Source: Shimia isoporae (GTDB lineage: Bacteria > Pseudomonadota > Alphaproteobacteria > Rhodobacterales > Rhodobacteraceae). Taken from it: a DNA stretch of 64,000 bases. Of the stretch, positions 1 to 64,000 are shown piece after piece (within the stretch, counting starts at the first letter, position 1; every line of letters begins with the position of its first letter). A program made the position numbers and the translations under genes. The stretch is from contig NZ_SMGR01000001.1 of NCBI RefSeq assembly GCF_004346865.1, positions 434,001 to 498,000 of the forward strand, in the 5' to 3' direction. The notes below the pieces were generated by a model. The model was not told the DNA's origin and did no database searches. It saw only the letters and a list, made by a program, of their open reading frames with translations.

Positions 1-351
1 TTTGAAACGCTGACAATTGACGCGTCTTGTTTTCATCACCGGGAGCACGTCTTGGCTGCGTTTGCGTTGCTGAGAGAATATGAGTTCATCGATGCGGCAG
101 CGAAGTATGCCAAAGGCATTCGGGCAATCGCAGAACGCGCGGGCGCACACGACAAGTTCAATCTGACAATCACTTACGCTTTCATGAGTCTGATTGCAGA
201 ACGCATGGCGGGATTTGACGGCGACTTCCCTGCTTTCGTGCAGGCTTTTCCCGAGGTGCTGGACAAGAATGTTCTGAGCGGGCTTTACGACGGGGACCGG
301 CTTGGCAGTGAGCTGGCGAAACGCGTGTTTTTGATGCCGTCTGCCGCTTAA
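1..351 (+). CDS. Unknown protein, C-terminal part (5' end outside window)
   Basis: The reading frame is open from base 1 and continues through a TTG at 52, so the true start lies upstream of the window; the visible product is about 116 residues. It opens with Phe-Glu-Thr-Leu, has a His-His-Arg-Glu-His stretch near the visible start, and goes on with KFNLTITYAFMSLIAERM. This looks like a small helical family seen in proteobacteria with a conserved F-x-H-x-x-H motif and a conserved T-I-T segment, but I cannot name a function. It ends 38 bases before the ZIP permease on the same strand, so cotranscription is possible. Confidence concerns the coding call, not the role. Confidence 0.7.
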   Translation, partial: FETLTIDASCFHHREHVLAAFALLREYEFIDAAAKYAKGIRAIAERAGAHDKFNLTITYAFMSLIAERMAGFDGDFPAFVQAFPEVLDKNVLSGLYDGDRLGSELAKRVFLMPSAA

Positions 352-389
352 GGCTCGCGTGCTGACGTTGGCTGTCCTAGGTTCTCAGT

Positions 390-1103
390 ATGGATGCTTT
401 GACCTCAGCTTTGTTGTTGGCGCTGTTCGCGGGATTGGCGATGCCTTTGGGAGGCGTGCTGGCGCGGATTGAACACATCCGCAATGCAAGAGTTGAGGCG
501 CGGGTCGTCAAGAGTGTGACGGCATTTGGCGGTGGCGCCCTGTTGTCCGCGGTTGCTTTGGTGTTGGTGCCAAAAGGGGCCGAAGCCCTACCGGTGGTTC
601 TGGCGGTGCCATTGTTGGTCGGTGGCGGTCTGACCTTCTATCTCGTCGACAAGCTGCTGGCGCAGGCCGGAGGAAGTGGCGCGTTGCTATTGGCGATGCT
701 GCTGGACTTTCTGCCGGAAGCCATGGCGCTTGGTGCTTTGTTGGTGACCGAAGCGGCGACGGCCAAGTTGCTGGCCGCGATGATGTTTTTGCAAAACCTG
801 CCGGAAGGGTTTGGCGCGTTCCGGGACATCTGGGCGCATGGCAAGGTGCCGGGCTGGGTGGTGCTTGCGATCTTTGTCGGACTTGCGGGGCTTGGCCCGC
901 TGTGTGCGGCGCTTGGGTTCCATTTCCTGTCCAGCGATCCGGAAACGCTGGGGGCGATCATGATCTTTGCCGCAGGCGGCATTCTCTATCTGATCTTTCA
1001 GGACATCGCGCCGGAGGCCTATGAGAAAGGCACATGGTCGCCTGCGCTTGGGGCTGTGGCGGGCTTCGCGCTTGGTTTGGCGGGCGATATGGTGATCGGC
1101 TGA
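390..1103 (+). CDS. ZIP-family metal permease
   Basis: Predicted inner-membrane divalent metal transporter of the ZIP type, 237 residues. The sequence is a run of hydrophobic helices (about eight). Two family signatures are visible: LLDFLPEAMALGA in the middle helix and FLQNLPEGFGAFRD in the next, the paired helix IV/V motifs that carry metal-binding residues, with Glu replacing the more usual His in the first. The length matches short bacterial ZIP proteins. The metal cannot be told from sequence. It is followed by a convergent HxlR regulator only three bases away, so the two genes share a tail-to-tail junction without a visible terminator. Confidence 0.8.
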   Translation: MDALTSALLLALFAGLAMPLGGVLARIEHIRNARVEARVVKSVTAFGGGALLSAVALVLVPKGAEALPVVLAVPLLVGGGLTFYLVDKLLAQAGGSGALLLAMLLDFLPEAMALGALLVTEAATAKLLAAMMFLQNLPEGFGAFRDIWAHGKVPGWVVLAIFVGLAGLGPLCAALGFHFLSSDPETLGAIMIFAAGGILYLIFQDIAPEAYEKGTWSPALGAVAGFALGLAGDMVIG

Positions 1104-1106
1104 GGC

Positions 1107-1484
1107 TTATTTTGCGGTGCGTTCGGCGTAGTCGATGCGCGCTGCATAAACGTCTTCGCGTCGCGTGAGGGCCCAGTTCACCAAAGGTTTGTAGCGGGCC
1201 ACAAACTCCGCGCCGATATCGGTCAACTCGTAGTGAACTTCGATCGGCGGGCCGGGTTCCACGCGGCGGGTGATATACCCGTCAGCCTCCAGAGAGCGCA
1301 GGTTTTCCGTCAGTACGCGCTGGGTGATGTCACCCAGAATGCGTTTGATTGCAGAGAAACGCTGTGGACCGTGTTCCAGAACCAGCAGGATCAGCGAGCT
1401 CCATTTGCCCATGACGTTGGCCAGCACCGAGCGGATCGGGCAGGTGGCTTTGTCGTTGTCGGTCTTGGCGGTCAGCGCGGTCAT
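1107..1484 (-). CDS. HxlR-family transcriptional regulator
   Basis: Winged-helix DNA-binding protein of 125 residues. The HxlR pattern is clear: CPIRSVLANVMGKWSSLILL at residues 15-34 with the conserved Cys, then an HTH around QRFSAIKRILGDITQRVLTE and a wing ending in VHYELTDIGAEF. HxlR proteins bind as dimers to short palindromes and often sense electrophiles or oxidants through the N-terminal Cys. It is divergent from the tandem SnoaL-like gene at 1609, and the space between holds two dyads and an extra half site (see 1503-1575), so it probably controls that gene and itself. The ligand is unknown. Confidence 0.88.
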   Translation of the reverse strand: MTALTAKTDNDKATCPIRSVLANVMGKWSSLILLVLEHGPQRFSAIKRILGDITQRVLTENLRSLEADGYITRRVEPGPPIEVHYELTDIGAEFVARYKPLVNWALTRREDVYAARIDYAERTAK

Positions 1485-1502
1485 GGTGGTTCCTTTCAGG
1501 AT

Positions 1503-1575
1503 ACCTGGTTGTGTGTGGCGTCGTTGGTGTCAAATTAGTGCGTAATTGACACTAGGTGCGAAAACAATACCTAGT
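1503..1575. promoter_or_regulatory. Candidate HxlR operators between divergent genes
   Basis: Two inverted repeats are visible. The first is GTGTCAAATTA at 1527-1537 against TAATTGACAC at 1543-1552, an almost perfect dyad with one extra base in the left arm. The second is ACTAGGT at 1551-1557 against ACCTAGT at 1569-1575, a perfect 7-base dyad with an 11-base spacer. A related half site ACCTGGT sits at 1503-1509. The placement between hxlR and the gene it faces makes these the likely regulator-binding sites. Which dyad is the operator is inference. Confidence 0.55.
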
Positions 1576-1608
1576 TCGGCAGAGTTTGCAAAAAGAGAGG
1601 GAAAACTC

Positions 1609-2385
1609 ATGTCCGCGAAGGAAATTGTCATCCAGTTGGCCACTGCCTTGTTCTCAAGCTTTGACCCCGAGGCGGCGACAGCATTGCTCGATCCGGGTTA
1701 TATCCAGCACAATCCGGCGGTGCCTACGGGGGCGGCGGCGATTGTCGGTTTTGTGCCGGCGCTGGAACAGAGCGGGTTTCAGGCGGAAACGCATCGGGTG
1801 ATTGCAGAGGGTGATCTGGTTGTGCTGCATTCCACGTTCAGCAATGCACAAATCATCGGCGCCGACACGGTGATTGCGTTTGACGTGTTTCGCGTGAAGG
1901 ACGGCAAGGTCGTGGAACACTGGGACAACCTGCAACCGGCGGTGCCTGCAGCTCAGACAGCCAACGGCAATTCGATGGTGGATGGCGCTGTCGAGATTAT
2001 GGATCTGGAGAAGACGGCGCAGAACAAGGCGTTGGTGCAGGGCATGCTGAGCGACGTGTTCATGGGCGGCAAAGTCGACAAGATTGCGGACTACATCTCT
2101 GCCGAGACTTATGTGCAGCACAATCCGCAAATTGGAAACGGACTTGAGGGGCTGGGCGCCGCGATTGCGCAGTTGAGCGCGGCGGGGCAGATGTTCACTT
2201 ATGACACGGTGCATATGGTCGTGGCCGAAGGCAACTTTGTCTTTGCAGCCTCGGAAGGATCGATGGGGGGCGTGCCGATGGCGTTCTTCGACCTGTTCCG
2301 CGTTGAAGACGGCAAGATTGTCGAACACTGGGATGTGGTTTCAGACATCCCTGCGGAAATGGCGCACGAGAACGGCAAATTCTGA
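1609..2385 (+). CDS. Tandem SnoaL-like / NTF2-fold protein
   Basis: 258 residues made of two copies of an NTF2-like alpha+beta barrel of the SnoaL type. Each copy has a YIQHNP or YVQHNP segment (residues about 30 and 167) and ends in the F-D-x-F-R-V-x-D-G-K-I/V-V-E-H-W-D signature, seen near residues 85-105 and again near 227-245. The family includes polyketide cyclases and many proteins of unknown small-molecule role. I chose ATG 1609 rather than an upstream ATG at 1546 because GAGAGGGAA lies just before it and the upstream extension would run through the regulator dyads. Probably under the divergent HxlR regulator. Confidence 0.75.
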   Translation: MSAKEIVIQLATALFSSFDPEAATALLDPGYIQHNPAVPTGAAAIVGFVPALEQSGFQAETHRVIAEGDLVVLHSTFSNAQIIGADTVIAFDVFRVKDGKVVEHWDNLQPAVPAAQTANGNSMVDGAVEIMDLEKTAQNKALVQGMLSDVFMGGKVDKIADYISAETYVQHNPQIGNGLEGLGAAIAQLSAAGQMFTYDTVHMVVAEGNFVFAASEGSMGGVPMAFFDLFRVEDGKIVEHWDVVSDIPAEMAHENGKF

Positions 2386-2415
2386 GCCTGCGTCGGTCAG
2401 GTTGAAAGCGGGTTG

Positions 2416-2445
2416 AAAGGCCGCCCAGTGATTGGGCGGCCTTTT
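2416..2445. terminator. Bidirectional rho-independent terminator
   Basis: Perfect 9-bp stem GGCCGCCCA (2419-2427) with TGGGCGGCC (2433-2441), flanked by AAA on the left and TTTT on the right. It lies between the convergent SnoaL-like gene and the GST gene and can serve both. Confidence 0.9.
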
Positions 2446-2449
2446 GCAT

Positions 2450-3160
2450 TCAGCCGCAGCACCCGCCGCCGGAGGCTTTCGCCGGTTGGCAGGGAGATTG
2501 ATTGCGGTTCGCACCGCGTCCGAGCCATGTTGCGTCGCTCAGGTAGAAATTGCTGAACCTGTCCAGGAATTCAGCCGCGACAGATTTTTGGGGAATGCCG
2601 GTTTCCATCAAGGCCTGTTGCCAGCGCTTCACTTTGGGAAACTCTGCCAGCATGTCGTGGCCGGAATGCTGTTCCACGATGTGCGCGCGGTGCAGGAGCA
2701 CCAACCATGCGATATCCACGTTGCCGAGGGTGTCTCCTCCGAAAAACGGTCCATCACCCAACTGGGCCTCGGCTCTGGCGAAGGCGGCGGTGAGTTTGCG
2801 ACTGCGCTCTCCAAAGGTCGCGGGGTCTTTGGAAGACATTGTCCCGCACTGTACGAGATAGTGTTTGGAGGCTTGGTAAGACCATGCGCGGTTCAGGGCA
2901 CGATCCTCCGGGGTGAGGGCCGCTTGCAACGGAGCGGAGATTTCGTCGATGTATTCCACGATGGCATCACTTTCGAAGAGCGCGGTGCCGCTGTCGGTGA
3001 CGAGCATGGGCACCTGCCCGGTGGGGGACAGGTCGAGAAACCACTGTGGCTTGTCTGCAAGCGAGATGAATTCGATTTCATAGGGCATCTGTTTGGCTTC
3101 GAGCAGCGCGGTGACGCGTTGCACGAAGGGGCAGATGGTAAAGCTGACGATCTTGATCAT
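2450..3160 (-). CDS. Glutathione S-transferase family protein
   Basis: 236 residues from ATG 3160, which has AAAGGACG just upstream; an ATG nine codons earlier (3187) lacks a good site. The N-terminal thioredoxin-like domain begins MIKIVSFTICPFVQRVTA with a CPF motif where omega or beta class GSTs carry a catalytic Cys. A conserved SPTGQVPMLV segment with the cis-Pro (about residue 54) and ESDAIVEYIDE follow, then an all-helical C-terminal domain. The tail is unusual, ending in Gly-Gly-Gly-Cys-Cys-Gly. It lies 78 bases downstream of the ECF sigma gene on the same strand, so it may be cotranscribed. Substrate unknown. Confidence 0.85.
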   Translation of the reverse strand: MIKIVSFTICPFVQRVTALLEAKQMPYEIEFISLADKPQWFLDLSPTGQVPMLVTDSGTALFESDAIVEYIDEISAPLQAALTPEDRALNRAWSYQASKHYLVQCGTMSSKDPATFGERSRKLTAAFARAEAQLGDGPFFGGDTLGNVDIAWLVLLHRAHIVEQHSGHDMLAEFPKVKRWQQALMETGIPQKSVAAEFLDRFSNFYLSDATWLGRGANRNQSPCQPAKASGGGCCG

Positions 3161-3238
3161 TTGAGGCGTCCTTTTGATGTCTTTCACAGGGTAAGACGGG
3201 GGACGCGGGAAAAAGACGACAGGAATTTCAAACTTTTT

Positions 3239-3796
3239 TCAGCATTTGCGGCAACCGTTTGATTTCAATTCCATTTCGGAAAGGTTGCCACGGGTGTCCA
3301 TCGTGAATTTGCAGCAGGCATCGAACAGCGTTCGCAAGTCCGCGCGGGCCCTGGTGACGCGGGATTTCAGGGTGGAATAGGGGATGTCCTGCGCAGACGC
3401 GTAGTCGCGTTGTGACACGCCGTTAAGGTCAATTGCGGTCAGGAGCGCAGCAGCGTCGTCAGGCAGAGCCTTGATGAACGGTGCAACGCAGGCCTCCAGA
3501 TCGTGGCGCAGGACAGGGTCGTCCTGTGCGTACCAGAGTTCGTCGGCCTGTGGGGCTGCGCGGCCGGCGCGGCGATAATGATCGATGATCGCGCGATTTG
3601 CGGTCTGGAAAAGCCACGGTTTGAGTTTTGTCTCGTCGTGCAGGTTTGGCAGCCCTGTGAACACCTTGATTGAGATATCCTGCAACAGATCGTCGACGTC
3701 GTCCGGATTTGACACGCGGGCGCGCAGAAAGGCCTTGAGCCGGTCGCGGTAGGCAGACCAGACGGCAGTGAGATCAGGCGTGGTGCTCATGGGCAA
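3239..3796 (-). CDS. ECF sigma factor, SigZ-like, with Cys-rich tail
   Basis: 185 residues (a second ATG lies two codons in, at 3790). Region 2 is visible as DDVDDLLQDISIKVF followed by KPWLFQTANRAIIDHYRR, and region 4 as GVSQRDYASAQDIPYSTLKS with its HTH. The C-terminal extension after region 4 has a CC pair, a DTRGNLSEME stretch and ends in C-R-K-C; this Cys-rich tail is characteristic of the SigZ-type ECF group. No anti-sigma gene is adjacent, in line with that group, where the tail itself may be the sensor. The GST downstream is a plausible target. Function in redox or metal sensing is inference. Confidence 0.85.
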   Translation of the reverse strand: MPMSTTPDLTAVWSAYRDRLKAFLRARVSNPDDVDDLLQDISIKVFTGLPNLHDETKLKPWLFQTANRAIIDHYRRAGRAAPQADELWYAQDDPVLRHDLEACVAPFIKALPDDAAALLTAIDLNGVSQRDYASAQDIPYSTLKSRVTRARADLRTLFDACCKFTMDTRGNLSEMELKSNGCRKC

Positions 3797-3893
3797 TAGG
3801 AATGGGGAGTGTTTGGCGCGGAATCAAGGGCGAAGCCCACCGGGTCGCGTGTGACCTGCCTCAACGGGCGCGCATCTCGACGATATTCTCTGT

Positions 3894-3925
3894 GAAAAAA
3901 ACGCGCACCCAGGGTTGGGCGTGCC
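3894..3925 (-). terminator. Second terminator downstream of leuA
   Basis: On the minus strand a hairpin with arms GCACGCCCA and TGGGTGCGC (one mismatch, one G-T pair) is followed by CG and then seven T residues. It lies about 50 bases beyond the first leuA terminator and upstream of the sigma gene, insulating it. Confidence 0.6.
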
Positions 3926-3942
3926 CTTTAACGGGGCAAAAG

Positions 3943-3968
3943 AAAAGGCCGCCCGGAGGCGGCCTTTT
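3943..3968. terminator. Terminator of leuA
   Basis: Perfect stem GGCCGCC (3947-3953) and GGCGGCC (3958-3964) with a four-base loop, flanked by AAAA and TTTT, seven bases from the leuA stop codon. Confidence 0.88.
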
Positions 3969-3974
3969 GTCGAT

Positions 3975-5540
3975 TCAGGCGAGATCCTTGTAGGAAATCT
4001 CTTTGGCGTCAGCCCCTTCGCCGACCTTGCCGCGACGCACGATCAGGCGGTTGAGCGCATGGATGTAGGCTTTGGCAGATGCCACAACCGTGTCGGTGTT
4101 GGCCGATTGGCCGGTGGCGATGATGCCATCCTCTTCGAGACGTACAGACACTGTGGCCTGCGCATCGGTGCCTTCGGTCACGGCGCTCACCTGATAGAGT
4201 TCCAGATGCGCGGCATTCGGATAATTCATCCGGATTGCCTTGAAGGTGGCGTCCACGGGGCCGTCGCCTTCGCTGACCGCAGTAACGTCTTTGCCATCGA
4301 TCTCCATTTCGACTGTGGCTTCGGCAGGGCCGCCGGTGCCGCAGGTTACTTTCATGCTGACAAGTTGGAGATGGTCGTCCTCATCCTCGCCGTCTCCGAC
4401 GCGCACAAGGGCGACGATGTCGTCGTCAAAGACCTCTTTCTTACGGTCGGCCAGCTCCTTGAAACGCACAAAGATGTCCTTGAGCTGGTTGTCGCCCACT
4501 TCAAAGCCGAGCTGCTCGAGCTTGTCGCGCAGCGCGGCGCGGCCTGAGTGTTTGCCGAGCGGCAGGGATGTGCCGGCAAGTCCTACATCTTCGGGACGCA
4601 TGATCTCGAAGGTTTCCTTGTTCTTGAGCATACCGTCCTGATGGATGCCGCTTTCATGCGCAAAGGCGTTCTTGCCGACGATGGCTTTGTTGAACTGGAC
4701 GGGGAAGCCCGACACCGTTGCCACGCGACGGGAGATGTTCATCAGCTTTTTGGTGTCGATGCCGGTGGTCCACGGCATGATGTCGTTGCGCACCTTGAGC
4801 GCCATGACGACTTCTTCGAGTGCGGTGTTGCCGGCGCGCTCGCCAAGGCCGTTGATCGTGCATTCGATCTGACGTGCGCCACCTGCCACCGCGGCCAGAG
4901 AGTTGGCTGTCGCCATGCCGAGGTCGTTGTGGCAATGGGTGGCGAAGATCACCTCATCTGCGCCCGGAACGGTTTCGATCAGCTTTTTGATCAGATCGGC
5001 GCTTTCCATCGGGGCGGTGTAGCCAACCGTGTCGGGGATGTTGATCGTGCTGGCACCGGCCTTGATGGCGATTTCAATCACGCGGCAGAGATAGTCCCAT
5101 TCGGTGCGGGTGGCGTCCATCGGAGACCACTGCACGTTGTCACAGAGGTTACGGGCATGTGTCACCGTCTCGTGAATTTTGTCTGCCATCTCGTCCATAG
5201 TCAGGTTTGGAATGGCGCGGTGCAGCGGTGAGGTGCCGATGAACGTGTGAATGCGGTTCTGTTCCGCATGCTTGACGGCTTCCCAGCAGCGGTCGATGTC
5301 AGCGAAATTGGCGCGTGCCAGACCACAGATACGGGAATTCTTGGAGCGCTGTGCGATTTCGGAAACGGCAGCAAAGTCGCCTTCCGACGCGATCGGGAAG
5401 CCAGCTTCGATGATGTCGACACCCATATCGTCGAGCATCTCGGCGATTTCGAGTTTCTCGTCGTGAGTCATGGTCGCGCCGGGACTTTGCTCGCCGTCAC
5501 GGAGGGTGGTGTCAAAAATAACTACGCGGTCTTGTGTCAT
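3975..5540 (-). CDS. leuA: 2-isopropylmalate synthase
   Basis: Condenses acetyl-CoA with 2-oxoisovalerate, the first committed step of leucine synthesis. The 521-residue length is that of long-form LeuA. The TIM-barrel catalytic domain starts with VVIFDTTLRDGEQSPG (metal-binding Asp, Arg and Glu); GFPIASEGDFAAV, THCHNDLGMATANSLAA (His-x-His metal ligands) and NGLGERAGN follow. HESGIHQDGMLKN marks the linker, and the C-terminal part from about residue 400 is the regulatory domain that gives leucine feedback inhibition. It begins 12 bases after the cupin stop codon, so the pair is almost certainly one transcript, preceded by a leader with Leu codons at 5989-6075. Confidence 0.97.
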   Translation of the reverse strand: MTQDRVVIFDTTLRDGEQSPGATMTHDEKLEIAEMLDDMGVDIIEAGFPIASEGDFAAVSEIAQRSKNSRICGLARANFADIDRCWEAVKHAEQNRIHTFIGTSPLHRAIPNLTMDEMADKIHETVTHARNLCDNVQWSPMDATRTEWDYLCRVIEIAIKAGASTINIPDTVGYTAPMESADLIKKLIETVPGADEVIFATHCHNDLGMATANSLAAVAGGARQIECTINGLGERAGNTALEEVVMALKVRNDIMPWTTGIDTKKLMNISRRVATVSGFPVQFNKAIVGKNAFAHESGIHQDGMLKNKETFEIMRPEDVGLAGTSLPLGKHSGRAALRDKLEQLGFEVGDNQLKDIFVRFKELADRKKEVFDDDIVALVRVGDGEDEDDHLQLVSMKVTCGTGGPAEATVEMEIDGKDVTAVSEGDGPVDATFKAIRMNYPNAAHLELYQVSAVTEGTDAQATVSVRLEEDGIIATGQSANTDTVVASAKAYIHALNRLIVRRGKVGEGADAKEISYKDLA

Positions 5541-5552
5541 TGTTTTTTCCTG

Positions 5553-5909
5553 TCAGATATGCGGTTTCGGGGCGGGCGCATGGCCGCTATCCCCTGTGTT
5601 TGCTTCGCCCTTTGGCTCAATCAGAAGCACCTTGGCTTCGGTCTCCGCGCGGGGGCGGTGGATTTGGCCTTGAGGCACGATCAATAGTTCGCCCGGCCCA
5701 AAGGTGACGGACGGGGCGTTGTCGTATTCCATGGTCACAGAGCCGTCGATCACCAGAAAAAAGTCATCTGTGTTGTCGTGCTTGTGAAACGGAAATTCAC
5801 CCTGAAATTTTACAACCATCACGTCGTTGTCGTTGTAGCTGGCAACGACATGGGGGTCCCAATGCGAGGAAAACTGCGAAAGTTTCTCCGATAGATTTAT
5901 TTTGTGCAT
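5553..5909 (-). CDS. Small cupin protein in the leuA operon
   Basis: 118 residues forming one cupin barrel: FPFHKHDNTDDFFLVIDG carries the His-x-His...Glu-type metal-binding motif 1 (here with Asp residues in the following positions), and FGPGELLIVPQGQIHRP is motif 2 with its His. Such proteins bind a metal and can be dioxygenases, isomerases or small sensors; I cannot assign a substrate. The ribosome binding site is GATTAGGA, 9 bases before ATG 5909. That same octamer is complementary to the Leu-codon part of the leader peptide upstream. Position between the leucine leader and leuA suggests it is made when leucine is short. Confidence 0.85.
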   Translation of the reverse strand: MHKINLSEKLSQFSSHWDPHVVASYNDNDVMVVKFQGEFPFHKHDNTDDFFLVIDGSVTMEYDNAPSVTFGPGELLIVPQGQIHRPRAETEAKVLLIEPKGEANTGDSGHAPAPKPHI

Positions 5910-5997
5910 GATGTGGTTCCTAATCTCGGTTCGCGGAAGTGCGGCGCGTAATCATGTCCTCTGAGCACGCGCGCCGGAGAGGCCGCGCTCAGAGGCG
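5910..5997 (-). promoter_or_regulatory. Leucine attenuator RNA: hairpin and RBS-sequestering pairing
   Basis: On the minus strand the leader stop codon lies in the left arm of a strong hairpin: CCTCTGAGC pairs perfectly with GCTCAGAGG (plus-strand 5987-5995 and 5958-5966), with further GC pairs inside. No T-run follows, so it does not look like a normal rho-independent terminator. A second pairing is possible between TCCTAATC in the Leu codons (plus 5998-6005) and GATTAGGA at the cupin ribosome binding site (plus 5918-5925), eight contiguous bases. GGCGCG in the hairpin can also pair with CGCGCC at about 5942-5947. Mutually exclusive folds and Leu codons together suggest attenuation, perhaps translational. 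Confidence 0.6.
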
Positions 5998-6075
5998 GAT
6001 TAGGAGTAGGTCAATGCCACGCGCAAACGGCGCCGGTAGGCGCTCGGTCAGTGCGATATGTGTGGTTTTGATCAT
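5989..6075 (-). CDS. Leucine leader peptide (LeuL-like), 28 aa
   Basis: Short frame ATG 6075 to TGA 5989, product 28 residues, ending IDLLLIRL with codons CTA-CTC-CTA-ATC-CGC-CTC directly before the stop. Six of 28 residues are Leu and four of these are in the last six positions; rare CTA codons are used. No Shine-Dalgarno is seen, but TATAAA at 6084-6089 on the minus strand ends eight bases before the ATG, so the transcript probably begins at or very near the start codon, like leaderless trpL peptides known in alphaproteobacteria. It lies 80 bases before the cupin-leuA operon and its stop codon is inside the attenuator hairpin. Assignment as a leucine attenuator is inference from this layout. 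Confidence 0.68.
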   Translation of the reverse strand: MIKTTHIALTERLPAPFARGIDLLLIRL

Positions 6076-6083
6076 GGGCGGGA

Positions 6084-6089
6084 TTTATA
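6084..6089 (-). promoter_or_regulatory. -10 element for the leucine leader transcript
   Basis: TATAAA on the minus strand (plus-strand TTTATA). Distance to the leader ATG fits a start of transcription within about three bases of the ATG. A convincing -35 hexamer is not visible. Confidence 0.5.
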
Positions 6090-6233
6090 CATGCCGTTTG
6101 GTAAATGGGAAGGGGAATTTTGCGCAGGCTGGTTTGGGCCGCGAAAGTTGGCCGGTCCCGCGTGGTTGTCGTACCTAACGGACGATCCGATGGGACCGCC
6201 CATGCGTATCTGACAGACAGCGGGGAGGTCGGA

Positions 6234-6893
6234 ATGCGGGCATTGGTGATTGGAGACAGTGGCGGGATTGGCGGTGCGGTGGCAGAGGTTTTGCACGCGC
6301 GCGGCGCCGATGTTGTCGGCCTTTCGCGGGCGCGAACCGGCTTCGACCTGTTAAGTCCGGACGCAGCTGAGGAACAAATTGCGGCGCTTGATGATGTCTT
6401 CGACCTCATATTCGTGGCGACAGGTGCATTGGTCAGCACGCGGGAACGGCCGGAAAAGTCGCTGAAAGAGGTTTCCGCGGCGGAACTCGCGGAACAGTTT
6501 GCGATCAATGCCATCGGACCGGCGCTTGTATTGCGCCACGCGCCGAGGTTGCTGGCACGCGCCCAGCGTGGCGTTTTCGCAGTGCTGTCGGCACGGGTTG
6601 GGTCGATTGGCGATAATCGCGCGGGGGGGTGGTATTCCTATCGGGCCAGTAAGGCGGCGCTAAATCAGATCGTGCACACAGGGGCGATAGAATTGGCGCG
6701 GACGCACAAGCAGGCGGTCTGTGTCGCGCTGCATCCGGGCACGGTGGAAACATCCTTTACCGCTGGTTTTTCGGGTCGGGAGAAGCTCTCGGCGGAGGAA
6801 AGTGCGACGCGATTGCTTGATGTGCTGAACGGGTTGGACGCGGGCGATACCGGCGGGTTCTTTGATTATTCAGGCGCACCCGTCGTTTGGTGA
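6234..6893 (+). CDS. Short-chain dehydrogenase/reductase (C-factor type)
   Basis: 219 residues. Rossmann fold starts MRALVIGDSGGIGGAVAEVL with a glycine-rich GDSGGIGG nucleotide loop; the catalytic Tyr-x-x-x-Lys is in WYSYRASKAALNQ (about residues 138-150) and a Ser precedes it in the AVLSARVGSIGDN strand. The C-terminus has LHPGTVETSFT. The size and motifs resemble CsgA/C-factor-like SDRs. ATG 6234 has GGGGAGG at a good distance; the longer upstream frame runs into the leuA leader region and lacks support. The 3' end overlaps the convergent flavoprotein gene by 24 bases. Confidence 0.85.
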   Translation: MRALVIGDSGGIGGAVAEVLHARGADVVGLSRARTGFDLLSPDAAEEQIAALDDVFDLIFVATGALVSTRERPEKSLKEVSAAELAEQFAINAIGPALVLRHAPRLLARAQRGVFAVLSARVGSIGDNRAGGWYSYRASKAALNQIVHTGAIELARTHKQAVCVALHPGTVETSFTAGFSGREKLSAEESATRLLDVLNGLDAGDTGGFFDYSGAPVVW

Positions 6894-7457
6894 GGCCAGC
6901 GTAAACCCGATTTTGTAGCTTTGCTCCAGCAGCGCGGCACGGCGGGCATCCGACCCTGTGGCGCCGTACAACACTTCCAATTTGCGGGGAGACAATCCGA
7001 AATAGCCGAATGTTCCCTTGATCCACGCGGTTTCGAGTGCTTCGAGGTAGCCTTCGTTTTTGATTTCGTCAGACCGCCCGCCCGCAGGGACCAGCAAAAC
7101 GCCGCTTCGGGCGCGTTGCAGGGAGGTCTCGGGATCGTCGAGTTGGTCGTAGGCCCAACCCCACCGGAACACCCGGTCGACCCAACCTTTGGTCATTGCC
7201 GGCATGCCCCACCAGAACAACGGGAACACCAGACAGATTGCGTCGGCCCGCGCGATGCGCGCCTGTTCTGCAAGAACATCCGGCGGGGTCGTGTTTTTGA
7301 TGTCTGCCAGTGACCACAGCGGGTTGAACCCCTCCGCGTTCAGGTCGGCGAGTTCGGTTGAGTGGCCTGCTGCCTGGGCACCGCGCATGAAAGCTTGTGC
7401 GGCCGCGGCGCTGAAGGCGTTGGGGTTAGGATGGTCGAGGACAGTCAGGACGTGCAT
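6870..7457 (-). CDS. NAD(P)H:quinone oxidoreductase-like flavoprotein
   Basis: 195 residues with a flavodoxin-like fold of the NQO1/KefF/MdaB kind. It begins MHVLTVLDHPNPNAFSAA, the typical start strand and FMN/FAD phosphate loop, and contains DAICLVFPLFWWGMPAMTKG and WVDRVFRWGWAY, which are family hallmarks. Such enzymes reduce quinones by two electrons in the cytoplasm. It overlaps the convergent SDR gene tail to tail by 24 bases. Start at ATG 7457, no strong competing start. Confidence 0.85.
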   Translation of the reverse strand: MHVLTVLDHPNPNAFSAAAAQAFMRGAQAAGHSTELADLNAEGFNPLWSLADIKNTTPPDVLAEQARIARADAICLVFPLFWWGMPAMTKGWVDRVFRWGWAYDQLDDPETSLQRARSGVLLVPAGGRSDEIKNEGYLEALETAWIKGTFGYFGLSPRKLEVLYGATGSDARRAALLEQSYKIGFTLASPNDGCA

Positions 7458-7635
7458 GTGGGCTCCGGAGTTCGTTGCTCACATGTCTAAGGCCTCAGGT
7501 TAGGTTGAGGGCAAGGGTAAGTAATCTTTTTATTTCAGGGTTTTAAGGCGGTCTCCGCTTCCTTTGCCGTGGGTCCGCCAATAGGCAGGCGGCTTAACCG
7601 CGTGCCTTTCTTCACCTCTGATCTGGAGAATCGCC

Positions 7636-9027
7636 TCAGCCGTCGGTCTGAAGGGTTCCGTTTTCCCATGTGCCGGTTGCGGTTTCCCCGCCAGCGTAGT
7701 TGATCGTGCCGGAACCCTGACGTTTGCCGGCTTTGAACATGCCTTCATACACGTCGCCGTTCGCGTAGGTGGCTACGCCCATACCGTCGATTTCACCGGC
7801 TTTCCATTCGCCGGAATATTTGAAGCCGTCAGGCATGACCAGTTCGCCGATGCCTTCGCGTTGGCCTTTGACAAAGGCACCTGTGTAAACGGAGCCGTCC
7901 GGAAAGGTGACAGTGCCCAGACCGTGGCGCAGACCTTCCACAAAGTCGCCTTCGTAGCGGTAACCGTCAGGGTAGGTGGTCACGCCTTTGCCGTGGCTGC
8001 GGGCGGCTTTGAATTCGCCTTCGTAGACCAGCCCGTTCACATAAGCAGCCTTGCCGTTGCCTTCGATCACGCCGTCGACCCATTCGCCTTCGTAGATGCT
8101 GCCGTCGGCATAGGTGATTTTGCCGAAGCCGTGGCTTTGGTTGTTGCGGATGGCCCCCTGATAGACGGAGCCGTCCGTGTAGGTGAGCGTGCCTTCGCCT
8201 TCTTGTCGGCCGTTGAGCCAGCTGCCCTTGTAGCTGTAGCCGTCTGGCGCGGTGAGCGTGCCTTGGCCGTGGCGCTGACCATCCTGAAAATTGCCTACGT
8301 AGCGGTCGCCGTTCGCATAGGCCATCTCGCCATTTCCTTGACGGCGACCGTTGCTGATCTGGCCGACGTACGTATCGCCGTTGGCATATGTGATGGTGCC
8401 TTCGCCAGACATCTGGTTATCCGCCCAGCTGCCGGTGTAGACCAACCCGTCCGGCACCGTGAGTGTGCCGGTGCCTGAGCGTTGCCCGTTGACCATGCCG
8501 CCGTCATAAATCGTGCCGTCTGCAAAGGTGATTTTGCCTTGGCCATCGCGAATGCCGTTGACCCAGCTGCCTTCGTACTGGTCGCCGTTCGGGAAGATGG
8601 ACGTTCCGTGGCCGTGCTGGACCGCATTCACGAAGTCGCCTTCGTAGCGCACACCATCTGCGCCGATGGACACACCGCGACCGGTGATCTGGCCTTCTTT
8701 CCATTCGCCTTCATAGGTGCCGCCATCTGCGAAAACGATTTTGCCGACGCCGTGTGGACGGCCCTTGGCGAAGTCGCCTTCGTAAACGGATCCATTTGCG
8801 AAACGGGCCACACCTTTGCCGAGAATCTCGCCGTCGACCCACGCACCCGTGTATTCGTATCCGTTGGGCAGGCGGTAGGTGCCGGTACCGTGCTGCAGGC
8901 CGCCTTTGAAGGTGCCTTCGTACACGCCGCCATCGTCATACTGTTTGGTCAGAACCTGGCTGTCCTGCGCAATGGCCGGAGCGGCCGCCAGCAGGATGGC
9001 TAAAGTAAGTGCCTGAGTTCTGCTCAT
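7636..9027 (-). CDS. Exported MORN-repeat protein
   Basis: 463 residues: a signal peptide (residues 1-20, ending AIAQ) followed by 18 clear MORN repeats and a degenerate nineteenth at the C-terminus. The period is 23 residues with pattern Y-x-G-x-(W/F)-x-x-G-x-x-x-G-x-G-x-x-x-x-x-(D/N)-G; examples are YEGDFAKGRPHGVG and YEGEWVDGVIEGNG. In other proteins MORN arrays form extended beta ribbons that bind lipids or proteins. No catalytic domain is attached, so this is an all-repeat periplasmic or outer-surface protein. Neighbouring repeats differ at the DNA level, so the array is old, not a recent expansion. Role unknown. Confidence 0.9.
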   Translation of the reverse strand: MSRTQALTLAILLAAAPAIAQDSQVLTKQYDDGGVYEGTFKGGLQHGTGTYRLPNGYEYTGAWVDGEILGKGVARFANGSVYEGDFAKGRPHGVGKIVFADGGTYEGEWKEGQITGRGVSIGADGVRYEGDFVNAVQHGHGTSIFPNGDQYEGSWVNGIRDGQGKITFADGTIYDGGMVNGQRSGTGTLTVPDGLVYTGSWADNQMSGEGTITYANGDTYVGQISNGRRQGNGEMAYANGDRYVGNFQDGQRHGQGTLTAPDGYSYKGSWLNGRQEGEGTLTYTDGSVYQGAIRNNQSHGFGKITYADGSIYEGEWVDGVIEGNGKAAYVNGLVYEGEFKAARSHGKGVTTYPDGYRYEGDFVEGLRHGLGTVTFPDGSVYTGAFVKGQREGIGELVMPDGFKYSGEWKAGEIDGMGVATYANGDVYEGMFKAGKRQGSGTINYAGGETATGTWENGTLQTDG

Positions 9028-9216
9028 TCATTCAGTCCCATGTTGCCCACAAAGGGGGATCCCCAGCCGTTTTCCGGCATTGGATCGAATTTTAGATCAA
9101 TGGGTTGCGCTGGGCAACGGGTTTTGACGGGCTGTGCAATGGCGCAGGGGAATCTGTGACTGGTCACAGTCCGGTTGGCGTGGCAGCGTGCACAAAAATC
9201 GAACAAGGAGAAAACG

Positions 9217-9975
9217 ATGCGGGACTATGTGGGGACCAGTGATGGCATGGCTGCGGACGGGCTGCGGGTGACAATTGTCCGTGGGGTGCCGAGCCCATGG
9301 GGGGAAGTTGTAAAGGGCGTGCTGCATGTCAAAAACATCGACTGGCAACCCGTGAGTTTTGACGGGCAGGACAAGGCCCAGATCGAATGGACCGGTCAAG
9401 TGAGTGCGCCGACAGCCGTTTACGGCGACGAAGCGCCGCTTTCGTCGGTACGCGAGATCGTCGCGCTCGCTGAACGGCTTGCGCCGACACCAGCGCTTTT
9501 GCCCGAGGACAAAAACCAGAGGGCGCTTGTTTTGCAGATGGGCGAAGACCTGATGGGCGAAGGCGGCCTGGCGTGGTCCCGCCGCTTACAGCTCGTGCAC
9601 TACGGCATGACATCGTCGGGCGGGTTTTCTGGTGGCGTCGCGGCCTATCTGGCAGCAAAGTATGGCTATGTCGCAAGCATGGGCGAGACCTACGGGCCAC
9701 GGGTTGTCGCACTTTTGCGGGAATTTTCTGAATTTCTTGCGAACTCGGAAGGGCCTTATCTGTTTGGCGACACCATGACAGCGGCGGATATTCAGTTGGC
9801 CTGTGTCATGGCGTTGTTTGCACCGTTGCCGGACAACGTCTGTCCGATGCATGAAAAGGCGCGGGCGTCTTTTGAAACGCTGGACGGGCCAACAAAGGCA
9901 GCGCTTGCGCCCAACTTGCTCGCACACCGCGATCATATGTATGCCAACCATCTGGAGTTGCCTTTGCAGCTGTAA
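9217..9975 (+). CDS. Glutathione S-transferase-like protein
   Basis: 252 residues from ATG 9217, preceded by AAGGAGA; the TTG 14 codons earlier is not needed. The N-terminal part has LRVTIVRGVPSPWGEVVKG, HVKNIDWQPVSFD and later SVREIVALAERLAP, a divergent thioredoxin-like domain with WGE replacing the usual catalytic motif. The C-terminal helical domain contains GPYLFGDTMTAADIQLACVMA, a standard GST C-terminal motif with the N-capping box. Function unknown, possibly a ligand-binding GST homologue. Stands alone between the MORN gene (divergent) and nadE. Confidence 0.75.
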   Translation: MRDYVGTSDGMAADGLRVTIVRGVPSPWGEVVKGVLHVKNIDWQPVSFDGQDKAQIEWTGQVSAPTAVYGDEAPLSSVREIVALAERLAPTPALLPEDKNQRALVLQMGEDLMGEGGLAWSRRLQLVHYGMTSSGGFSGGVAAYLAAKYGYVASMGETYGPRVVALLREFSEFLANSEGPYLFGDTMTAADIQLACVMALFAPLPDNVCPMHEKARASFETLDGPTKAALAPNLLAHRDHMYANHLELPLQL

Positions 9976-10054
9976 AGTGAACGCGATTGCGCTTTCCCTT
10001 GTCGCTGGGTCTGCTACATCTTTGGCCGAAGGAATTTAGCAGGAGGCAGGGGCG

Positions 10055-11713
10055 ATGTCCGACACGTTCCGCTTGACCATGGCGCAAGCCAATCCGGTGA
10101 TGGGCGATCTGCGCGGCAATGCAAACAAGGTGCGCGCGATCTGGGCCGAAGCAAAGGCTGCGGGCTCGGACATGGTTGCCTTTCCCGAGATGTTCATCGT
10201 CGGCTACAACGCGCAGGACCTAATCCTGAAACCTGCGTTGCAGGCTGCGGCGTTGGCGGAAATCGAGCGTTTGGCGGTGGATTGCGCTGACGGGCCGGTT
10301 GTGACTGTCGGTGGACCCTGGGCGGATGACGGAAAGCTGTACAACGCGTATTTCGTGCTGAAGGGCGGAAGGATCGTGCATCGCCAGCTCAAGCATCACC
10401 TTCCGAACTATACGGTGTTCGATGAGGAACGCCTGTTTGAACATGGCCCTATGGGCGGGCCGTATGACGTGAACGGTGTTCGGGTTGGCAGCCCGATTTG
10501 CGAAGATGCTTGGTTCGAGGACGTGCCGGAAACTCTGGAGGAAACCGGAGCGGAGATTCTCGTGGTGCCCAACGGATCGCCGTACTATCGCGACAAGTTT
10601 GACCGGCGCATGAACCACATGGTCGCGCGTGTCATAGAGACCGAGCTGCCTCTGGTCTATTTGAACATGGTGGGAGGTCAGGACGATCAGGTCTTTGACG
10701 GCGGGTCTTTTGTTTTGAACCCTGGTGGCGAACTTGCGATGCAGCTGCCGGTTTTCGACGAAGCGATCGCACATGTCGAGTTCGAGCGCACACCTGCCGG
10801 ATGGCGGTGCAAGGAGGGGCCGAAGGCGGTTCTGCCCGCTGGTGAGGAGCAGGATTATCGCGTTTGTGTCGAAGCGCTTCGGGATTACATGGGCAAGACC
10901 GGTTTCAAGAAGGTTCTGCTCGGGCTGTCCGGGGGGATCGACAGTGCGCTGGTTGCGACCATTGCCGTGGATGCGCTGGGGCCGGACAATGTGCGGTGTG
11001 TGATGTTGCCGTCCGAGTACACATCACAGGAGTCACTGGATGACGCCAAAGACATCGCAGAGCGTTTGGGTGTCCGGTATGATTTTGTGCCAATCAAGGA
11101 AGGGCGGCAAGCGATCACCAACACGCTTGCACCTTTGTTTGAGGGCACCGAGGCCGGTCTGACCGAGGAAAACATACAAAGTCGTCTGCGCGGATTGTTG
11201 TTGATGGCGCTGAGCAACAAGTTTGGCGAGATGCTTTTGACCACGGGCAACAAGTCGGAGGTCGCGGTGGGCTATGCCACGATCTATGGCGATATGGCGG
11301 GCGGGTATAATCCCATCAAGGACATGTACAAAACCCGCGTGTTCGAGACGTCGCGGTGGCGCAATGCTGTGCATCGGGACTGGATGTCGGGACCGGAAGG
11401 TGAGGTCATTCCTGTCAACATCATCGATAAGCCGCCCTCGGCCGAGCTGCGACCTGATCAGAAGGATGAGGACAGCCTGCCTCCGTATGACGTTCTGGAC
11501 GCAATCCTTCTGATGCTGGTGGATCAGGAAAAATCGGTGGCTGATTGTGTTACAGCAGGATTTGACCGGGAAACGGTCAAACGGGTCGAGCATCTGGTTT
11601 ACATTAGTGAATACAAGCGGTTCCAGTCTGCACCCGGTGCCCGGTTGAGCAAGAAAGCATTCTGGATGGATCGCCGTTATCCGATCGTGAACCGCTTTCG
11701 CGACGAGAGCTGA
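10055..11713 (+). CDS. nadE: Glutamine-dependent NAD+ synthetase
   Basis: 552 residues, the normal size of the two-domain enzyme. Residues 1 to about 260 are a nitrilase-fold glutaminase: the Glu in MVAFPEMFIVGY, the Lys in RQLKHHLPNY and the Cys in GSPICEDAWF form its triad. The C-terminal ATP-pyrophosphatase domain starts around residue 285 with VLLGLSGGIDSALVATIAVD (SGGxDS P-loop) and has TTGNKSEVAVGYATIYGDMAGG. It amidates nicotinic acid adenine dinucleotide to NAD+ in the cytoplasm using Gln. GGAGGCAGGGG precedes the ATG. nadD, the previous step, is elsewhere in this window (48095). Confidence 0.97.
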   Translation: MSDTFRLTMAQANPVMGDLRGNANKVRAIWAEAKAAGSDMVAFPEMFIVGYNAQDLILKPALQAAALAEIERLAVDCADGPVVTVGGPWADDGKLYNAYFVLKGGRIVHRQLKHHLPNYTVFDEERLFEHGPMGGPYDVNGVRVGSPICEDAWFEDVPETLEETGAEILVVPNGSPYYRDKFDRRMNHMVARVIETELPLVYLNMVGGQDDQVFDGGSFVLNPGGELAMQLPVFDEAIAHVEFERTPAGWRCKEGPKAVLPAGEEQDYRVCVEALRDYMGKTGFKKVLLGLSGGIDSALVATIAVDALGPDNVRCVMLPSEYTSQESLDDAKDIAERLGVRYDFVPIKEGRQAITNTLAPLFEGTEAGLTEENIQSRLRGLLLMALSNKFGEMLLTTGNKSEVAVGYATIYGDMAGGYNPIKDMYKTRVFETSRWRNAVHRDWMSGPEGEVIPVNIIDKPPSAELRPDQKDEDSLPPYDVLDAILLMLVDQEKSVADCVTAGFDRETVKRVEHLVYISEYKRFQSAPGARLSKKAFWMDRRYPIVNRFRDES

Positions 11714-11732
11714 TTGCGGTTCAGCGGCCTTT

Positions 11733-12686
11733 TCAGAGGTGAATCTCTGAAAGGGAGCAGTCTGGCAAATAGCGCGTGAAGTCCGACTTGCGACAGAGTT
11801 CGGTGGCTGGTGTGGTCACGGCGGCTGTGGCAGCTGTCGTGCCGTGTTGCAGGGCTGTTGCGAGGGGTTCGCCAGCGGCGCGGGCAAGCGTGAAGGCGCC
11901 GACAAAGCTGTCTCCCGCGCCAACCTTGCTGTCGATCGGGACATCCAGTGCGGAGGCGTGCAAACATCCGTCTTCGCTTGCCAGGATGGAACCATCGGGG
12001 CCGCGCGCCACAATCACTGTTTCGGCCACACCGCGTTTCACGAGGTTTTCTGCGAAACGGGCGCTGTCTTCGCGGGTTGGTAGGGGAGCGCCGTGAATGT
12101 CCTCGCTTTCGTCCAGATCCATACGCAGCACCGCGAGCCCGGGGTTGGGGCCGGAGCAAAGATCATGCAGCGGCTCGCCGGAGATATCACAGATGATACT
12201 GGGGCCGGTGTCTTGGAGTGAGGCGATGATGGTGCGGGCAAAGTCGCGCGGCATCCCTGGAGCGAGGCTTCCGGACAGGACCAGAAGGCCTGCCCGATTG
12301 GTCATGGCGTTGAGACGGGTCAGAAGCTGTTTGCAGTCAGCCGAGGACCACGTTGGGCCAGGCATGACGAAGCGGAACTGCTTGCCGGTTTCGTCACTGA
12401 TGACAGCGACATTGGTGCGGGTTTCGCCTGGCGCGGGGTGCGCGATTTCGGCGATGCCTTCGTCTGCGAGCAGGGTTTGGAGGCGTTGGCCGGCGTTGCC
12501 TCCGGCGACGACAAAGGCGCGGGAATGGCCACCGAGGATCCGGATAGCACGGGACACATTGATGCCGCCGCCGCCAGCGCTGAATTCGGGTGTGGCGCAG
12601 CGCAGCTTGTGGCCCGCGACCACACTCGGAGCCGTGGTCGAGAGATCCACTGCGGGATTCAGCGTGACTGTTAGGATGTCTTGCAT
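11733..12686 (-). CDS. pfkB: PfkB-type hexose kinase (6-phosphofructokinase II-like)
   Basis: 317 residues of the ribokinase/PfkB fold. MQDILTVTLNPAVDLST is the standard opening, then KLRCATPEFSAGGGGINVSR (di-glycine substrate motif), QFRFVMPG, LLVLSGSLAPGMPRDFA, and the ATP/anion-hole signature VGAGDSFVGAF near residue 260 with the catalytic Asp. The K-L-R-C...GGGGINV...QFRFVMPG pattern matches E. coli PfkB better than FruK, so fructose-6-phosphate is the likely substrate, but 1-phosphofructokinase or tagatose-6-phosphate kinase cannot be excluded. I used ATG 12686 because family members start there; the ribosome binding site is weak. Converges with nadE. Confidence 0.8.
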   Translation of the reverse strand: MQDILTVTLNPAVDLSTTAPSVVAGHKLRCATPEFSAGGGGINVSRAIRILGGHSRAFVVAGGNAGQRLQTLLADEGIAEIAHPAPGETRTNVAVISDETGKQFRFVMPGPTWSSADCKQLLTRLNAMTNRAGLLVLSGSLAPGMPRDFARTIIASLQDTGPSIICDISGEPLHDLCSGPNPGLAVLRMDLDESEDIHGAPLPTREDSARFAENLVKRGVAETVIVARGPDGSILASEDGCLHASALDVPIDSKVGAGDSFVGAFTLARAAGEPLATALQHGTTAATAAVTTPATELCRKSDFTRYLPDCSLSEIHL

Positions 12687-12877
12687 GGGGCACCGGTTCG
12701 GCTGACGATAGGCATGATGTGACATGTTTGCGCTAACTTTCCAAGTGAACAAATGGTACTTGGGATCAGCGAAAGAGCGCCGCAAAAGTCGTGCAATTGC
12801 CTGCGCATCTTGGCAAGCTGCGTGCAATGGCGCATGTGGCAGGCATGTAAAAAAGACATTTTTTGACGGGGTGCGTT

Positions 12878-14272
12878 ATGGGCACATTAACCTGGCAGGA
12901 TGAGCGCACCGAGGGAGGGCGCGAGGCGAACAAAACCACCCTGCGCAAGATCAGCGACATGATCGCGGCGGGAGATCGCGAGGGCGTGCTGGCCGCGACG
13001 GGCGACTGGCACCCGGCAGACGCGCTGGCCTGTTTGCTTCGGTTGCGTCCCGCGAAAGCGCGTTTGGCGTTTGACTGGTTGCCTGATGTGCTTGGACTCA
13101 AGGTGCTCGCGGAGTTGGACAATGACCTGTACACGGTGCTCTACAGCCCCGAGTCCGAACGCACCTTCGCCAACATCATCGAGATGATGGATGTGGATGA
13201 AGCGGTTGACACGCTTCAGGAGTTGCCTCGAGATTTTGCCTCAAATGTCATTGCGACGCGGCCGGATGCCGACCGTATCGCTGAGGTTCTGCGCGCACGT
13301 GATGACAGTGCCGCGTCGGTGATGCGACTGGGTGTGCTTATGGCGCCCGAGCATTGGACAGTGGGTCAGTTGACCGAGGACATCCGGCTGCGCACCGAGG
13401 AAATCGGCAAGATCGACATGATGTTTGTGGTGGATGAGGCCCGCAGGCCGGTCGGGTTTCTGCGGTTTCGGGAGGTGCTTCAGGCGAGGGCGGATGTGGC
13501 CCTGACCTCGATCGTCCACCCTGAACTTGTGGTCGTAGACGGGGAAACCGACCGCGAGGATGTGCTGAAGCTGGCGCGCAGCAAGGGGCTAAACGCGCTG
13601 GGTGTTGTCGACGCGAGCGGCAAACTGGTGGGTGGGATATCGGCCAGGGAACTTCAGGAGATCGTTCAGGAGGAAGCCGAGGAAGATATGCTGCGCATGG
13701 GCTCGGTGTCTCCGGCGACGACCCAGTTTGACGGACCTTTCACAATTTTGAAGCGGCGTCTTCCGTGGTTGTTGGGTGGGCTTTGCGGGGCGAGTTTTGC
13801 GGCCGCTGTGATTGGGTCATACGAGGAAGCACTGGCGCAGGCTGCTGTGTTGGCGAGCTTCATTCCAGTGGTTATGGCGACAGCAGGCAACGCAGGTATT
13901 CAGGCCAGTACTGTTTCGGTGCAAACGCTGACAACGGGTGCGAATTGGCGTGGCGATTTCGGGACGCGGATGTTGCGCGAGTTTTTTGGAGCGTTGTTCA
14001 ATGGCCTGAGCATCGGAGCAATCACCGCTCTGGTCGTTTTGGTTGTCAGTCTGGTTCTGCCAATAGCCGCGCCGCAGATGCTTGCGCTTTCGGCCTTTTT
14101 GGCCTTGACGCTCGTGACGACGATTGCAGGAACGATGGGCGCAATGATCCCGTTTTTGTTGCGGTCGCTCGGTCTTGATCCTGCGGTGGCAACGGGGATT
14201 TTTATCACCACGACGAACGATGTCTTTGGTGTTTTGATCTTTTTTGTGGTGGCCAGCGCGCTGTATTTATAG
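12878..14272 (+). CDS. mgtE: Magnesium transporter MgtE
   Basis: 464 residues. The N-terminal MgtE domain (to about residue 140) is followed by two CBS domains (about 140-270; ALGVVDASGKLVGGISARE is in the second) and five hydrophobic helices. The transmembrane motif VMATAGNAGIQASTVSVQTL holds the P-A-G-N-x-G-like selectivity segment, with TAGN here instead of GGNAG-type variants, and GIFITTTNDVFGVLIFF is near the end with its conserved Asp. Homodimeric channel gated by Mg2+ on the cytoplasmic domains. ATG 12878 fits the family start; a TTG at 12863 is less likely. No Mg riboswitch was recognised upstream. Confidence 0.93.
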   Translation: MGTLTWQDERTEGGREANKTTLRKISDMIAAGDREGVLAATGDWHPADALACLLRLRPAKARLAFDWLPDVLGLKVLAELDNDLYTVLYSPESERTFANIIEMMDVDEAVDTLQELPRDFASNVIATRPDADRIAEVLRARDDSAASVMRLGVLMAPEHWTVGQLTEDIRLRTEEIGKIDMMFVVDEARRPVGFLRFREVLQARADVALTSIVHPELVVVDGETDREDVLKLARSKGLNALGVVDASGKLVGGISARELQEIVQEEAEEDMLRMGSVSPATTQFDGPFTILKRRLPWLLGGLCGASFAAAVIGSYEEALAQAAVLASFIPVVMATAGNAGIQASTVSVQTLTTGANWRGDFGTRMLREFFGALFNGLSIGAITALVVLVVSLVLPIAAPQMLALSAFLALTLVTTIAGTMGAMIPFLLRSLGLDPAVATGIFITTTNDVFGVLIFFVVASALYL

Positions 14273-14314
14273 CGCGCCAGACGGAGCAAGCGCGCTGACC
14301 AGGTGGCGAGGGTA

Positions 14315-15247
14315 TCAGCCCATCATGAACTGATAGCTTGCCGGCGCGTAGTGGAAGCCGTCGCCGTGGGTTTCGACGTACCCAACAGCTGGGAATGGCA
14401 TGTGGTAGCCCACGAAAGGCACATTGTCCGCGGCCAGCATACCAAGCACCTTGCGACGTGTGGCGGCAGCGGCAGATTTGTCCATGTCGAATTTTACTTC
14501 CCAATCAGGGTAGGCCAGCGACCATACATAGTGATTGGTGAAGTCCGCGCCGAGCAGCATTTGCTGCCCCTCGCTTTCGAGCATGTATGTCATATGGCCC
14601 GGCGTGTGTCCGAATGCGCCCATGGCCGTCACACCGGACGCCACGGAGGCGCCGTCGTCGATCATGTCGAACCGATCCATGTTGGGGCGGATCTTGCCTT
14701 CGAAGGCTTTGTTTTGGTCGGTGCCAGCCCAGAAGTTCATCTCGGCGGCGCCAGTGACGTGCTTGGCGTTTGCAAAGGTTACGCCGTTTTCGCCGGCAGT
14801 TCCGCCGACGTGGTCACCGTGCATGTGGGTGATGACAACGGTGTCGACCTGATCGGTGGAATATCCCGCGGCTTGCAACGCGGAGGAGATCGCCTCGGGG
14901 CTAAGGCCTGTATCAAACAGGATCAGCTCGGAGCCGGTGTTGACGATCGTGGGCGTGAAGAAAAACTGTGCCGCGTCGGTGGGAATGCGGTTGGCGGCGG
15001 ATGCGGTTGCAAACTCGTCAGCAGAAACGTTCATGCCGAAGATGTTTTGCGGGCCTTCTACGGTGCGGGTGCCAACCAGAAGTGTGGTGACTTCAAAGTT
15101 GCCCAGCTTCATGCGGTTGAAGCGAGTCTGGGCAACGCCCATCATGTCAGCAGCGGCGGTGGCTTGGGTGCCTGTGGCCGCCGCGACGGGCAACGCAGCG
15201 GCGCCGGCGATCAAATGGCGGCGGGAAATCGTTGGGGTCTTCAGCAT
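14315..15247 (-). CDS. Tat-exported MBL-fold metallo-hydrolase
   Basis: 310 residues. The N-terminus is a twin-arginine signal: SRRHLIAGAAALPVAAA then an Ala-rich cleavage region near residue 33. The metallo-beta-lactamase core has VVITHMHGDHVGG (zinc ligands His-x-His-x-Asp-His), an NTGSELILFDTG strand before it, and AFGHTPGHMTYM with the later metal His. Related proteins include periplasmic lactonases and quorum-quenching enzymes, but the substrate cannot be told. AGGAGAGG precedes ATG 15247. It is divergent from the DUF1801 gene across an AT-rich promoter region. Confidence 0.88.
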   Translation of the reverse strand: MLKTPTISRRHLIAGAAALPVAAATGTQATAAADMMGVAQTRFNRMKLGNFEVTTLLVGTRTVEGPQNIFGMNVSADEFATASAANRIPTDAAQFFFTPTIVNTGSELILFDTGLSPEAISSALQAAGYSTDQVDTVVITHMHGDHVGGTAGENGVTFANAKHVTGAAEMNFWAGTDQNKAFEGKIRPNMDRFDMIDDGASVASGVTAMGAFGHTPGHMTYMLESEGQQMLLGADFTNHYVWSLAYPDWEVKFDMDKSAAAATRRKVLGMLAADNVPFVGYHMPFPAVGYVETHGDGFHYAPASYQFMMG

Positions 15248-15356
15248 GGGTCCTCTCCTGTGTGCTGATAAAATCGATATTTGTTATATCCTACACTATA
15301 CGACGATTTTTTGAGAGTGGATTGAAAATCGCGGGAAATTGATCTGGAATGAGAGA
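15248..15356. promoter_or_regulatory. AT-rich divergent promoter region
   Basis: 109 bases between the MBL-fold gene and the DUF1801 gene, clearly more AT-rich than the surroundings. Contains AAAATCG at 15270-15276 facing CGATTTT at 15304-15310 (7-base dyad, 27-base spacer) and a short ATAT-TTGTT-ATAT dyad at 15277-15289. Probably two back-to-back promoters with an operator; the regulator is not known. Confidence 0.4.
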
Positions 15357-15785
15357 ATGAGCGGCAACAAGACAGTACCTACCGGACAGGATGTCCCTGC
15401 ATTTCTGGCCACGATCGAACCGGCGCGTCGGCGTGACGACGGGCTGGCATTGCTCGACCTGTTCGGGCGCGTCACAGGATTTGAAGCAAAGATGTGGGGG
15501 CCGTCGATCGTCGGTTTCGGTCGGTATCACTATCGGTACGAAAGCGGGCGCACGGGGGATTTCCTGGCAACCGGATTCAGCCCGCGCAAAGCAAACCTGT
15601 CGATATACATAATGCCAGGCTATCAGGACTATAGCGACATCCTGGACCGGCTTGGAAAACACAAGATGGGAAAAAGCTGCCTGTACATCAATAAGTTAGC
15701 TGATGTGAATATGGAGGTGCTGGAAGAGCTTATCCGGACCGGGCTTCGCGACCTTAATGCGAAGTGGCCGGTTTTGGCTGACTGA
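15357..15785 (+). CDS. DUF1801 (YdhG-like) protein
   Basis: 142 residues. The DUF1801 pattern is readable: ARRRDDGLALLDLFGRVTGFEAKMWG, then VGFGRYHYRYESGRTGDFLATGFSPRKANLSIYI and later LGKHKMGKSCLYINKLADVN. The family is small, cytoplasmic and of unproven function. ATG 15357 follows GGAATGAGAG; an ATG six codons upstream is possible. Followed by a convergent gene 68 bases away. Confidence 0.82.
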   Translation: MSGNKTVPTGQDVPAFLATIEPARRRDDGLALLDLFGRVTGFEAKMWGPSIVGFGRYHYRYESGRTGDFLATGFSPRKANLSIYIMPGYQDYSDILDRLGKHKMGKSCLYINKLADVNMEVLEELIRTGLRDLNAKWPVLAD

Positions 15786-15853
15786 ATTGAACCGGATGGT
15801 TTCCTGTACTTCCGAAGGGGACAGACCAGAAAACGCGACTTTTGGCGCGCGCT

Positions 15854-16423
15854 TCAGGAGGGCTGCACGCGTGTTGCCTCAAGAGCGGCCAGATGATGAT
15901 CCACCAAAGATGTTTCTTCATCGGAAAGCCTTTGGTGGCGCGGATAGATAGGCGCGGCGCGATCATCAAGAACTTCTGCGGACCAACCGTCAGTCGTTGC
16001 AAAGAAGTCCGCAACACCTTGTCGCCCGAAGACGCGAAGGTACCCCTGAACGACCACGTCCAGATAGCTGAGCAAGATGCGAGGCGGAGTTTCGGCGCGA
16101 ACGCGTCTTTCATTTGAAACAGAATACACGGCAATGCGTATGGGGTCGGATTTGGCGTGTGTCACGTCGGCGCTGGCGTCCATACGATCGTAAGCAAATT
16201 CCCGTTGATCCAGAGCAGCCCAGTCATTGCCTGGAACATGCGCGATCAGGCCGTCAATGACGGAGTTCAGTTCCGGCTCTGCGCTGAGAAAGGCAAACGG
16301 CCGCAAATCGGTGGCGACCCACGCCCGTTTCCAGCCCAAAAGCTGCGCCGGTTGCGCGTCGGCGTAGTCATGCGTGCGGGTGTTCACAAGGCTGCCATAG
16401 CCAAAGAAATAGGGCGTGCTCAT
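15854..16423 (-). CDS. Gamma-glutamylcyclotransferase-like protein
   Basis: 189 residues from ATG 16423 (MSTPYFFGYGSLVNTRTH); an ATG ten codons upstream is less typical. The FGYGSLVN motif is the oxyanion/substrate-binding loop of the GGCT-like fold, and IDGLIAHVPGNDWAALDQREFAYDR contains the acidic residue (Glu in QREFAY) that acts in catalysis. Related proteins cleave gamma-glutamyl peptides (glutathione-specific ChaC or AIG2-like). Which substrate applies here is open. Its 5' end is close to the divergent Rrf2 regulator. Confidence 0.8.
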   Translation of the reverse strand: MSTPYFFGYGSLVNTRTHDYADAQPAQLLGWKRAWVATDLRPFAFLSAEPELNSVIDGLIAHVPGNDWAALDQREFAYDRMDASADVTHAKSDPIRIAVYSVSNERRVRAETPPRILLSYLDVVVQGYLRVFGRQGVADFFATTDGWSAEVLDDRAAPIYPRHQRLSDEETSLVDHHLAALEATRVQPS

Positions 16424-16516
16424 GGGCGCATGTCGCGCAAGCCGTTGATCCATGTCAATGAGTTATCCGCAATTTGGCGGCAAAACAGTTGCGAATTAGC
16501 CGGAGGGGCAACTGTC

Positions 16517-16963
16517 GTGCGCATCACAAAACGGACCAATATCGCGATCAGGGTGCTGATGTTCTGTGCCGTGAATACGGGCCGATTGGTGACAAAGCAC
16601 GAGATTGCCCAACGCTGCAACGCGTCGGAAAACCATTTGGCACAGGTTATCAATCAGCTGGCCCAGATGGGGGTAATTCACACCCAGCGCGGGCGGAACG
16701 GTGGTTTGGCTTTGGCGCGCGAACCGGCTGAAATCGAGATCGGAGACATATTCCGTGCTATGGAAGCACCGGTGCCGCTTGCAGAGTGTTTTGCCGACGT
16801 GGACAACTCTTGTCCGCTGGTTGAAGTCTGCCGTCTGAAGTTGGCCCTTCAGGAGGCGCTGGAAGTGTTTTATGCGCGGCTCGATCGTGTGACGCTGGAT
16901 GGGCTTGTGTGTGGCAACGACGCCCTGTCGGCACTGCTGGCGCCAAAATGCCGGTCGGCATAA
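16517..16963 (+). CDS. Rrf2-family Fe-S regulator (NsrR-like)
   Basis: 148 residues starting at GTG 16517 (MRITKRTNIAIRVLMFCA), with CCGGAGGGG upstream. The winged HTH is TKHEIAQRCNASENHLAQVI and the wing TQRGRNGGLALAREP. Three Cys at residues 91, 99 and 105 (C-x7-C-x5-C) are in the place where NsrR, RirA and IscR bind an iron-sulfur cluster. The sequence is closest in style to NsrR, a nitric-oxide-sensing repressor, but the spacing between the first two Cys is longer than in E. coli. Targets cannot be named; no nitric oxide genes are nearby. Confidence 0.85.
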   Translation: MRITKRTNIAIRVLMFCAVNTGRLVTKHEIAQRCNASENHLAQVINQLAQMGVIHTQRGRNGGLALAREPAEIEIGDIFRAMEAPVPLAECFADVDNSCPLVEVCRLKLALQEALEVFYARLDRVTLDGLVCGNDALSALLAPKCRSA

Positions 16964-17034
16964 CCATCCGTGAAGGCGCGATAATTTCAGCTTGTCAGGA
17001 GCGCAGGGGAACACTAGGTTCTTGCGCATAGGTG

Positions 17035-17190
17035 AATCGGGAGAACCGGAGCAATCCGGTGCCGAAGGAGCAACCGCCCCGGAAACTCTCAGGCCTCAGG
17101 GACCGATTTACCACTGAAACACACTCTGGAGAGAGGCGTCAAAAATGGGCGTCCGCCGAAGGGATAACGATCTCAGGCTGAAGGACAGAG
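17035..17190 (+). ncRNA. Tandem glycine riboswitch
   Basis: Two glycine aptamers in a row before gcvT. Aptamer I spans about 17035-17108, closed by AATCGG/CCGATT, with GCCGAAGG at 17061-17068 and CTCAGG at 17088-17093. Aptamer II spans about 17124-17190, closed by CTCTG/CAGAG, with GCCGAAGG at 17155-17162 and CTCAGG at 17172-17177. These are the conserved family cores. Known tandem glycine riboswitches turn gcv expression on when glycine binds. The 103 bases between aptamer II and gcvT hold the expression platform; I did not identify a clean terminator, so control may be at translation. Confidence 0.95.
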
Positions 17191-17293
17191 GGGGCATCGC
17201 GCGCATGGGGAGGAGCCTCGTGCGGACTGAGGATGCCGGATGTGTTCTGTGGGCCACCATGGAAGCCACCGGAAAGCTAGGGAGGCGCTGTCC

Positions 17294-18418
17294 ATGGGTG
17301 AGCTGAACCGCACACCACTTTACGATTTGCACGTCGCGCTGGGCGCGAAGATGGTGCCGTTTGCAGGCTACGAAATGCCGGTGCAATACGCGCTGGGCGT
17401 GATGAAAGAGCATCTGCATTGCCGAGCGCAGGCGGGCTTGTTCGATGTGAGCCATATGGGGCAGGTTGTCCTGCGTGGCGAAAGTTACGAGGCCGTGGCG
17501 CGGGCGTTTGAAACACTTGTGCCGATGGATGTTCTTGGGCTCGGCGAAGGTCGCCAGCGTTATGGGCTTTTCACGAATGATGGCGGTGGCATCGAGGATG
17601 ACCTGATGTTTGCCAATCGGGGCGATCATCTGTTTGTGGTCGTCAATGCCGCCTGCAAGGAGGCAGATATTGCCCGCATGAAGGCCGCGCTTGAGCCTGA
17701 GGTGTCCGTTGAGGAAATCACGGACCGTGCGCTGATTGCCTTGCAGGGCCCAGCGGCGGAGGCAGCGTTGGCAGGGCTCAATCCAGCGGTTGCAGGAATG
17801 AGCTTTATGGATGTCGTCACCGTCGAGTTGGCCGGTGCGGAGTGCTGGGTCAGCCGATCCGGGTACACCGGCGAAGACGGCTACGAGATTTCCGTTCCGG
17901 AAGCACAGGCGGAAGCATTGGCCAAGGCTTTGCTGGAAATGGATGCGGTTGAGCCAATCGGCCTTGGGGCGCGGGACAGTTTGCGACTTGAAGCAGGGCT
18001 GTGTCTTTATGGCAATGACATTGATACGAGCACGTCGCCCGTCATGGCTGGTTTGACATGGGCCATCCAGAAGGTGCGTCGCGCAGGTGGAGATCGCGCA
18101 GGCGGCTTCCCGGGTGTGGACCGGATTTTTGGCGACCTTGCGGAAGGCGTGGCCCGCAAGCGCGTGGGCCTAGTGCCACAGGGTCGCGCCCCGATGCGGG
18201 CGGGGACGCCCATCTTCGCGGAAGCTGAAGGTGGCGACCCGATTGGCGAAGTGACCTCTGGTGGATTTGGCCCGACATACGAAGGGCCGGTCGCAATGGG
18301 ATACGTCGGCGCGGCGCAAGCCGCAGTCGGCACGGAACTTTTTGGCGAGGTGCGGGGCAAACGCATGCCCGTGACAGTGGCGAAGATGCCGCTGGTACCA
18401 GCCAATTTCAAACGTTGA
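17294..18418 (+). CDS. gcvT: Glycine cleavage system T protein (aminomethyltransferase)
   Basis: 374 residues. Transfers the methylene group of the H-protein intermediate to tetrahydrofolate and releases ammonia. Family segments: RTPLYDLHVALGAKMVPFAGY at the start, FDVSHMGQ, RSGYTGEDGYEI and LEAGLCLYGNDID (with the folate-contacting acidic residue), and GEVTSGGFGPTYEGPVAMGYV in the C-terminal barrel. ATG 17294 has GGGAGG eight bases before; the longer upstream frame would read through the riboswitch platform. First gene of gcvT-gcvH-gcvP, 18 bases before gcvH. Confidence 0.96.
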   Translation: MGELNRTPLYDLHVALGAKMVPFAGYEMPVQYALGVMKEHLHCRAQAGLFDVSHMGQVVLRGESYEAVARAFETLVPMDVLGLGEGRQRYGLFTNDGGGIEDDLMFANRGDHLFVVVNAACKEADIARMKAALEPEVSVEEITDRALIALQGPAAEAALAGLNPAVAGMSFMDVVTVELAGAECWVSRSGYTGEDGYEISVPEAQAEALAKALLEMDAVEPIGLGARDSLRLEAGLCLYGNDIDTSTSPVMAGLTWAIQKVRRAGGDRAGGFPGVDRIFGDLAEGVARKRVGLVPQGRAPMRAGTPIFAEAEGGDPIGEVTSGGFGPTYEGPVAMGYVGAAQAAVGTELFGEVRGKRMPVTVAKMPLVPANFKR

Positions 18419-18436
18419 GCAACAGGAGAGCAAGCA

Positions 18437-18796
18437 ATGAAATATACCGAAGAGCACGAATGGTTGCGTGTCGAAGGTGACCTTGTGGTGGTTGGCATCA
18501 CGGAACACGCCAGCGAACAGTTGGGCGACGTGGTGTTCGTGGAACTACCGGAAGCCGGCACCGAGGTGACCAAGGACGAAGAGGTCTGTGTGATCGAGTC
18601 CGTGAAGGCCGCGTCCGACATTCTGGCGCCGCTGGATGGTGAAATCGTAGAGGTCAACGAACCGCTGGTGGATGAACCGGGCAAGGTCAATGAGGACCCG
18701 CTGGAAGGCGCATGGTTCTTCAAGATGAAGGCGTCTGATCTGAGCCAGATGGACGACTACATGGATGAGAACGAATACAAGGATTTCATTGGGTAA
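18437..18796 (+). CDS. gcvH: Glycine cleavage system H protein
   Basis: 119 residues, the usual size. The lipoylation site is Lys57 in CVIESVKAASDILAP, held at the tip of the hybrid-motif hairpin. It shuttles the aminomethyl intermediate between the P, T and L proteins. CAGGAGAG precedes ATG 18437. The next gene, gcvP, begins 217 bases later, which is a wide gap for this operon. Confidence 0.97.
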   Translation: MKYTEEHEWLRVEGDLVVVGITEHASEQLGDVVFVELPEAGTEVTKDEEVCVIESVKAASDILAPLDGEIVEVNEPLVDEPGKVNEDPLEGAWFFKMKASDLSQMDDYMDENEYKDFIG

Positions 18797-19013
18797 ACGC
18801 CGGTTCCGGCGCGACCGGGCCCGTGCCCGACCAATGAATCCTGATTGATTTCGAGATGGGTGCGGGACGGTTGAAATGCCTGCCTGTGCCCGCCCTCCCA
18901 ACTGGAGGGTGCTTACGCCCCCTCCAAGGCTCGGGCGCAGTTATCTGCATCCAAACGAGCCTCAAACCGACATTTTCTGTGCCTGTTGCCGCAGACCGCT
19001 GAGGAGACCTTCT
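18797..19013 (+). other. 217-base spacer between gcvH and gcvP
   Basis: No gene was recognised. It contains CCCTCC-CAACT-GGAGGG around 18893-18909, a short hairpin without a T-run, and several other GC-rich short dyads near 18797-18830. The ribosome binding site GAGGAG for gcvP lies at 19001-19006. It could set gcvP dosage or stability, or hold an internal promoter; the sequence does not decide. Confidence 0.4.
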
Positions 19014-21863
19014 ATGCCCTTCACGCCTACTGACTACCTGCCATATGACTTTGCCAATCGCCGTCACATCGGCCCGTCGCCGGACGAAATGGCGGAGATG
19101 CTCGACGCGCTTGGCGTGGACAGCCTTGATGCGCTGATCGATGACACTGTTCCGGATAGCATCCGGCAGAAAGAGTCGCTGGATTTCGGCCGCCCGTTTT
19201 CTGAACGTGAATTGATGCGCCACATGCGTGAAACCGCTGCGAAAAACAAAGTGCTGACCAGCCTGATTGGCCAAGGGTACTATGGAACCGTTACGCCCCC
19301 GGCCATCCAGCGCAACATTCTGGAAAATCCGGCGTGGTATACGGCCTATACGCCTTATCAACCGGAAATCTCGCAAGGCCGCCTTGAGGCGTTGTTGAAT
19401 TTCCAGACCATGGTGAGCGACCTGACTGGTCTTGAGATCGCCAATGCCTCTCTGCTGGATGAGGCCACGGCCTGCGCAGAAGCGATGACGATGGCGCAGC
19501 GTGTCAGTAAATCCAAAGCCAAGGCGTTCTTCGTGGACGAAAATTGCCACCCGCAGAACATTGCAGTGATGCAGACCCGTGCCGCCCCGCTGGACATTGA
19601 GGTCATTGTCGGAAATCCGGACGACCTTGAAGCGGACAAGGTGTTTGGAGCGGTGTTCCAGTATCCCGGCACTTACGGTGATGTGCGTGATTTCACCAAG
19701 GAAATCGCCGCCCTTCACGAAACCAAGGCTATTGGTGTCGTAGCTGCCGATATTCTGGCACTGACCCTTCTGAAAGAACCTGGCGCGATGGGGGCCGACA
19801 TTGCGGTCGGCAGCACGCAACGGTTCGGTGTCCCTGTGGGTTATGGCGGTCCGCACGCGGCCTATATGGCCACCAAGGATTCCTATAAGCGCGCGATGCC
19901 GGGCCGGATCATCGGGGTGTCTATCGACAGCCATGGTGACCGTGCCTATCGCCTGTCCCTGCAAACTCGCGAGCAGCACATTCGCCGAGAGAAAGCCAAC
20001 TCAAACGTTTGCACGGCGCAGGCTCTGCTGGCGGTCATGGCGTCGATGTACGGGGTTTTCCACGGTCCCAAAGGCCTCAAAGCGATTGCGCAGCGCATTC
20101 ACCGCAAGACGGTCCGTCTGGCCAAAGGCCTGCAAGACGCGGGTTTTACCGTGGAACCGGAGGTGTATTTCGACACGATCACCGTGGACGTGGGGCTGTT
20201 GCAGCGTGGCGTTTTGCAGGCCGCGGTTCAGGAGGGGATCAACCTGCGCCGCGTGGGCAAAACCAAGGTTGGGATATCATTGGACGAAGCCAGCCGGCCA
20301 CAAACCGTGGAAGCTGTTTGGCGGGCCTTTGGAATTGATCGCAAGGACGACGAATTCGAACCCGAGTACAATATTCCGGACGCGATTGGGCGTGAGAGCA
20401 GCTATCTGGATCACCCGATTTTCCACATGAACCGCGCGGAAACAGAGATGATGCGCTATATGCGTCGTCTGGCGGATCGTGATCTGGCACTCGATCGCGC
20501 CATGATTCCACTTGGATCTTGCACGATGAAGCTCAATGCGGCGGTCGAGATGATGCCCGTGAGCTGGCGTGAATTCTCGCTGATGCACCCGTTTGCGCCG
20601 AAAGATCAGGCGCAAGGGTATGAGGAACTCATCACGGACCTGAACGACAAGCTGTGCCAGATCACCGGTTATGACGCGATTTCCATGCAGCCCAATTCCG
20701 GCGCACAGGGCGAGTATGCAGGGCTATTGACCATCGCTGCGTACCACCGCGGTCGCGGGGAAGGGCACCGCAACATCTGTCTGATCCCGATGAGCGCTCA
20801 TGGCACGAATCCGGCATCGGCACAGATGGTGGGATGGAAAGTGGTTCCGGTGAAATCGGCAGAAAATGGCGATATCGATCTGGAAGACTTCCGCGCCAAG
20901 GCGGAAAAGCACAGCGAGAACCTTGCGGGTTGTATGATCACCTATCCGTCCACCCACGGGGTATTCGAAGACACTGTGCACGACGTCTGTGCGATCACCC
21001 ATGAACATGGTGGACAGGTTTATATCGACGGGGCGAACCTCAATGCGATGGTCGGTCTGGCGCGTCCGGGCGATGTCGGGGGCGATGTCAGCCACCTGAA
21101 TCTGCACAAGACCTTTTGTATTCCGCATGGCGGCGGCGGTCCCGGCATGGGTCCGATCGGCGTGAAGGCACACCTTGTTCCGCATCTTCCGGGCCATCCG
21201 GAAACTGGCGGGCAAGAAGGGCCGGTATCAGCCGCGCCGTTTGGTTCTCCAAGCCTGTTGCCGATCAGCTGGGCCTATGTGCTTTTGATGGGCGGAGAGG
21301 GTCTGACGCAAGCGACGCGGGTTGCGATCCTGAACGCCAACTACATCGCGAAGCGCCTCGAAGGCGCGTTTGACGTGCTGTACAAAGGTCCGTCCGGACG
21401 GGTGGCGCACGAGTGCATCATCGATACGCGCCCCTTTGCTGAAAGCGCGGGTATCACGGTAGACGATATTGCCAAGCGCCTCATGGACTGTGGGTTCCAC
21501 GCACCGACGATGAGCTGGCCGGTTGCGGGCACACTCATGATCGAGCCGACGGAAAGTGAAACCAAGGCGGAGCTGGACCGGTTCTGCGAGGCGATGCTGG
21601 CGATCCGCGAAGAAATCCGTGCGGTGGAAGAAGGCGAAATAGATGCGGAAAACAACCCGCTGAAGAACGCGCCCCATACCATGCAGGATTTGGTCAAGGA
21701 TTGGGACCGGCCTTATTCCCGCGAGCAAGGATGCTTCCCTCCGGGTTCGTTCAAAGTCGACAAGTATTGGCCGCCAGTGGGACGCGTCGATAACGCCTAT
21801 GGCGACCGCAATCTTGTTTGCATCTGCCCGCCGATGGAGGACTATGCCGAAGCGGCAGAGTGA
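19014..21863 (+). CDS. gcvP: Glycine dehydrogenase (decarboxylating), P protein
   Basis: 949 residues, the fused homodimeric form with both halves in one chain. Decarboxylates glycine with PLP and passes the aminomethyl group to H protein. The opening [18 protein letters not shown] is typical. In the C-terminal half [18 protein letters not shown] carries the PLP Lys at residue 699 and the glycine-rich loop; [13 protein letters not shown] and [12 protein letters not shown] are other conserved segments. ATG 19014 follows GAGGAG and fits the family start. A terminator follows at 21887. Confidence 0.97.
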
Positions 21864-21886
21864 TCGCAGCTCACATAACCGATCAG

Positions 21887-21914
21887 GAAAAGCCGGGCCC
21901 AGTGCCCGGCTTTT
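21887..21914. terminator. Terminator between gcvP and the ABC permease
   Basis: Hairpin AAAAGCCGGGC / GCCCGGCTTTT with a short loop, arms at about 21888-21898 and 21904-21914, reading as a terminator on both strands between convergent operons. Confidence 0.88.
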
Positions 21915-21916
21915 CT

Positions 21917-24442
21917 TTAGTCCCGCGCCCGGAGAATACGGGCGGGGCGGGTGGCCAGTGACGGGAGCGAAAAGATCAGTCCCGCAATCAGGTTTGCCGC
22001 CAGACCGGTCGTGACCACCAGAAGCGCGTTTGGCCAGATCACCTCGAATTCGCTTTCCATCACGAAGGTCATCACTGCCCAGCCGCCAGCGACGCCAACC
22101 GCAAGCGCAACAACACCTGCCGCCGCTCCGAGCAGGGCGGCGCGAAGGGCGAAGCTGCGCAGGATTTGCGCCCGCGTAGCGCCGAGGGTTTTCAGAACCG
22201 CCGCTTCATAGGTGCGTCCCTGTTGTCCTGCCGCGGCAGCGCCGATGATCACCAAAAGGCCGGTCAGAAGGATCGCGGCCGCGCCATAGGTGGTGGCGTT
22301 CGCAAGTTGGGCTACCAAATCGGAAACGCGTCCGACCGCTTCACGGATGTGGATCGCGGTTATGTTAGGGAAGGCTGCTGACAGTTCGCGCAGAATTCCG
22401 GCTTCGGATTGGGCAGATGAATAGACGGTTGCGATGAAGCTGTGCGGTGCTCCGGCGAGTGCGGAGGGGTTCATGGCGATGATGAAGCCCATACCTGCAG
22501 TGGAAAAGTCGACTTCACGAAAGCTGGTCACTGTGGCGGTGATGTCCCGTCCCAGAACGTTGACCGTCATTGTGTCTCCCAGAGACACGCCCATTTCTTC
22601 GGCTTCTTCGTCAGCAAAGCTGATCTGTGGTTCACCGGAGTAGTCTGCGGGCCACCACGTGCCTGCCGTGAGTTTGGTGTTCTCCGGGATTTCGGCAGAG
22701 TAGGTCACGCCGCGATCGCCCTCGATCACCCAGTGGTCGCCTGCAACATCGCGCGCCGGTTGACCGTTAATGCGGGTGATTACACCGCGTAACATCGGGG
22801 CGCTTTCCACTTTGGAGACTTCGCTGTTGGCCGAGAGGCGGGCGGAGAAGTCAGGCATCTGATCGCGTTGAATATCGACAAAGAAGAAGGACGGCGCCAC
22901 GTCCGGCAGGTCCCGTGCGATGGCGTTGCGAAGATTGCCGTCAACCTGTCCGACCGTGGCAAGGACCGACAGACCGAGGCCAAGGGACAGGACAACGGGC
23001 GTTGCGGCTTCCCGCGCACGCCCGATTGCGGCCAGCGCCCAAGCCAGTGCCGGTTGGGTCCGCAGACGCGGGGCAAGGCTGCGGACAAGGCCGCGAAGAC
23101 CCAAGGCTGCAAGGCTCAGGAATACCATGGCGGCGACCACGCCCGCAGCGAACCACAGTGTAAGACGTGTTGAGCCCGACAACAGTGAGGCAGCAAACAG
23201 CAAAGCGACAAAGAGTGTGGCAACGGCGATCAGGTAACGGGGGGCGGGCAGGGGCGCACGGGCTTCCATCGCGTCTCGAAACAGGGACGTGGGCCGGACA
23301 TCTTCAAGGCGGGCGAGGGGCCACAGTGTAAAGATTGCCGCGGTGAGCGCGCCATAAAGTGCCGCCTCCAGAAGCGGCAAGGGGTAGACGGTGAAAACCG
23401 CCGGAAACGGGAGTACCGCAAGAATGAGTGGCGCGAGGAGGATCGGGGCGAGAGCGCCGATCAGCAGGCCAATGCCGATGCCCACCAGTGCGACCATGCC
23501 GATTTGCAGGAAGTAGGTCGCGAAGATTGTGTTGCGGGTTGCGCCGAGGCTGCGCAGCGTCGCAATTGTTTCAGTCTTGCGGGCAAGGAAGGCGCGAATG
23601 GCTGTGGAGACACCAACGCCACCCACCGCCAGACCGGCAAGGCCTACGAGGATAAGAAATGCTCCAAAACGGTCTACAAACTGGCTTAGGCCGGGGGCTC
23701 CATTGCGGCTGTCACGCCAGCGCAAGCCGGTACTTTCGAATTTTGCGTTGGCGTCGGAGGAGATCAGGGCGAGGTTCGTGGCGGCAGGCAGCGCCAATCT
23801 GTATCGGCTTTCAAACAGTGTGCCAGGTGCAATCAGGCCCGATTCAGACAGCCCGTCGATGGTGACGATTGTTCGCGGGGCGAGGCCGAAGCCGCCCGAA
23901 CTGTCAGGTTCACGGATTAGGCGCGCGGACAGCACGAATTCCTGTGCGCCCAGTTTGAAGGTGTCGCCAATGGCCAGACCGAGGCGATCCACAAGCAAAC
24001 CCTGCATGACGGCTCCAGGCAGACCGTCCTTTCCCGCAAGAGCATCTGTCAGCGGCATGTCAGGCTCAAGCGCGACGGATCCGATCAAAGGGTAGGCGCT
24101 GTCCACGGCCTTGACCTGTGTGAGAGCACGTTCTGCGTCGTCGGCGCGTGGAACAACGGCCATGGACCTGAAGTCGATGATTTCGGAAGCCTTGTCGGCA
24201 TTTGCGGTCATCCACGCCAATTCAGTGTCGGTGGCGCGGCGGTAAGTGAAACTCATTTCCGCGTCGCCACCAAGCAGGGCTGCACCCTCATTCGCCAGAC
24301 CGGTTTCGATGGCCGCGCGGACAGAGCCGATGGCGGCTATGGTGGCGACGCCGAGAGCGAGGCACGCCAGAAACACGGTAAATCCGCGCAAGCCGCCGCG
24401 GATTTCGCGTCGTGCAAGGCGGGCGGCCGTAGAAAGGCTCAT
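21917..24442 (-). CDS. ABC transporter permease, YbbP/FtsX-like
   Basis: 841 residues. The N-terminal transmembrane helix (LARREIRGGLRGFTVFLACL) is followed by a large periplasmic domain, a three-helix FtsX bundle around residues 255-380, further helices, a second periplasmic domain, and a final three-helix FtsX bundle (about 715-830) ending PARILRARD. This is the architecture of YbbP, partner of YbbA. Such ABC proteins act as mechanotransmission or lipid/lipoprotein extrusion systems in the inner membrane. The start overlaps the ATPase stop codon by four bases. Together with the divergent TesA-like esterase the order matches E. coli tesA-ybbA-ybbP. Confidence 0.9.
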   Translation of the reverse strand: MSLSTAARLARREIRGGLRGFTVFLACLALGVATIAAIGSVRAAIETGLANEGAALLGGDAEMSFTYRRATDTELAWMTANADKASEIIDFRSMAVVPRADDAERALTQVKAVDSAYPLIGSVALEPDMPLTDALAGKDGLPGAVMQGLLVDRLGLAIGDTFKLGAQEFVLSARLIREPDSSGGFGLAPRTIVTIDGLSESGLIAPGTLFESRYRLALPAATNLALISSDANAKFESTGLRWRDSRNGAPGLSQFVDRFGAFLILVGLAGLAVGGVGVSTAIRAFLARKTETIATLRSLGATRNTIFATYFLQIGMVALVGIGIGLLIGALAPILLAPLILAVLPFPAVFTVYPLPLLEAALYGALTAAIFTLWPLARLEDVRPTSLFRDAMEARAPLPAPRYLIAVATLFVALLFAASLLSGSTRLTLWFAAGVVAAMVFLSLAALGLRGLVRSLAPRLRTQPALAWALAAIGRAREAATPVVLSLGLGLSVLATVGQVDGNLRNAIARDLPDVAPSFFFVDIQRDQMPDFSARLSANSEVSKVESAPMLRGVITRINGQPARDVAGDHWVIEGDRGVTYSAEIPENTKLTAGTWWPADYSGEPQISFADEEAEEMGVSLGDTMTVNVLGRDITATVTSFREVDFSTAGMGFIIAMNPSALAGAPHSFIATVYSSAQSEAGILRELSAAFPNITAIHIREAVGRVSDLVAQLANATTYGAAAILLTGLLVIIGAAAAGQQGRTYEAAVLKTLGATRAQILRSFALRAALLGAAAGVVALAVGVAGGWAVMTFVMESEFEVIWPNALLVVTTGLAANLIAGLIFSLPSLATRPARILRARD

Positions 24443-25125
24443 TCTGCGGCCTCGGCTTGCTGCGCGATCAGACCATCGCGCAGGCGCACGATCCGGCCGC
24501 AGCGGTTTGCCAGCTCGTTGGAGTGAGTCACAAGAACGAGCGTTGTTCCGCGTTTGGCATGAAGATCAAACAGCAGATCCATGATGGTTTCGCCGGTGGT
24601 CTGGTCGAGGTTGCCGGTGGGTTCATCCGCGAGGAGGACCTTGGGAGACGGTGCGCAGGCGCGGGCGAGGGCCACCCGCTGTTGTTCGCCTCCGGACATC
24701 TGGCTCGGGTAGTGATCGGCCCGATGTGACAAACCGACGGCATCAAGTTCTGCGCGCGCGCGGTCCATTGCGTCCTTGCGACCCGCAAGTTCAAGCGGTG
24801 TTGCCACGTTTTCCAGAGCGGTCATCGTCGGGATCAGGTGAAAGTTCTGAAACACAACGCCCATGTTTTCGCGCCGGAACTTTGCCAAGGCATCTTCCGA
24901 CATTTGCGAAAGGTTCTGATCCAACGCCATGATCGTACCCGATGTTGCGCGCTCCAAGCCGCCCATGAGCATCAGAAGGCTCGATTTGCCCGATCCGGAC
25001 GGACCGACAAGCGCCAAAGTCTCGCCTTTGTGAACGTCAAGCGTGATCCCGTGCAGGATTTCGACACGGCCGGCATTGCTATCAAGCGCCAAAGTGGCAT
25101 CTTTGAGGGAAAGAACGGATGTCAT
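24439..25125 (-). CDS. ABC transporter ATPase, YbbA-like
   Basis: 228 residues. Walker [17 protein letters not shown], signature [14 protein letters not shown] and Walker [18 protein letters not shown] are all present, the last being typical of the MacB/LolD/YbbA group. It energises the FtsX-type permease encoded next, with which it overlaps by four bases (translational coupling). It starts 15 bases from the divergent esterase, so promoters must overlap the coding regions. Confidence 0.93.
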
Positions 25126-25140
25126 TGCGAGGGTCGCCTG

Positions 25141-25812
25141 TTGGAAAATCGTTCATCTCTATATGGGCTTGCTACCGGTTGGGGCAAGGCTTTGGCATTC
25201 AGCGTTTTTGCCGGATTTGGTGCCGGATCGGTTGTGGCCGAGCCAGTGGTTGTTGCCGCGCTAGGAGATAGCCTGACACATGGGTACGGCTTGCCGCAGG
25301 GAGACGGTTTTGTGCCGCAACTATCGGCCTGGCTCAGCGGTGAGGGCGTGGATGTCGTTGTGCAGAATGCGGGCGTGTCGGGTGACACCACCCAGGGCGG
25401 GCTGGCGCGGGTTGGCTGGACGCTTGGGCCGGATGTGGATGCAATGATTGTAGCGCTTGGCGGCAACGATGTTTTGCGGGGTATCGATCCAGGCGTAAGT
25501 ATGGACAACCTCGCCGGAATTCTGGATGCGGCCCAAGCGGCGGATGTGGCGGTGTTACTGGTCGGCATGACGGCTCCGATGAATTACGGGGCGGAGTACA
25601 AGGCTGCGTTCGACAGCATGTACGGGACGCTCTCGGAAGAGTACGGAGTGATGCTTGCTCCAGACTTTTTTGAGGGGTTGCGGGATGTTGCACCGGAGGA
25701 TCTTGGCACGGTGATGCAACCCGACGGCATACATCCAAACAAAGAAGGTGTGGCGCGGATCGTGGCTCTGCTTGGACCCTATGTGGCGGCGCTGGTCGCA
25801 AGCGCGCAGTAG
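25141..25812 (+). CDS. Arylesterase / lysophospholipase (TesA-like SGNH hydrolase)
   Basis: 223 residues if the start is TTG 25141, which has GAGGG eight bases before; no ATG is available nearby, so the start is uncertain. An N-terminal signal peptide ends near GSVVAEP. The SGNH blocks are clear: block I ALGDSLTHGYGLP with the nucleophile Ser, block III ALGGNDVLRGI, and block V DGIHPNKEG with Asp and His. Acts in the periplasm on short or medium chain esters and lysophospholipids. Divergent from ybbA, as in many proteobacteria. Confidence 0.87.
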   Translation: MENRSSLYGLATGWGKALAFSVFAGFGAGSVVAEPVVVAALGDSLTHGYGLPQGDGFVPQLSAWLSGEGVDVVVQNAGVSGDTTQGGLARVGWTLGPDVDAMIVALGGNDVLRGIDPGVSMDNLAGILDAAQAADVAVLLVGMTAPMNYGAEYKAAFDSMYGTLSEEYGVMLAPDFFEGLRDVAPEDLGTVMQPDGIHPNKEGVARIVALLGPYVAALVASAQ

Positions 25813-25854
25813 GCGCGACTAGGCACAAACGGGAAACGGCGGTAGATTTGGCTG

Positions 25855-26466
25855 ATGCCGGGACGTTTTTTTCTTACGACTCCGATGTCTGATGTGGCCG
25901 CGTGGATGGGCGCGGACGCTGGTGGTGTCGCGGACGAGCCGCCGCGCAGAAACATTGCGCCGGCTCAGGAGATCGTCTGTTTCAACGGTACTGGATTTTC
26001 CAGAATGCGCTGGGGTATCATTCCGGTCGGGCGCAAAAACGCGCGTGGCCGTCCGGTGATGGAAACCATCGTCAACGCACGATCAGAAACGGTTTTTGAC
26101 AAGTCCGCCTTCGACGGCGTGGGGCGGGCAGCGGTCATTGTGGATGGATGGTATGAATGGACCGGGGAGAAACGGCGCAAGACGGCGTGGCGGATATTTG
26201 GTTCCGAACCATTGATATTTGCGGCAATAACCGACGTCTGGACTGCGCCCGGTGGTCGGGAAATTGCGCAAGTGGCAACGGTGACTTGTGCGCCCAATGC
26301 GGATGTGGAGCCGATTCACCATAGAATGGGCGTTCTGCTACGTCGCGAAGACGTGCCATTGTGGCTTGAGGGAAGCGCGGATGATGTTGCGCCCCTTATG
26401 GTTCCGTGGCCGGAAGGGCGCCTCTCCGTTGAGGAAGCCGTAGATGTCGATTGGGATGCCCCATAG
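25855..26466 (+). CDS. SRAP (YedK/HMCES) family protein lacking Cys2
   Basis: 203 residues. SRAP proteins protect abasic sites in single-stranded DNA by crosslinking through Cys2, exposed after Met removal. Here the start reads Met-Pro-Gly-Arg-Phe instead of Met-Cys-Gly-Arg-Phe: codon 2 is CCG. The other active-site parts remain: NIAPAQ near residue 33, MRWGIIP at 51, NARSET at 74 (Asn), GWYEW at 98 (Glu101), ITDVW and IHHRM at 154 (His). No ATG or other start upstream restores Cys. It may bind DNA without crosslinking, use another nucleophile, or be a specialised paralogue. Placed 42 bases after the esterase. Confidence 0.88.
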   Translation: MPGRFFLTTPMSDVAAWMGADAGGVADEPPRRNIAPAQEIVCFNGTGFSRMRWGIIPVGRKNARGRPVMETIVNARSETVFDKSAFDGVGRAAVIVDGWYEWTGEKRRKTAWRIFGSEPLIFAAITDVWTAPGGREIAQVATVTCAPNADVEPIHHRMGVLLRREDVPLWLEGSADDVAPLMVPWPEGRLSVEEAVDVDWDAP

Positions 26467-26469
26467 CAA

Positions 26470-26495
26470 AAGGCGACCCGTGGGCCGCCTTCAAT
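26470..26495. terminator. Terminator between SRAP gene and cold-shock gene
   Basis: Arms AAGGCG-a-CCC (26470-26479) and GGG-c-CGCCTT (26482-26491), one internal mismatch, two-base loop. On the minus strand TTTTGC follows, so it serves the cold-shock gene best. Confidence 0.65.
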
Positions 26496-26513
26496 ACGCG
26501 TTTTCTGACGCGA

Positions 26514-26720
26514 TCAGAGCAGCGAAAGATCGCTTGCGTTCATGCGGCCGTCACGACCTTCTTGCAGCTCGTAGCTGACTTTCTGGTTGTCGGCGAGGCC
26601 AGTCAGACCGGAACGCTCGACCGCTGAAATGTGTACAAAAACATCTTTTCCACCTTCGTCAGGCGCAATAAAGCCGTAGCCTTTGGTGGTGTTGAACCAT
26701 TTGACGGTGCCAGTAGCCAT
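26514..26720 (-). CDS. Cold-shock domain protein
   Basis: 68 residues, one OB-fold cold-shock domain. RNP1 is KGYGFIAPD and RNP2 is VFVHISAV; the start MATGTVKWFNTTKG is typical. Binds single-stranded RNA or DNA as a chaperone. AAGGAGA lies just before ATG 26720; a much longer frame upstream lacks a ribosome binding site and family similarity. Located in an isolated transcription unit. Confidence 0.95.
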   Translation of the reverse strand: MATGTVKWFNTTKGYGFIAPDEGGKDVFVHISAVERSGLTGLADNQKVSYELQEGRDGRMNASDLSLL

Positions 26721-27071
26721 CGTCGTTCTCCTTAATTGTGGCTGTCCGCAACATGCGACGCCCCGGCGGGTATTCTGATCGATAGACTGTGCCGGATAGG
26801 AGCAGATGGTCGATTTTAGAAACTTCGCGCGTTTATCAGAGCAAAGGTCGTGGAGAAAGCAAGGGACAATGTGACCTTGGGGCATGTAAACTGCTAAAAA
26901 GGCGAAGATTTCACGGATTTGTCACGGTGGAGGCAATGTCCGGCAGAAGAAGGTTTTGATTTAGCTGTCAAAATTAACAGCCTCAGGCCTTTAGAACAGC
27001 TTTGGTGCGCCTTTTGCCTATTTCTACAGCATGGCTGATCTTATGTGCCGGAATTCTCCGCGGGGGCAATC
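26721..27071. other. Long intergenic region before csp and preT
   Basis: No gene recognised in 26721-27163. The csp side probably holds its promoter and a long 5' untranslated region, as is common for cold-shock genes. GCTGT (26964-26968) faces ACAGC (26977-26981), a small AT-rich dyad of unknown meaning. The preT side (27072-27109) contains RutR-like sites and is listed separately. Confidence 0.5.
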
Positions 27072-27109
27072 TTTTGACCCTTCGGTAAAAATTTTTATTG
27101 ATTGGTCAA
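27072..27109. promoter_or_regulatory. RutR-like operator region before preT
   Basis: TTGACC-CTTC-GGTAAA at 27074-27089 matches the RutR pattern TTGACC-N4-GGTCAA except for one base in the right arm. A second, partial site TTGA-TTGG-TCAA at 27098-27109 contains a full GGTCAA half. Both lie 55-90 bases before preT. The same pattern occurs at 32112-32160 near the TetR and hydrolase genes. That one of the two RutR-like proteins binds here is inference. Confidence 0.6.
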
Positions 27110-27163
27110 AAGAGCTGTGTCAGCCTGACCCCAATAGCCAAACAAGGTGTATGGGGAGGTTTT

Positions 27164-28486
27164 ATGTCCAACACACCGTTCAGCGAAGGCATCCAGTCGG
27201 GACGTTTGAAGCCCGCGGAGCTTGCCGAGAACTTTGGGGATCTTCATCCCCGCTTTGACGAACACGAGGCGCTGGTGGCAGCGGATCGTTGTTATTTCTG
27301 CCATGATGCGCCCTGTATGACGGCCTGTCCGACGGACATCGATATTCCGTTGTTCATTCGTCAGATCGCCACAGGAACGCCCGAAGCGGCGGCCAAAACG
27401 ATCTTTAGCCAGAACATTCTGGGCGGCATGTGCGCGCGGGTTTGCCCGACCGAGACACTTTGCGAAGAAGTCTGTGTACGGGAAGTGGCAGAAGGCAAGC
27501 CGGTAGAAATCGGCCGGCTTCAGCGTTTTGCGACGGACACGCTTGTTGATACCGGCGAGCACCCGTTCGAACGGGCACCGGCCACCGGTAAGAAAGTCGC
27601 AGTTGTGGGTGCAGGACCGGCCGGTTTGTCGGCGGCGCACCGCCTGGCGGGATACGGTCACGACGTGACTGTATATGACGCGCGGGCAAAAGCGGGCGGC
27701 CTGAACGAGTTCGGCATCGCGGCTTATAAATCGGTCGACAGCTTTGCCGAGCGCGAAGTGGACTGGCTTCTGAAGATAGGCGGTATTTCCATCGAAACGG
27801 GCAGGAAACTGGGTGACGGCCTTTCGCTGGACACGTTGCAGTCCGAATTCGACGCGGTATTCCTGGGCATCGGTCTGGGCGGAGTAAATGCGCTTGGGGT
27901 GGATGGCGAAGACAAAGATGGCGTTGATGATGCGGTCGATTTCATCGCTGATCTGCGTCAGTCCACGGATCTCGGTGCCCTGCCCATCGGACGCGATGTT
28001 GTCGTGATTGGCGGCGGTATGACAGCGGTTGATGCGGCTGTTCAGGCAAAGCTTCTTGGCGCGTTGAACGTTTCGCTGGTGTATCGCCGAGGCAAAGACC
28101 GCATGAACGCTTCGGAGTTCGAACAGGATCTGGCCGCATCCAAGGGCGTTCGGATTATCACCAATGCTTCGCCCAAAGCAGTGATTGGCAATGGCTCTGT
28201 GCGTGAGATCGAATTCGAATACACCGACGATGATCTGAACCCGACTGGCCAGACAGTGCGTCTTCCGGCGGATCAGGTGTTCAAGGCGATCGGCCAGACA
28301 CTTGCGGGCGAAGGCCTGCCGGAGCTGGAGCGTGGTAAGATCAAGGTGGATGGCACTGGCCGTACCTCGGTTGATGGCATCTGGGCAGGTGGTGACTGTG
28401 CGACAGGCGGGGACGATCTGACCGTGACAGCCGTAGCCGAAGGGCGCGACGCCGCCGAAGACATCAACGCCGCGTTGTCGGCGTAA
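27164..28486 (+). CDS. preT: NAD-dependent dihydropyrimidine dehydrogenase subunit PreT
   Basis: 440 residues. The N-terminal domain has Cys-rich segments for two 4Fe-4S clusters (CYFCHDAPCMTACPTDIDI and GGMCARVCPTETLCEEVC). Next comes a GltD-type FAD domain, VAVVGAGPAGLSAAHRLAGYG, and an NAD-binding motif VVVIGGGMTAVDAAV. It passes electrons from NADH to PreA, which reduces uracil and thymine to the dihydro forms. ATG 27164 is preceded by GGGGAGG. It lies 14 bases before preA, one operon. Confidence 0.94.
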   Translation: MSNTPFSEGIQSGRLKPAELAENFGDLHPRFDEHEALVAADRCYFCHDAPCMTACPTDIDIPLFIRQIATGTPEAAAKTIFSQNILGGMCARVCPTETLCEEVCVREVAEGKPVEIGRLQRFATDTLVDTGEHPFERAPATGKKVAVVGAGPAGLSAAHRLAGYGHDVTVYDARAKAGGLNEFGIAAYKSVDSFAEREVDWLLKIGGISIETGRKLGDGLSLDTLQSEFDAVFLGIGLGGVNALGVDGEDKDGVDDAVDFIADLRQSTDLGALPIGRDVVVIGGGMTAVDAAVQAKLLGALNVSLVYRRGKDRMNASEFEQDLAASKGVRIITNASPKAVIGNGSVREIEFEYTDDDLNPTGQTVRLPADQVFKAIGQTLAGEGLPELERGKIKVDGTGRTSVDGIWAGGDCATGGDDLTVTAVAEGRDAAEDINAALSA

Positions 28487-28500
28487 GAGGAGATAAGCAA

Positions 28501-29805
28501 ATGGCCAATCTCGAAAGTGAATTTGTCGGGATCAAATCCCCCAATCCGTTCTGGCTGGCGTCTGCGCCGCCCACGGACAAGGAATACAACGTGCGCCGGG
28601 CCTTTGAAGCAGGCTGGGGCGGTGTTGTCTGGAAAACGTTGGGCAGCGAAGGGCCGCCCGTGGTCAACGTGAATGGTCCCCGTTACGGTGCCATTCATGG
28701 CGCGGACCGCCGGTTGCTCGGCTTGAACAACATCGAGTTGATCACGGATCGTCCGCTTGAGGTAAACCTTGAGGAAATGACACGTGTGAAGCGGGATTAC
28801 CCGGATCATGCGCTGATTGCCTCGGTGATGGTGCCTTGCGAGGAAGCAGAGTGGAAACGCATCCTACCGATGATCGCGGAAACCGGTTGTGACGGGTTCG
28901 AACTGAACTTTGGGTGTCCGCACGGCATGGCGGAGCGCGGCATGGGCTCTGCTGTTGGTCAGGTTCCGGACTACATTGAAATGGTTGCTCGCTGGTGCAA
29001 GGAAGCGACAGACCTTCCGGTTATCGTGAAGCTGACGCCGAACATCACCAACATTCTCTATCCTGCCGAAGCTGCTTTGCGCGGTGGGGCCGACGCGGTT
29101 TCGTTGATCAACACAATCAACTCGATCACCTCTGTGAATCTGGATGCAATGAGCCCCGAGCCGATGATTGATGGCAAAGGCACCCATGGCGGGTATTGCG
29201 GTCCGGCAGTCAAGCCGATTGCGATGAACATGGTGGCAGAAATCGCGCGCAATCCCGAAACCGCGCGCCTGCCGATCTCGGGCATTGGCGGCATCACAAC
29301 CTGGCGCGATGCAGCAGAGTTCATGGCGCTTGGCGCCGGGAACGTGCAGGTTTGCACCGCGGCGATGACCTATGGTTTCAAGATTGTTCAGGAAATGATT
29401 TCCGGCTTGTCCCAGTGGATGGACGAGAAGGGCTATGAAAGCACCTCCGACTTCGTTGGGCTGGCGACGCCGAACGTGACCGACTGGCAATACCTGAACC
29501 TCAATCACGTGACCAAAGCCGAAATCAATCAGGACGATTGTATCAAATGTGGGCGGTGTTATGCCGCGTGCGAAGACACTTCGCATCAGGCCATCGCAAT
29601 GTCCGAGGATCGCGTTTTCACAGTCAAGGACGACGAATGCGTCGCCTGTAATCTCTGTGTGAATGTCTGCCCGGTCGAAGGTTGTATCACCATGCGTACG
29701 CTGGACGCCGGTGAGATGGACGAACGCACCGATACGCCTGTGGCAGCGGAGTATGGCAACTGGACTACGCATCCGAACAATCCGATGGCCAAGGCTGCGG
29801 AATAG
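28501..29805 (+). CDS. preA: NAD-dependent dihydropyrimidine dehydrogenase subunit PreA
   Basis: 434 residues. The dihydroorotate-dehydrogenase-like FMN barrel comprises residues 1 to about 310 (GIKSPNPFWLASAPPTDKEY, then FELNFGCPHGMAERGMGSA). Two ferredoxin-type 4Fe-4S motifs follow: CIKCGRCYAACED near residue 346 and CVACNLCVNVCPVEGC near 380. Catalyses the reduction of the pyrimidine 5,6 double bond, first step of the reductive pathway. AGGAGATAAGCAA is the ribosome binding site. A strong terminator is at 29875. Confidence 0.95.
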   Translation: MANLESEFVGIKSPNPFWLASAPPTDKEYNVRRAFEAGWGGVVWKTLGSEGPPVVNVNGPRYGAIHGADRRLLGLNNIELITDRPLEVNLEEMTRVKRDYPDHALIASVMVPCEEAEWKRILPMIAETGCDGFELNFGCPHGMAERGMGSAVGQVPDYIEMVARWCKEATDLPVIVKLTPNITNILYPAEAALRGGADAVSLINTINSITSVNLDAMSPEPMIDGKGTHGGYCGPAVKPIAMNMVAEIARNPETARLPISGIGGITTWRDAAEFMALGAGNVQVCTAAMTYGFKIVQEMISGLSQWMDEKGYESTSDFVGLATPNVTDWQYLNLNHVTKAEINQDDCIKCGRCYAACEDTSHQAIAMSEDRVFTVKDDECVACNLCVNVCPVEGCITMRTLDAGEMDERTDTPVAAEYGNWTTHPNNPMAKAAE

Positions 29806-29874
29806 GTTTGGCTCAAAACACTTGGCAGGTGGCTTGTTCCCCTCCTGCCTCAGGGGGCTCTCCCGCTCCTGAAG

Positions 29875-29910
29875 AAACCCCGCTACATATGCTTCCTGTA
29901 GCGGGGTTTT
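29875..29910. terminator. Terminator after preA
   Basis: 13-bp perfect stem AAACCCCGCTACA (29875-29887) with TGTAGCGGGGTTT (29897-29909), 9-base loop, ending in TTTT. It separates preA from the convergent sulfotransferase-like gene. Confidence 0.93.
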
Positions 29911-29934
29911 CTGTTTCGCTATGGGTTTTGGAGG

Positions 29935-30612
29935 TCAGGCTGCGATTTTTAAAGGCGTGGACGCGCCCACATCATCCCAGCCTTTCTTTTCAACAACCTG
30001 ATCCGTCTGCCGAACCCTGCCCCAGCGTTTACGACGCAGTGTGAAGTCCGGACTGACCGCGGAGATCACTTTGCCGATGTCGTCGTGATCTGTGTTGAAC
30101 ACGATCAGTCGGTCAGGGTCATTCTCAAAGTAAGACTGTACGTTTGCGATGTGTCTGTCGAAGAACGCGGCCCATTTTTCGGTGGTCTGTTTCTCTGTCA
30201 GGCCGAGCCGGTCCATCTCGCTTTGAAGGTAGAACCCGTCAGAATGGCGGATACGGCTGCGTAGCCATTTGTCCTTGTCCCGGATATTGAGAAGGAACTT
30301 TGCGTGAGGGTAGTGTTCGGCAAACACTTTGTAGTGCAGGAAGTTTTCAATGTTCAAACCGCGTTTTTTGAACTCCATGTCAAAGAATGCGTGGAACCGC
30401 TCCAGGCCTTCGAGAGGCGCACGACCTGCCGTGATGTTGTCGTTTATCATGCGTTGCGGGTTGATGTTTTTCAGCAATCCGCCGTTCTTGCGCTTGTAGA
30501 ATTTCCCGCCGCTGTGGAGCGCATTGTAGCCTGACTTAAGAAAGAGGAAAAACAGTGCGCTTGTCGCACATTTGTTGAATCCGATTTGAAAAAGAAGTGG
30601 TTCGCTTCCCAT
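29935..30612 (-). CDS. Sulfotransferase-family protein
   Basis: 225 residues. The N-terminal LFQIGFNKCATSALFFLF is the 5'-phosphosulfate-binding loop type of PAPS-dependent sulfotransferases (here N-K-C-A-T-S in place of P-K-S-G-T-T). HAKFLLNIRDKDKWLRSRI fits the 3'-phosphate-binding region. The C-terminus is basic (RRKRWGRVRQ). Acceptor unknown; bacterial relatives modify glycans or small molecules. It lies alone on the minus strand between the pyrimidine reductase genes and the TetR genes and has no visible link to pyrimidine catabolism. Confidence 0.72.
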   Translation of the reverse strand: MGSEPLLFQIGFNKCATSALFFLFLKSGYNALHSGGKFYKRKNGGLLKNINPQRMINDNITAGRAPLEGLERFHAFFDMEFKKRGLNIENFLHYKVFAEHYPHAKFLLNIRDKDKWLRSRIRHSDGFYLQSEMDRLGLTEKQTTEKWAAFFDRHIANVQSYFENDPDRLIVFNTDHDDIGKVISAVSPDFTLRRKRWGRVRQTDQVVEKKGWDDVGASTPLKIAA

Positions 30613-30735
30613 TATGCCTGCCCTGAATGTGTTTTGTTTTATGTATTTTCAAATTGGGTACGGCGACAAAGTGCACAAAGCTTGACGCAATTGTGGCAAG
30701 AATGAGGCAGAAATGGTCGTGGAGCGTTTGCAGCG

Positions 30736-31353
30736 CTAGGGGGTCAGAAGCTTGGTGAACAGCGTTTCCAAATAGGTCTCTGCGCCGTCTACAACGTCTT
30801 CTCCCGCGGGTATCAAAACCTGCACCTGCGCGTCAAAATCGGCGTAGTGTTGGGTTGTGGCCCAGATCGAGAAAACGAGATGTCGCGGATCGACTTTGGC
30901 TAGCTTTCCCTGAGTCATCCAGTCCCGGATAACGGTTGTCTTGCGCTCGAAGAGCGGTTTCAGACCGCTCTCCAGATGAGGGCCCATCCGCGGAGCGCCT
31001 TGCAGGATTTCGTTGGCAAACAGACGGCTTTCACGCGGAAACTCTCGGGTCATTTCCAGTTTGCGCCGCACATAGGCAAGTATTTCCGTGAGTGGTTCAC
31101 CGTCGGGATCCATGTGTTCCAGCGGATCAAGCCAGCTCTCCATCAACTGGTTGAGGAGTTGGACATGGATGTCTTCCTTACCGTCGAAATAATAAAGGAT
31201 GTTCGGTTTGGAGAGGCCGGCCTGTTCGGCGATCTGGTCCAGCGTCGCGCCGCGGTAGCCGTAGCGCGAGAACACTTCCAGAGCGGCGTCCATGATAATT
31301 TTGCGGTTGCGCTGCTGGATGCGGCTCGGTTTGCGTGCGGAGGCCTCGGTCAT
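30736..31353 (-). CDS. TetR-family regulator, RutR-like (1)
   Basis: 205 residues. TetR HTH is ATLDQIAEQAGLSKPNILYYF (about residues 36-57) followed by DGKEDIHVQLLNQL. The C-terminal half closely follows the E. coli RutR pattern: WLDPLEHM, LTEILAYVRRKLEMTREFP, SRLFANEILQGAPRM and DPRHLVFSIWATTQHYADF. RutR senses uracil and thymine. Placement beside pyrimidine genes supports the same ligand. No operator of the RutR type was found directly before its own start at 31353. Confidence 0.88.
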   Translation of the reverse strand: MTEASARKPSRIQQRNRKIIMDAALEVFSRYGYRGATLDQIAEQAGLSKPNILYYFDGKEDIHVQLLNQLMESWLDPLEHMDPDGEPLTEILAYVRRKLEMTREFPRESRLFANEILQGAPRMGPHLESGLKPLFERKTTVIRDWMTQGKLAKVDPRHLVFSIWATTQHYADFDAQVQVLIPAGEDVVDGAETYLETLFTKLLTP

Positions 31354-31434
31354 ATTTCACCTTCTTTGGGCGGTCTTGGGCAGGCTAGTGGATGCGTGTG
31401 CAGTCTGTCTAGCCGGACGCAGGGGGAATTCGGA

Positions 31435-32088
31435 TCAGATATCGTCATTCGCCCCTATGCCATTGAGAATAATGCGTTTCACACTTGCCTTGGCGGCATC
31501 CCACTGGGCGTCGCTCAGGGGAGTGTCGTTATTGAGGGTTTCGATCTGGTGGCCGAAGTCTGCATAGTGCTGTGTCGTTGCCCAGAGCATGTAGAGCAGG
31601 TGGCGTGGGTCGATGGGATCCATGCGACCTTCGGTGATCCAGCGCTCGATGACGGCGATTCTGCCGTTGGTCCAGTCCGTTAGGGTGGTTTCCAGATAGT
31701 CCTGTATGACCGGCGCCCCGTGCATGACCTCTGCGGCCCAGACTTTTGAGCCCTCCGGATGACGGCGGGAGATTTCCATTTTCGCGTCTATGTAGGCCCC
31801 GATGCCTTCCGCTGGTCCGTCGGCCTGATCGAAGATGTCAGCGGCCTGAAGCCAGATTTGAAAGATGTTTTGCACCACCTGACGGTAGAGCTGTTCCTTG
31901 GTCGGGAAATAATAGTGCAGGTTCGCTTTGGGCAGCCCGGCAACGTCGGCAATCAGCTGCATTGTTGCTCCGCCAAACCCCGCTTCGGCAAAGACTTTTT
32001 CTGCTGCTGACAAAATAAGCGCCTCTGCCTCCTGGCGGCGCATTTTCTTGCTGCTGGCTTTTGCGGGCGAAGATTGTTGATCAGGCAT
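31435..32088 (-). CDS. TetR-family regulator, RutR-like (2)
   Basis: 217 residues from ATG 32088. HTH GATMQLIADVAGLPKANLHYYF and a RutR-type C-terminal domain (IQDYLETTLTDWTN, IDPRHLLYMLWATTQHYADFG). It is a paralogue of the gene 81 bases downstream, which it probably precedes on one transcript; the two differ enough to have separate ligands or partners. Two RutR-type sites sit 24 and 57 bases before its start, in the space it shares with the divergent amidohydrolase, so autoregulation and control of that operon are likely. Confidence 0.88.
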   Translation of the reverse strand: MPDQQSSPAKASSKKMRRQEAEALILSAAEKVFAEAGFGGATMQLIADVAGLPKANLHYYFPTKEQLYRQVVQNIFQIWLQAADIFDQADGPAEGIGAYIDAKMEISRRHPEGSKVWAAEVMHGAPVIQDYLETTLTDWTNGRIAVIERWITEGRMDPIDPRHLLYMLWATTQHYADFGHQIETLNNDTPLSDAQWDAAKASVKRIILNGIGANDDI

Positions 32089-32111
32089 CAAATTCGCTTT
32101 GTGAAAAAATC

Positions 32112-32160
32112 TTGACCGGTTGGTCAGGCTGTGGTCGTCTGAACTTGACCATACGGTCAG
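32112..32160. promoter_or_regulatory. Pair of RutR-like operators
   Basis: TTGACC-GGTT-GGTCAG at 32112-32127 and TTGACC-ATAC-GGTCAG at 32145-32160. Both match TTGACC-N4-GGTCAA in 11 of 12 arm positions, and their centres are 33 bases apart, about three helical turns, so two dimers could bind the same face. Located between the divergent TetR gene and the M20 amidohydrolase gene. Confidence 0.75.
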
Positions 32161-32240
32161 GATGGCCGTGAGATCAAGAGCCCCCCAGCAAGGGCAGCCC
32201 ATCAGGGCGCAAGCCCGGGCCAGACATAGGGAGTGAAAAC

Positions 32241-33491
32241 ATGGGTGCACCCGGTGAAAACCTGAAGGTGAACGCGGACCGGCTGTGGGACAGCCTGATG
32301 GAGATGGCCAAGATCGGCCCCGGCGTGGCGGGTGGCAACAACCGCCAGACCGTGACGGATGAGGACGGCGAAGGTCGTGCGCTGTTCCAGTCTTGGTGTG
32401 AGGCCGTGGGCTGCACCATGGGGCTGGATCAGATGGGCAATATGTTTGCCGAATATCCAGGCACCGATCCTGATGCATTGCCGGTCTATGTGGGCAGTCA
32501 CCTTGATACGCAGCCTACGGGCGGCAAGTATGACGGGGTGCTGGGCGTGCTTGGCGGTCTGGAAGTGCTGCGCACGATGAAAGACCTTGGCATCAAGACC
32601 AAACACCCGATTGTTGTGACCAACTGGACCAACGAGGAAGGCACGCGCTATGCGCCGGCGATGCTGTCTTCCGGTGTGTTTGCCGGCATTCATACGCAGG
32701 AATGGGCCTATGATCGTGAAGATGCCGACGGGCTGAAGTTCGGCGATGAGCTGGCCCGCATTGGTTGGCGCGGCGAGGAAGAAGTCGGTGCGCGCAAAAT
32801 GCACGCGATGTTTGAGCTGCACATCGAACAGGGGCCAATTCTGGAAGCGGAAGGCAAGGACATTGGCGTGGTCACCCACGGGCAGGGTCTGAGCTGGACG
32901 CAGGTCACGATTGAGGGCAAGGACGCGCATACCGGATCTACGCCGATGAAAATGCGTAAGAACGCGGGGCTGGGGATGGCCCGCGTGCTTGAAAAAGTTG
33001 ATGATATCGCCTGGAGCCATGCGCCGGATGCGGTGGGCGCGGCGGGGCATATCGATGTCTATCCGAACTCGCGTAACGTGATCCCCGGCAAAGTGGTGTT
33101 TACCGTGGACTTCCGCTCGCCGGAGTTGTCGGTGATCGAAGACATGGAAGCGCGCCTGCGCATGGAAGGTCAGAAGATCGCGGACCAGATGGGGCTGTCT
33201 ATCACCTTTGAGAAGGTGGGCGGCTTTGACCCCGTGAAGTTTGACGAAGGCTGTGTGACCGCGGTGCGCAATGCGGCGGAGCGGTTGGGGTATAGCCACA
33301 CCAACATCATTTCCGGCGCAGGCCATGACGCCTGCTGGATCAATCAGGTGGCGCCGACGGCAATGGTGATGTGTCCCTGTGTGGATGGCTTGAGCCACAA
33401 TGAGGCGGAAGAGATTTCCAAGGATTGGGCTGCGGCGGGGACAGACGTTCTGATGCACGCGGTGTTGGAGACGGCGGAGATTGTTGAATAA
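32241..33491 (+). CDS. M20-family Zn hydrolase, beta-ureidopropionase / N-carbamoyl amino acid amidohydrolase type
   Basis: 416 residues of the HyuC/AllC branch of peptidase family M20. Metal ligands are visible in VGSHLDTQPTGGKYDGVLG (His87, Asp98) and NWTNEEGTRY (Glu132-Glu133); HIEQGPILEAEGKDIGVV, GKDAHTGSTPM and SGAGHDACW are also conserved. In this setting, next to a dihydropyrimidinase, the likely reaction is N-carbamoyl-beta-alanine to beta-alanine, CO2 and ammonia, the last step of reductive pyrimidine degradation. Allantoate or N-carbamoyl-alpha-amino acids cannot be excluded. AGGGAG precedes the ATG. Confidence 0.88.
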   Translation: MGAPGENLKVNADRLWDSLMEMAKIGPGVAGGNNRQTVTDEDGEGRALFQSWCEAVGCTMGLDQMGNMFAEYPGTDPDALPVYVGSHLDTQPTGGKYDGVLGVLGGLEVLRTMKDLGIKTKHPIVVTNWTNEEGTRYAPAMLSSGVFAGIHTQEWAYDREDADGLKFGDELARIGWRGEEEVGARKMHAMFELHIEQGPILEAEGKDIGVVTHGQGLSWTQVTIEGKDAHTGSTPMKMRKNAGLGMARVLEKVDDIAWSHAPDAVGAAGHIDVYPNSRNVIPGKVVFTVDFRSPELSVIEDMEARLRMEGQKIADQMGLSITFEKVGGFDPVKFDEGCVTAVRNAAERLGYSHTNIISGAGHDACWINQVAPTAMVMCPCVDGLSHNEAEEISKDWAAAGTDVLMHAVLETAEIVE

Positions 33492-33591
33492 TTGAAACCC
33501 CGGGGCGCCGCCCACGGACCCTCGGAGTATTTTCAGCCAAAAGAAGCTGGACGGGGAGGTGCACGGGCACCGAAGGATAGGGAGAAAAACC

Positions 33592-35049
33592 ATGACCACC
33601 AAGGTTATCAAGAACGGCACCGTCGTCACCGCGGATCTGACCTATGAGGCGGATGTGCTGGTTGAGAACGGTGTGATCATCGAGATTGGCAAGGGCCTGA
33701 AAGGCGATGAGGAGCTGGACGCGACCGGTTGTTATGTGATGCCGGGCGGGATTGATCCGCACGTGCATTTGGAAATGCCGTTCATGGGCACCTATTCCAG
33801 CGATGATTTTGAGAGCGGCACGCGGGCTGGGCTTGCGGGCGGTACCACGATGGTCGTGGATTTCTGTCTGCCCAACCAAGGCGAAAGCCTGATGGACGCG
33901 ATCAAGCGCTGGGACAACAAATCGACCCGCGCGAACTGTGACTACTCCTTCCACATGGCGGTGACATGGTGGGGCGAGCAGGTTTTCAACGACATGAAAA
34001 CCGTGATCGAGCAGCGCGGCATCAACACGTTCAAACACTTCCTCGCCTACAAAGGCGCGTTGATGGTGAATGACGATGAGCTCTTTGCCTCGTTCAACCG
34101 TTTGAGCGAGCTGGGCGGGATTGCCATGGTGCACGCCGAGAACGGTGATGTGGTTGCGGAAATGACCGCGAAGTTGCTGGCCGAGGGCAACACAGGGCCA
34201 GAGGCGCATGCTTATTCGCGGCCGTCGCAGGTGGAAGGTGAGGCCACCAACCGCGCGATCATGATTGCCGATATGGCGGGCGTGCCGCTCTATGTGGTGC
34301 ACACGTCCTGCGAAGAGGCGCATGAGGCCATCCGCCGTGCCCGTATGCAGGGCAAGCGCGTGTGGGGCGAGCCGCTGATCCAGCACCTGACGCTGGACGA
34401 GAGCGAGTACTTCAACGCCGATTGGGACCACGCCGCGCGGCGTGTGATGAGCCCGCCGTTCCGCAACAAGAAACATCAGGACAGCCTGTGGGCGGGTCTG
34501 CAGTCGGGGTCATTGAGCGTTGTGGCAACGGATCATTGTGCCTTCACGACCGAGCAGAAACGATTTGGTCTGAAAGACTTCAGCCAGATTCCGAATGGGA
34601 CAGGTGGTCTTGAAGACCGGATGCCGATGCTTTGGACGCAGGGTGTTGCTACAGGACGTTTGACGCCGAATGAATTTGTCGCCGTGACCTCGACCAACAT
34701 CGCGAAAATCCTGAACTGCTACCCCAAGAAGGGTGCTGTGCTGGTGGGCGCGGATGCGGACCTTGTGGTTTGGGATCCGGAGAAGTCCAAGACCATTTCG
34801 GCGAGCAGCCAGCAGTCGGCAATTGATTACAATGTGTTTGAAGGCCATGAGGTCAAAGGCCTGCCGCGCTTTACCCTGACACGCGGTCAGGTGGCGGTGC
34901 ATGACGGCGAGATCCGCACGCAGGAAGGCCACGGCCAGTTTGTGGCGCGTGAGGCCAACACCACGGTCAATAAAGCGCTGTCGACGTGGAAAGAGCTGAC
35001 CGCGCCGCAGCCTGTGCAGCGGTCCGGTATTCCGGCGACGGGCGTGTAA
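33592..35049 (+). CDS. hydA: Dihydropyrimidinase (hydantoinase)
   Basis: 485 residues, cyclic amidohydrolase family. DPHVHLEMPF holds the His57-x-His59 metal pair, and Lys148 in FKHFLAYKG is the probable carboxylated bridging Lys. VVHTSCEEAHEAI and VATDHCAFTTEQK carry later metal ligands. It opens the dihydrouracil or dihydrothymine ring to the N-carbamoyl-beta-amino acid, the step between PreTA and the upstream M20 enzyme. ATG 33592 has AGGGAGAAAAACC before it; the gap of 100 bases from the M20 gene shows no terminator, so cotranscription is likely. Confidence 0.94.
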   Translation: MTTKVIKNGTVVTADLTYEADVLVENGVIIEIGKGLKGDEELDATGCYVMPGGIDPHVHLEMPFMGTYSSDDFESGTRAGLAGGTTMVVDFCLPNQGESLMDAIKRWDNKSTRANCDYSFHMAVTWWGEQVFNDMKTVIEQRGINTFKHFLAYKGALMVNDDELFASFNRLSELGGIAMVHAENGDVVAEMTAKLLAEGNTGPEAHAYSRPSQVEGEATNRAIMIADMAGVPLYVVHTSCEEAHEAIRRARMQGKRVWGEPLIQHLTLDESEYFNADWDHAARRVMSPPFRNKKHQDSLWAGLQSGSLSVVATDHCAFTTEQKRFGLKDFSQIPNGTGGLEDRMPMLWTQGVATGRLTPNEFVAVTSTNIAKILNCYPKKGAVLVGADADLVVWDPEKSKTISASSQQSAIDYNVFEGHEVKGLPRFTLTRGQVAVHDGEIRTQEGHGQFVAREANTTVNKALSTWKELTAPQPVQRSGIPATGV

Positions 35050-35059
35050 GTTGATGCGG

Positions 35060-35473
35060 TTATTGCGGCACCAGATCCTCAAGCTCGGGCAGGAGGCGCA
35101 CGCTTTCCTGTTCGTGCGGGTCGGTGCGCGCGATGACTGCAACGGCCTCAACCGACCCTGTGTTGATCGGCAGGTGGGGCACCCCGGCGGGGATGTAGAC
35201 CAGATCGCCGGCGTTGGTTTCCATCCGGTGTTCCAGCTGTTCGCCCCAGTACATTATCGCCTCGCCTTCAAGCACATAAATCGCTGTTTCATGGCTTTCG
35301 TGCAGATGGGCTTTGGCACGGCCACCGGGCGGGATGCGCAGGATGTGCATGCAGATACCTTGCGATCCGGTGGTTTCGCGAGCGATGCCCTGAAAATAGC
35401 TAAACCCCTGCTTGCCTTGGTAAGTCTCTCCAAGGCGCAGTTTTTGGCAAGTGGTGGGCATAGATGTCGACAT
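35060..35473 (-). CDS. Cupin protein in the pyrimidine region
   Basis: 137 residues with one cupin barrel: AKAHLHESHETAIYVLEGEA contains motif 1 (His-x-His-x4-Glu type) and NAGDLVYIPAGVPHLPIN is motif 2 with Gly-Asp and His. Metal-binding residues are intact, so an enzymatic role is possible. It lies on the minus strand between the dihydropyrimidinase (stop codons 10 bases apart) and the ABC transporter operon, from which it diverges. Substrate unknown. Confidence 0.83.
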   Translation of the reverse strand: MSTSMPTTCQKLRLGETYQGKQGFSYFQGIARETTGSQGICMHILRIPPGGRAKAHLHESHETAIYVLEGEAIMYWGEQLEHRMETNAGDLVYIPAGVPHLPINTGSVEAVAVIARTDPHEQESVRLLPELEDLVPQ

Positions 35474-35532
35474 GAGAGCTCCTTGGGGCCGTGGGCAATG
35501 ACTACAAGACTATCAGAGAAGTGGAGAGCGGT

Positions 35533-36309
35533 GTGTCAAGCGTGATCAGCGCCAAGAACCTGAGCCTGACGTTCCAAACAAACGACGGGCCTGTGCATGC
35601 GCTCAAGGATGTGAACCTTGAAATCAACAAGGGGGACTTCGTCTCCTTTATCGGGCCCTCGGGATGCGGCAAAACCACGTTCCTGCGTTGTATGGCCGAT
35701 TTGGAGCAGCCGACGGCGGGGGGGATCACCGTCAATGGCGTTAGCCCGAAAGAGGCGCGCGAGGCGCGGGCCTATGGCTATGTGTTCCAGCATGCGGGCC
35801 TTTATCCGTGGCGCACGATTGGTGGAAATATCCGTCTGCCGCTCGAAATAATGGGCGTGGACAAGGCGGAACAGGACAAATCCGTGCAGGAAGTGCTGGA
35901 GCTCGTGCATCTGGAGGGGTTTGAGAAGAAATACCCCTGGCAACTGTCTGGCGGGATGCAGCAGCGGGCGTCGATTGCGCGGGCGCTGGCGTTTCACGCG
36001 GACATTTTGCTGATGGACGAGCCGTTCGGGGCGCTTGATGAGATCGTGCGCGATCACCTGAATGAGCAATTGCTGGATTTGTGGGCGCGGACCAACAAGA
36101 CGATCGGTTTCGTAACGCACTCGATCCCCGAAGCGGTTTACTTGTCGACGAAGATCGTGGTGATGAGCCCGCGTCCCGGCCGGATCACCGATGTGATTGA
36201 AAGCACGCTGCCCAAAGAGCGTCCGTTGGACATTCGTGACAGCGCCGAGTTTATCGAAATTGCCCATCGCGTGCGTGACGGCTTGCGGGCGGGGCATGCG
36301 GATGACTGA
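35533..36309 (+). CDS. ABC transporter ATPase (pyrimidine-type NMT1 system)
   Basis: 258 residues from GTG 35533, which has GGAGAGCG before it; GTG 35491 would add 14 residues. Walker A GPSGCGKTTFLRCMADLE, signature LSGGMQQRASIARAL and Walker B ILLMDEPFGALDEIVRD are complete. It belongs to the nitrate/taurine/NMT1-type importers. First gene of a six-gene run (ATPase, GNAT, permease, permease, DUF1993, binding protein). Context points to import of a pyrimidine or a related ring compound. Confidence 0.9.
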   Translation: MSSVISAKNLSLTFQTNDGPVHALKDVNLEINKGDFVSFIGPSGCGKTTFLRCMADLEQPTAGGITVNGVSPKEAREARAYGYVFQHAGLYPWRTIGGNIRLPLEIMGVDKAEQDKSVQEVLELVHLEGFEKKYPWQLSGGMQQRASIARALAFHADILLMDEPFGALDEIVRDHLNEQLLDLWARTNKTIGFVTHSIPEAVYLSTKIVVMSPRPGRITDVIESTLPKERPLDIRDSAEFIEIAHRVRDGLRAGHADD

Positions 36310-36733
36310 TTTGACGATCAGAGAAGCCACTGAGGCAGACATTCCAATGTTGGCGAAGATTGTCTGCGATTGGGAGGCGGAAACCGAGTGGATGGTATCA
36401 CCCTACGGGCCAAAAGAGATTGCGGGCTTCATCACTGAGGCAATGCCTGCTCGCGACATTTGGGTCGTTGGGGAGCCCGTTGAAGGCTATTTGTCATTTG
36501 ATCCCAAGGTGTCCCGTGTCGGTGGGCTCTACTGTCGCCGGACGGGACTGGGATTGGGCAAAGCCCTGATGGACAAGGCCAAGGAAGGTCGTGACTTTGT
36601 CTGGCTGACGACGCATGAGCCCAATGAAGCCGCGCAACGGTTTTATAAACGTGAAGGCTTTTCCGAAGTGGGCCGCCATGAGGCGGAGCCGCCCAACACC
36701 GTACGCGAAGTGCGGATGGAGTGGCGGGCATGA
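36302..36733 (+). CDS. GNAT-family acetyltransferase
   Basis: 143 residues. The GNAT fold starts LTIREATEADIPMLAKIV; the acetyl-CoA loop is CRRTGLGLGKALMDKA (R/Q-x-x-G-x-G/A pattern modified) and the C-terminal strand has NEAAQRFYKREGFSEVGRH. ATG 36302 overlaps the ATPase stop by eight bases and the stop overlaps the permease start by four, so it is translationally coupled within the transporter operon. Substrate unknown; it could acetylate a product of the imported compound. Confidence 0.87.
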   Translation: MTDLTIREATEADIPMLAKIVCDWEAETEWMVSPYGPKEIAGFITEAMPARDIWVVGEPVEGYLSFDPKVSRVGGLYCRRTGLGLGKALMDKAKEGRDFVWLTTHEPNEAAQRFYKREGFSEVGRHEAEPPNTVREVRMEWRA

Positions 36734-37602
36734 GAAACCTCTTTCCCATCCTCACAGTCGTCGCGGCGATCTTTGCGCTTTGGTATGCGGGGTCTGTCGT
36801 GCTGAACGCGCCTTGGGCTTATGACAAGGCCGAGCGCGCGGGTGTGGAGTTGACCACCAAAGACCTCTTTGCAGACACGATGAGTCAGAAGAAACCCAAG
36901 CTGCCGCCGCCGCATCAGGTGGGGCAGGAGATTTGGAAAACAACGGGCGCAATGGTTGCCAAGGGCCGCGCGTTTTCCAAGCGCAGCCTGATCTATCACA
37001 GCTGGATCACGCTGAGCGCCACGTTGTTGGGGTTCGCGCTGGGCACGGGGTTTGGCATCCTGCTTTCGGTCGGTATCGTGTATAATCGCACGATGGACAT
37101 GAGCGTGATGCCCTGGGTGATTGCGTCCCAGACAATTCCGATCCTCGCGATTGCGCCGATGATCATTGTTGTGCTGAACGCGGTTGGCATTTCGGGCCTG
37201 CTGCCCAAGGCGGTGATCTCGATGTATCTGAGTTTCTTCCCAGTGGTTGTTGGCATGGTCAAAGGCCTGCGCAGCCCCGATCACATGCAGGTGGATCAGA
37301 TGAAAACCTGGAATGCCACCAAAGGGCAGGAGTTCTGGAAGCTGCGTTTGCCGTCCTCGATGCCGTTCCTGTTTCCGTCGTTGAAGGTGGCGATGGCAGC
37401 CTCTTTGGTGGGGGCAATTGTTGGTGAACTGCCAACCGGTGCCGTGGCAGGGCTTGGCGCGCGCTTGTTGGGCGGAAGCTACTACGGGCAGACCATTCAG
37501 ATCTGGAGCGCGTTGATCACGGCGGCCGTGTTGGCTGCGGCGCTGGTGGGGATCATCGGGTTGATACAAAAAGTGGTTCTCAAGCGGATGGGGATGGCGT
37601 GA
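36730..37602 (+). CDS. ABC transporter permease 1
   Basis: 290 residues. One N-terminal helix (residues about 5-24), a polar segment, then five further transmembrane helices. The EAA-type loop is visible as MKTWNATKGQEFWKLRLPSSMPFLFPSLKVA, which contacts the ATPase. Starts at ATG 36730 within an ATGA overlap with the GNAT gene. Forms the membrane channel with permease 2. Confidence 0.9.
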   Translation: MRNLFPILTVVAAIFALWYAGSVVLNAPWAYDKAERAGVELTTKDLFADTMSQKKPKLPPPHQVGQEIWKTTGAMVAKGRAFSKRSLIYHSWITLSATLLGFALGTGFGILLSVGIVYNRTMDMSVMPWVIASQTIPILAIAPMIIVVLNAVGISGLLPKAVISMYLSFFPVVVGMVKGLRSPDHMQVDQMKTWNATKGQEFWKLRLPSSMPFLFPSLKVAMAASLVGAIVGELPTGAVAGLGARLLGGSYYGQTIQIWSALITAAVLAAALVGIIGLIQKVVLKRMGMA

Positions 37603-38447
37603 TGGGCTGGTTGTTGGCAGGATTTGTTTTCTGGCTGGTTGCCTGGCGTGCCAATGTTTGGCTTGCAGCGAAACCGCGGACACGTGCCACGGGGCTGTTG
37701 GTTCCGACAATTTTTGGCGTCAGCATCATCGTGATCTGGGAATGCGTGGTGCGCGGCTTCGATATCAATCCGGTGCTGTTGCCTGCGCCTTCGGTGATTG
37801 CCGTGACCTTTGCGACCTCCATTCCGACACTTTGGGCGGACTTTGTGCAGACCGCCATCAAAGGCGCCTTGTCAGGTTACGTGATCGGGTGCGGCGCGGC
37901 TTTCCTGACAGCGATTGCCATCGACCGTTTTCCTTTCCTGCAACGCGGGTTGCTGCCCGTGGGCAATTTTGTTGCCGCGTTGCCGATCATTGGCATGGCA
38001 CCAATCATGGTGATGTGGTTCGGGTTTGACTGGCAGTCCAAAGCGGCAGTGGTCGTGATCATGGTGTTCTTTCCGATGCTTGTGAATACAGTCGAGGGCC
38101 TGCAGGCCACGGACCACATGCAGCGCGATTTGATGCGCACCTACGCGGCAAGCTATCCGCAGACACTTATGAAGCTGCGCCTGCCTGCGGCGATGCCGTT
38201 TGTCTTCAACGGTTTGAAAATTTCGACCACCCTTGCGTTGATCGGTGCGATTGTGGCGGAGTTTTTTGGCAGCCCGATCAAAGGCATGGGTTTCCGTATT
38301 TCGACCGAAGTCGGACGCCTAGCGCTGGACATGGTGTGGGCCGAAATCGTCGTGGCCGCGCTTGCTGGCTCGTTGTTTTATGGTGGCGTCGCCTTGCTGG
38401 AGAAGGCTGTTACCTTCTGGCACCCAAGTCAAAGGAAGTCGCGATGA
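37602..38447 (+). CDS. ABC transporter permease 2
   Basis: 281 residues, paralogous to permease 1. Six hydrophobic helices and the EAA loop around MRTYAASYPQTLMKLRLPAAMPFVFNGLKIS. ATG 37602 overlaps the stop of permease 1 (TGATG). A GTG one codon earlier is possible. Most likely a heterodimer with permease 1. Confidence 0.9.
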   Translation: MGWLLAGFVFWLVAWRANVWLAAKPRTRATGLLVPTIFGVSIIVIWECVVRGFDINPVLLPAPSVIAVTFATSIPTLWADFVQTAIKGALSGYVIGCGAAFLTAIAIDRFPFLQRGLLPVGNFVAALPIIGMAPIMVMWFGFDWQSKAAVVVIMVFFPMLVNTVEGLQATDHMQRDLMRTYAASYPQTLMKLRLPAAMPFVFNGLKISTTLALIGAIVAEFFGSPIKGMGFRISTEVGRLALDMVWAEIVVAALAGSLFYGGVALLEKAVTFWHPSQRKSR

Positions 38448-38971
38448 CGGATGCCGTACTCTTTGCCTATGTACCGGTATTCCGGCACTATCTCGGTCGA
38501 ATTGCCGGCCTGTCAGAGCGGGCAAATACAGACCAGTTGGAGTCGCGGCTTTCACCAGACGGTTTTGACGCGCTGACCCACTTTGCGATCGCGCAAGGGT
38601 ATGTGCTTCGCGCTTTGTTGCCTGTTTTGGGGCGCGATGTGCCAAAGATGCCGGATGTGGCTGACGCGGATGGGTTGAAGGCCAGGGGCGCGTTGGTCGG
38701 GGAGACACTGGACGCAATGACGGCAGTGGAGTTTGATGGAGCGGTGAAACGTTCAGTGACCCATGTGGCGGGCGAAGCGGAGCTGACTCAGAGTGCTTTC
38801 GATTTTCTGACACTTTATGCGGCCCCGAATTTCTTTTTTCACATGGGACAGGGATACGCGATCCTGCGCGCGCAGGGTGCGGATGTTGGTAAAGGTGATT
38901 TTGACGGATTTCATAGCTACCCGAAGGGGTTCAGCTTTGTCACAGGTGCCGCGGAGACGGTGCAGCAATAA
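38444..38971 (+). CDS. DUF1993 family protein
   Basis: 175 residues, family of unknown function. The N-terminus is VPVFRHYLGRIAGLSERANTD, mid region LVGETLDAMTAVEF and C-terminal NFFFHMGQGYAILRAQGADVGKGDF, all typical of DUF1993, a DinB-like helical bundle. ATG 38444 overlaps the permease stop by four bases, so it is translated with the transporter. No metal triad is evident. Role in uptake or metabolism of the substrate is possible but unsupported. Confidence 0.82.
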   Translation: MTDAVLFAYVPVFRHYLGRIAGLSERANTDQLESRLSPDGFDALTHFAIAQGYVLRALLPVLGRDVPKMPDVADADGLKARGALVGETLDAMTAVEFDGAVKRSVTHVAGEAELTQSAFDFLTLYAAPNFFFHMGQGYAILRAQGADVGKGDFDGFHSYPKGFSFVTGAAETVQQ

Positions 38972-39009
38972 CCAAGAAAACAATGAAATGACCAGCTAGG
39001 AGACTGAAG

Positions 39010-39999
39010 ATGAAAACATTTTTGAAAACGGCCCTCGCCAGTGCGGCCATGATGGCAGCGGGTGTGGCACAGGCCGCAGATGACGTGACGCTGCAACTGA
39101 AATGGGTCACGCAAGCCCAATTCGCGGGCTACTACGTGGCGCAGGACCAGGGCTTTTATGAAGCGGAAGGCCTCAACGTGACCATCAAGCCGGGTGGCCC
39201 CGATATTGCGCCTGCACAGGTGATTGCAGGTGGCGGTGCCGATGTGGTTCTGGACTGGATGCCGTCCGCGTTGGCAAGCCGCGAAAAAGGCCTGGCTCTG
39301 GTAAACATTGCTCAGCCTTTCAAAAGCTCTGGCATGATGCTGACTTGCCGTAAGGACGCGGGTGTGTCCTCTCCCGAAGACTTCGCAGGCAAGACACTTG
39401 GTGTTTGGTTCTTCGGTAACGAATATCCGTTCCTGAGCTGGATGAGCAAGCTGGGGCTGTCAACCAATGGTGGTGATGGTGGCGTGACCGTTCTGAAGCA
39501 GGGTTTCAACGTGGACCCGATCCTTCAGGGACAAGCCGCTTGTGTGTCGACCATGACTTACAACGAGTACTGGCAGATCATTGACGCTGGCTTGAGCCCG
39601 GACGATCTGGTGGTGTTCAAGTATGAAGATCAGGGCGTGGCGACGTTGGAAGACGGCATGTATGTGCTTGAAGAAAACCTCGCGGACCCGGCGTTTGAAG
39701 ACAAGATGGTGCGCTTCGTTCGGGCGTCCATGAAAGGTTGGAAATGGGCCGAGGAAAACCCTGAGGATGCGGCAATGATCGTGCTCGACAACGACGCGAC
39801 CGGTGCACAGACCGAAGAACACCAGATCCGCATGATGGGTGAAATCGCCAAGCTTACCGCCGGTTCGAATGGTGCGCTGGATCCGGCGGACTACGAGCGG
39901 ACAGTCGAGAGCCTGATGTCGGGTGGTTCCGATCCGGTTATCACCAAAAAGCCTGAAGGCGCTTGGACGCACGCGATTACGGACAAAGCACTGAACTGA
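39010..39999 (+). CDS. ABC transporter substrate-binding protein, NMT1/THI5-like
   Basis: 329 residues. A signal peptide (MKTFLKTALASAAMMAAGVAQA) directs it to the periplasm. LKWVTQAQFAGYYVAQDQGFYEAEGLNVTI is the family signature of NMT1/THI5-like binding proteins, which hold pyrimidines or pyrimidine-like compounds; a Trp and aromatic residues here may stack on a ring. GGADVVLDWMPSALASREKG and KSSGMMLTCRKDAGV follow. Last gene of the transporter operon, followed by a strong terminator. Confidence 0.9.
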   Translation: MKTFLKTALASAAMMAAGVAQAADDVTLQLKWVTQAQFAGYYVAQDQGFYEAEGLNVTIKPGGPDIAPAQVIAGGGADVVLDWMPSALASREKGLALVNIAQPFKSSGMMLTCRKDAGVSSPEDFAGKTLGVWFFGNEYPFLSWMSKLGLSTNGGDGGVTVLKQGFNVDPILQGQAACVSTMTYNEYWQIIDAGLSPDDLVVFKYEDQGVATLEDGMYVLEENLADPAFEDKMVRFVRASMKGWKWAEENPEDAAMIVLDNDATGAQTEEHQIRMMGEIAKLTAGSNGALDPADYERTVESLMSGGSDPVITKKPEGAWTHAITDKALN

Positions 40000-40025
40000 C
40001 CCTTCAATTCAGAGGCTTAACAAGG

Positions 40026-40055
40026 AAGGTCGGACATTGTGTCCGGCCTTTTTTT
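40026..40055. terminator. Terminator of the ABC transporter operon
   Basis: Stem AAGGTCGGACA (40026-40036) with TGTCCGGCCTT (40040-40050), one G-T pair, three-base loop, then a run of T residues. Lies between the operon and the convergent flavoprotein gene. Confidence 0.9.
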
Positions 40056-40071
40056 CATTCAGGTGAGCGGC

Positions 40072-41223
40072 TTAGCGGCGCAGGGCGTTCAGAAGGTATC
40101 TCGGAAGGCGGGCGACAACAGACCGCGCCAACTGGGGGTATTCCAGCTCGCCTGCCAGAAGCCTCATGTACATGACACGCACGGTGCCGGAACGACGGAA
40201 CGTTCGAGTGAACGCGCCCTGCCAACGGGGCGCAAAAATAATACGGCGCAGGGTGCGGGCGATGCGCAGATTTCGCTGCATGTCGCGCAGAGTCCGCTGG
40301 TAACGCCGCAGCGCTGTCTTCGGGGACCCAGCTCCCAGGGCGTCCAGCGCCGATTGCGCTGCGATCTGCCCGCTTTTCATAGCGAAGGCTATGCCTTCGC
40401 CTGTGATGGGGTCCACCAGACCTGCGGCATCGCCGGCCAGCAGAATGTTGTCCCGACCCGGAGTGGGGCGGAAATCTCCGAAGGGTAGGTGATGGCCCTT
40501 GAATTTCACCGCCTCAGGATCCAGTCCGAGAGTTTTCAAATAGTGGCGCATATGCGCCTTCATGTCCGGATTTGGCGCGCGCAGTCCGCCCACACCGACG
40601 GTCGTGGAATTCTGTTTGGGAAAGGACCACCCATAGCCCCAGGTGGCTGCGCCAAAGTCGATGCGCAGAGGTTTCTCTACTGGATTTTGCGTGCTCTCGG
40701 GCACTTCGATTTCCAACCCGAAACCAATGGTTTCGGTGTTGAATGACGCCCCGAAAAGGTGTTTGGCAACAATGGAATTTACACCGTCCGCTCCGATCAG
40801 GATTGGTGCATGCAGGGCCGTTCCGTCCTTGAAAAGTATTTCGTTTTCAGAGATTTGCGCGATGTGGCGTCCGGAAAAGTCCGATGCGCCGGCCGTCAGG
40901 GCGTGCTCGAAAAGCGTGTTGTCCAGATCCAGCCGCATGGTGAGGTGCAGCGGCGGAATGTCCGTGAGTGTGGCGAGCTCGGCCCCGTCATGCCAGAAGG
41001 AGATGTCGTGGCGGGTAACGGCGCGGGAAAGATCAAAGTCTCTACCGAAAATCTCGCAGTAATAGCTTCGGCTGCGTTCGGTAAACAGGCCCCCGCACAG
41101 CTTGTTGCGGGGGAACATGGCTTTGTCGACCAGTGCGACTTTGGCGCCGTGTTTCGCGGCCCACGTGGCGGCGGCGCTGCCGGCGGGACCGGCGCCGATG
41201 ACGATGATGTCAAAGTCTGGCAT
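40072..41223 (-). CDS. Geranylgeranyl reductase family FAD protein
   Basis: 383 residues. Starts FDIIVIGAGPAGSAAATWAAKHGAKVALVD, the FAD-binding GxGxxG fold, followed by FPRNKLCGGLFTERS; the middle has LIGADGVNSIVAKHLFG, and ILLAGDAAGLVDPITGEGIAFAMKSG is the second FAD motif. This is the GGR/UbiH-like group that reduces isoprenoid chains (lipids or chlorophyll precursors), but no photosynthesis gene is nearby, so a role in membrane lipid or quinone isoprenoid metabolism is only a guess. The 3' end sits 16 bases from the transporter terminator. Confidence 0.87.
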   Translation of the reverse strand: MPDFDIIVIGAGPAGSAAATWAAKHGAKVALVDKAMFPRNKLCGGLFTERSRSYYCEIFGRDFDLSRAVTRHDISFWHDGAELATLTDIPPLHLTMRLDLDNTLFEHALTAGASDFSGRHIAQISENEILFKDGTALHAPILIGADGVNSIVAKHLFGASFNTETIGFGLEIEVPESTQNPVEKPLRIDFGAATWGYGWSFPKQNSTTVGVGGLRAPNPDMKAHMRHYLKTLGLDPEAVKFKGHHLPFGDFRPTPGRDNILLAGDAAGLVDPITGEGIAFAMKSGQIAAQSALDALGAGSPKTALRRYQRTLRDMQRNLRIARTLRRIIFAPRWQGAFTRTFRRSGTVRVMYMRLLAGELEYPQLARSVVARLPRYLLNALRR

Positions 41224-41312
41224 GAGCTCTCCTGATTACGCGTGGTTCTACCAGCTTTCGCCTGCGGCGCCAGAGGGTTACGATGCGGAAAGACCAGCAA
41301 AGGAGCCAGAGG

Positions 41313-41726
41313 ATGAGCCAGCAGGAAGAAAAGCGCCCCGACGGAGAAGCGACGCTGCGGGTGTCGGCCATGCCGCGCGATGTGAACATCAACGGAGACA
41401 TCTTTGGTGGCTGGGTGTTGAGCCAGATGGACAGCGCGTCTGGTATTGTTGCAGGTCAACGTGCCAAGGGCCGCGTTGCCACGGTGGCCGTAGACGCGAT
41501 GAAGTTCATTCGGCCGGTAAAAGTCGGCAACATTCTTTGTGTGTGGGCGTGGGTTGAGCGCGTCGGGCGCACATCAATGGCGGTACGCATAGAGGCCTGG
41601 GCCTTTCGCAACCGGCGCGGTGTCTATGAAAAGGTGACCGAAGCGGTCTTTACCTATGTCGCGATTGACGAGGACGGGAAACCGCGTCCGGTGCCGGCCG
41701 AGGACGAGGTGTGGCCGACGGAATAA
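41313..41726 (+). CDS. yciA: Acyl-CoA thioesterase, YciA-like hotdog protein
   Basis: 137 residues. DVNINGDIFGGWVLSQMDSASG is the YciA active-site helix with the catalytic Asp, and FIRPVKVGNILCVWAWVERVGRTSM follows. Hydrolyses acyl-CoAs in the cytoplasm. I chose ATG 41313 (preceded by GAGCCAGAGG) over an ATG ten codons upstream because the family starts there. Confidence 0.9.
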   Translation: MSQQEEKRPDGEATLRVSAMPRDVNINGDIFGGWVLSQMDSASGIVAGQRAKGRVATVAVDAMKFIRPVKVGNILCVWAWVERVGRTSMAVRIEAWAFRNRRGVYEKVTEAVFTYVAIDEDGKPRPVPAEDEVWPTE

Positions 41727-41839
41727 GGTCGGCTGCAAAGCGTCAGCATCGCGTCGGCAAAACGTCGGTGGCGGCGTCCGGTGCCGTCAGGAGCGGTTAA
41801 CAGGTTGCTGTCAGGGTTTGCCGCAAAGGAGATTTTGCC

Positions 41840-42175
41840 ATGCCCGTTGCCCAAGCCGGAAGAAAACCGCAGACCAAAACCCAACGCATTGCGCGGGCCA
41901 AACTGGCCCGCAACATGCTGCTCCTGAATTCAGAGAGCTGGTTGCCTGTCGCCTTGCGTGAAGACATTCCCGAAGCGTGGCACACGTTGGAACTTGATCT
42001 GGATGTGGAGGAACCCAAAGAGAAGGTGACGCTTTATCTGGACCGGTCCGTGGCGCGGTTCTATCGCGCGATGGGACGCGGATATCACGCCCGCATCAAT
42101 CGGTTGCTGGCCACATGGGCACAAATGAAAATTGCCGATGAAGTGCAGGTCGAGAAGGCGTTGTCGCGCCGGTAG
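41840..42175 (+). CDS. BrnA-like antitoxin protein without toxin partner
   Basis: 111 residues. The C-terminal half, KVTLYLDRSVARFYRAMGRGYHARINRLLATW, fits the BrnA antitoxin ribbon-helix-helix domain (DUF4415), whose pattern is K-V-T-L-x-L-D...G-x-G-Y-x-x-R-I-N. The N-terminal part is basic. BrnA normally pairs with BrnT encoded just before it, but no BrnT-like gene lies on either side, so this copy probably acts as a stand-alone DNA-binding protein. Confidence 0.75.
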   Translation: MPVAQAGRKPQTKTQRIARAKLARNMLLLNSESWLPVALREDIPEAWHTLELDLDVEEPKEKVTLYLDRSVARFYRAMGRGYHARINRLLATWAQMKIADEVQVEKALSRR

Positions 42176-42177
42176 AC

Positions 42178-42396
42178 TCAGGCCTCGTTCATACCGAAGG
42201 ACGCATCGTCCTCACGTTCCATGCTGCGCAGATTGGAAAGCGCATAAGCCAGAAGGCCGACAAAAAACGGAATGGCGAGAGAGAAGGTGCAATAGGTGCC
42301 GAAAGCCTGCCAAAGAGACGCGTCGTGAAACATCGTTTGCACGGCGGCAACGATAATTCCGAGGAAACTGCCAATAAAAAACAAGATCAGAGCCAT
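42178..42396 (-). CDS. Small two-helix membrane protein
   Basis: 72 residues: helix 1 ALILFFIGSFLGIIVAAVQTM, helix 2 CTFSLAIPFFVGLLAYALS, acidic C-terminus. No family recognised. Its stop codon is two bases from that of the convergent BrnA-like gene. ATG 42396 is the only reasonable start. Confidence 0.6.
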   Translation of the reverse strand: MALILFFIGSFLGIIVAAVQTMFHDASLWQAFGTYCTFSLAIPFFVGLLAYALSNLRSMEREDDASFGMNEA

Positions 42397-42533
42397 GGGA
42401 CCAAATTCTCACAACCGGGTTAGCACAAAGTTAATCGTGATCCTGAAATAAGGCGGAAATTGGGCGCTGCTAGGGCGAGATCATGCCGGACGCGGTTCTT
42501 CGCCGGTTGGGCGGGGTGGCGGCGGAATGCTGC

Positions 42534-42992
42534 TCAGGCGCTGTTGCTGTCGTCGTGCTCTTTACCCAGTCGGGGTAGATGGGATTCGAGAAAATCCACC
42601 AGTCCCAAGATGGCCATGATGACCAATGTGGCAAGGATAGCGGCGATGGGATAGCCAAATCCGATGCAGGCCCCGATGGCCGCAAGCGACCAGATCAGTG
42701 TCGCGGTGGTGATGCCTGAGACCCTGCCGTTCTGGGCGAAAATCACACCGGCCCCCAGGAAACCGACCCCGGAAACGATGCCCGACAGCACCCGGTTCCC
42801 GCCATCGGGTGCAATTTCAACGGCCATAGTGACAAACATCGCCGAGGTCAGCACGATCAACATGCAAACGCGCAGCCCCACCCGTTTTCCGCGCAATTGC
42901 CGTTCGGCACCAATCAGACCGCCGCAGAGAACTGCAGACCAGATATTGAGATTGGCCTGTCTCAGAAAGTCGGGTTCCATCCATTCCGGCAT
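42534..42992 (-). CDS. MgtC/SapB family membrane protein
   Basis: 152 residues, about four to five transmembrane helices. WSAVLCGGLIGAERQLRGKRVGLRVCML and ILSG-like GIVSGVGFLGAGVIFAQNGRVSGITTATLIWSLAAIGA are the MgtC core. MgtC-type proteins help cells cope with low magnesium, but many relatives act in other ways. The gene is isolated; mgtE is far away at 12878. Confidence 0.88.
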   Translation of the reverse strand: MPEWMEPDFLRQANLNIWSAVLCGGLIGAERQLRGKRVGLRVCMLIVLTSAMFVTMAVEIAPDGGNRVLSGIVSGVGFLGAGVIFAQNGRVSGITTATLIWSLAAIGACIGFGYPIAAILATLVIMAILGLVDFLESHLPRLGKEHDDSNSA

Positions 42993-43051
42993 GAGGCGCT
43001 CCTATTGTCACAGGATCAGGATAGGGGGGCGGTGCGTGGTTTGGGAAGTGC

Positions 43052-43414
43052 CTAGCGCAGCACGGGGCGGAACAGAGATGAGATGGTTGCTGCAAGTGCC
43101 ACGCTCGTGGCGATCCAGCCAAAGTACCAGAGTTTGCCCGCGAACTGGTCTTCGGCATAAGACGCTGCAAATTGGGTTTGGCCGTATTTGGCGGTGGCAA
43201 AGGCAAGAACAGTCAAAAGGCCGAAAGTCATGATGGCTGGGGCCGGTCGCATCAGGCGGGTGCCCAAGGCGGCCAGGATCAAACCGATCGGAGCACCGTA
43301 CAAGATGGCCTTTTGGCTCCACCAAGGGTGGGCGCCCAAAGTTCTCGGCGCATCAAACGCAAAAAGGGCAGCCATTGGAATGGCACTGAGCAAGGCAGGT
43401 AGCAGATAACGCAT
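43052..43414 (-). CDS. Small integral membrane protein
   Basis: 120 residues with about four hydrophobic helices (YLLPALLSAIPMAALFAF; YGAPIGLILAALGTRLM; MTFGLLTVLAFATAKYG; YFGWIATSVALAATISSLF). No family recognised. ATG 43414 has GGAGGACC upstream. It lies 59 bases downstream of nothing obvious on its strand; the MgtC-like gene follows after 59 bases and may share its transcript. Confidence 0.65.
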   Translation of the reverse strand: MRYLLPALLSAIPMAALFAFDAPRTLGAHPWWSQKAILYGAPIGLILAALGTRLMRPAPAIMTFGLLTVLAFATAKYGQTQFAASYAEDQFAGKLWYFGWIATSVALAATISSLFRPVLR

Positions 43415-43565
43415 GGGGTGGTCCTCCGGGTGGTGGTGTACCGAGGATGGGGGCGCGGTGTGGTGAAGGGAAGAGGCGTTACAGCGGGATGGCGGGGGTG
43501 TGATTTTTGTTGCTGGTGGGCTGAGCGTCGGCCGACCATGTTGGATACCATTGTACTATTGCAGG

Positions 43566-44171
43566 TTAGTTCTTGGGCATTTTGTTAACAAAGGAAACCA
43601 TGTACCACGCGACTTGATTGGCGCGAAAGTAGCTTTGAAAAGCTAAGAATGCCCCCAAGAACAAGCAAAGTAAAAAAAAAGAGGCCGCTGTGTGTTTCGG
43701 TCCGTCCATCCACAGTAAATAGGGGATTTGAATCAATGCCGACATGAGTAGAGCACTGCCAAATTTCCCTGCTATGTCTTTGAGAATAATATATCTGGAG
43801 ATCTGTGAGCGAGTAAGCTCAGGGATGTCGGCTTGCGAGCGATAGCAGACTTTCGCTTCTAGTAATTGCTGCTGTGTCATTCCCTTCAAGACTGACTGGT
43901 CCAACTTCGCGGCCAAATTAAAAATACTCCAAGCTTTAGAAGGCACGGAGACTTCTCGAAGGCACACTATTTGCAACACCGAAAAAATCTCTTGTGAAAC
44001 GAAACCAACTACGTAGGCGATTCCACCGAAGGTCAATTCTTGAAGTGGCAAATTCTCAGGCGGTGTCGGCTGATAGGTCCACGCATATGCAGTAAGACAA
44101 ATCAATCCCGCAATCACATACAACAGATCGCGGTACACAAATTTTCCCAAACTGTTAGCAATTTGCTCCAT
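43566..44171 (-). CDS. Unknown AT-richer membrane protein
   Basis: 201 residues from ATG 44171, which follows GGGAG; an ATG 19 codons earlier is possible. Two N-terminal hydrophobic helices (YVIAGLICLTAYAWTY and FGGIAYVVGFVSQEIFSVL) and two C-terminal ones (FGSALLMSALIQIPYLLWM, ASFFLLCLFLGAFLAFQSYF), with a charged central loop rich in Gln. I recognise no family. Base composition is visibly AT-richer than neighbours, with poly-A stretches in the plus strand near 43670, a sign of foreign origin. The flanks hold palindromic intergenic DNA. Confidence 0.6.
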   Translation of the reverse strand: MEQIANSLGKFVYRDLLYVIAGLICLTAYAWTYQPTPPENLPLQELTFGGIAYVVGFVSQEIFSVLQIVCLREVSVPSKAWSIFNLAAKLDQSVLKGMTQQQLLEAKVCYRSQADIPELTRSQISRYIILKDIAGKFGSALLMSALIQIPYLLWMDGPKHTAASFFLLCLFLGAFLAFQSYFRANQVAWYMVSFVNKMPKN

Positions 44172-44574
44172 GTGACGCTCCCTGAAATCGCTATGCCCAA
44201 TTCGTAATGCAGTGTTCAAAAAAATCAACGGTTTACCACGTGGTTGCTGGCATCAAATCGGTTTTGGAAAGTGCCGGCAGGCGGCTTTCTAGAAGTCGAA
44301 GAATAACCAACAGTTGCATAGCGAACTGGTGTTTGACGGCTGAGGAGGGTGGGTGCGAACGTGCGCGCCCGTGGGGGCGTGCCGGAGGGGTAAGCCCGCT
44401 TTGCGGGCTTTGGTGGGCAACGCTTAGATAGGTGAAACGAAAACACCCGCGCGAGGGCGCGGGTGTTTTTGTTTGGTCACTCAGCGTTTGTGTGCCGTCT
44501 CACCGGGATGCGCCCGCGTTCCGGCTTGCCGGAACGCTTCCGCGCACTCTGAGTGATTTGGCGGTGCCAAACAC
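44172..44574. other. Palindrome-rich intergenic region
   Basis: 403 bases without a recognised gene. It carries AAGCCCGC-N3-GCGGGCTT at 44392-44410, a strong bidirectional terminator at 44441-44468, and a nested palindromic element at 44471-44580 listed separately. The first 170 bases are AT-richer like the neighbouring membrane gene. Confidence 0.6.
44392..44470. terminator. Tandem hairpin terminators after ettA
   Basis: AAACACCCGCGC (44441-44452) pairs perfectly with GCGCGGGTGTTT (44457-44468), T residues follow on the plus strand and A residues precede. AAGCCCGC/GCGGGCTT at 44392-44410 is a second hairpin 30 bases away. They end ettA on the minus strand. Confidence 0.85.
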
Positions 44575-44580
44575 TCAGCG
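44471..44580. repeat. Nested palindromic element with direct-repeat ends
   Basis: Outer arms GTTTGG (44471-44476) and CCAAAC (44567-44572), next arms TCACTCAG (44477-44484) and CTGAGTGA (44549-44556), and a central perfect hairpin GCGTTCCGG (44516-44524) with CCGGAACGC (44529-44537). CACTCAGCG occurs twice as a direct repeat (44478-44486 and 44572-44580), the second copy including the ettA stop codon. The layout resembles a small repeated intergenic or miniature mobile element, but I cannot test whether other copies exist. Confidence 0.5.
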
Positions 44581-46230
44581 GGTAAATTTCTTGTGCTTCA
44601 GGCGCTTGGGCTCCAGAGCATCCGGTCCCAAACGACGTTTCTTGTCTTCTTCGTAGTCCTCAAAGTTGCCTTCGAACCATTCCACATGGGCGTCGCCTTC
44701 GAAGGCGAGGATGTGGGTACAGATGCGGTCAAGGAAGAAGCGGTCGTGGGAGATGACCACGGCGCAGCCGGCAAAGTCGACCAAGGCGTCTTCAAGCGCG
44801 CGGAGGGTTTCGACGTCAAGGTCGTTGGTTGGTTCGTCGAGCAGGAGGACGTTGCCGCCTTCTTTCAAAAGACGCGCCATGTGCACGCGGTTGCGTTCAC
44901 CACCAGACAGCAGGTTCAGAGGTTTCTGCTGATCGCCACCTTTGAAGTTGAAAGACGAGCAGTAGGCGCGGGAGTTCACTTGGGCATCACCAAGCTCGAT
45001 GATTTCCGCGCCGCCGGAAATGGCTTCCCAGACGGTGTCCTTGTCGTTCAGATCGTCACGGGACTGGTCGACGTAGCTGAGCTTCACGGTGTCGCCGTAT
45101 TCGACGGTGCCTTCGTCAGGCTGTTCCTGACCGGTGAGCATTTTGAAGAGCGTGGATTTACCGGCGCCGTTGGGGCCGATCACGCCGACAATGCCGCCGG
45201 GCGGCAGGGAGAATTCGAGGTTCTCGATCAGCTGCTTGTCGCCAAAGTGTTTGGACAGTCCGTTGACCTCAATCACCTTGGAGCCCAGACGCGGGCCGTT
45301 TGGAATGACGATCTGCGCGCGACCGACTTTTTCACGCTCGGACTGGCTGGCCATCTCGTTGTAAGCCGCGATACGGGCCTTGGATTTGGCCTGACGTGCC
45401 TTTTGGCCCTGACGCATCCACTCGAGTTCGCGTTCAAGCGTTTTCTGCTTGGATTTGTCTTCGCGGGCTTCCTGCTCCAGACGTTTGGCTTTCTGCTCCA
45501 GCCATGCGGAGTAGTTGCCCTCGTAAGGGATGCCGCGGCCGCGGTCGAGTTCGAGAATCCATCCGGTGATGTCGTCGAGGAAGTAGCGGTCGTGGGTGAC
45601 GCAGAGGATGGTGCCTTTGTAGTCGATCAGGTGCTGTTGCAGCCAGGCGATGGTTTCTGCGTCAAGGTGGTTGGTCGGTTCGTCGAGCAGCAGCATGTCA
45701 GGCGCTTCGAGCAGCAGTTTGCAGAGCGCGACACGGCGTTTTTCACCGCCGGAGAGATCGGCGATGTTGGCGTCGTCGGGGGGGCAGCGCAGGGCCTCCA
45801 TGGAGATGTCGACCTGGCTGTCCAGATCCCAGAGGTTCTGGGCGTCGATGTCGTCCTGAAGCTTGGCCATTTCCTCGGCGGTTTCGTCCGAGTAGTTCAT
45901 CGCAAGCTCGTTGTAGCGGTCCAGAATGTCCTTCTTGGCCTTAACGCCGAGCATGACGTTTTCGCGCACGTTGAGGCTTTCGTCGAGTTGCGGCTCCTGT
46001 GGAAGGTAGCCGACCTTGGCGCCTTCGGCGGCCCAGGCCTCGCCGGTGAAGTCCTTGTCCAGACCGGCCATGATTTTCATCAGGGTCGATTTACCGGCGC
46101 CGTTGACGCCGACGACGCCGATTTTCACGCCCGGCAGGAAGGACAGGTGTATGTTTTCAAAGCATTTCTTGCCGCCGGGGTAGGTCTTGGACACGCCCTG
46201 CATGTGATAGACGTATTGATAAGAGGCCAT
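44575..46230 (-). CDS. ettA: Energy-dependent translational throttle protein EttA (ABC-F)
   Basis: 551 residues, two ATPase domains in one chain without membrane segments. Walker [12 protein letters not shown] (N-terminal domain) and [11 protein letters not shown] (C-terminal domain); signatures [11 protein letters not shown] and [14 protein letters not shown]; the arm between signature and Walker B and the P-site tRNA interaction motif region around residues 240-320 are rich in charged helices ([18 protein letters not shown]). Binds the ribosomal E site and gates entry into elongation by ADP/ATP ratio. Full-length, single gene with its own terminators. Confidence 0.96.
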
Positions 46231-46320
46231 TTTGCGACTCCGTCATGGGGGAAACTTGAGGTTGGCAGAGGTGATAGCGGAGTGGGCGGGGAGGGGCAAT
46301 GGAGGTTGATTGGGCTGTGG

Positions 46321-46824
46321 TTACGGCAGCCATGCGCCTTCGGTTGCGCCATGAGCCGTTAGTTTGTCGAAGCGATCGTCCTGCTTGGACCATTTCCGGA
46401 ATATCGCAAGGTGGTGCACATATGCGCTCTGCAATGCCTCTTTTGCCGCCCGCTTGCCGTGATATTGGTGCACGCGCTCATGCTTCCACAGCGCTTTGAC
46501 AAAACGGTTCCATGTGAAGGCCACGGATGACGACAGTTGATCGGGTGCGGCATGTTTTGGCATCGTGATCTTGGTGTGCAATTTGAGGCCACCGTTCAGC
46601 GTTGGCAGCACCCGCCATTGCACAAAGCCAGAATACCCTTGTGGTCCGCGGGTGCGTATCTGCGCTTTGAGATCAGAGATCGTTAGAGCATCAACCTGGT
46701 AGTAGATGATTTCTTCGGTTTCGACGATTTCTCCGGAAGGTGTTTGCCAAAGAAGCCAGCCAAACAGGCCTGCGAATGTCAGTGCAAAGAGCACCCAAGC
46801 TTTGCGGGGAGAGAAATTAAACAT
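46321..46824 (-). CDS. DUF922-type membrane-anchored putative metalloprotease
   Basis: 167 residues from ATG 46824; a TTG about eleven codons earlier is possible. An N-terminal helix (AWVLFALTFAGLFGWLLW) anchors or exports it. The rest fits DUF922: YYQVDALTISDLKAQIRTRGP, then LKLHTKITMPKHA, then WKHERVHQYHGKRAAKEA, where His-Glu...His forms a zinc-protease-like H-E-x-x-H motif. Proteolysis is not proven for the family. No partner genes seen. Confidence 0.75.
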   Translation of the reverse strand: MFNFSPRKAWVLFALTFAGLFGWLLWQTPSGEIVETEEIIYYQVDALTISDLKAQIRTRGPQGYSGFVQWRVLPTLNGGLKLHTKITMPKHAAPDQLSSSVAFTWNRFVKALWKHERVHQYHGKRAAKEALQSAYVHHLAIFRKWSKQDDRFDKLTAHGATEGAWLP

Positions 46825-47110
46825 GATGATGGACAATTCTTCCTGAAATACACGCAAGGGCAGAGTTGCTGCTTGCGCCCTGTCCAGCCCTTTGAGCTTG
46901 CCTGCGACCGAACGGAGGGGTGGAAGCGAAGCGCCCGCCCCGTGGGGGCGGTTCGGGCGCTAGCCAAAGCTCGGCTTTGGCTTTGATGATAGATTGTGAG
47001 AGCTTACCCAAAGATATTGGGGGCGTTTCGCTTTTCGGGACACCGCTGAGCAAGGCCCTGTCGGCCAATGGGGCGCCAGCCAAAGCCTTGCTTTGGCTCC
47101 GGTGGTAACT
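46825..47110. repeat. Intergenic hairpins with a repeated 19-base stem-loop
   Basis: 286 bases without a gene. GCCAAAGC-N3-GCTTTGGC occurs twice, at 46963-46981 and 47089-47107, differing only in the loop. Between 46930 and 46961 AGCGCCCG faces CGGGCGCT with a GC-rich inner stem. They can act as terminators for the genes on either side, though T-runs are poor. Their duplication suggests a repeat family. Confidence 0.55.
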
Positions 47111-47986
47111 TCAAAGCGCCTTTTCAAAGAAATGCGTCGGGTAGGGATCGTCGTTGAAGCGCTCGATCGCGGTCCAGCCGGTGGTTTCGTAAAGCCGAAT
47201 GGCTTCGGGCAGGGCGGCGTTGGTGTCCAGCCGCAGCAGCGTGATACCGAGATCGCGGGCGGTAGCTTCGGCTTGGTCCATCAGCTTTTTGGCAAGACCC
47301 ATGCCACGCGCGGCAGGGGAGACCCAGAGGCGTTTGATTTCGGCGTACCCTTTGTTGGTGCCCTTCACGCCGACGCACCCTAAAGGCAGGCCGTCCGACA
47401 TCGTCAGGAGGAAGGTGCCACGGGGGGACATCATGTCGGTGGCGTCTGGGTCAGCGGAGAGGTTCACGTCAAAGCCGGTGTCAAAGCGGCGGCCGAGTTC
47501 GGCATAGTATTCTTCGAGGCAATAGACAGCGTCGTCGGAGCGCGGGTCGACGGTGAGGAAAGTCAGGTCGTCCTGGCCGAGGGCGGAGGCGACAAGGTCC
47601 ATCGCGTCCAGCAGTGCTTGCGGGCGCGGGTGGCGGTCGAGCAGGGATTGCGCCTGAGCGTTGGACAGCGCGTCGTAAGCAGCCCGTTCCTTGGTGCCGG
47701 ACCCGGTGAGATGCGCGGTGCGACGGCGGCCGTCGGCGGAGTCTTGGCGCAACTCCAGAAGGCCTTCGTCCGCAAGGGATTTCAGAAAGCGGCTGAGCAG
47801 GGTTTTGTCGAGACCAAGGTAGCTGCGCAGATGTTCCAGATCGGTGCCTTCGGGGCTGATGGCGTGCAAGACGCGAGCGGGGCCGAGAGGACGTCCGCGA
47901 CCAAGGAAAGACGTTTCCAATGCGCCGGTTTCGCGCGTCACGGCACGGTTGAAGCGGCGGATGCGGGTGATCGGGTTGATAGTCAT
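47111..47986 (-). CDS. MarR-GNAT fusion protein
   Basis: 291 residues from ATG 47986 (TAAGGTAA before it); an ATG at 48004 would overlap the operator. Residues about 1-135 are a MarR winged helix (LEHLRSYLGLDKTLLSRFLKSLADEGLLELRQ, DGRRRTAHLT). Residues about 150-291 are a GNAT acetyltransferase: RLWVSPAARGMGLAKKLMDQAE holds the acetyl-CoA loop and ALPEAIRLYETTGW the C-terminal signature. Such fusions link sensing or DNA binding to acetylation. Divergent from nadD across two operators. Confidence 0.9.
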   Translation of the reverse strand: MTINPITRIRRFNRAVTRETGALETSFLGRGRPLGPARVLHAISPEGTDLEHLRSYLGLDKTLLSRFLKSLADEGLLELRQDSADGRRRTAHLTGSGTKERAAYDALSNAQAQSLLDRHPRPQALLDAMDLVASALGQDDLTFLTVDPRSDDAVYCLEEYYAELGRRFDTGFDVNLSADPDATDMMSPRGTFLLTMSDGLPLGCVGVKGTNKGYAEIKRLWVSPAARGMGLAKKLMDQAEATARDLGITLLRLDTNAALPEAIRLYETTGWTAIERFNDDPYPTHFFEKAL

Positions 47987-47989
47987 ATT

Positions 47990-48028
47990 GTTTACCTTAG
48001 TCAACTTTAATTGTTTACGTAGGTCAAC
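47990..48028. promoter_or_regulatory. Two tandem MarR-like operators
   Basis: GTTTAC-CTTA-GTCAAC at 47990-48005 and GTTTAC-GTAG-GTCAAC at 48013-48028. Each is an imperfect palindrome (GTTKAC-N4-GTMAAC) and the pair forms a direct repeat with centres 23 bases apart. Located directly before the MarR-GNAT gene and 60-100 bases before nadD, so autoregulation is likely. Confidence 0.68.
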
Positions 48029-48094
48029 TACAGGAGGCTGTCAATTGGTCTTTTGGCGGTTGACTTGGGACGAGGCGGCGGCAAGAAACCCTTG

Positions 48095-48694
48095 ATGCAG
48101 AATGGTTTGCCATATGTGGGACGCGGTCGTGTCATTGGCCTTCTGGGGGGATCGTTTGATCCGCCACATGGGGGGCATGTGCATATCACACGTGAGGCGC
48201 TCAAGCGGTTCGGGCTGGACGAGGTCTGGTGGCTGGTGAGCCCGGGCAACCCGCTCAAGGATCACGGGCCGGTGTTGCTTGAGCGGCGCATGGCTGCGGC
48301 GCGCAAGATCATGGATCACCCGCGCGTGAAGATCAGCGACTTTGAGGCAAAGGCCGGCACGCGCTATACGGCCGAGACGATCATGGCGCTGCAGGCGGCT
48401 TGTCCGGACACACGTTTTGTTTGGCTGATGGGCGCAGACAACCTTGCGCAGTTCCACCGCTGGAAAGACTGGCGGGAGATCATGGTGCGGGTGCCTGTCG
48501 GCGTATTGGCACGCCCCGGGGACCGGATCGCAGGACGCACGGGCAAAGCGGCACAGGTGATGCGCCATGCAAGGCTGCATCCGAGAGCGTCCCATCTGTT
48601 GGGGCGCAGCGAAGCGCCGGCTTGGTGTTTTGTGAACCTGCCGATGGACGACGCCAGTTCGACTGCTATCCGTGCGGCAGGGCGCTGGGATTAA
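48095..48694 (+). CDS. nadD: Nicotinate-nucleotide adenylyltransferase
   Basis: 199 residues from ATG 48095; a longer frame from TTG 48053 is possible and the ribosome binding site is weak for both. [20 protein letters not shown] has the GGSFDPxHxGH nucleotidyl-transferase motif, [12 protein letters not shown] and [19 protein letters not shown] are further hallmarks, and the C-terminal SSTAIRAA is the I-S-S-T-x-I-R motif. Makes nicotinic acid adenine dinucleotide, which NadE (10055) amidates. Confidence 0.93.
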
Positions 48695-49542
48695 CGGGCA
48701 GCAAGGCGGGCAGACGCGAGGCCTGCGGCTGCAATCAGGGCCAAGCCTGACCAAGTCAACGCATCGGGAACGTCCGCAAAAATGAGCCAGCCGAGCGCTA
48801 CGGCGCTGGCGAGCTGGAAATAAACGTAGGGTGCAAGTTCTGAAGCGTCAGCCCGCATGTAGGCGTAAATCAGAAGCAGGTTCCCGAGACCCGAGAAAGC
48901 GGCAGATGCAAAGGTTAGCCCCGCGATCGGCACTGTCATTTCCGGCAGAACAGCAAGCCCGAAAGGTGTCAGCGCGATCGCTCCCAAAAAGAGCTGGGTG
49001 AACAGCAGGTTGCCCGGGCGTGCAGCCGTCGCGAGCCACCGCGAGGCTGTAAGAAAAGCCCCGTAGAACAAACCGGCGAGAACGGCGAAGCTGCGTCCGG
49101 TGGAAAGGATCGGGCCGTCGCCACCGAAATCGGGCCGCACCACCAGCAGAACACCGGCAAAACCGAGCGCCATCATTGCAGCGCGTGGCAGCGTCACGCG
49201 TTCGCCAAGCAAGAGGGCTGAGAGCGCGAAGCTGAAAATCGGGCCAATGAAAAAAGCGGCAAACACATCGGCAAGAGGCGCGTGTAGCAGGGCGGTCTGG
49301 ATTGATGTGATCCCTCCAACCAGCAGAAGCGCTCTGAGCCAGATGCGCCAGTTGGTCAAAAGCGGCAGAGTGTCCGCCCTGACCAGCGGCAAAGCAAGCA
49401 AGGTGCCAAGCGCAAATCGCGACCAACCGACGAAGATCGGGCTGAGGTCGTGATCCTGTGTCATGAGCTTGCCCGCGGCGTCTCCGGCGGGGATCAGCGA
49501 CATCGCCAGAAACATGAGGGCGGGCAGTTTCCACATGCCCAA
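48691..49542 (-). CDS. EamA/DMT family exporter
   Basis: 283 residues with ten hydrophobic helices in two EamA repeats: the first from [20 protein letters not shown], the second starting near [20 protein letters not shown] and ending [14 protein letters not shown]. Probable inner-membrane exporter of metabolites; substrate unknown. The stop overlaps the nadD stop region by four bases in convergent orientation. Confidence 0.88.
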
Positions 49543-49632
49543 GGCCTAGCACGTCAGATTACGGAAATGACAGGGAAAATGGAGGGTTTGCCTGCTTGAA
49601 AACACCTGCGCAGCAGCGTTAGACTCAGCGAC

Positions 49633-51123
49633 ATGAGTAAAGGTTTTTCGAGGCGTGCGTTTTTGGGTTTGACGGCGGCGAGTTTTGCGACGCCGCTTTG
49701 GGCGAATGCGCCTTCGAGATCCTTGCGACCTGTGCTGCGGCCCAAAGGGCTTGGCGAGGTCAATATGCCAGGTATCGAGAGCCTCTTGCAGGAGGCGGGC
49801 GTCAGCGGCAAGTTGAGCGTCGCTGTTGCGCGGGTCGGTACCGGCGAAGTGCTTGAAAGCTATGGTGCCCAATCAGCGCAGCCACCAGCGAGCGTCGCAA
49901 AAGCGCTTACTGCGCTATACGCGCTGCGTTATCTGGGGCCGGGGCATCGATTCCAGACAAAGGTCGTCGCGACCGGCGAGATCAAGAACGGTGTCATACA
50001 GGGTGACCTTGTGCTGCGCGGTGGCGGTGATCCGACGTTGAGCACGGACGGGCTGGCCGATCTTGCGCGCACTTTGAAGGCGGCCGGCGTGATCGGTGTC
50101 AAAGGGCGGTTCCTTGTGTGGGGCGGCGCAATGGCGCAGGTGACACGGATAGACAACAAGCAGCCCGATCACGCGGGGTACAATCCTGCGGTGTCCGGAT
50201 TGTCTCTGAATTACAATCGCGTACATTTTGAGTGGAAGCGCAGTGCCAACGGGTATGTCACCGCGATGGATGCGCGAACCAACAAATACCGGCCCGAAGT
50301 GAGTGTGGCCAAAATGAAAATCGCCAATCGGGATTTGCCGGTCTACACCTACAAGGCGATGGGCAAGGAGGATCACTGGACGGTGGCGCGGTCAGCGCTT
50401 GGCAACGGCGGAGCGCGTTGGTTGCCTGTGCGCCAGCCGGAGCTTTATGCAGGCGAGGTCTTCCGCACGTTGGCCCGGTCGCATGGCATCAAGCTGGGTG
50501 CGCCCAAGGTCACCAAGCAAGCACCGTTTGGCACCGTTCTGGCCATGCACCGCAGTTCTGATTTGCGCACGATCCTCAAAGGGATGCTCAAGTATTCGAC
50601 CAACATCACCGCCGAGATGGTCGGGATGGCGGCGAGCCACGCGCGCGGGGCGCAGGTGGCAAGTCTGAAGTCGTCCGCCAATGCCATGAACCAGTGGGCG
50701 GCCGAGGCACTGGGCATGGGCAACGCGCGCCTTGTCGATCACTCGGGACTGGGCGAGGCCTCGCGGATGCGGGCTGACGAATTTGCGGTTGTGCTTGCCC
50801 GAGCGTCCGAACACGGTGTGCTGAAGCCGATCCTGAAAGACATCGCGTTGCGGGATCCAAATGGGCGCGTCAACAAAGGCCACCCCCTGAGCGTGAAGGC
50901 CAAGACCGGCACGTTGCATTTTGTCAGCGCGTTGGCGGGCTATATTTCGGGGCCGGGTAATACGGAGCTCTCGTTTGCGATATTCGGTGCAGATGTCAGC
51001 GCGCGAGACAGGCTGATCGGGCCGGATCGGGAACGCCCGAAGGGCGCGAGAACATTCAACAGCCGGTCAAAGAAGCTGCAACAGAAGTTGATCGAGCGCT
51101 GGGGGGCGGTTTATCGGGCGTAA
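49633..51123 (+). CDS. dacB: D-Ala-D-Ala carboxypeptidase/endopeptidase (PBP4 type)
   Basis: 496 residues. The N-terminal segment SRRAFLGLTAASFATPLWANA looks like a Tat-type signal. Class C low-molecular-mass PBP motifs are present: SxxK in PPASVAKALTALYALRYLG (Ser87, Lys90), SxN in YSTNITAEMVG and KTG in KAKTGTLHFVS. VLRGGGDPTLS and VDHSGLGEASRM are PBP4-specific. It cleaves cross-links and terminal D-Ala of peptidoglycan in the periplasm. Tat rather than Sec export is unusual for this family and is inferred from RR alone. Confidence 0.93.
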   Translation: MSKGFSRRAFLGLTAASFATPLWANAPSRSLRPVLRPKGLGEVNMPGIESLLQEAGVSGKLSVAVARVGTGEVLESYGAQSAQPPASVAKALTALYALRYLGPGHRFQTKVVATGEIKNGVIQGDLVLRGGGDPTLSTDGLADLARTLKAAGVIGVKGRFLVWGGAMAQVTRIDNKQPDHAGYNPAVSGLSLNYNRVHFEWKRSANGYVTAMDARTNKYRPEVSVAKMKIANRDLPVYTYKAMGKEDHWTVARSALGNGGARWLPVRQPELYAGEVFRTLARSHGIKLGAPKVTKQAPFGTVLAMHRSSDLRTILKGMLKYSTNITAEMVGMAASHARGAQVASLKSSANAMNQWAAEALGMGNARLVDHSGLGEASRMRADEFAVVLARASEHGVLKPILKDIALRDPNGRVNKGHPLSVKAKTGTLHFVSALAGYISGPGNTELSFAIFGADVSARDRLIGPDRERPKGARTFNSRSKKLQQKLIERWGAVYRA

Positions 51124-51259
51124 CCCCGGCGGTTGCCAGTGGAAGCAGCGCCAACTAGCGTACCTTTATGTTTTGATGACCTTCGTCTGCTGATTGCGGC
51201 GACAGACATTGTGTCATGGCACGAGGCGCAAAAAGGCGCCGGACCTGACAGGAGGCAAT

Positions 51260-51913
51260 ATGTCTGATCCATTTGAGTTCAAAACCGAGTTTGCGATAGA
51301 GGATGAGACGGCCCTGAGGGCGCTGTTCCCACCGACACATGACATGGCCAAGGTGAAATGCCTCGATCATCTCGATCCGCATGCCAAGGCTTTTGTTGCG
51401 CGGTCCCCTTTTCTGTGTATCGGAACTCAAGCGCCTGATGGCGGCGCGGATGTGAGCCCGCGCGGAGATCCTTGCGGCTTTGTAAAAGTTCTGGATGACC
51501 GCACTCTTGCGATCCCGGACCGCCCGGGAAACAACCGACTGGATACGCTCAGCAATATTGTGGCGAACCCATCGGTAGGATTGCTGTTTATGGTGCCCGG
51601 ATTTGACGAAACCTTGCGGATCAACGGCACGGCACGGGTGACGACGGATCCCGATGTTCTGGCTTTGATGTCGGTGCAGGAGCGTTTGCCGCGCGTGGCG
51701 ATAATTGTGACGGTACAGGAAATGTACCTGCATTGCGCAAAAGCCTTCCGCCGGTCCGATCTCTGGAATCCCGAGGCCCGGCAGGACCGTGGTGAAATGC
51801 CGTCTTTGTCCAAGATGATCATGGATCAAACAGTCGGCGCACCGGAAGATCCCGAAGCCATGGCAGAAATCGACGAGAAGCTGGAGGAAGGCTACAAGGC
51901 GTCGATGTATTGA
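51260..51913 (+). CDS. Pyridoxamine 5'-phosphate oxidase-fold FMN protein
   Basis: 217 residues from ATG 51260, preceded by CAGGAGGC. The split-barrel FMN-binding region runs from FLCIGTQAPDGGADVSPRGDP through LAIPDRPGNNRLDTLSNIVANPSVGLLFMVPG to LRINGTARV. This is the PPOX subgroup typified by MSMEG_1061-like proteins. Substrate unknown; possibly reduces small molecules. Seven bases before the kinase gene, likely one transcript. Confidence 0.88.
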   Translation: MSDPFEFKTEFAIEDETALRALFPPTHDMAKVKCLDHLDPHAKAFVARSPFLCIGTQAPDGGADVSPRGDPCGFVKVLDDRTLAIPDRPGNNRLDTLSNIVANPSVGLLFMVPGFDETLRINGTARVTTDPDVLALMSVQERLPRVAIIVTVQEMYLHCAKAFRRSDLWNPEARQDRGEMPSLSKMIMDQTVGAPEDPEAMAEIDEKLEEGYKASMY

Positions 51914-51920
51914 GGACAGC

Positions 51921-52406
51921 ATGACCGAGACTGAACTGCATATGCTTTGTGGCAAACCCGCCGCCGGTAAATCGACCTTATGTGCCGAACTGTCGCGTGC
52001 TGCGGGGACCGTTGTCATTTCGGAGGATGCCTGGCTCGCTGCGTTGTTTGGCGACCAGATGTCTTCCATTGCCGATTTTGTGCGTTGCTCGCAAAAAGTC
52101 CGTGAAGTCGCTGGTCCGCATGTTGTTGACTTGCTCAAGGCCGGTGTGAATGTGGTGCTGGATTTTCAGGCAAACACGCTGGAAAGCCGCGCATGGATGG
52201 CGGGGTTGGCGCGGCAAGCGCAGGCACGAGCGACGTTGCATCACCTCGACGTGCCCGACGAGGTCTGTAAGGCGCGCCTGCGGGCTCGCAACGCTTCTGG
52301 CAAACATCCGTTTTCGGTGAGCGAGGCGCAATTTGACCAGATCGTCGCGCATTTTGTTGCGCCGGATGCTGCCGAAGGGTTCACCGTTCAGGTGCATCAT
52401 CCATAG
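51921..52406 (+). CDS. P-loop kinase-like ATPase
   Basis: 161 residues. Walker A is MLCGKPAAGKSTLCAEL (GxxxxGKST), with ISEDAWLAALFG after it and VVLDFQANTLESRAWM as the Walker B-like strand. HLDVPDEVCKARLRARN resembles the lid of gluconate or zeta-toxin-like kinases. Cytoplasmic small-molecule or antibiotic kinase is the likely class; substrate unknown. Close behind the PPOX protein. Confidence 0.85.
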   Translation: MTETELHMLCGKPAAGKSTLCAELSRAAGTVVISEDAWLAALFGDQMSSIADFVRCSQKVREVAGPHVVDLLKAGVNVVLDFQANTLESRAWMAGLARQAQARATLHHLDVPDEVCKARLRARNASGKHPFSVSEAQFDQIVAHFVAPDAAEGFTVQVHHP

Positions 52407-52540
52407 GCAACTTTCGCGATTGACGTTTGGTAAGTTTTGCTCTGACACGCATAAGCTGTGCGCGTGAAAGGTTTTGATAACCACTGTGCCATAGACCCTT
52501 TGTGAACGCTTGTTCAGCCGCGATCACTCGGGAGGCCCAC

Positions 52541-54136
52541 ATGAACCGGAAACTCTCTCTGGACGTTTTATCTGTGACAGATGCGATCCAGATTTCCATA
52601 TTCATTCTGGAAGTGGCTGAGGACGGGTTGCCCCGATACGTGAGCATCAACGACGTGGGGCTTGGCTGGATCGGACACGAGCTTGACGACATTGTAGGCA
52701 AGACCGCGCTGGAGATTTACGGTGGCGTGGCAGGGCAGCGCGCGCTTGACCAACACGTTGCAGTCATCGAAGCGGGGCACCCAGTCTGTTACGAGGTGAC
52801 CATTCCATTTGCGCAGAAGCTGGGATTGTTGCGGTCAACGCTGACACCGTTTTTCGACGGGGAAGGCAATGTCACGCATTTGGTGGGTTCTTCGCTTGAT
52901 GTGACGTCTGAAAAGGAACGTGACACTGCGCTGGAACTGACCAAACTTGCCAAGGAAGAAGCAGAAGAAGCCAGCCGCGCCAAGGAGCGGTTCCTTGCAA
53001 ACATGAGCCACGAAATCCGGACGCCGATGAATGGCATCATGGGGATGTGCGAGTTGCTGCGTGAAACCCCGCTCAGCGCGAGGCAGTCACTGTTTGCGGA
53101 CACGATTTTCAATTCGGCGAACGCGCTTTTGGATATCATCAATGACGTTCTGGACTACTCGAAAATCCAGTCTGAGAAGATCACACTTCAGGAAGCGCCC
53201 TTTTCGCTGGAGGCGCTTGCGGCAGAAACCGGAATGCTGCTGCGTCCGCAAGCTGACGCCAAAGATGTCACGCTTGATGTGCGATACGACGGAAAGGCGC
53301 CCGGAGAATTCATAGGTGACAGCAGCCGCATGCGGCAGATCCTGATTAACCTGATCGGCAATGCCGTAAAATTTACGCAGAACGGGCGCGTTGACGTTGC
53401 CGTGACGCACGAGCCGTCCCCTTTGGGCAGGCCCCTGCGCATCGTGATTTCGGATACTGGTCCGGGCATTCCGCTGGAGGACCAAGAGCGGATATTCGCG
53501 GCTTTTGAGCAGGTGGATACGCCCGCGGAACAACCCGAAGAAGGGACAGGTCTGGGGCTGGCGATCACCCGTGCTCTGGTGGAGCGCATGGGGGGCAGAA
53601 TCGAGGTGGACAGTAAACCGGGGGCTGGTGCGACCTTCACGGTGTCGCTTGATTTGCCGGTTTTTCAGGAAAAGGGCTCAGCCGCAAAAGCCGGTCCGTC
53701 CAGAACGGAAAGTGCGAAAGCGGCGTTGAGACGCCGGTTCGCGCGGCCAGCCAAAAAGGATTTGGCCGGGCTCAGAATACTTGTGGCCGAAGACAACCGC
53801 ACAAATCAGTTGGTTGTTCGCAAAATGCTGGAGCGGACCGGCGCGGAAATCCACATTGCAGAGAACGGTCAAGCGGCGGTCGAGGCGTACAAAACCAGCG
53901 ATTGCGATCTTGTATTGATGGACCTGTCAATGCCGGTCATGGGTGGGCTCGAAGCCACCCGATTGATTAGGCAACACGAGCGCGATACCGGCGTGTCGCA
54001 AAGACGGATTGTGGCGCTGACGGCCAACGCCCAGCCTGCAGACGCGGAAGCGTGTCTTGAGGCGGGCATGAACGACTTTCTGAGCAAGCCGTTCCGCAAG
54101 GATGACCTGATGGAGGTGCTGCGGGCGAGTGCTTAG
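52541..54136 (+). CDS. Hybrid sensor histidine kinase with receiver domain
   Basis: 531 residues from ATG 52541 (GGGAGG before it). Residues about 10-125 are a PAS-like sensor, then a helix rich in Glu and Ala (about 125-150), HisKA with FLANMSHEIRTPMNGIMG (phosphorylated His157), HATPase with the N box LINLIGNAVKFT and G boxes ISDTGPGIP and GTGLGLAI, and a C-terminal receiver with phospho-acceptor Asp461 in LVLMDLSMPVMGG and KPF near the end. No transmembrane segment is seen, so it is cytoplasmic. No separate response regulator is adjacent; the signal is unknown. Confidence 0.92.
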   Translation: MNRKLSLDVLSVTDAIQISIFILEVAEDGLPRYVSINDVGLGWIGHELDDIVGKTALEIYGGVAGQRALDQHVAVIEAGHPVCYEVTIPFAQKLGLLRSTLTPFFDGEGNVTHLVGSSLDVTSEKERDTALELTKLAKEEAEEASRAKERFLANMSHEIRTPMNGIMGMCELLRETPLSARQSLFADTIFNSANALLDIINDVLDYSKIQSEKITLQEAPFSLEALAAETGMLLRPQADAKDVTLDVRYDGKAPGEFIGDSSRMRQILINLIGNAVKFTQNGRVDVAVTHEPSPLGRPLRIVISDTGPGIPLEDQERIFAAFEQVDTPAEQPEEGTGLGLAITRALVERMGGRIEVDSKPGAGATFTVSLDLPVFQEKGSAAKAGPSRTESAKAALRRRFARPAKKDLAGLRILVAEDNRTNQLVVRKMLERTGAEIHIAENGQAAVEAYKTSDCDLVLMDLSMPVMGGLEATRLIRQHERDTGVSQRRIVALTANAQPADAEACLEAGMNDFLSKPFRKDDLMEVLRASA

Positions 54137-54160
54137 GCATTTACCTCGTTTCCCCCGCAG

Positions 54161-54214
54161 TTGACGAACTGCGTCATTGGCAAGCTATACTCGGTTCATT
54201 ACCTGAACCGGAGT
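54161..54214 (+). promoter_or_regulatory. Promoter and dyad before the sulfatase
   Basis: TTGACG at 54161-54166 and TATACT at 54186-54191 fit a sigma-70 promoter with a long 19-base spacer. From the -10 onward ACTC-GGTTCA (54189-54198) faces TGAACC-GGAGT (54204-54214), a 10-base dyad with one bulge that includes the GGAG before the start. It could be an operator or an RNA hairpin that hides the ribosome binding site. Confidence 0.5.
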
Positions 54215-54222
54215 ATTTAGCC

Positions 54223-55665
54223 ATGAAGTTTATTGCGGCATTAACCCTCGCGGCAGCTGGAGTAGTCGGGGCGGTCGGAGCCGCTGCGGCGCAAGAGAAA
54301 CCCAATATTGTTTTCATATTTCTGGACAATTTCGGCTGGGGTGAGCCGGGGTTCAATGGTGGCGGCATCATTCGTGGGACACCGACTCCGGAAATGGATG
54401 CGCTGGCCGAGGAAGGATTGCGCCTGACCAATTTCAACGTCGAAAGCCAGTGTACACCCTCCCGCGCCGCGACAATGACCGGTCGCTATGGTGTGCGCAG
54501 CGGCAATCATACAGTTCCGCTTGGTGGTGGTGTTTACGGGCTTACCCAATGGGAAATCACCATGGCGGAAATGCTCAAGGACGCAGGCTACAACACGGCG
54601 ATGTACGGCAAGTGGCACCTCGGCTGGTCCGAAGGACGGTATCCGACCAATCAGGGATTTGACGAATTCTACGGTGTCGAGACAACAGACGTGACGGTCT
54701 GGAGTACCCTCGCGGGATTTGCGGAAGCTGATCTGGAAGAGCCTGTGGTCATGCAGGGCGTCGCGGGTGAGCCAGCCACCGTGGCAAGAGACTATGATCT
54801 GGAATACCGTGCTCTGATTGATGGCGATCTTACTGAAAAAGCGATCAGCTATATCAACGCAAAAAGCCAGGAGGACGATCCGTTTTTTGTCTATCTGGCC
54901 TACACGCAGACGCACTATCCGAACCTCGCGCACCCTGAGTTTGACGGCGCTACCGGCAAAGGTGTCTGGGCCGATATTCTGTTGCAGGTCGATACCTATG
55001 TGGGCCGGATCAATCAGGCGTTGGCGGATGCTGGCGTAGAAGACAACACGGTGGTTATCTTCACGGCGGACAACGGTCCGGAAGCAACAAGCATAGGCAG
55101 TTCAAATGTATCGCCGGTGCCCATGGTTCAAGGCAATGCAGGTCCTTGGCGTGGAACACTTTTTACCAGTCTGGAAGGCAGTATGCGCGTGCCGTTTGCC
55201 ATCAAGTGGCCGGGTAAAATTCCAGCGGGATCGGAAAGCAACGAAGTGGTTCACTCTATGGACCTGTTCCCGACACTGGCGGCTTTTGCCGGAGGAGAGG
55301 TGCCTACGGACCGCGCTTTCGACGGCATAGATCAATCGGACTTTTTTCTTGGGGCGCAGAGCAACTCGAACCGTGAAGGCGTGATTGTGTATATGGGAGA
55401 CCAGATTTTCGGCGTGAAATGGCAGGACTGGAAAGTCATGTTCAAAGAAAACGCCTCTATCTTTGATGAGACGCAGACGTTTGACACGCCGCGGGTCTAC
55501 AATCTGCTAAATGACCCGAACGAACGGGAGAGCGTTTTGTTCCCGCATACCTGGGCGGCGGAGAAAGCGCTGCCCCAGTTGTTGGAGCATGCGGCGTCGT
55601 TCAAGAAGTACCCGCCAATTCCGCCGGGCACTCCGGATCCATATGTGCCGCCGGCGATGGAATAA
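54223..55665 (+). CDS. Exported type I sulfatase (arylsulfatase family)
   Basis: 480 residues. Signal peptide residues 1-23 ending AAAAQ. The formylglycine motif is CTPSRAATMTGRYG with Cys77; metal ligands are near the start, FIFLDNFGWGE, where the second Asp of the usual Asp-Asp pair is Asn, and VVIFTADNGPEAT. KWHLGWSEGRYP carries active-site Lys and His. It hydrolyses sulfate esters outside the cytoplasm and needs a formylglycine-generating enzyme, which is not encoded here. A divergent-oriented TolB/TPR protein and a serine hydrolase follow. Confidence 0.93.
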   Translation: MKFIAALTLAAAGVVGAVGAAAAQEKPNIVFIFLDNFGWGEPGFNGGGIIRGTPTPEMDALAEEGLRLTNFNVESQCTPSRAATMTGRYGVRSGNHTVPLGGGVYGLTQWEITMAEMLKDAGYNTAMYGKWHLGWSEGRYPTNQGFDEFYGVETTDVTVWSTLAGFAEADLEEPVVMQGVAGEPATVARDYDLEYRALIDGDLTEKAISYINAKSQEDDPFFVYLAYTQTHYPNLAHPEFDGATGKGVWADILLQVDTYVGRINQALADAGVEDNTVVIFTADNGPEATSIGSSNVSPVPMVQGNAGPWRGTLFTSLEGSMRVPFAIKWPGKIPAGSESNEVVHSMDLFPTLAAFAGGEVPTDRAFDGIDQSDFFLGAQSNSNREGVIVYMGDQIFGVKWQDWKVMFKENASIFDETQTFDTPRVYNLLNDPNERESVLFPHTWAAEKALPQLLEHAASFKKYPPIPPGTPDPYVPPAME

Positions 55666-55718
55666 ACGCTGCCCCCCGACGCAATGTCGGGGGTCTTTGG
55701 CACACCGAATGTGTCCCG

Positions 55719-57239
55719 TCACGACTCGTTGTTAGGAGACAGTTCCGGCAATAGCTTTGCCTTGAGCTTTGGTTCGAGAGGTAGAGCAGCGATCAGCTGG
55801 CTTGGGTTGGCACCCAATTCATTGAGCCGATCCATAGCGCCTTGTTTTTGGCGTTCATTTCCCGCCGATCCGTGGATGGCCGCCAAGAGCGCCCACTCGA
55901 TGGCGACATCGCGAGCGTCCAGATTATCTACCAATTTCGAGGCTGACTGGAATTCGGAGGCGTCCAACCGTTGAAGCGCAAGCGGAATACGGCTCCAAGC
56001 GGGCAAATGGGCGTTTGTTTCCTGTGCACGGCGTATGAGTTCGCAACCTCGTTCAAGTTCTCCGGACATTGCGATCCAGGCTCCGACCATCGTTGAAAGC
56101 AAGGCGCCATTCGGATTGGCGTTCACCGCGCGCGAAAGCAAAGATTCAAATTCGGTTTTATCGTGTCTCAACAAGGCGGATACGGCGGCGGCGAACAATG
56201 CTTCCTGACATTTGGGCGAGAGCGCCACGGCCGTTTCTGCATGGGAGAGCGTTTCCCCTTCCAAAGACGCGAAATCAGCCAAGCCGAGCGCGACCTTTTC
56301 GATTTGGCACAGTGCGACGAGGGCGTGGGCCAATCCACTTTCCGGGGTTGCCACCAAAGCCCGGTTTGACAGGTCTTCAAACTTGGACAGGCTGTCCACT
56401 GAACTCGTGCGCATGTGGGCGTGAAAACTCAGAAGGGCCCCGAAGACGCTGGCATCTTTCCTGTCGCGCCCCGCGTATGAGGCGGCGACGTCCTCTCCCA
56501 ATGCGCCGTAGGCATCCGCAAGTTCGGTCGCACAGGCTTTGGCAATCGTTTCTTGCAAGGCAAAAACATCTGCCTCGTCAGCGTCGACAACGAAACGGTC
56601 AGACCAGATGATCTGCCTGTCAGGTTGTCGGGACAGCTGTAGAACAATTCTCACCTTGGTTCCTGCGGCATGCACTTTGCCTTGCAGAGCATAGCCCTGT
56701 GTCAGATCCGGCTCGGTCTGGGCAGCGGAAACGTCGCGGACGCGGATATGACCGAATTTTGCCAGTTCCAAAGCGATCTCGCCGGGGAGCCCCTCCCGGT
56801 AGAGTTGGGTGTTGTCTGCGTGGTCGCCTTCAAATCGGCAAACAGACAGCAGAGGAAGCGCATTGGGGTGCTTCGTATCCGAGGCTTGCACGTCGTCAAT
56901 TTCGCGCAGTGTAATAACCGGCCTGTAGCTGCCTTTTGGCACATCGATGTAGATCTGGTCCTGCGCTCCTTCCGTCAGGTAGTAGTGCTCCAAGGCTTTG
57001 CGAAGTTTCATGGCTTCGGTTCTGACGACCGGATCGGAAGCGGGGTCAAAATCCGCACTGCGACCAAAAAGGTCCATTGCGAGAGCCGTACCTTTGAGGC
57101 GGTCACCGCGTCCTTCGAGTTCTTCGGTTATGATGTGCTCGAGGAACTGGCGGGTGCGTTTGCCCGGCGCAAAATCCTGCGCACCGGTGATCCGATGCAT
57201 CTGCTCAAAGACTAGTTTCGGATCAACGGTTTGGGTCAT
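55719..57239 (-). CDS. TolB-like/TPR protein with N-terminal regulator-like domain
   Basis: 506 residues. The N-terminal ~105 residues (QFLEHIITEELEGRGDRLKG, FDPASDPVVRTEAMKLRKAL, YIDVPKGSYRPVI) resemble a domain found ahead of TolB/TPR modules in alphaproteobacterial cyclase-like and CadC-like regulators. Residues about 125-245 fit the TolB/FlgO-like beta domain (LPLLSVCRFEGDHADNTQLYREGLPGEIALELAKFG, then VHAAGTKVRIVLQLSRQPD). The rest is helical repeats of TPR type. No output enzyme domain. It sits tail-on to the sulfatase and head-on to the serine hydrolase, so it may regulate one or both. Confidence 0.7.
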   Translation of the reverse strand: MTQTVDPKLVFEQMHRITGAQDFAPGKRTRQFLEHIITEELEGRGDRLKGTALAMDLFGRSADFDPASDPVVRTEAMKLRKALEHYYLTEGAQDQIYIDVPKGSYRPVITLREIDDVQASDTKHPNALPLLSVCRFEGDHADNTQLYREGLPGEIALELAKFGHIRVRDVSAAQTEPDLTQGYALQGKVHAAGTKVRIVLQLSRQPDRQIIWSDRFVVDADEADVFALQETIAKACATELADAYGALGEDVAASYAGRDRKDASVFGALLSFHAHMRTSSVDSLSKFEDLSNRALVATPESGLAHALVALCQIEKVALGLADFASLEGETLSHAETAVALSPKCQEALFAAAVSALLRHDKTEFESLLSRAVNANPNGALLSTMVGAWIAMSGELERGCELIRRAQETNAHLPAWSRIPLALQRLDASEFQSASKLVDNLDARDVAIEWALLAAIHGSAGNERQKQGAMDRLNELGANPSQLIAALPLEPKLKAKLLPELSPNNES

Positions 57240-57408
57240 CTCAAAAGCGCCTGGCTTGGGAAGGCTTGCACAATGGTGAGGCTCGGCTCACCGGCAGACT
57301 CTATGTAGTCAACAGTAGAGCACATCTCAAAAGGCAAAGGCGATTGCTAAATCAGTGTCATCAGAAACGAGCAGCCGCTCACCTCACACAAGCAAAAGGA
57401 ATTTTGAA
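57240..57408. promoter_or_regulatory. Divergent promoter region before the serine hydrolase
   Basis: 169 bases between the TolB/TPR gene and the serine hydrolase. GGTGAG at 57275-57280 faces CTCACC at 57287-57292, a perfect small dyad. AAGGAA lies before ATG 57409. No sharp promoter hexamers were seen. Confidence 0.35.
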
Positions 57409-58662
57409 ATGACACCTTCCGCCAAAACCCCCTTCCGTCGCATTGCTCTGATCGCAACGCTGACGCTTTCAACAGCGCTGGGCTCTATGGCCAATGCGAA
57501 CAACACTGTCACCCTCAATGATTTTTACAGGGCCTACGAACTTTCGGAAATCACCCCGGAGAACATGCAGTCCTGGCCTTATTACAAACACGTCTCGATG
57601 AACTGGGACGACTATGCCCTGTTTGGCACCGCGCCGGTGTTTGCAGCAGAGAAGCCCGCTGAGCTGCGCATGGCAGAAAACCAGTTGGACCTGGGGCAGG
57701 AATTTCGTGACGGGAAGTCCTTTGCCCAATCCTTGCAGGACACACAGACGAAAGGCTTCCTCGTAATGAAGGAAAACGTGATCCTTGGCGAGTTTTACGA
57801 CAACGGGTTTTCCGTCGACCAAACTCAGTTGCTTCAGTCCTCGTCCAAAACATACGCCGGAATTGTCGTGTCCAAGCTGATCGACGAAGGGCACATTGAA
57901 CCTGAAGCAACAGTGGCGAGTGTGCTCCAAGACTTTCAGGGAACCGCGATTGGTGCTGCCAAAATCCGGCACGTGCTTGATATGACTGCGGGTCTGTTGC
58001 CGGCAACAGACTACCATGTGCCAGGAGGTGAGGCTTTTGTCTTTGAGACCGAACAGGGCTTGAAACCGGGAGCGCCTTCTGGACATCGCGCCGCTGTGCG
58101 CACCGCCAAAACGCAAAATGAAGCAGGAGAGGTTTATACCTACAACGACAAGAACACCGACCTGCTTGCGATGCTGGCCGAAGCCGTCACCGGTGTCCCG
58201 TTTGCCCGTCAGTTGACTGACTTGTTCAATGAATTTGGCGCTCAGAGCGACGGTTCGATTTCTCTGTCGGTCGATGGCACCGCCTCACCGTCCTACGGGA
58301 TCAGCACCACCTTGCGGGACTACGGGCTGTTCACGCAGTGGATCGCGCAGGGCAAAGCGCCGGAAAGCTTCCTTGCGTCCGTGACCGATGTCGAAAAGGA
58401 CCTGCTGTCGGTGTCGGAGAAAGGCAAGGGCATGGCGCAGGCATTGGGCACCAAAGTGACCTATGGATCGCAGGGCTGGTATTTGCCGGAACACAACGTG
58501 GTCATGAGCATTGGCAGCTATGGTCAGGTTGGGTTCTCGGACTTGAACCAAGGCATATCGGTCGTCTTCATGCAGGATTGGGAAGACAACGGTGTGGCTG
58601 AGAAGCTGGTGGAAACTGTAGATCGCGCCTTGAAGCTGATCGGGCAGTACTCAGAGCAGTAA
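57409..58662 (+). CDS. Exported serine hydrolase, beta-lactamase/class C PBP family
   Basis: 417 residues with an N-terminal signal peptide (residues 1-31, ending SMANAN). The nucleophile motif is LLQSSSKTYAG (Ser-x-x-Lys) and a Tyr-x-Asn is in YTYNDKNTDL; GSQGWYLPEHNVV lies where the third, H/K-x-G, motif falls. The family covers class C beta-lactamases, esterases and 6-aminohexanoate-dimer hydrolases, so substrate is open. I chose ATG 57409 because of AAGGAA and the signal peptide; an upstream frame extends 18 codons. A terminator follows. Confidence 0.87.
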   Translation: MTPSAKTPFRRIALIATLTLSTALGSMANANNTVTLNDFYRAYELSEITPENMQSWPYYKHVSMNWDDYALFGTAPVFAAEKPAELRMAENQLDLGQEFRDGKSFAQSLQDTQTKGFLVMKENVILGEFYDNGFSVDQTQLLQSSSKTYAGIVVSKLIDEGHIEPEATVASVLQDFQGTAIGAAKIRHVLDMTAGLLPATDYHVPGGEAFVFETEQGLKPGAPSGHRAAVRTAKTQNEAGEVYTYNDKNTDLLAMLAEAVTGVPFARQLTDLFNEFGAQSDGSISLSVDGTASPSYGISTTLRDYGLFTQWIAQGKAPESFLASVTDVEKDLLSVSEKGKGMAQALGTKVTYGSQGWYLPEHNVVMSIGSYGQVGFSDLNQGISVVFMQDWEDNGVAEKLVETVDRALKLIGQYSEQ

Positions 58663-58686
58663 AACGTCAAAGGCGCAAAAGCGGCG

Positions 58687-58718
58687 AACCCCGGTTTTCA
58701 GGAACCGGGGTTCGTTTT
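58687..58718. terminator. Terminator between serine hydrolase and TerB-like gene
   Basis: Perfect stem AACCCCGGTT (58687-58696) with AACCGGGGTT (58703-58712), six-base loop, then TTTT after CG. Works for the plus-strand gene, and A-rich flank supports the convergent one less well. Confidence 0.85.
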
Positions 58719-58724
58719 GGTTTG

Positions 58725-59147
58725 TTAAACCATGTGGCGGGCGCGGGCGCCGCGTTCGATACCGGCTGCGTGCAGGCGGTCGATGTTGAGTTCGTAGCGG
58801 ATTTCCTCGAGCAGGCGCAGTTCCGGCTCTGCAAGAGACCCGTCCGCGGCCGCCACGTCGCAGGCCAGCGCGTAGGCGGTTTCGTATAACCGCTCGTCCA
58901 GACCTTCGCGTACGAGACCAAAGAGAGCGGCAAGGCCGTCTTCCTGCTCAAACAGGTCAAACACCGTTTGGCTCATGACTTGCAGTCGGTCGATGTCATA
59001 ATCGGCAAAAACGGGCAGGTTATTTAGTGCTACCTGGATTTTGACGAGTTCTGCGGTGCGGATATTCTCGTCGGAAGCCGACACAGCGATCATCACGGCA
59101 ACGAGGCAGTCCTGTGCAGACAGGGAGTGGGGCAGGTCTTGAGACAC
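58725..59147 (-). CDS. TerB-like tellurite-resistance family protein
   Basis: 140 residues, all helical. CLVAVMIAVSASDENIRTAELVKIQ and ACDVAAADGSLAEPELRLLEEIRYEL show the two TerB-type repeats with acidic metal-binding residues (S-A-S-D-E, A-A-D-G). Function in the roseobacters is unknown; the name does not prove tellurite resistance. Divergent from lysK, 131 bases away. Confidence 0.85.
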   Translation of the reverse strand: MSQDLPHSLSAQDCLVAVMIAVSASDENIRTAELVKIQVALNNLPVFADYDIDRLQVMSQTVFDLFEQEDGLAALFGLVREGLDERLYETAYALACDVAAADGSLAEPELRLLEEIRYELNIDRLHAAGIERGARARHMV

Positions 59148-59278
59148 GGTTGGTTCCTTTGCAAGGCGGTGTTGCAGCGCAGAATATTGACTGCGATGGT
59201 CAGGGGCAATAGGAAGCGGCGGACCTTTGGGCGCAATGGTGTTCCTGAAGGCAATTTCCTTTGAACCGGAGAAATCCC

Positions 59279-60928
59279 ATGTCTGAACTGCGCGACGCAG
59301 CCCTTGTATCGAAAGCCTGGCCCTTTGAAGAAGCGCGCCGGTTGCTCAAACGGTATGAAGGTAGCAAGGACAAGAAGGGATATGTTCTGTTCGAGACCGG
59401 TTACGGTCCGTCTGGTTTGCCGCACATCGGTACCTTCGGCGAAGTCTTGCGCACGACGATGATCCGCAAGGCGTTTGAGGCCATTTCCGATGTTCCGACG
59501 CGGTTGATCTGTTTCTCTGACGATCTGGACGGCATGCGCAAAGTGCCTTCTAACGTGCCGAATCCGCAAATTCTGGAGCAGCACCTGCAACGGCCGCTGA
59601 CCTCGGTGCCCGATCCGTTTGGCACGCACGAGAGCTTTGGCGACCACAACAATGCCATGTTGCGGCGGTTCCTTGATACGTTTGGTTTCGAGTACGAATT
59701 CTATTCTGCCAAGGAATTCTACGCGTCAGGCCAGTTTGACGAGATTCTGAAGCTTGCAGTCGAGCGCTACGACGACCTTATGGCGATCATGTTGAAGTCG
59801 CTGCGTGAGGAGCGGGCGGCGACCTATTCCATTTTCCTGCCAATGCATCCGGAAAGCGGGCGCGTCATGTATGTGCCGATGAAAAAGGTCTGTGCAGAAA
59901 CCTATACGGTCACCTTTGACGATGAGACCGGCAAGGAATGGACCGTGCCTGTGACGGGCGGCAACGTAAAGCTGCAGTGGAAGCCGGACTTTGGCGCGCG
60001 CTGGGCTGCGTTGGGCGTTGATTTCGAGATGTATGGCAAGGAACACGCCACCAACGAAAAGATCTATGATGCGATCTGTCGTGTGCTCGGAGGGCGTGCG
60101 CCGAACCACTTCTCTTATGAGCTGTTCCTTGATGAGAACGGACAGAAGATTTCAAAATCGTCCGGCAATGGAGTGTCGATTGACGAGTGGTTGACCTATG
60201 CTTCGACCGAAAGCCTGAGCTACTTCATGTACCAGAAGCCGAAAACCGCGAAGCGGATGCACTTTGATGTGATTCCAAAGGCGGTGGACGAGTATCATCA
60301 GCAGCTGCGTGCCTATCACACACAGGACATAAAGGCTCAACTGAACAATCCGGTATGGCACATCCATTCTGGTGACGTCCCCCAGAGCGATATGGTGGTC
60401 AGCTTCTCGATGCTGCTCAATCTGGCGAGTGCGTCGTCTGCGGAAGACAAGGCGACGATGTGGGGCTTCATCAACAAATACGCGCCGGACGCGACGCCCG
60501 AGAGCCATCCGGGAATGGATGCCGCAGCAGGCTATGCGGTGCGCTATTTCAATGACTTTGTGAAGCCCTCCAAAGTCTACCGTGCGCCGACCGAAAAGGA
60601 ACGCGTGGCGCTGGAAGATCTGTGCAACGCGCTGGGATCAGCGGAAACCGCATTGGCAACAATTGCGGCGAAGAACGCGCTGGTGGGCAGTGAAGACCCG
60701 TTGCCTGAAGCAGACTTCTCGGACGAGGAATTCCTGCAGTCCATCGTGTTCGCGGTGGGTAAAACCCACGGGTTCGAACCACTGCGCGACTGGTTCAAGG
60801 CGATATACGAAGTGCTACTTGGGGCAAGCCAAGGCCCTCGTTTTGGTGGGTTCATTGCGCTCTATGGCGTCGAGGAAACCCGCGAACTGATCCACAAGGC
60901 GCTTGATGGCGAGTTCGTCGCCGCGTGA
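59279..60928 (+). CDS. lysK: Lysyl-tRNA synthetase, class I
   Basis: 549 residues. Class I Rossmann fold: HIGTFGEV (HIGH-like) near residue 39 and KISKSSGNG (KMSKS-like) near residue 290; [20 protein letters not shown] and [12 protein letters not shown] are family-specific. It charges tRNA-Lys. Most bacteria use the unrelated class II enzyme; alphaproteobacteria, spirochaetes and archaea keep this form. ATG 59279 has CCGGAGAAATCCC before it. An ATG six codons upstream is less likely. Followed by a terminator. Confidence 0.96.
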
Positions 60929-60966
60929 CCCAGCGGACTGCGCCTGTTGGCGCAGACACGTTTTCC

Positions 60967-60996
60967 AAAGGCCCGCCCAGGCGGGTCTTTGTTCGT
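60967..60996 (+). terminator. Terminator after lysK
   Basis: Arms AAAGGCCCGCC (60967-60977) and GGCGGGTCTTT (60980-60990), one G-T pair, then T-rich sequence. Confidence 0.75.
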
Positions 60997-61070
60997 TTTG
61001 GGACTCGCGAGAACGGGGCAGGCTGATCCGATAACGGCGGCATGGCGTAGTCTTTGCAGGAGGACACGCA

Positions 61071-61478
61071 ATGAAACATGTTTTGCTGGCACTTGTAGTG
61101 GTTGCGAGTTTTGCGCGGGAAGCGCAGGCGCAACAGGGCGCAGCGGTTGAGATCGAAGGTGTCATCAACCAGCAGATGGAGGCGTTTCAAGGCGATGATT
61201 TCACCCGCGCGTTCGGATTTGCGGCCGACAACATCAAACGCATGTTCCGCACGCCGGAGAATTTCGGTGAGATGGTCAAGCGTGGGTATCCCATGGTTCA
61301 CCGTCCGGGAGATGTCCGGTTTGGTGACTTGCGTCAGGAAGGAGATGCCCTCTGGCAGCGCGTGCTCGTTCGCGACATAGGCGGAGCACTTTATGTGCTG
61401 GATTACCTCATGGTGCCGACCGAGGCTGGCTGGCGCATCGCGGCGGTTCAAATGATTGGCGCGGAAGAAAGCGCCTAG
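61071..61478 (+). CDS. DUF4864 exported protein
   Basis: 135 residues. Signal peptide MKHVLLALVVVASFAREAQA. The rest is one small alpha+beta domain of the NTF2-like kind: VINQQMEAFQGDDFTRAFGFAA, then PENFGEMVKRGYPMVHRPGDVRF, and LYVLDYLMVPTEAGWRIAAVQM. Function unknown. AGGAGGACAC precedes the ATG. Confidence 0.85.
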   Translation: MKHVLLALVVVASFAREAQAQQGAAVEIEGVINQQMEAFQGDDFTRAFGFAADNIKRMFRTPENFGEMVKRGYPMVHRPGDVRFGDLRQEGDALWQRVLVRDIGGALYVLDYLMVPTEAGWRIAAVQMIGAEESA

Positions 61479-61505
61479 GCAGTCCGGACATTCCCCCCAA
61501 ATTGC

Positions 61506-61539
61506 AACGCGCGGTGGACAAGCCGCGCGTTAATTTTTT
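61506..61539 (+). terminator. Terminator after the DUF4864 gene
   Basis: Perfect 9-bp stem AACGCGCGG (61506-61514) with CCGCGCGTT (61523-61531), then AATTTTTTC. Confidence 0.92.
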
Positions 61540-61632
61540 CTGCGCACCCTCTCGCGAGCCGACATCTTTTAGGGCGGTCTGGCGTTGGACAGGGACGTGC
61601 CGCGTGGGTGCGCGGTGCGCGGAAGGGGAAAA

Positions 61633-63915
61633 ATGAACAAGGCGATTACTGAAGGGCTGGCGCTGATGCCGCCACCGTTTGCGCAGGGGCTTGGGACGTG
61701 GTCGAGCGGGGACGGGACACAAGGCTCGGACACTTATGCCGGAGCCAGCAATGCTGTTTTTGTACCATCTGACAGTGACTTTGGCGGGTGCCTCGAGATG
61801 CTGAAAACACAGAGCACCCAGCGGTTGCGGAATATGGCGCAAACCCCGATCTTCCCCGGGTGCTATTTGCGGATAACCGCGCGTGTAAAAGCCATCAGCG
61901 GCAATCGCCCGACTGTACGGATTGCAGGCTATGCGGCCACTGCAGGCGGAGCGCATGTCAATGGGCTCACCGAAGTTGGACCCAGCACGGTCCTGACAGG
62001 CTACGGGTCTGTGGTCGAGGTGAGCGCCATTGTCGGAAGCGGTGTTCGGGGTGGTGTGGACATGGTCTGGGGCGCGACGCCGGCATACGGGCATTTCGGT
62101 CTGGATCTAACGGGGGCCAGCGGTGGCGTTGTTCGGATCGACGACATCGTCATCGAAGACATCACAAGCGCCTTTCACCGAGACATGATGAACTGGGTGG
62201 ATGTGCGCGACTTTGGTGCTGTTGGGGATGGCAGTACCGACAATGCGACCGCCTTTGAAGCGGCAGATGCAGCGGCGGACGGCAAGCGAGTGCTGGTGCC
62301 GGAGGGCGTCTATTATCTGGGCGACAGCGTGACGTTCCAGAACCCTGTGGAATTCGAGGGCACGGTTACGATGGGTGTCGGTTCGATCTTCTCGCTGACC
62401 AAGAATTTCGATCTACCAAGCTACATCAACGCATTTGGTGATGAGGAGATGGCCTTCAAAAAGGCGTTCCAGTCGTTGCTCAATAATTCGGATCACGAAA
62501 GTCTGGACCTGGGCGGGCGGCGGATCACGATCACCGAGCCGATTGACTTGCAGGCAGCGGTGCCCAACCGGGGCAGTTATGCGCAGCGGCGGCATATCGC
62601 AAACGGGCAGTTTTATGTGACCGGCGATTCTGCATGGCAACCAGATGTGGTTACATCTCAGGCAACCTATTCACCTTCGGAAGGGCGCACGCTGCGCAAC
62701 GTGGTGAATGTTGCGAACATTCAGGTTGGATCGCTGGTGACGGGCAATGGCGTGGGGCGGGAAGTCTATGTTCGTGAGGTGGATATCCCAACGCAGGAGG
62801 TGACCCTGAGCCAGCCGCTATATGACGCGGCCGGAACGCAGAATTTCACCTTTACCCGCTTCAAATATATCCTTGATTTCAGCGGTTTCTCCAAGGTGAG
62901 CGCCTTTTCGATTTCGGACGTGGAGTTGCAATGCAACTCCAAGGCAAATGGCATATTGTTGTCGCCGTCAGGCGTGGCGTTCCATTTCCGGGACAGTTAC
63001 ATCACGCGGCCCAAGCATCGCGGGATCTCATCTTGTGGCGAAGGTTGTCAGGGTCTGTTGGTGGATCGCTGTCAATTTATCACCAACGAGGGAGGGACAC
63101 CGTCTCAGGATCGTGTGAGTGTCGCAATCAATTGCAACGCCAACGATTTCAAGCTGCGGAACAATCGGGCAAGCCAGTTCCGACACTTCGCTGTGATAGG
63201 TGGCGAAAATGCGATGGTGACAGGCAACCACTTCTTTCAGGGCGACGATGAACCGGACGGGGTTCGAACGGCGGGAATTGTGTTTGCGCAGGGTTTTATC
63301 TCGGCAACGTTTGACGGGAACTATGTCGACAACTGCTTCTTAGAGTGGAGCAATGAGTACGACAGCGAGCCGGACTTTACCGGCGGGTTTTCGTTCGGCT
63401 CGCTTTCAATCACCGACAACGTGTTCCTGAGTGGCGATGTGGCACCATGGTTCGGCTATATCGTGATCAAGCCGCATGGTGCGGATCATTTCATCACTGG
63501 CCTGAACGTGACCGGCAACAAGTTTCGTTCGATCAACGGGACCATTGACCGTGTGGACCGCGTTGACACGAGCTTTTCCAACCTCGACATGAGCAAAGGG
63601 AAGAACATCCTTTTTGCTGGCAACACATTCCACAATGTGGTGACCGCAGCGCATAGTCCCTTGCGGGTGAAACATGATCAGAACACCCACCAGAGCACGT
63701 GGACCGTCCGGACAGAAGGCAAGTTGCCGTTTGGGGGTCGGGCGCGGGGCGTGGATGCGTTGGTGCCGACTTCCAAGCTCAAGAACACGTCCAACGTCAC
63801 GGTGTATGACATGCCCAACGTTTTGCTGGAGCAGGGAAGCGACGGAAGTGAGGTCGATCTGAGGTGGGCCAACAATTATGCCGGCGATATGACGGTCGTT
63901 GTGCGGATGGACTAA
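61633..63915 (+). CDS. Large parallel beta-helix protein (pectate-lyase/GH28-like)
   Basis: 760 residues from ATG 61633 (GGAAGGGGAAAA before it). Residues about 1-180 are a beta-sandwich-like N-terminal region without a classical signal peptide. The pectate-lyase-3/tailspike start NWVDVRDFGAVGDGSTDNAT (about residue 187) opens a right-handed beta-helix that runs to about 690 (FEGTVTMGVGSIFSL, RGISSCGEGCQGLLVDRCQF, VTGNHFFQGDDEPDGV, SITDNVFLS). A short C-terminal beta domain follows. Similar proteins are phage tail spikes and polysaccharide lyases. No neighbour shows phage or export genes, so location and substrate are open. Confidence 0.85.
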   Translation: MNKAITEGLALMPPPFAQGLGTWSSGDGTQGSDTYAGASNAVFVPSDSDFGGCLEMLKTQSTQRLRNMAQTPIFPGCYLRITARVKAISGNRPTVRIAGYAATAGGAHVNGLTEVGPSTVLTGYGSVVEVSAIVGSGVRGGVDMVWGATPAYGHFGLDLTGASGGVVRIDDIVIEDITSAFHRDMMNWVDVRDFGAVGDGSTDNATAFEAADAAADGKRVLVPEGVYYLGDSVTFQNPVEFEGTVTMGVGSIFSLTKNFDLPSYINAFGDEEMAFKKAFQSLLNNSDHESLDLGGRRITITEPIDLQAAVPNRGSYAQRRHIANGQFYVTGDSAWQPDVVTSQATYSPSEGRTLRNVVNVANIQVGSLVTGNGVGREVYVREVDIPTQEVTLSQPLYDAAGTQNFTFTRFKYILDFSGFSKVSAFSISDVELQCNSKANGILLSPSGVAFHFRDSYITRPKHRGISSCGEGCQGLLVDRCQFITNEGGTPSQDRVSVAINCNANDFKLRNNRASQFRHFAVIGGENAMVTGNHFFQGDDEPDGVRTAGIVFAQGFISATFDGNYVDNCFLEWSNEYDSEPDFTGGFSFGSLSITDNVFLSGDVAPWFGYIVIKPHGADHFITGLNVTGNKFRSINGTIDRVDRVDTSFSNLDMSKGKNILFAGNTFHNVVTAAHSPLRVKHDQNTHQSTWTVRTEGKLPFGGRARGVDALVPTSKLKNTSNVTVYDMPNVLLEQGSDGSEVDLRWANNYAGDMTVVVRMD

Positions 63916-64000
63916 GGGAGTTGCCGCATTCTAGGGCGGGCCTCGCGCCACACGAGAATAGCGGCGGCGGCAATGATCAATCCTGCACCCGCGTAGGACA
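63912..64000 (-). CDS. EamA/DMT transporter, C-terminal end (truncated by window)
   Basis: The minus-strand frame ends at TAG (plus 63912-63914), three bases into the beta-helix stop codon, and is open to the window edge. The 29 visible residues YAGAGLIIAAAAILVWREARPR form a last transmembrane helix and a basic tail of the type that ends EamA-family proteins. Only the C-terminus is present, so the family call rests on this pattern. Confidence 0.6.
   Translation of the reverse strand, partial: SYAGAGLIIAAAAILVWREARPRMRQLP

Follow-up and report, generated by a model that had tools for sequence, protein, structure and literature searches.

The question raised by this locus is how leuA of Shimia isoporae is controlled, since the gene lies behind a short leucine-rich frame and a small cupin gene, and which of the two genes that frame serves. 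In the 64,000-nucleotide stretch of DNA that was analyzed (the window), a 28-codon frame, a hairpin containing its stop codon, the cupin gene and leuA follow one another on the minus strand (Table 1), with leuA starting at 5540, 12 bases past the cupin stop. The original prediction for this DNA was of a leaderless leucine attenuator that may act on translation, with the cupin as the first gene controlled. The analysis given here points to a translational attenuator of leuA that works through the ribosome and responds to leucine, a reading to which we assign a probability of roughly three in four (0.77).

The leader locus and the gene it belongs to

Table 1. Positions in the window of the leader, its helices and the genes downstream.
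Feature	Position	Strand	Basis or remark
TATAAA, -10-like box	6084..6089	-	ends eight bases 5' of leader ATG
Leader frame, 28 codons + TGA, MIKTTHIALTERLPAPFARGIDLLLIRL, probably leaderless	5989..6075	-	ATG 6075, TGA 5991-5989
Hairpin P1 within leader frame, GCGCCTACCGGCGC, 5-bp stem	6030..6043	-	perfect-stem count across relatives
Regulatory Leu codons CTA CTC CTA	6001..6009	-	fourth Leu codon CTC at 5994-5992
Base stem 5' arm TCCTAATC, anti-Shine-Dalgarno from Leu codons and Ile codon	5998..6005	-	complementarity, covariation
Hairpin P2 left arm CCTCTGAGCG, includes leader stop codon	5986..5995	-	fold; 99.3% of cells paired, 57 sequences
Hairpin P2 right arm TGCTCAGAGG, nine Watson-Crick pairs and one G-U	5958..5967	-	fold, alignment
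P3 5' arm GGCGCG, inside P2 loop	5970..5975	-	97.6% of cells paired; GGTGCG/CGCACC compensating in L035, L122
P3 3' arm CGCGCC	5943..5948	-	possible H-type pseudoknot with P2, or alternative hairpin
Base stem 3' arm GATTAGGA = cupin RBS	5918..5925	-	ends eight bases 5' of cupin ATG
Cupin, Cupin_2, 118 aa, first operon gene here	5553..5909	-	PF07883, E 3e-12
leuA, 2-isopropylmalate synthase, 521 aa	3975..5540	-	NF002087, 839.5 bits, cut-off 729

The elements named in that prediction are all present. The last six sense codons of the leader are CTA CTC CTA ATC CGC CTC, four of them for Leu, the stop codon lies in the left arm of a perfect 9-bp hairpin (CCTCTGAGC, 5995-5987, with GCTCAGAGG, 5966-5958), a TATAAA precedes the ATG, and the eight bases drawn from the Leu and Ile codons (6005-5998) are the exact complement of the cupin ribosome binding site, or RBS (5925-5918). 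The region 5890-6075 folds with a z of −3.1, none of 200 shuffles being equally stable, and its predicted fold already includes the stem between the Leu codons and the RBS, termed the base stem, with hairpin P2 nested within it. The in-frame hairpin P1 and the second helix P3 are additions of this analysis. On the other side of the leader a short-chain dehydrogenase is encoded divergently (6231-6893, plus strand), then a flavodoxin-fold protein (6870-7457, minus strand), and 7636-9027 encodes a 463-aa protein built of regular short repeats, which we take to resemble MORN repeats.

The gene that the leader serves was determined from 141 loci, 111 of them cupin or own-genome loci and 30 fetched by leuA. 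A Leu-rich frame ending in a stop-codon hairpin occurs in all 81 loci with a leuA match, which reduce to 66 distinct sequences and include three from the window's own genome, and in none of the 60 cupin loci that lack a leuA match in the examined DNA, one of which, L055, has only 131 nt upstream. It is found in 51 of the 111 cupin or own-genome loci, exactly those with a leuA match, and in 30/30 of those fetched by leuA, of which 25 have no cupin match and carry the leader directly 5' of leuA. The cupin is much the scarcer partner, with relatives in 83 of 394 genomes of the family (Rhodobacteraceae), and it adjoins leuA in 20 of the 30 best family cupin loci (L002-L031); the search of genome contigs for cupins confirmed 86 relatives, of which the best 80 were kept. 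In L028 roughly 1 kb separates the cupin from leuA, and it is leuA that the leader adjoins; L078 is identical there. Because in these loci the leader accompanies every leuA match and no cupin that lacks one, and stays beside leuA in L028 and L078, the element is, by this comparison, that of leuA, with the cupin sometimes placed between leader and leuA as the first gene. The cupin is thus the first gene here, as originally proposed, but it is not the core target, and the possibility that the leader is the cupin's own element was rejected.

The cupin was recognized as Cupin_2 from its sequence only, and the closest solved structure by sequence is 3d82_A. Among the cupins without leuA the largest neighbor cluster is Peptidase S58, with 15 proteins from 60 loci, found just downstream of the cupin in L080, L084, L088, L090-L093, L095 and others. 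In L075, a record titled Enemella evansiae, the stretch from the last 60 nt of the leader to the cupin ATG is identical to that of the family genome G002 (L026); either a mistaken title or a mixed assembly could explain this.

Conserved codons and covarying helices

The Leu codons hold their places in the 66 distinct loci. Counted from the stop, codons −4 and −6 encode Leu in 66/66, codon −5 in 51, codon −7 in 41 and codon −1 in 60. One explanation that these codons might invite is that the Leu run is a by-product of an anti-Shine-Dalgarno sequence, given that CUCCUU or CUCCUA in frame reads Leu-Leu, in which case the RBS would be masked with no sensing of leucine. The codons of the base stem do read Leu, and codon −6, which is outside the core 8-bp stem, is entered by the helix in some loci (L010, L020). 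What such a by-product does not account for is the invariance of Leu at codon −6, its frequency at codon −7, the use at codon −6 in 23/66 loci of CTA, which makes up 1.2% of the Leu codons of the genes downstream, and the retention of the leader stop inside P2. Because codon −6, outside the core stem, is always Leu, and with the rare CTA, the decoding of Leu appears to matter beyond the anti-Shine-Dalgarno sequence, and the by-product explanation is very improbable.

A recurrent signal is also found at the start of the frame. A hexamer matching TATAAT in at least five of six positions stands 5-9 nt before an in-frame leader ATG in 55 of the 66 distinct loci, versus 1.6 expected from shuffles, while a search upstream of the chosen ATG for three Shine-Dalgarno-like tetramers gave none in 66 loci; in the window, no promoter passes the two-hexamer sigma-70 rule in 5500-6500. 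From these patterns the leader frame is probably leaderless and translated. Within the frame, a perfect P1 stem of at least 5 bp is found in 40 of 66 leaders (29 different sequences), where synonymous shuffling predicts 15.7 and coding windows taken downstream predict 7.3, this count being the second of two tests of P1; the first, an energy test against synonymous shuffles, gave a mean z of −0.22 over the 66 leaders, which is not significant.

Pairing between the Leu codons and the first gene was scored by taking the final eight codons of the leader and finding their best helix with the 25 nt that precede the cupin ATG. For the 40 distinct cupin loci the mean is 18.5 with the locus's own partner versus 13.9 with swapped partners, and none of 20,000 permutations, which like the shuffles below ignore the relatedness of the sequences, reaches the observed sum. 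The own pairing exceeds the swapped mean in 34 of these loci, and the other six (L015, L027, L043, L063, L083, and L089) do no better with their own partner. The 25 distinct loci in which leuA is the first gene (leuA-first loci), tested without L028 and L078, behave in the same way (15.5 versus 13.4, 0/20,000 permutations; own pairing above the swapped mean in 22, the exceptions being L131, L135, and L136). Variants of the base stem before cupins include TCCTAATC/GATTAGGA, TCCTAACC/GGTTAGGA, and TCCTTAGC/GCTAAGGA, and TACTCC/GGAGTA is found before leuA.

The whole structure was examined in a 57-row alignment, from which L113 was left out together with nine loci whose spacers are long or whose first gene is far off. 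Its 24 named pairs are 93.2% standard, and pairing falls to 29-51% when the partners are slid by 1-3 columns. Two-sided changes occur in 48 cells versus 20.1 after shuffling (0/500 shuffles) and affect 8 pairs versus 5.3 (4/500), while further pair types, one of five pair measures, show no excess (24 versus 22.6, 132/500). The changes are spread unevenly, with five of eight pairs in the base stem (81.7% of cells paired), two of ten in P2, and one of six in P3, where just two sequences are involved. RNAalifold applied to the same alignment predicts only P2, the base stem and P3 being missing. P3 links the loop of P2 to bases 3' of P2, such that it may form an H-type pseudoknot with P2 or replace the inner part of P2. 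Judged from these alignments the stem between Leu codons and RBS covaries, and the Leu run, the hairpin and the codon-to-RBS complement of the original prediction recur in relatives with compensating changes; its leader peptide and leaderless start are likewise supported by the comparison.

The near invariance of P2 and P3 is what might be expected of a binding site, and hence a regulatory protein rather than a ribosome might read the pseudoknot and base stem, an explanation that was preferred for Actinobacteria on the basis of Streptomyces mutation data (Seliverstov et al., 2005; PMC1262725). Against this stand the Leu codons at −4 and −6 in every distinct locus, the enrichment of the rare CTA and the fixed spacing between promoter box and leader ATG, all of which argue that the frame is translated, and such a protein-binding element is accordingly quite unlikely, although less so than the by-product explanation above.

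A candidate translational switch

In the proposed attenuator, transcription would begin at or beside the leader ATG and a ribosome would translate the leaderless frame. When leucine is present, the ribosome would pass the Leu codons and exit at the UGA, and in the freed RNA the Leu codons (UCCUAAUC) would close on the first gene's RBS (GAUUAGGA) around the nested P2, keeping initiation low. When charged Leu-tRNA is lacking, the ribosome would stall on the Leu codons and its footprint would block their pairing with the RBS; P3 could then form and the first gene would be translated. In this locus that gene is the cupin, to which leuA, 12 nt further on, is presumably coupled.

Folding predictions are consistent with this scheme. 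The predicted openness of the RBS in the window is 0.02 in the free RNA and rises to 0.57-0.63 when a ribosome, modeled as an unpaired footprint, occupies the Leu codons, and P3 shows up in the predicted fold once the ribosome covers the left arm of P2. Over the relatives, the mean openness of the 3'-arm region goes from 0.29 to 0.52 in cupin loci, with a rise of more than 0.1 in 32 of 40, and from 0.26 to 0.51 in leuA-first loci, with such a rise in 18 of 25. With the ribosome placed at the leader start instead, the means are 0.29 and 0.25, a change of 0.01 or less. Placing it at the stop codon gives the RBS of the window an openness of 0.62, similar to the stall on the Leu codons, and therefore the model needs quick release at the stop, with a lasting stall only at leucine shortage. 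In 24 of the 25 leuA-first loci, 15-29 nt separate the end of the 3' arm from the leuA ATG (43 in the other), which is too far for an ordinary Shine-Dalgarno sequence, and therefore masking in these loci must hit a wider initiation region or act otherwise.

It is also conceivable that the leader governs transcription, through read-through versus premature termination, either by Rho or by polarity on the untranslated message. Leucine leaders are classically transcriptional, Rho needs no U-run, and the geometry of leader and hairpin fits such a scheme. Nothing resembling an intrinsic terminator accompanies the element, however: there is no terminator-like site in 5500-6500, and in the 66 distinct loci no T-run longer than four occurs between the leader stop and the first gene and no 8-nt window after P2 has more than five T, as a result of which an intrinsic terminator was rejected. 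In addition, it is the stem at the RBS that covaries, and a pure terminator would have no need of it. Transcriptional attenuation is therefore unlikely, if less so than recognition by a protein. The absence of a T-run and the translational rather than terminator-based control of the original prediction both agree with the comparison.

Known leaders and the distribution of the element

The classical attenuators, which are the trp, his, and leu leaders of Gammaproteobacteria, are ribosome-mediated and transcriptional, and they share with the present element a short leader of end-product codons before a biosynthesis gene. Their terminator with its U-run is missing here, where a covarying base stem would instead mask the RBS. 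The erm-type translational attenuators of resistance genes resemble the element in that stalling of a ribosome on the leader uncovers a masked RBS, but the signal there is an antibiotic while here it would be charged Leu-tRNA. Among Alphaproteobacteria, the trpL attenuator of Sinorhizobium meliloti is described as leaderless, its frame running from the first AUG of the transcript (PMC10117765), and is alike in this, but it involves Trp and attenuation of transcription. In the same order as the host, uORFC-8-2 before cysS of Rhodobacterales is described as having features of ribosome-mediated attenuation, with transcriptional read-through (PMC8632094); it too is an amino-acid-codon leader, but with Cys codons and cysS, and a search of that main text for leuA and leucine gave nothing.

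The closest likeness is to the LEU element before actinobacterial leuA, described as a leader with Leu codons, a pseudoknot and an alternative hairpin, and a base stem between the Leu codons and the Shine-Dalgarno sequence (Seliverstov et al., 2005; PMC1262725). The likeness is one of described architecture. Of the three features, a Leu-codon frame precedes leuA in all 81 leuA loci, P2 together with P3 allows an H-type pseudoknot, and the base stem is present at the cupin RBS, while in leuA-first loci its 3' arm is off the normal Shine-Dalgarno distance. The present element differs in belonging to another phylum, in its in-frame hairpin and in having a cupin as first gene in some members. The LEU authors considered attenuation unlikely from the Streptomyces mutation data and proposed a binding protein (PMC1262725), whereas codon and covariation data favor attenuation for the present element. 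Other actinobacterial leaders have been described: the leuA leader of Streptomyces lividans, MRFGLLLLSCRGEGL, is reported to be leaderless and to be without a typical terminator (PMC8079986), that of Corynebacterium glutamicum to have four Leu codons (PMC4046766), and a leuA uORF of Mycobacterium abscessus is listed as ribosome-protected (PMC4974804).

CUC-CUU and CUC-CUA are in-frame complements of AAGGAG and UAGGAG, and hence the same Leu bases can both sense starvation and mask an RBS. This leads to a broader and more tentative proposal, which we hold to have somewhat less than an even chance, that the alphaproteobacterial element and the actinobacterial LEU element are one mechanism, whether inherited, transferred or invented more than once, in which the codons that exert control are themselves the anti-Shine-Dalgarno sequence, and in which genes landing between leader and leuA, such as the cupin, acquire a fitting RBS and join leucine control. 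The cupin cases would then suggest a route by which an unrelated gene enters an existing switch. The element also bears on the question of 2005, whether the actinobacterial LEU element is read by a ribosome or a protein; for the present element the ribosome is favored by the covariation, by Leu codons that lie beyond the core stem and by the probable leaderless start.

Searches for an existing description gave little. With Rfam release 15, the window region 5500-6500 gave three matches, all far below the gathering threshold, and the loci of six relatives gave no match; a known Rfam family covering the element was rejected because no score reached that threshold. No alphaproteobacterial leuA leader was recognized among the matches listed by searches of article full texts, although an earlier mention is possible. 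As judged from sequence comparison, the leucine leader of leuA is real, conserved and covarying, and as far as could be checked it is new for Alphaproteobacteria. If the proposed mechanism is correct, it represents a widespread translational leucine switch in this class, for which no Rfam family was found.

The original prediction concerned a single locus, where the leader is indeed present, but the element extends far beyond it. A covariance model built from the 57-row alignment matches 381 of 394 family genomes at an E-value of 0.01 or better, these E-values being rough, mostly with one match per genome. Seven of the 13 missed genomes also lack a leuA match, and the element is thus found in 378 of 384 leuA-positive genomes; among the six leuA-positive genomes that were missed, L219 (G045) has a diverged leader on reading and L220 (G029) has none by eye. 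The model identified the element before leuA in Phaeobacter inhibens M650 (81.3 bits), where the examined record has no annotated feature over it, and this culturable marine species makes a direct test possible. In a sample of the order the model matches 144 of 148 genomes, all of the same family, and the four misses represent one genus.

In a sample of the class the model matches 22 of 289 genomes, 18 of them outside the family. Of these 18 loci, 13 contain leuA and five do not, and the leuA start is beside the match in 12. A looser view of more distant relatives was obtained from 68 genomes outside the family with a leuA match, of which the best 27 leuA loci were searched for a frame that has two or more Leu codons close to its stop, the stop itself being held in a CC(C/T)CTGA...TCAG(A/G)GG-like hairpin. 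This pattern, which was written after viewing related leaders, some of them from among the 27 genomes tested, is found in 21 of the 27 loci, and in 17 in a stricter form. The reverse strand gave four (looser) and two (stricter), dinucleotide shuffles gave means of 0.1 and 0, and none of 135 windows inside leuA fitted. On the sequence evidence, related leaders extend well beyond the family while diverging, and several read Leu-Arg-Leu. Some leaders outside the family end in Leu-Arg-Leu-x-x-Pro-stop, with no pure Leu run and with the stop in a CCCCTGA hairpin (L173, L174, L200, L202, L203, L207, L209, L210, L213, L217, and L218).
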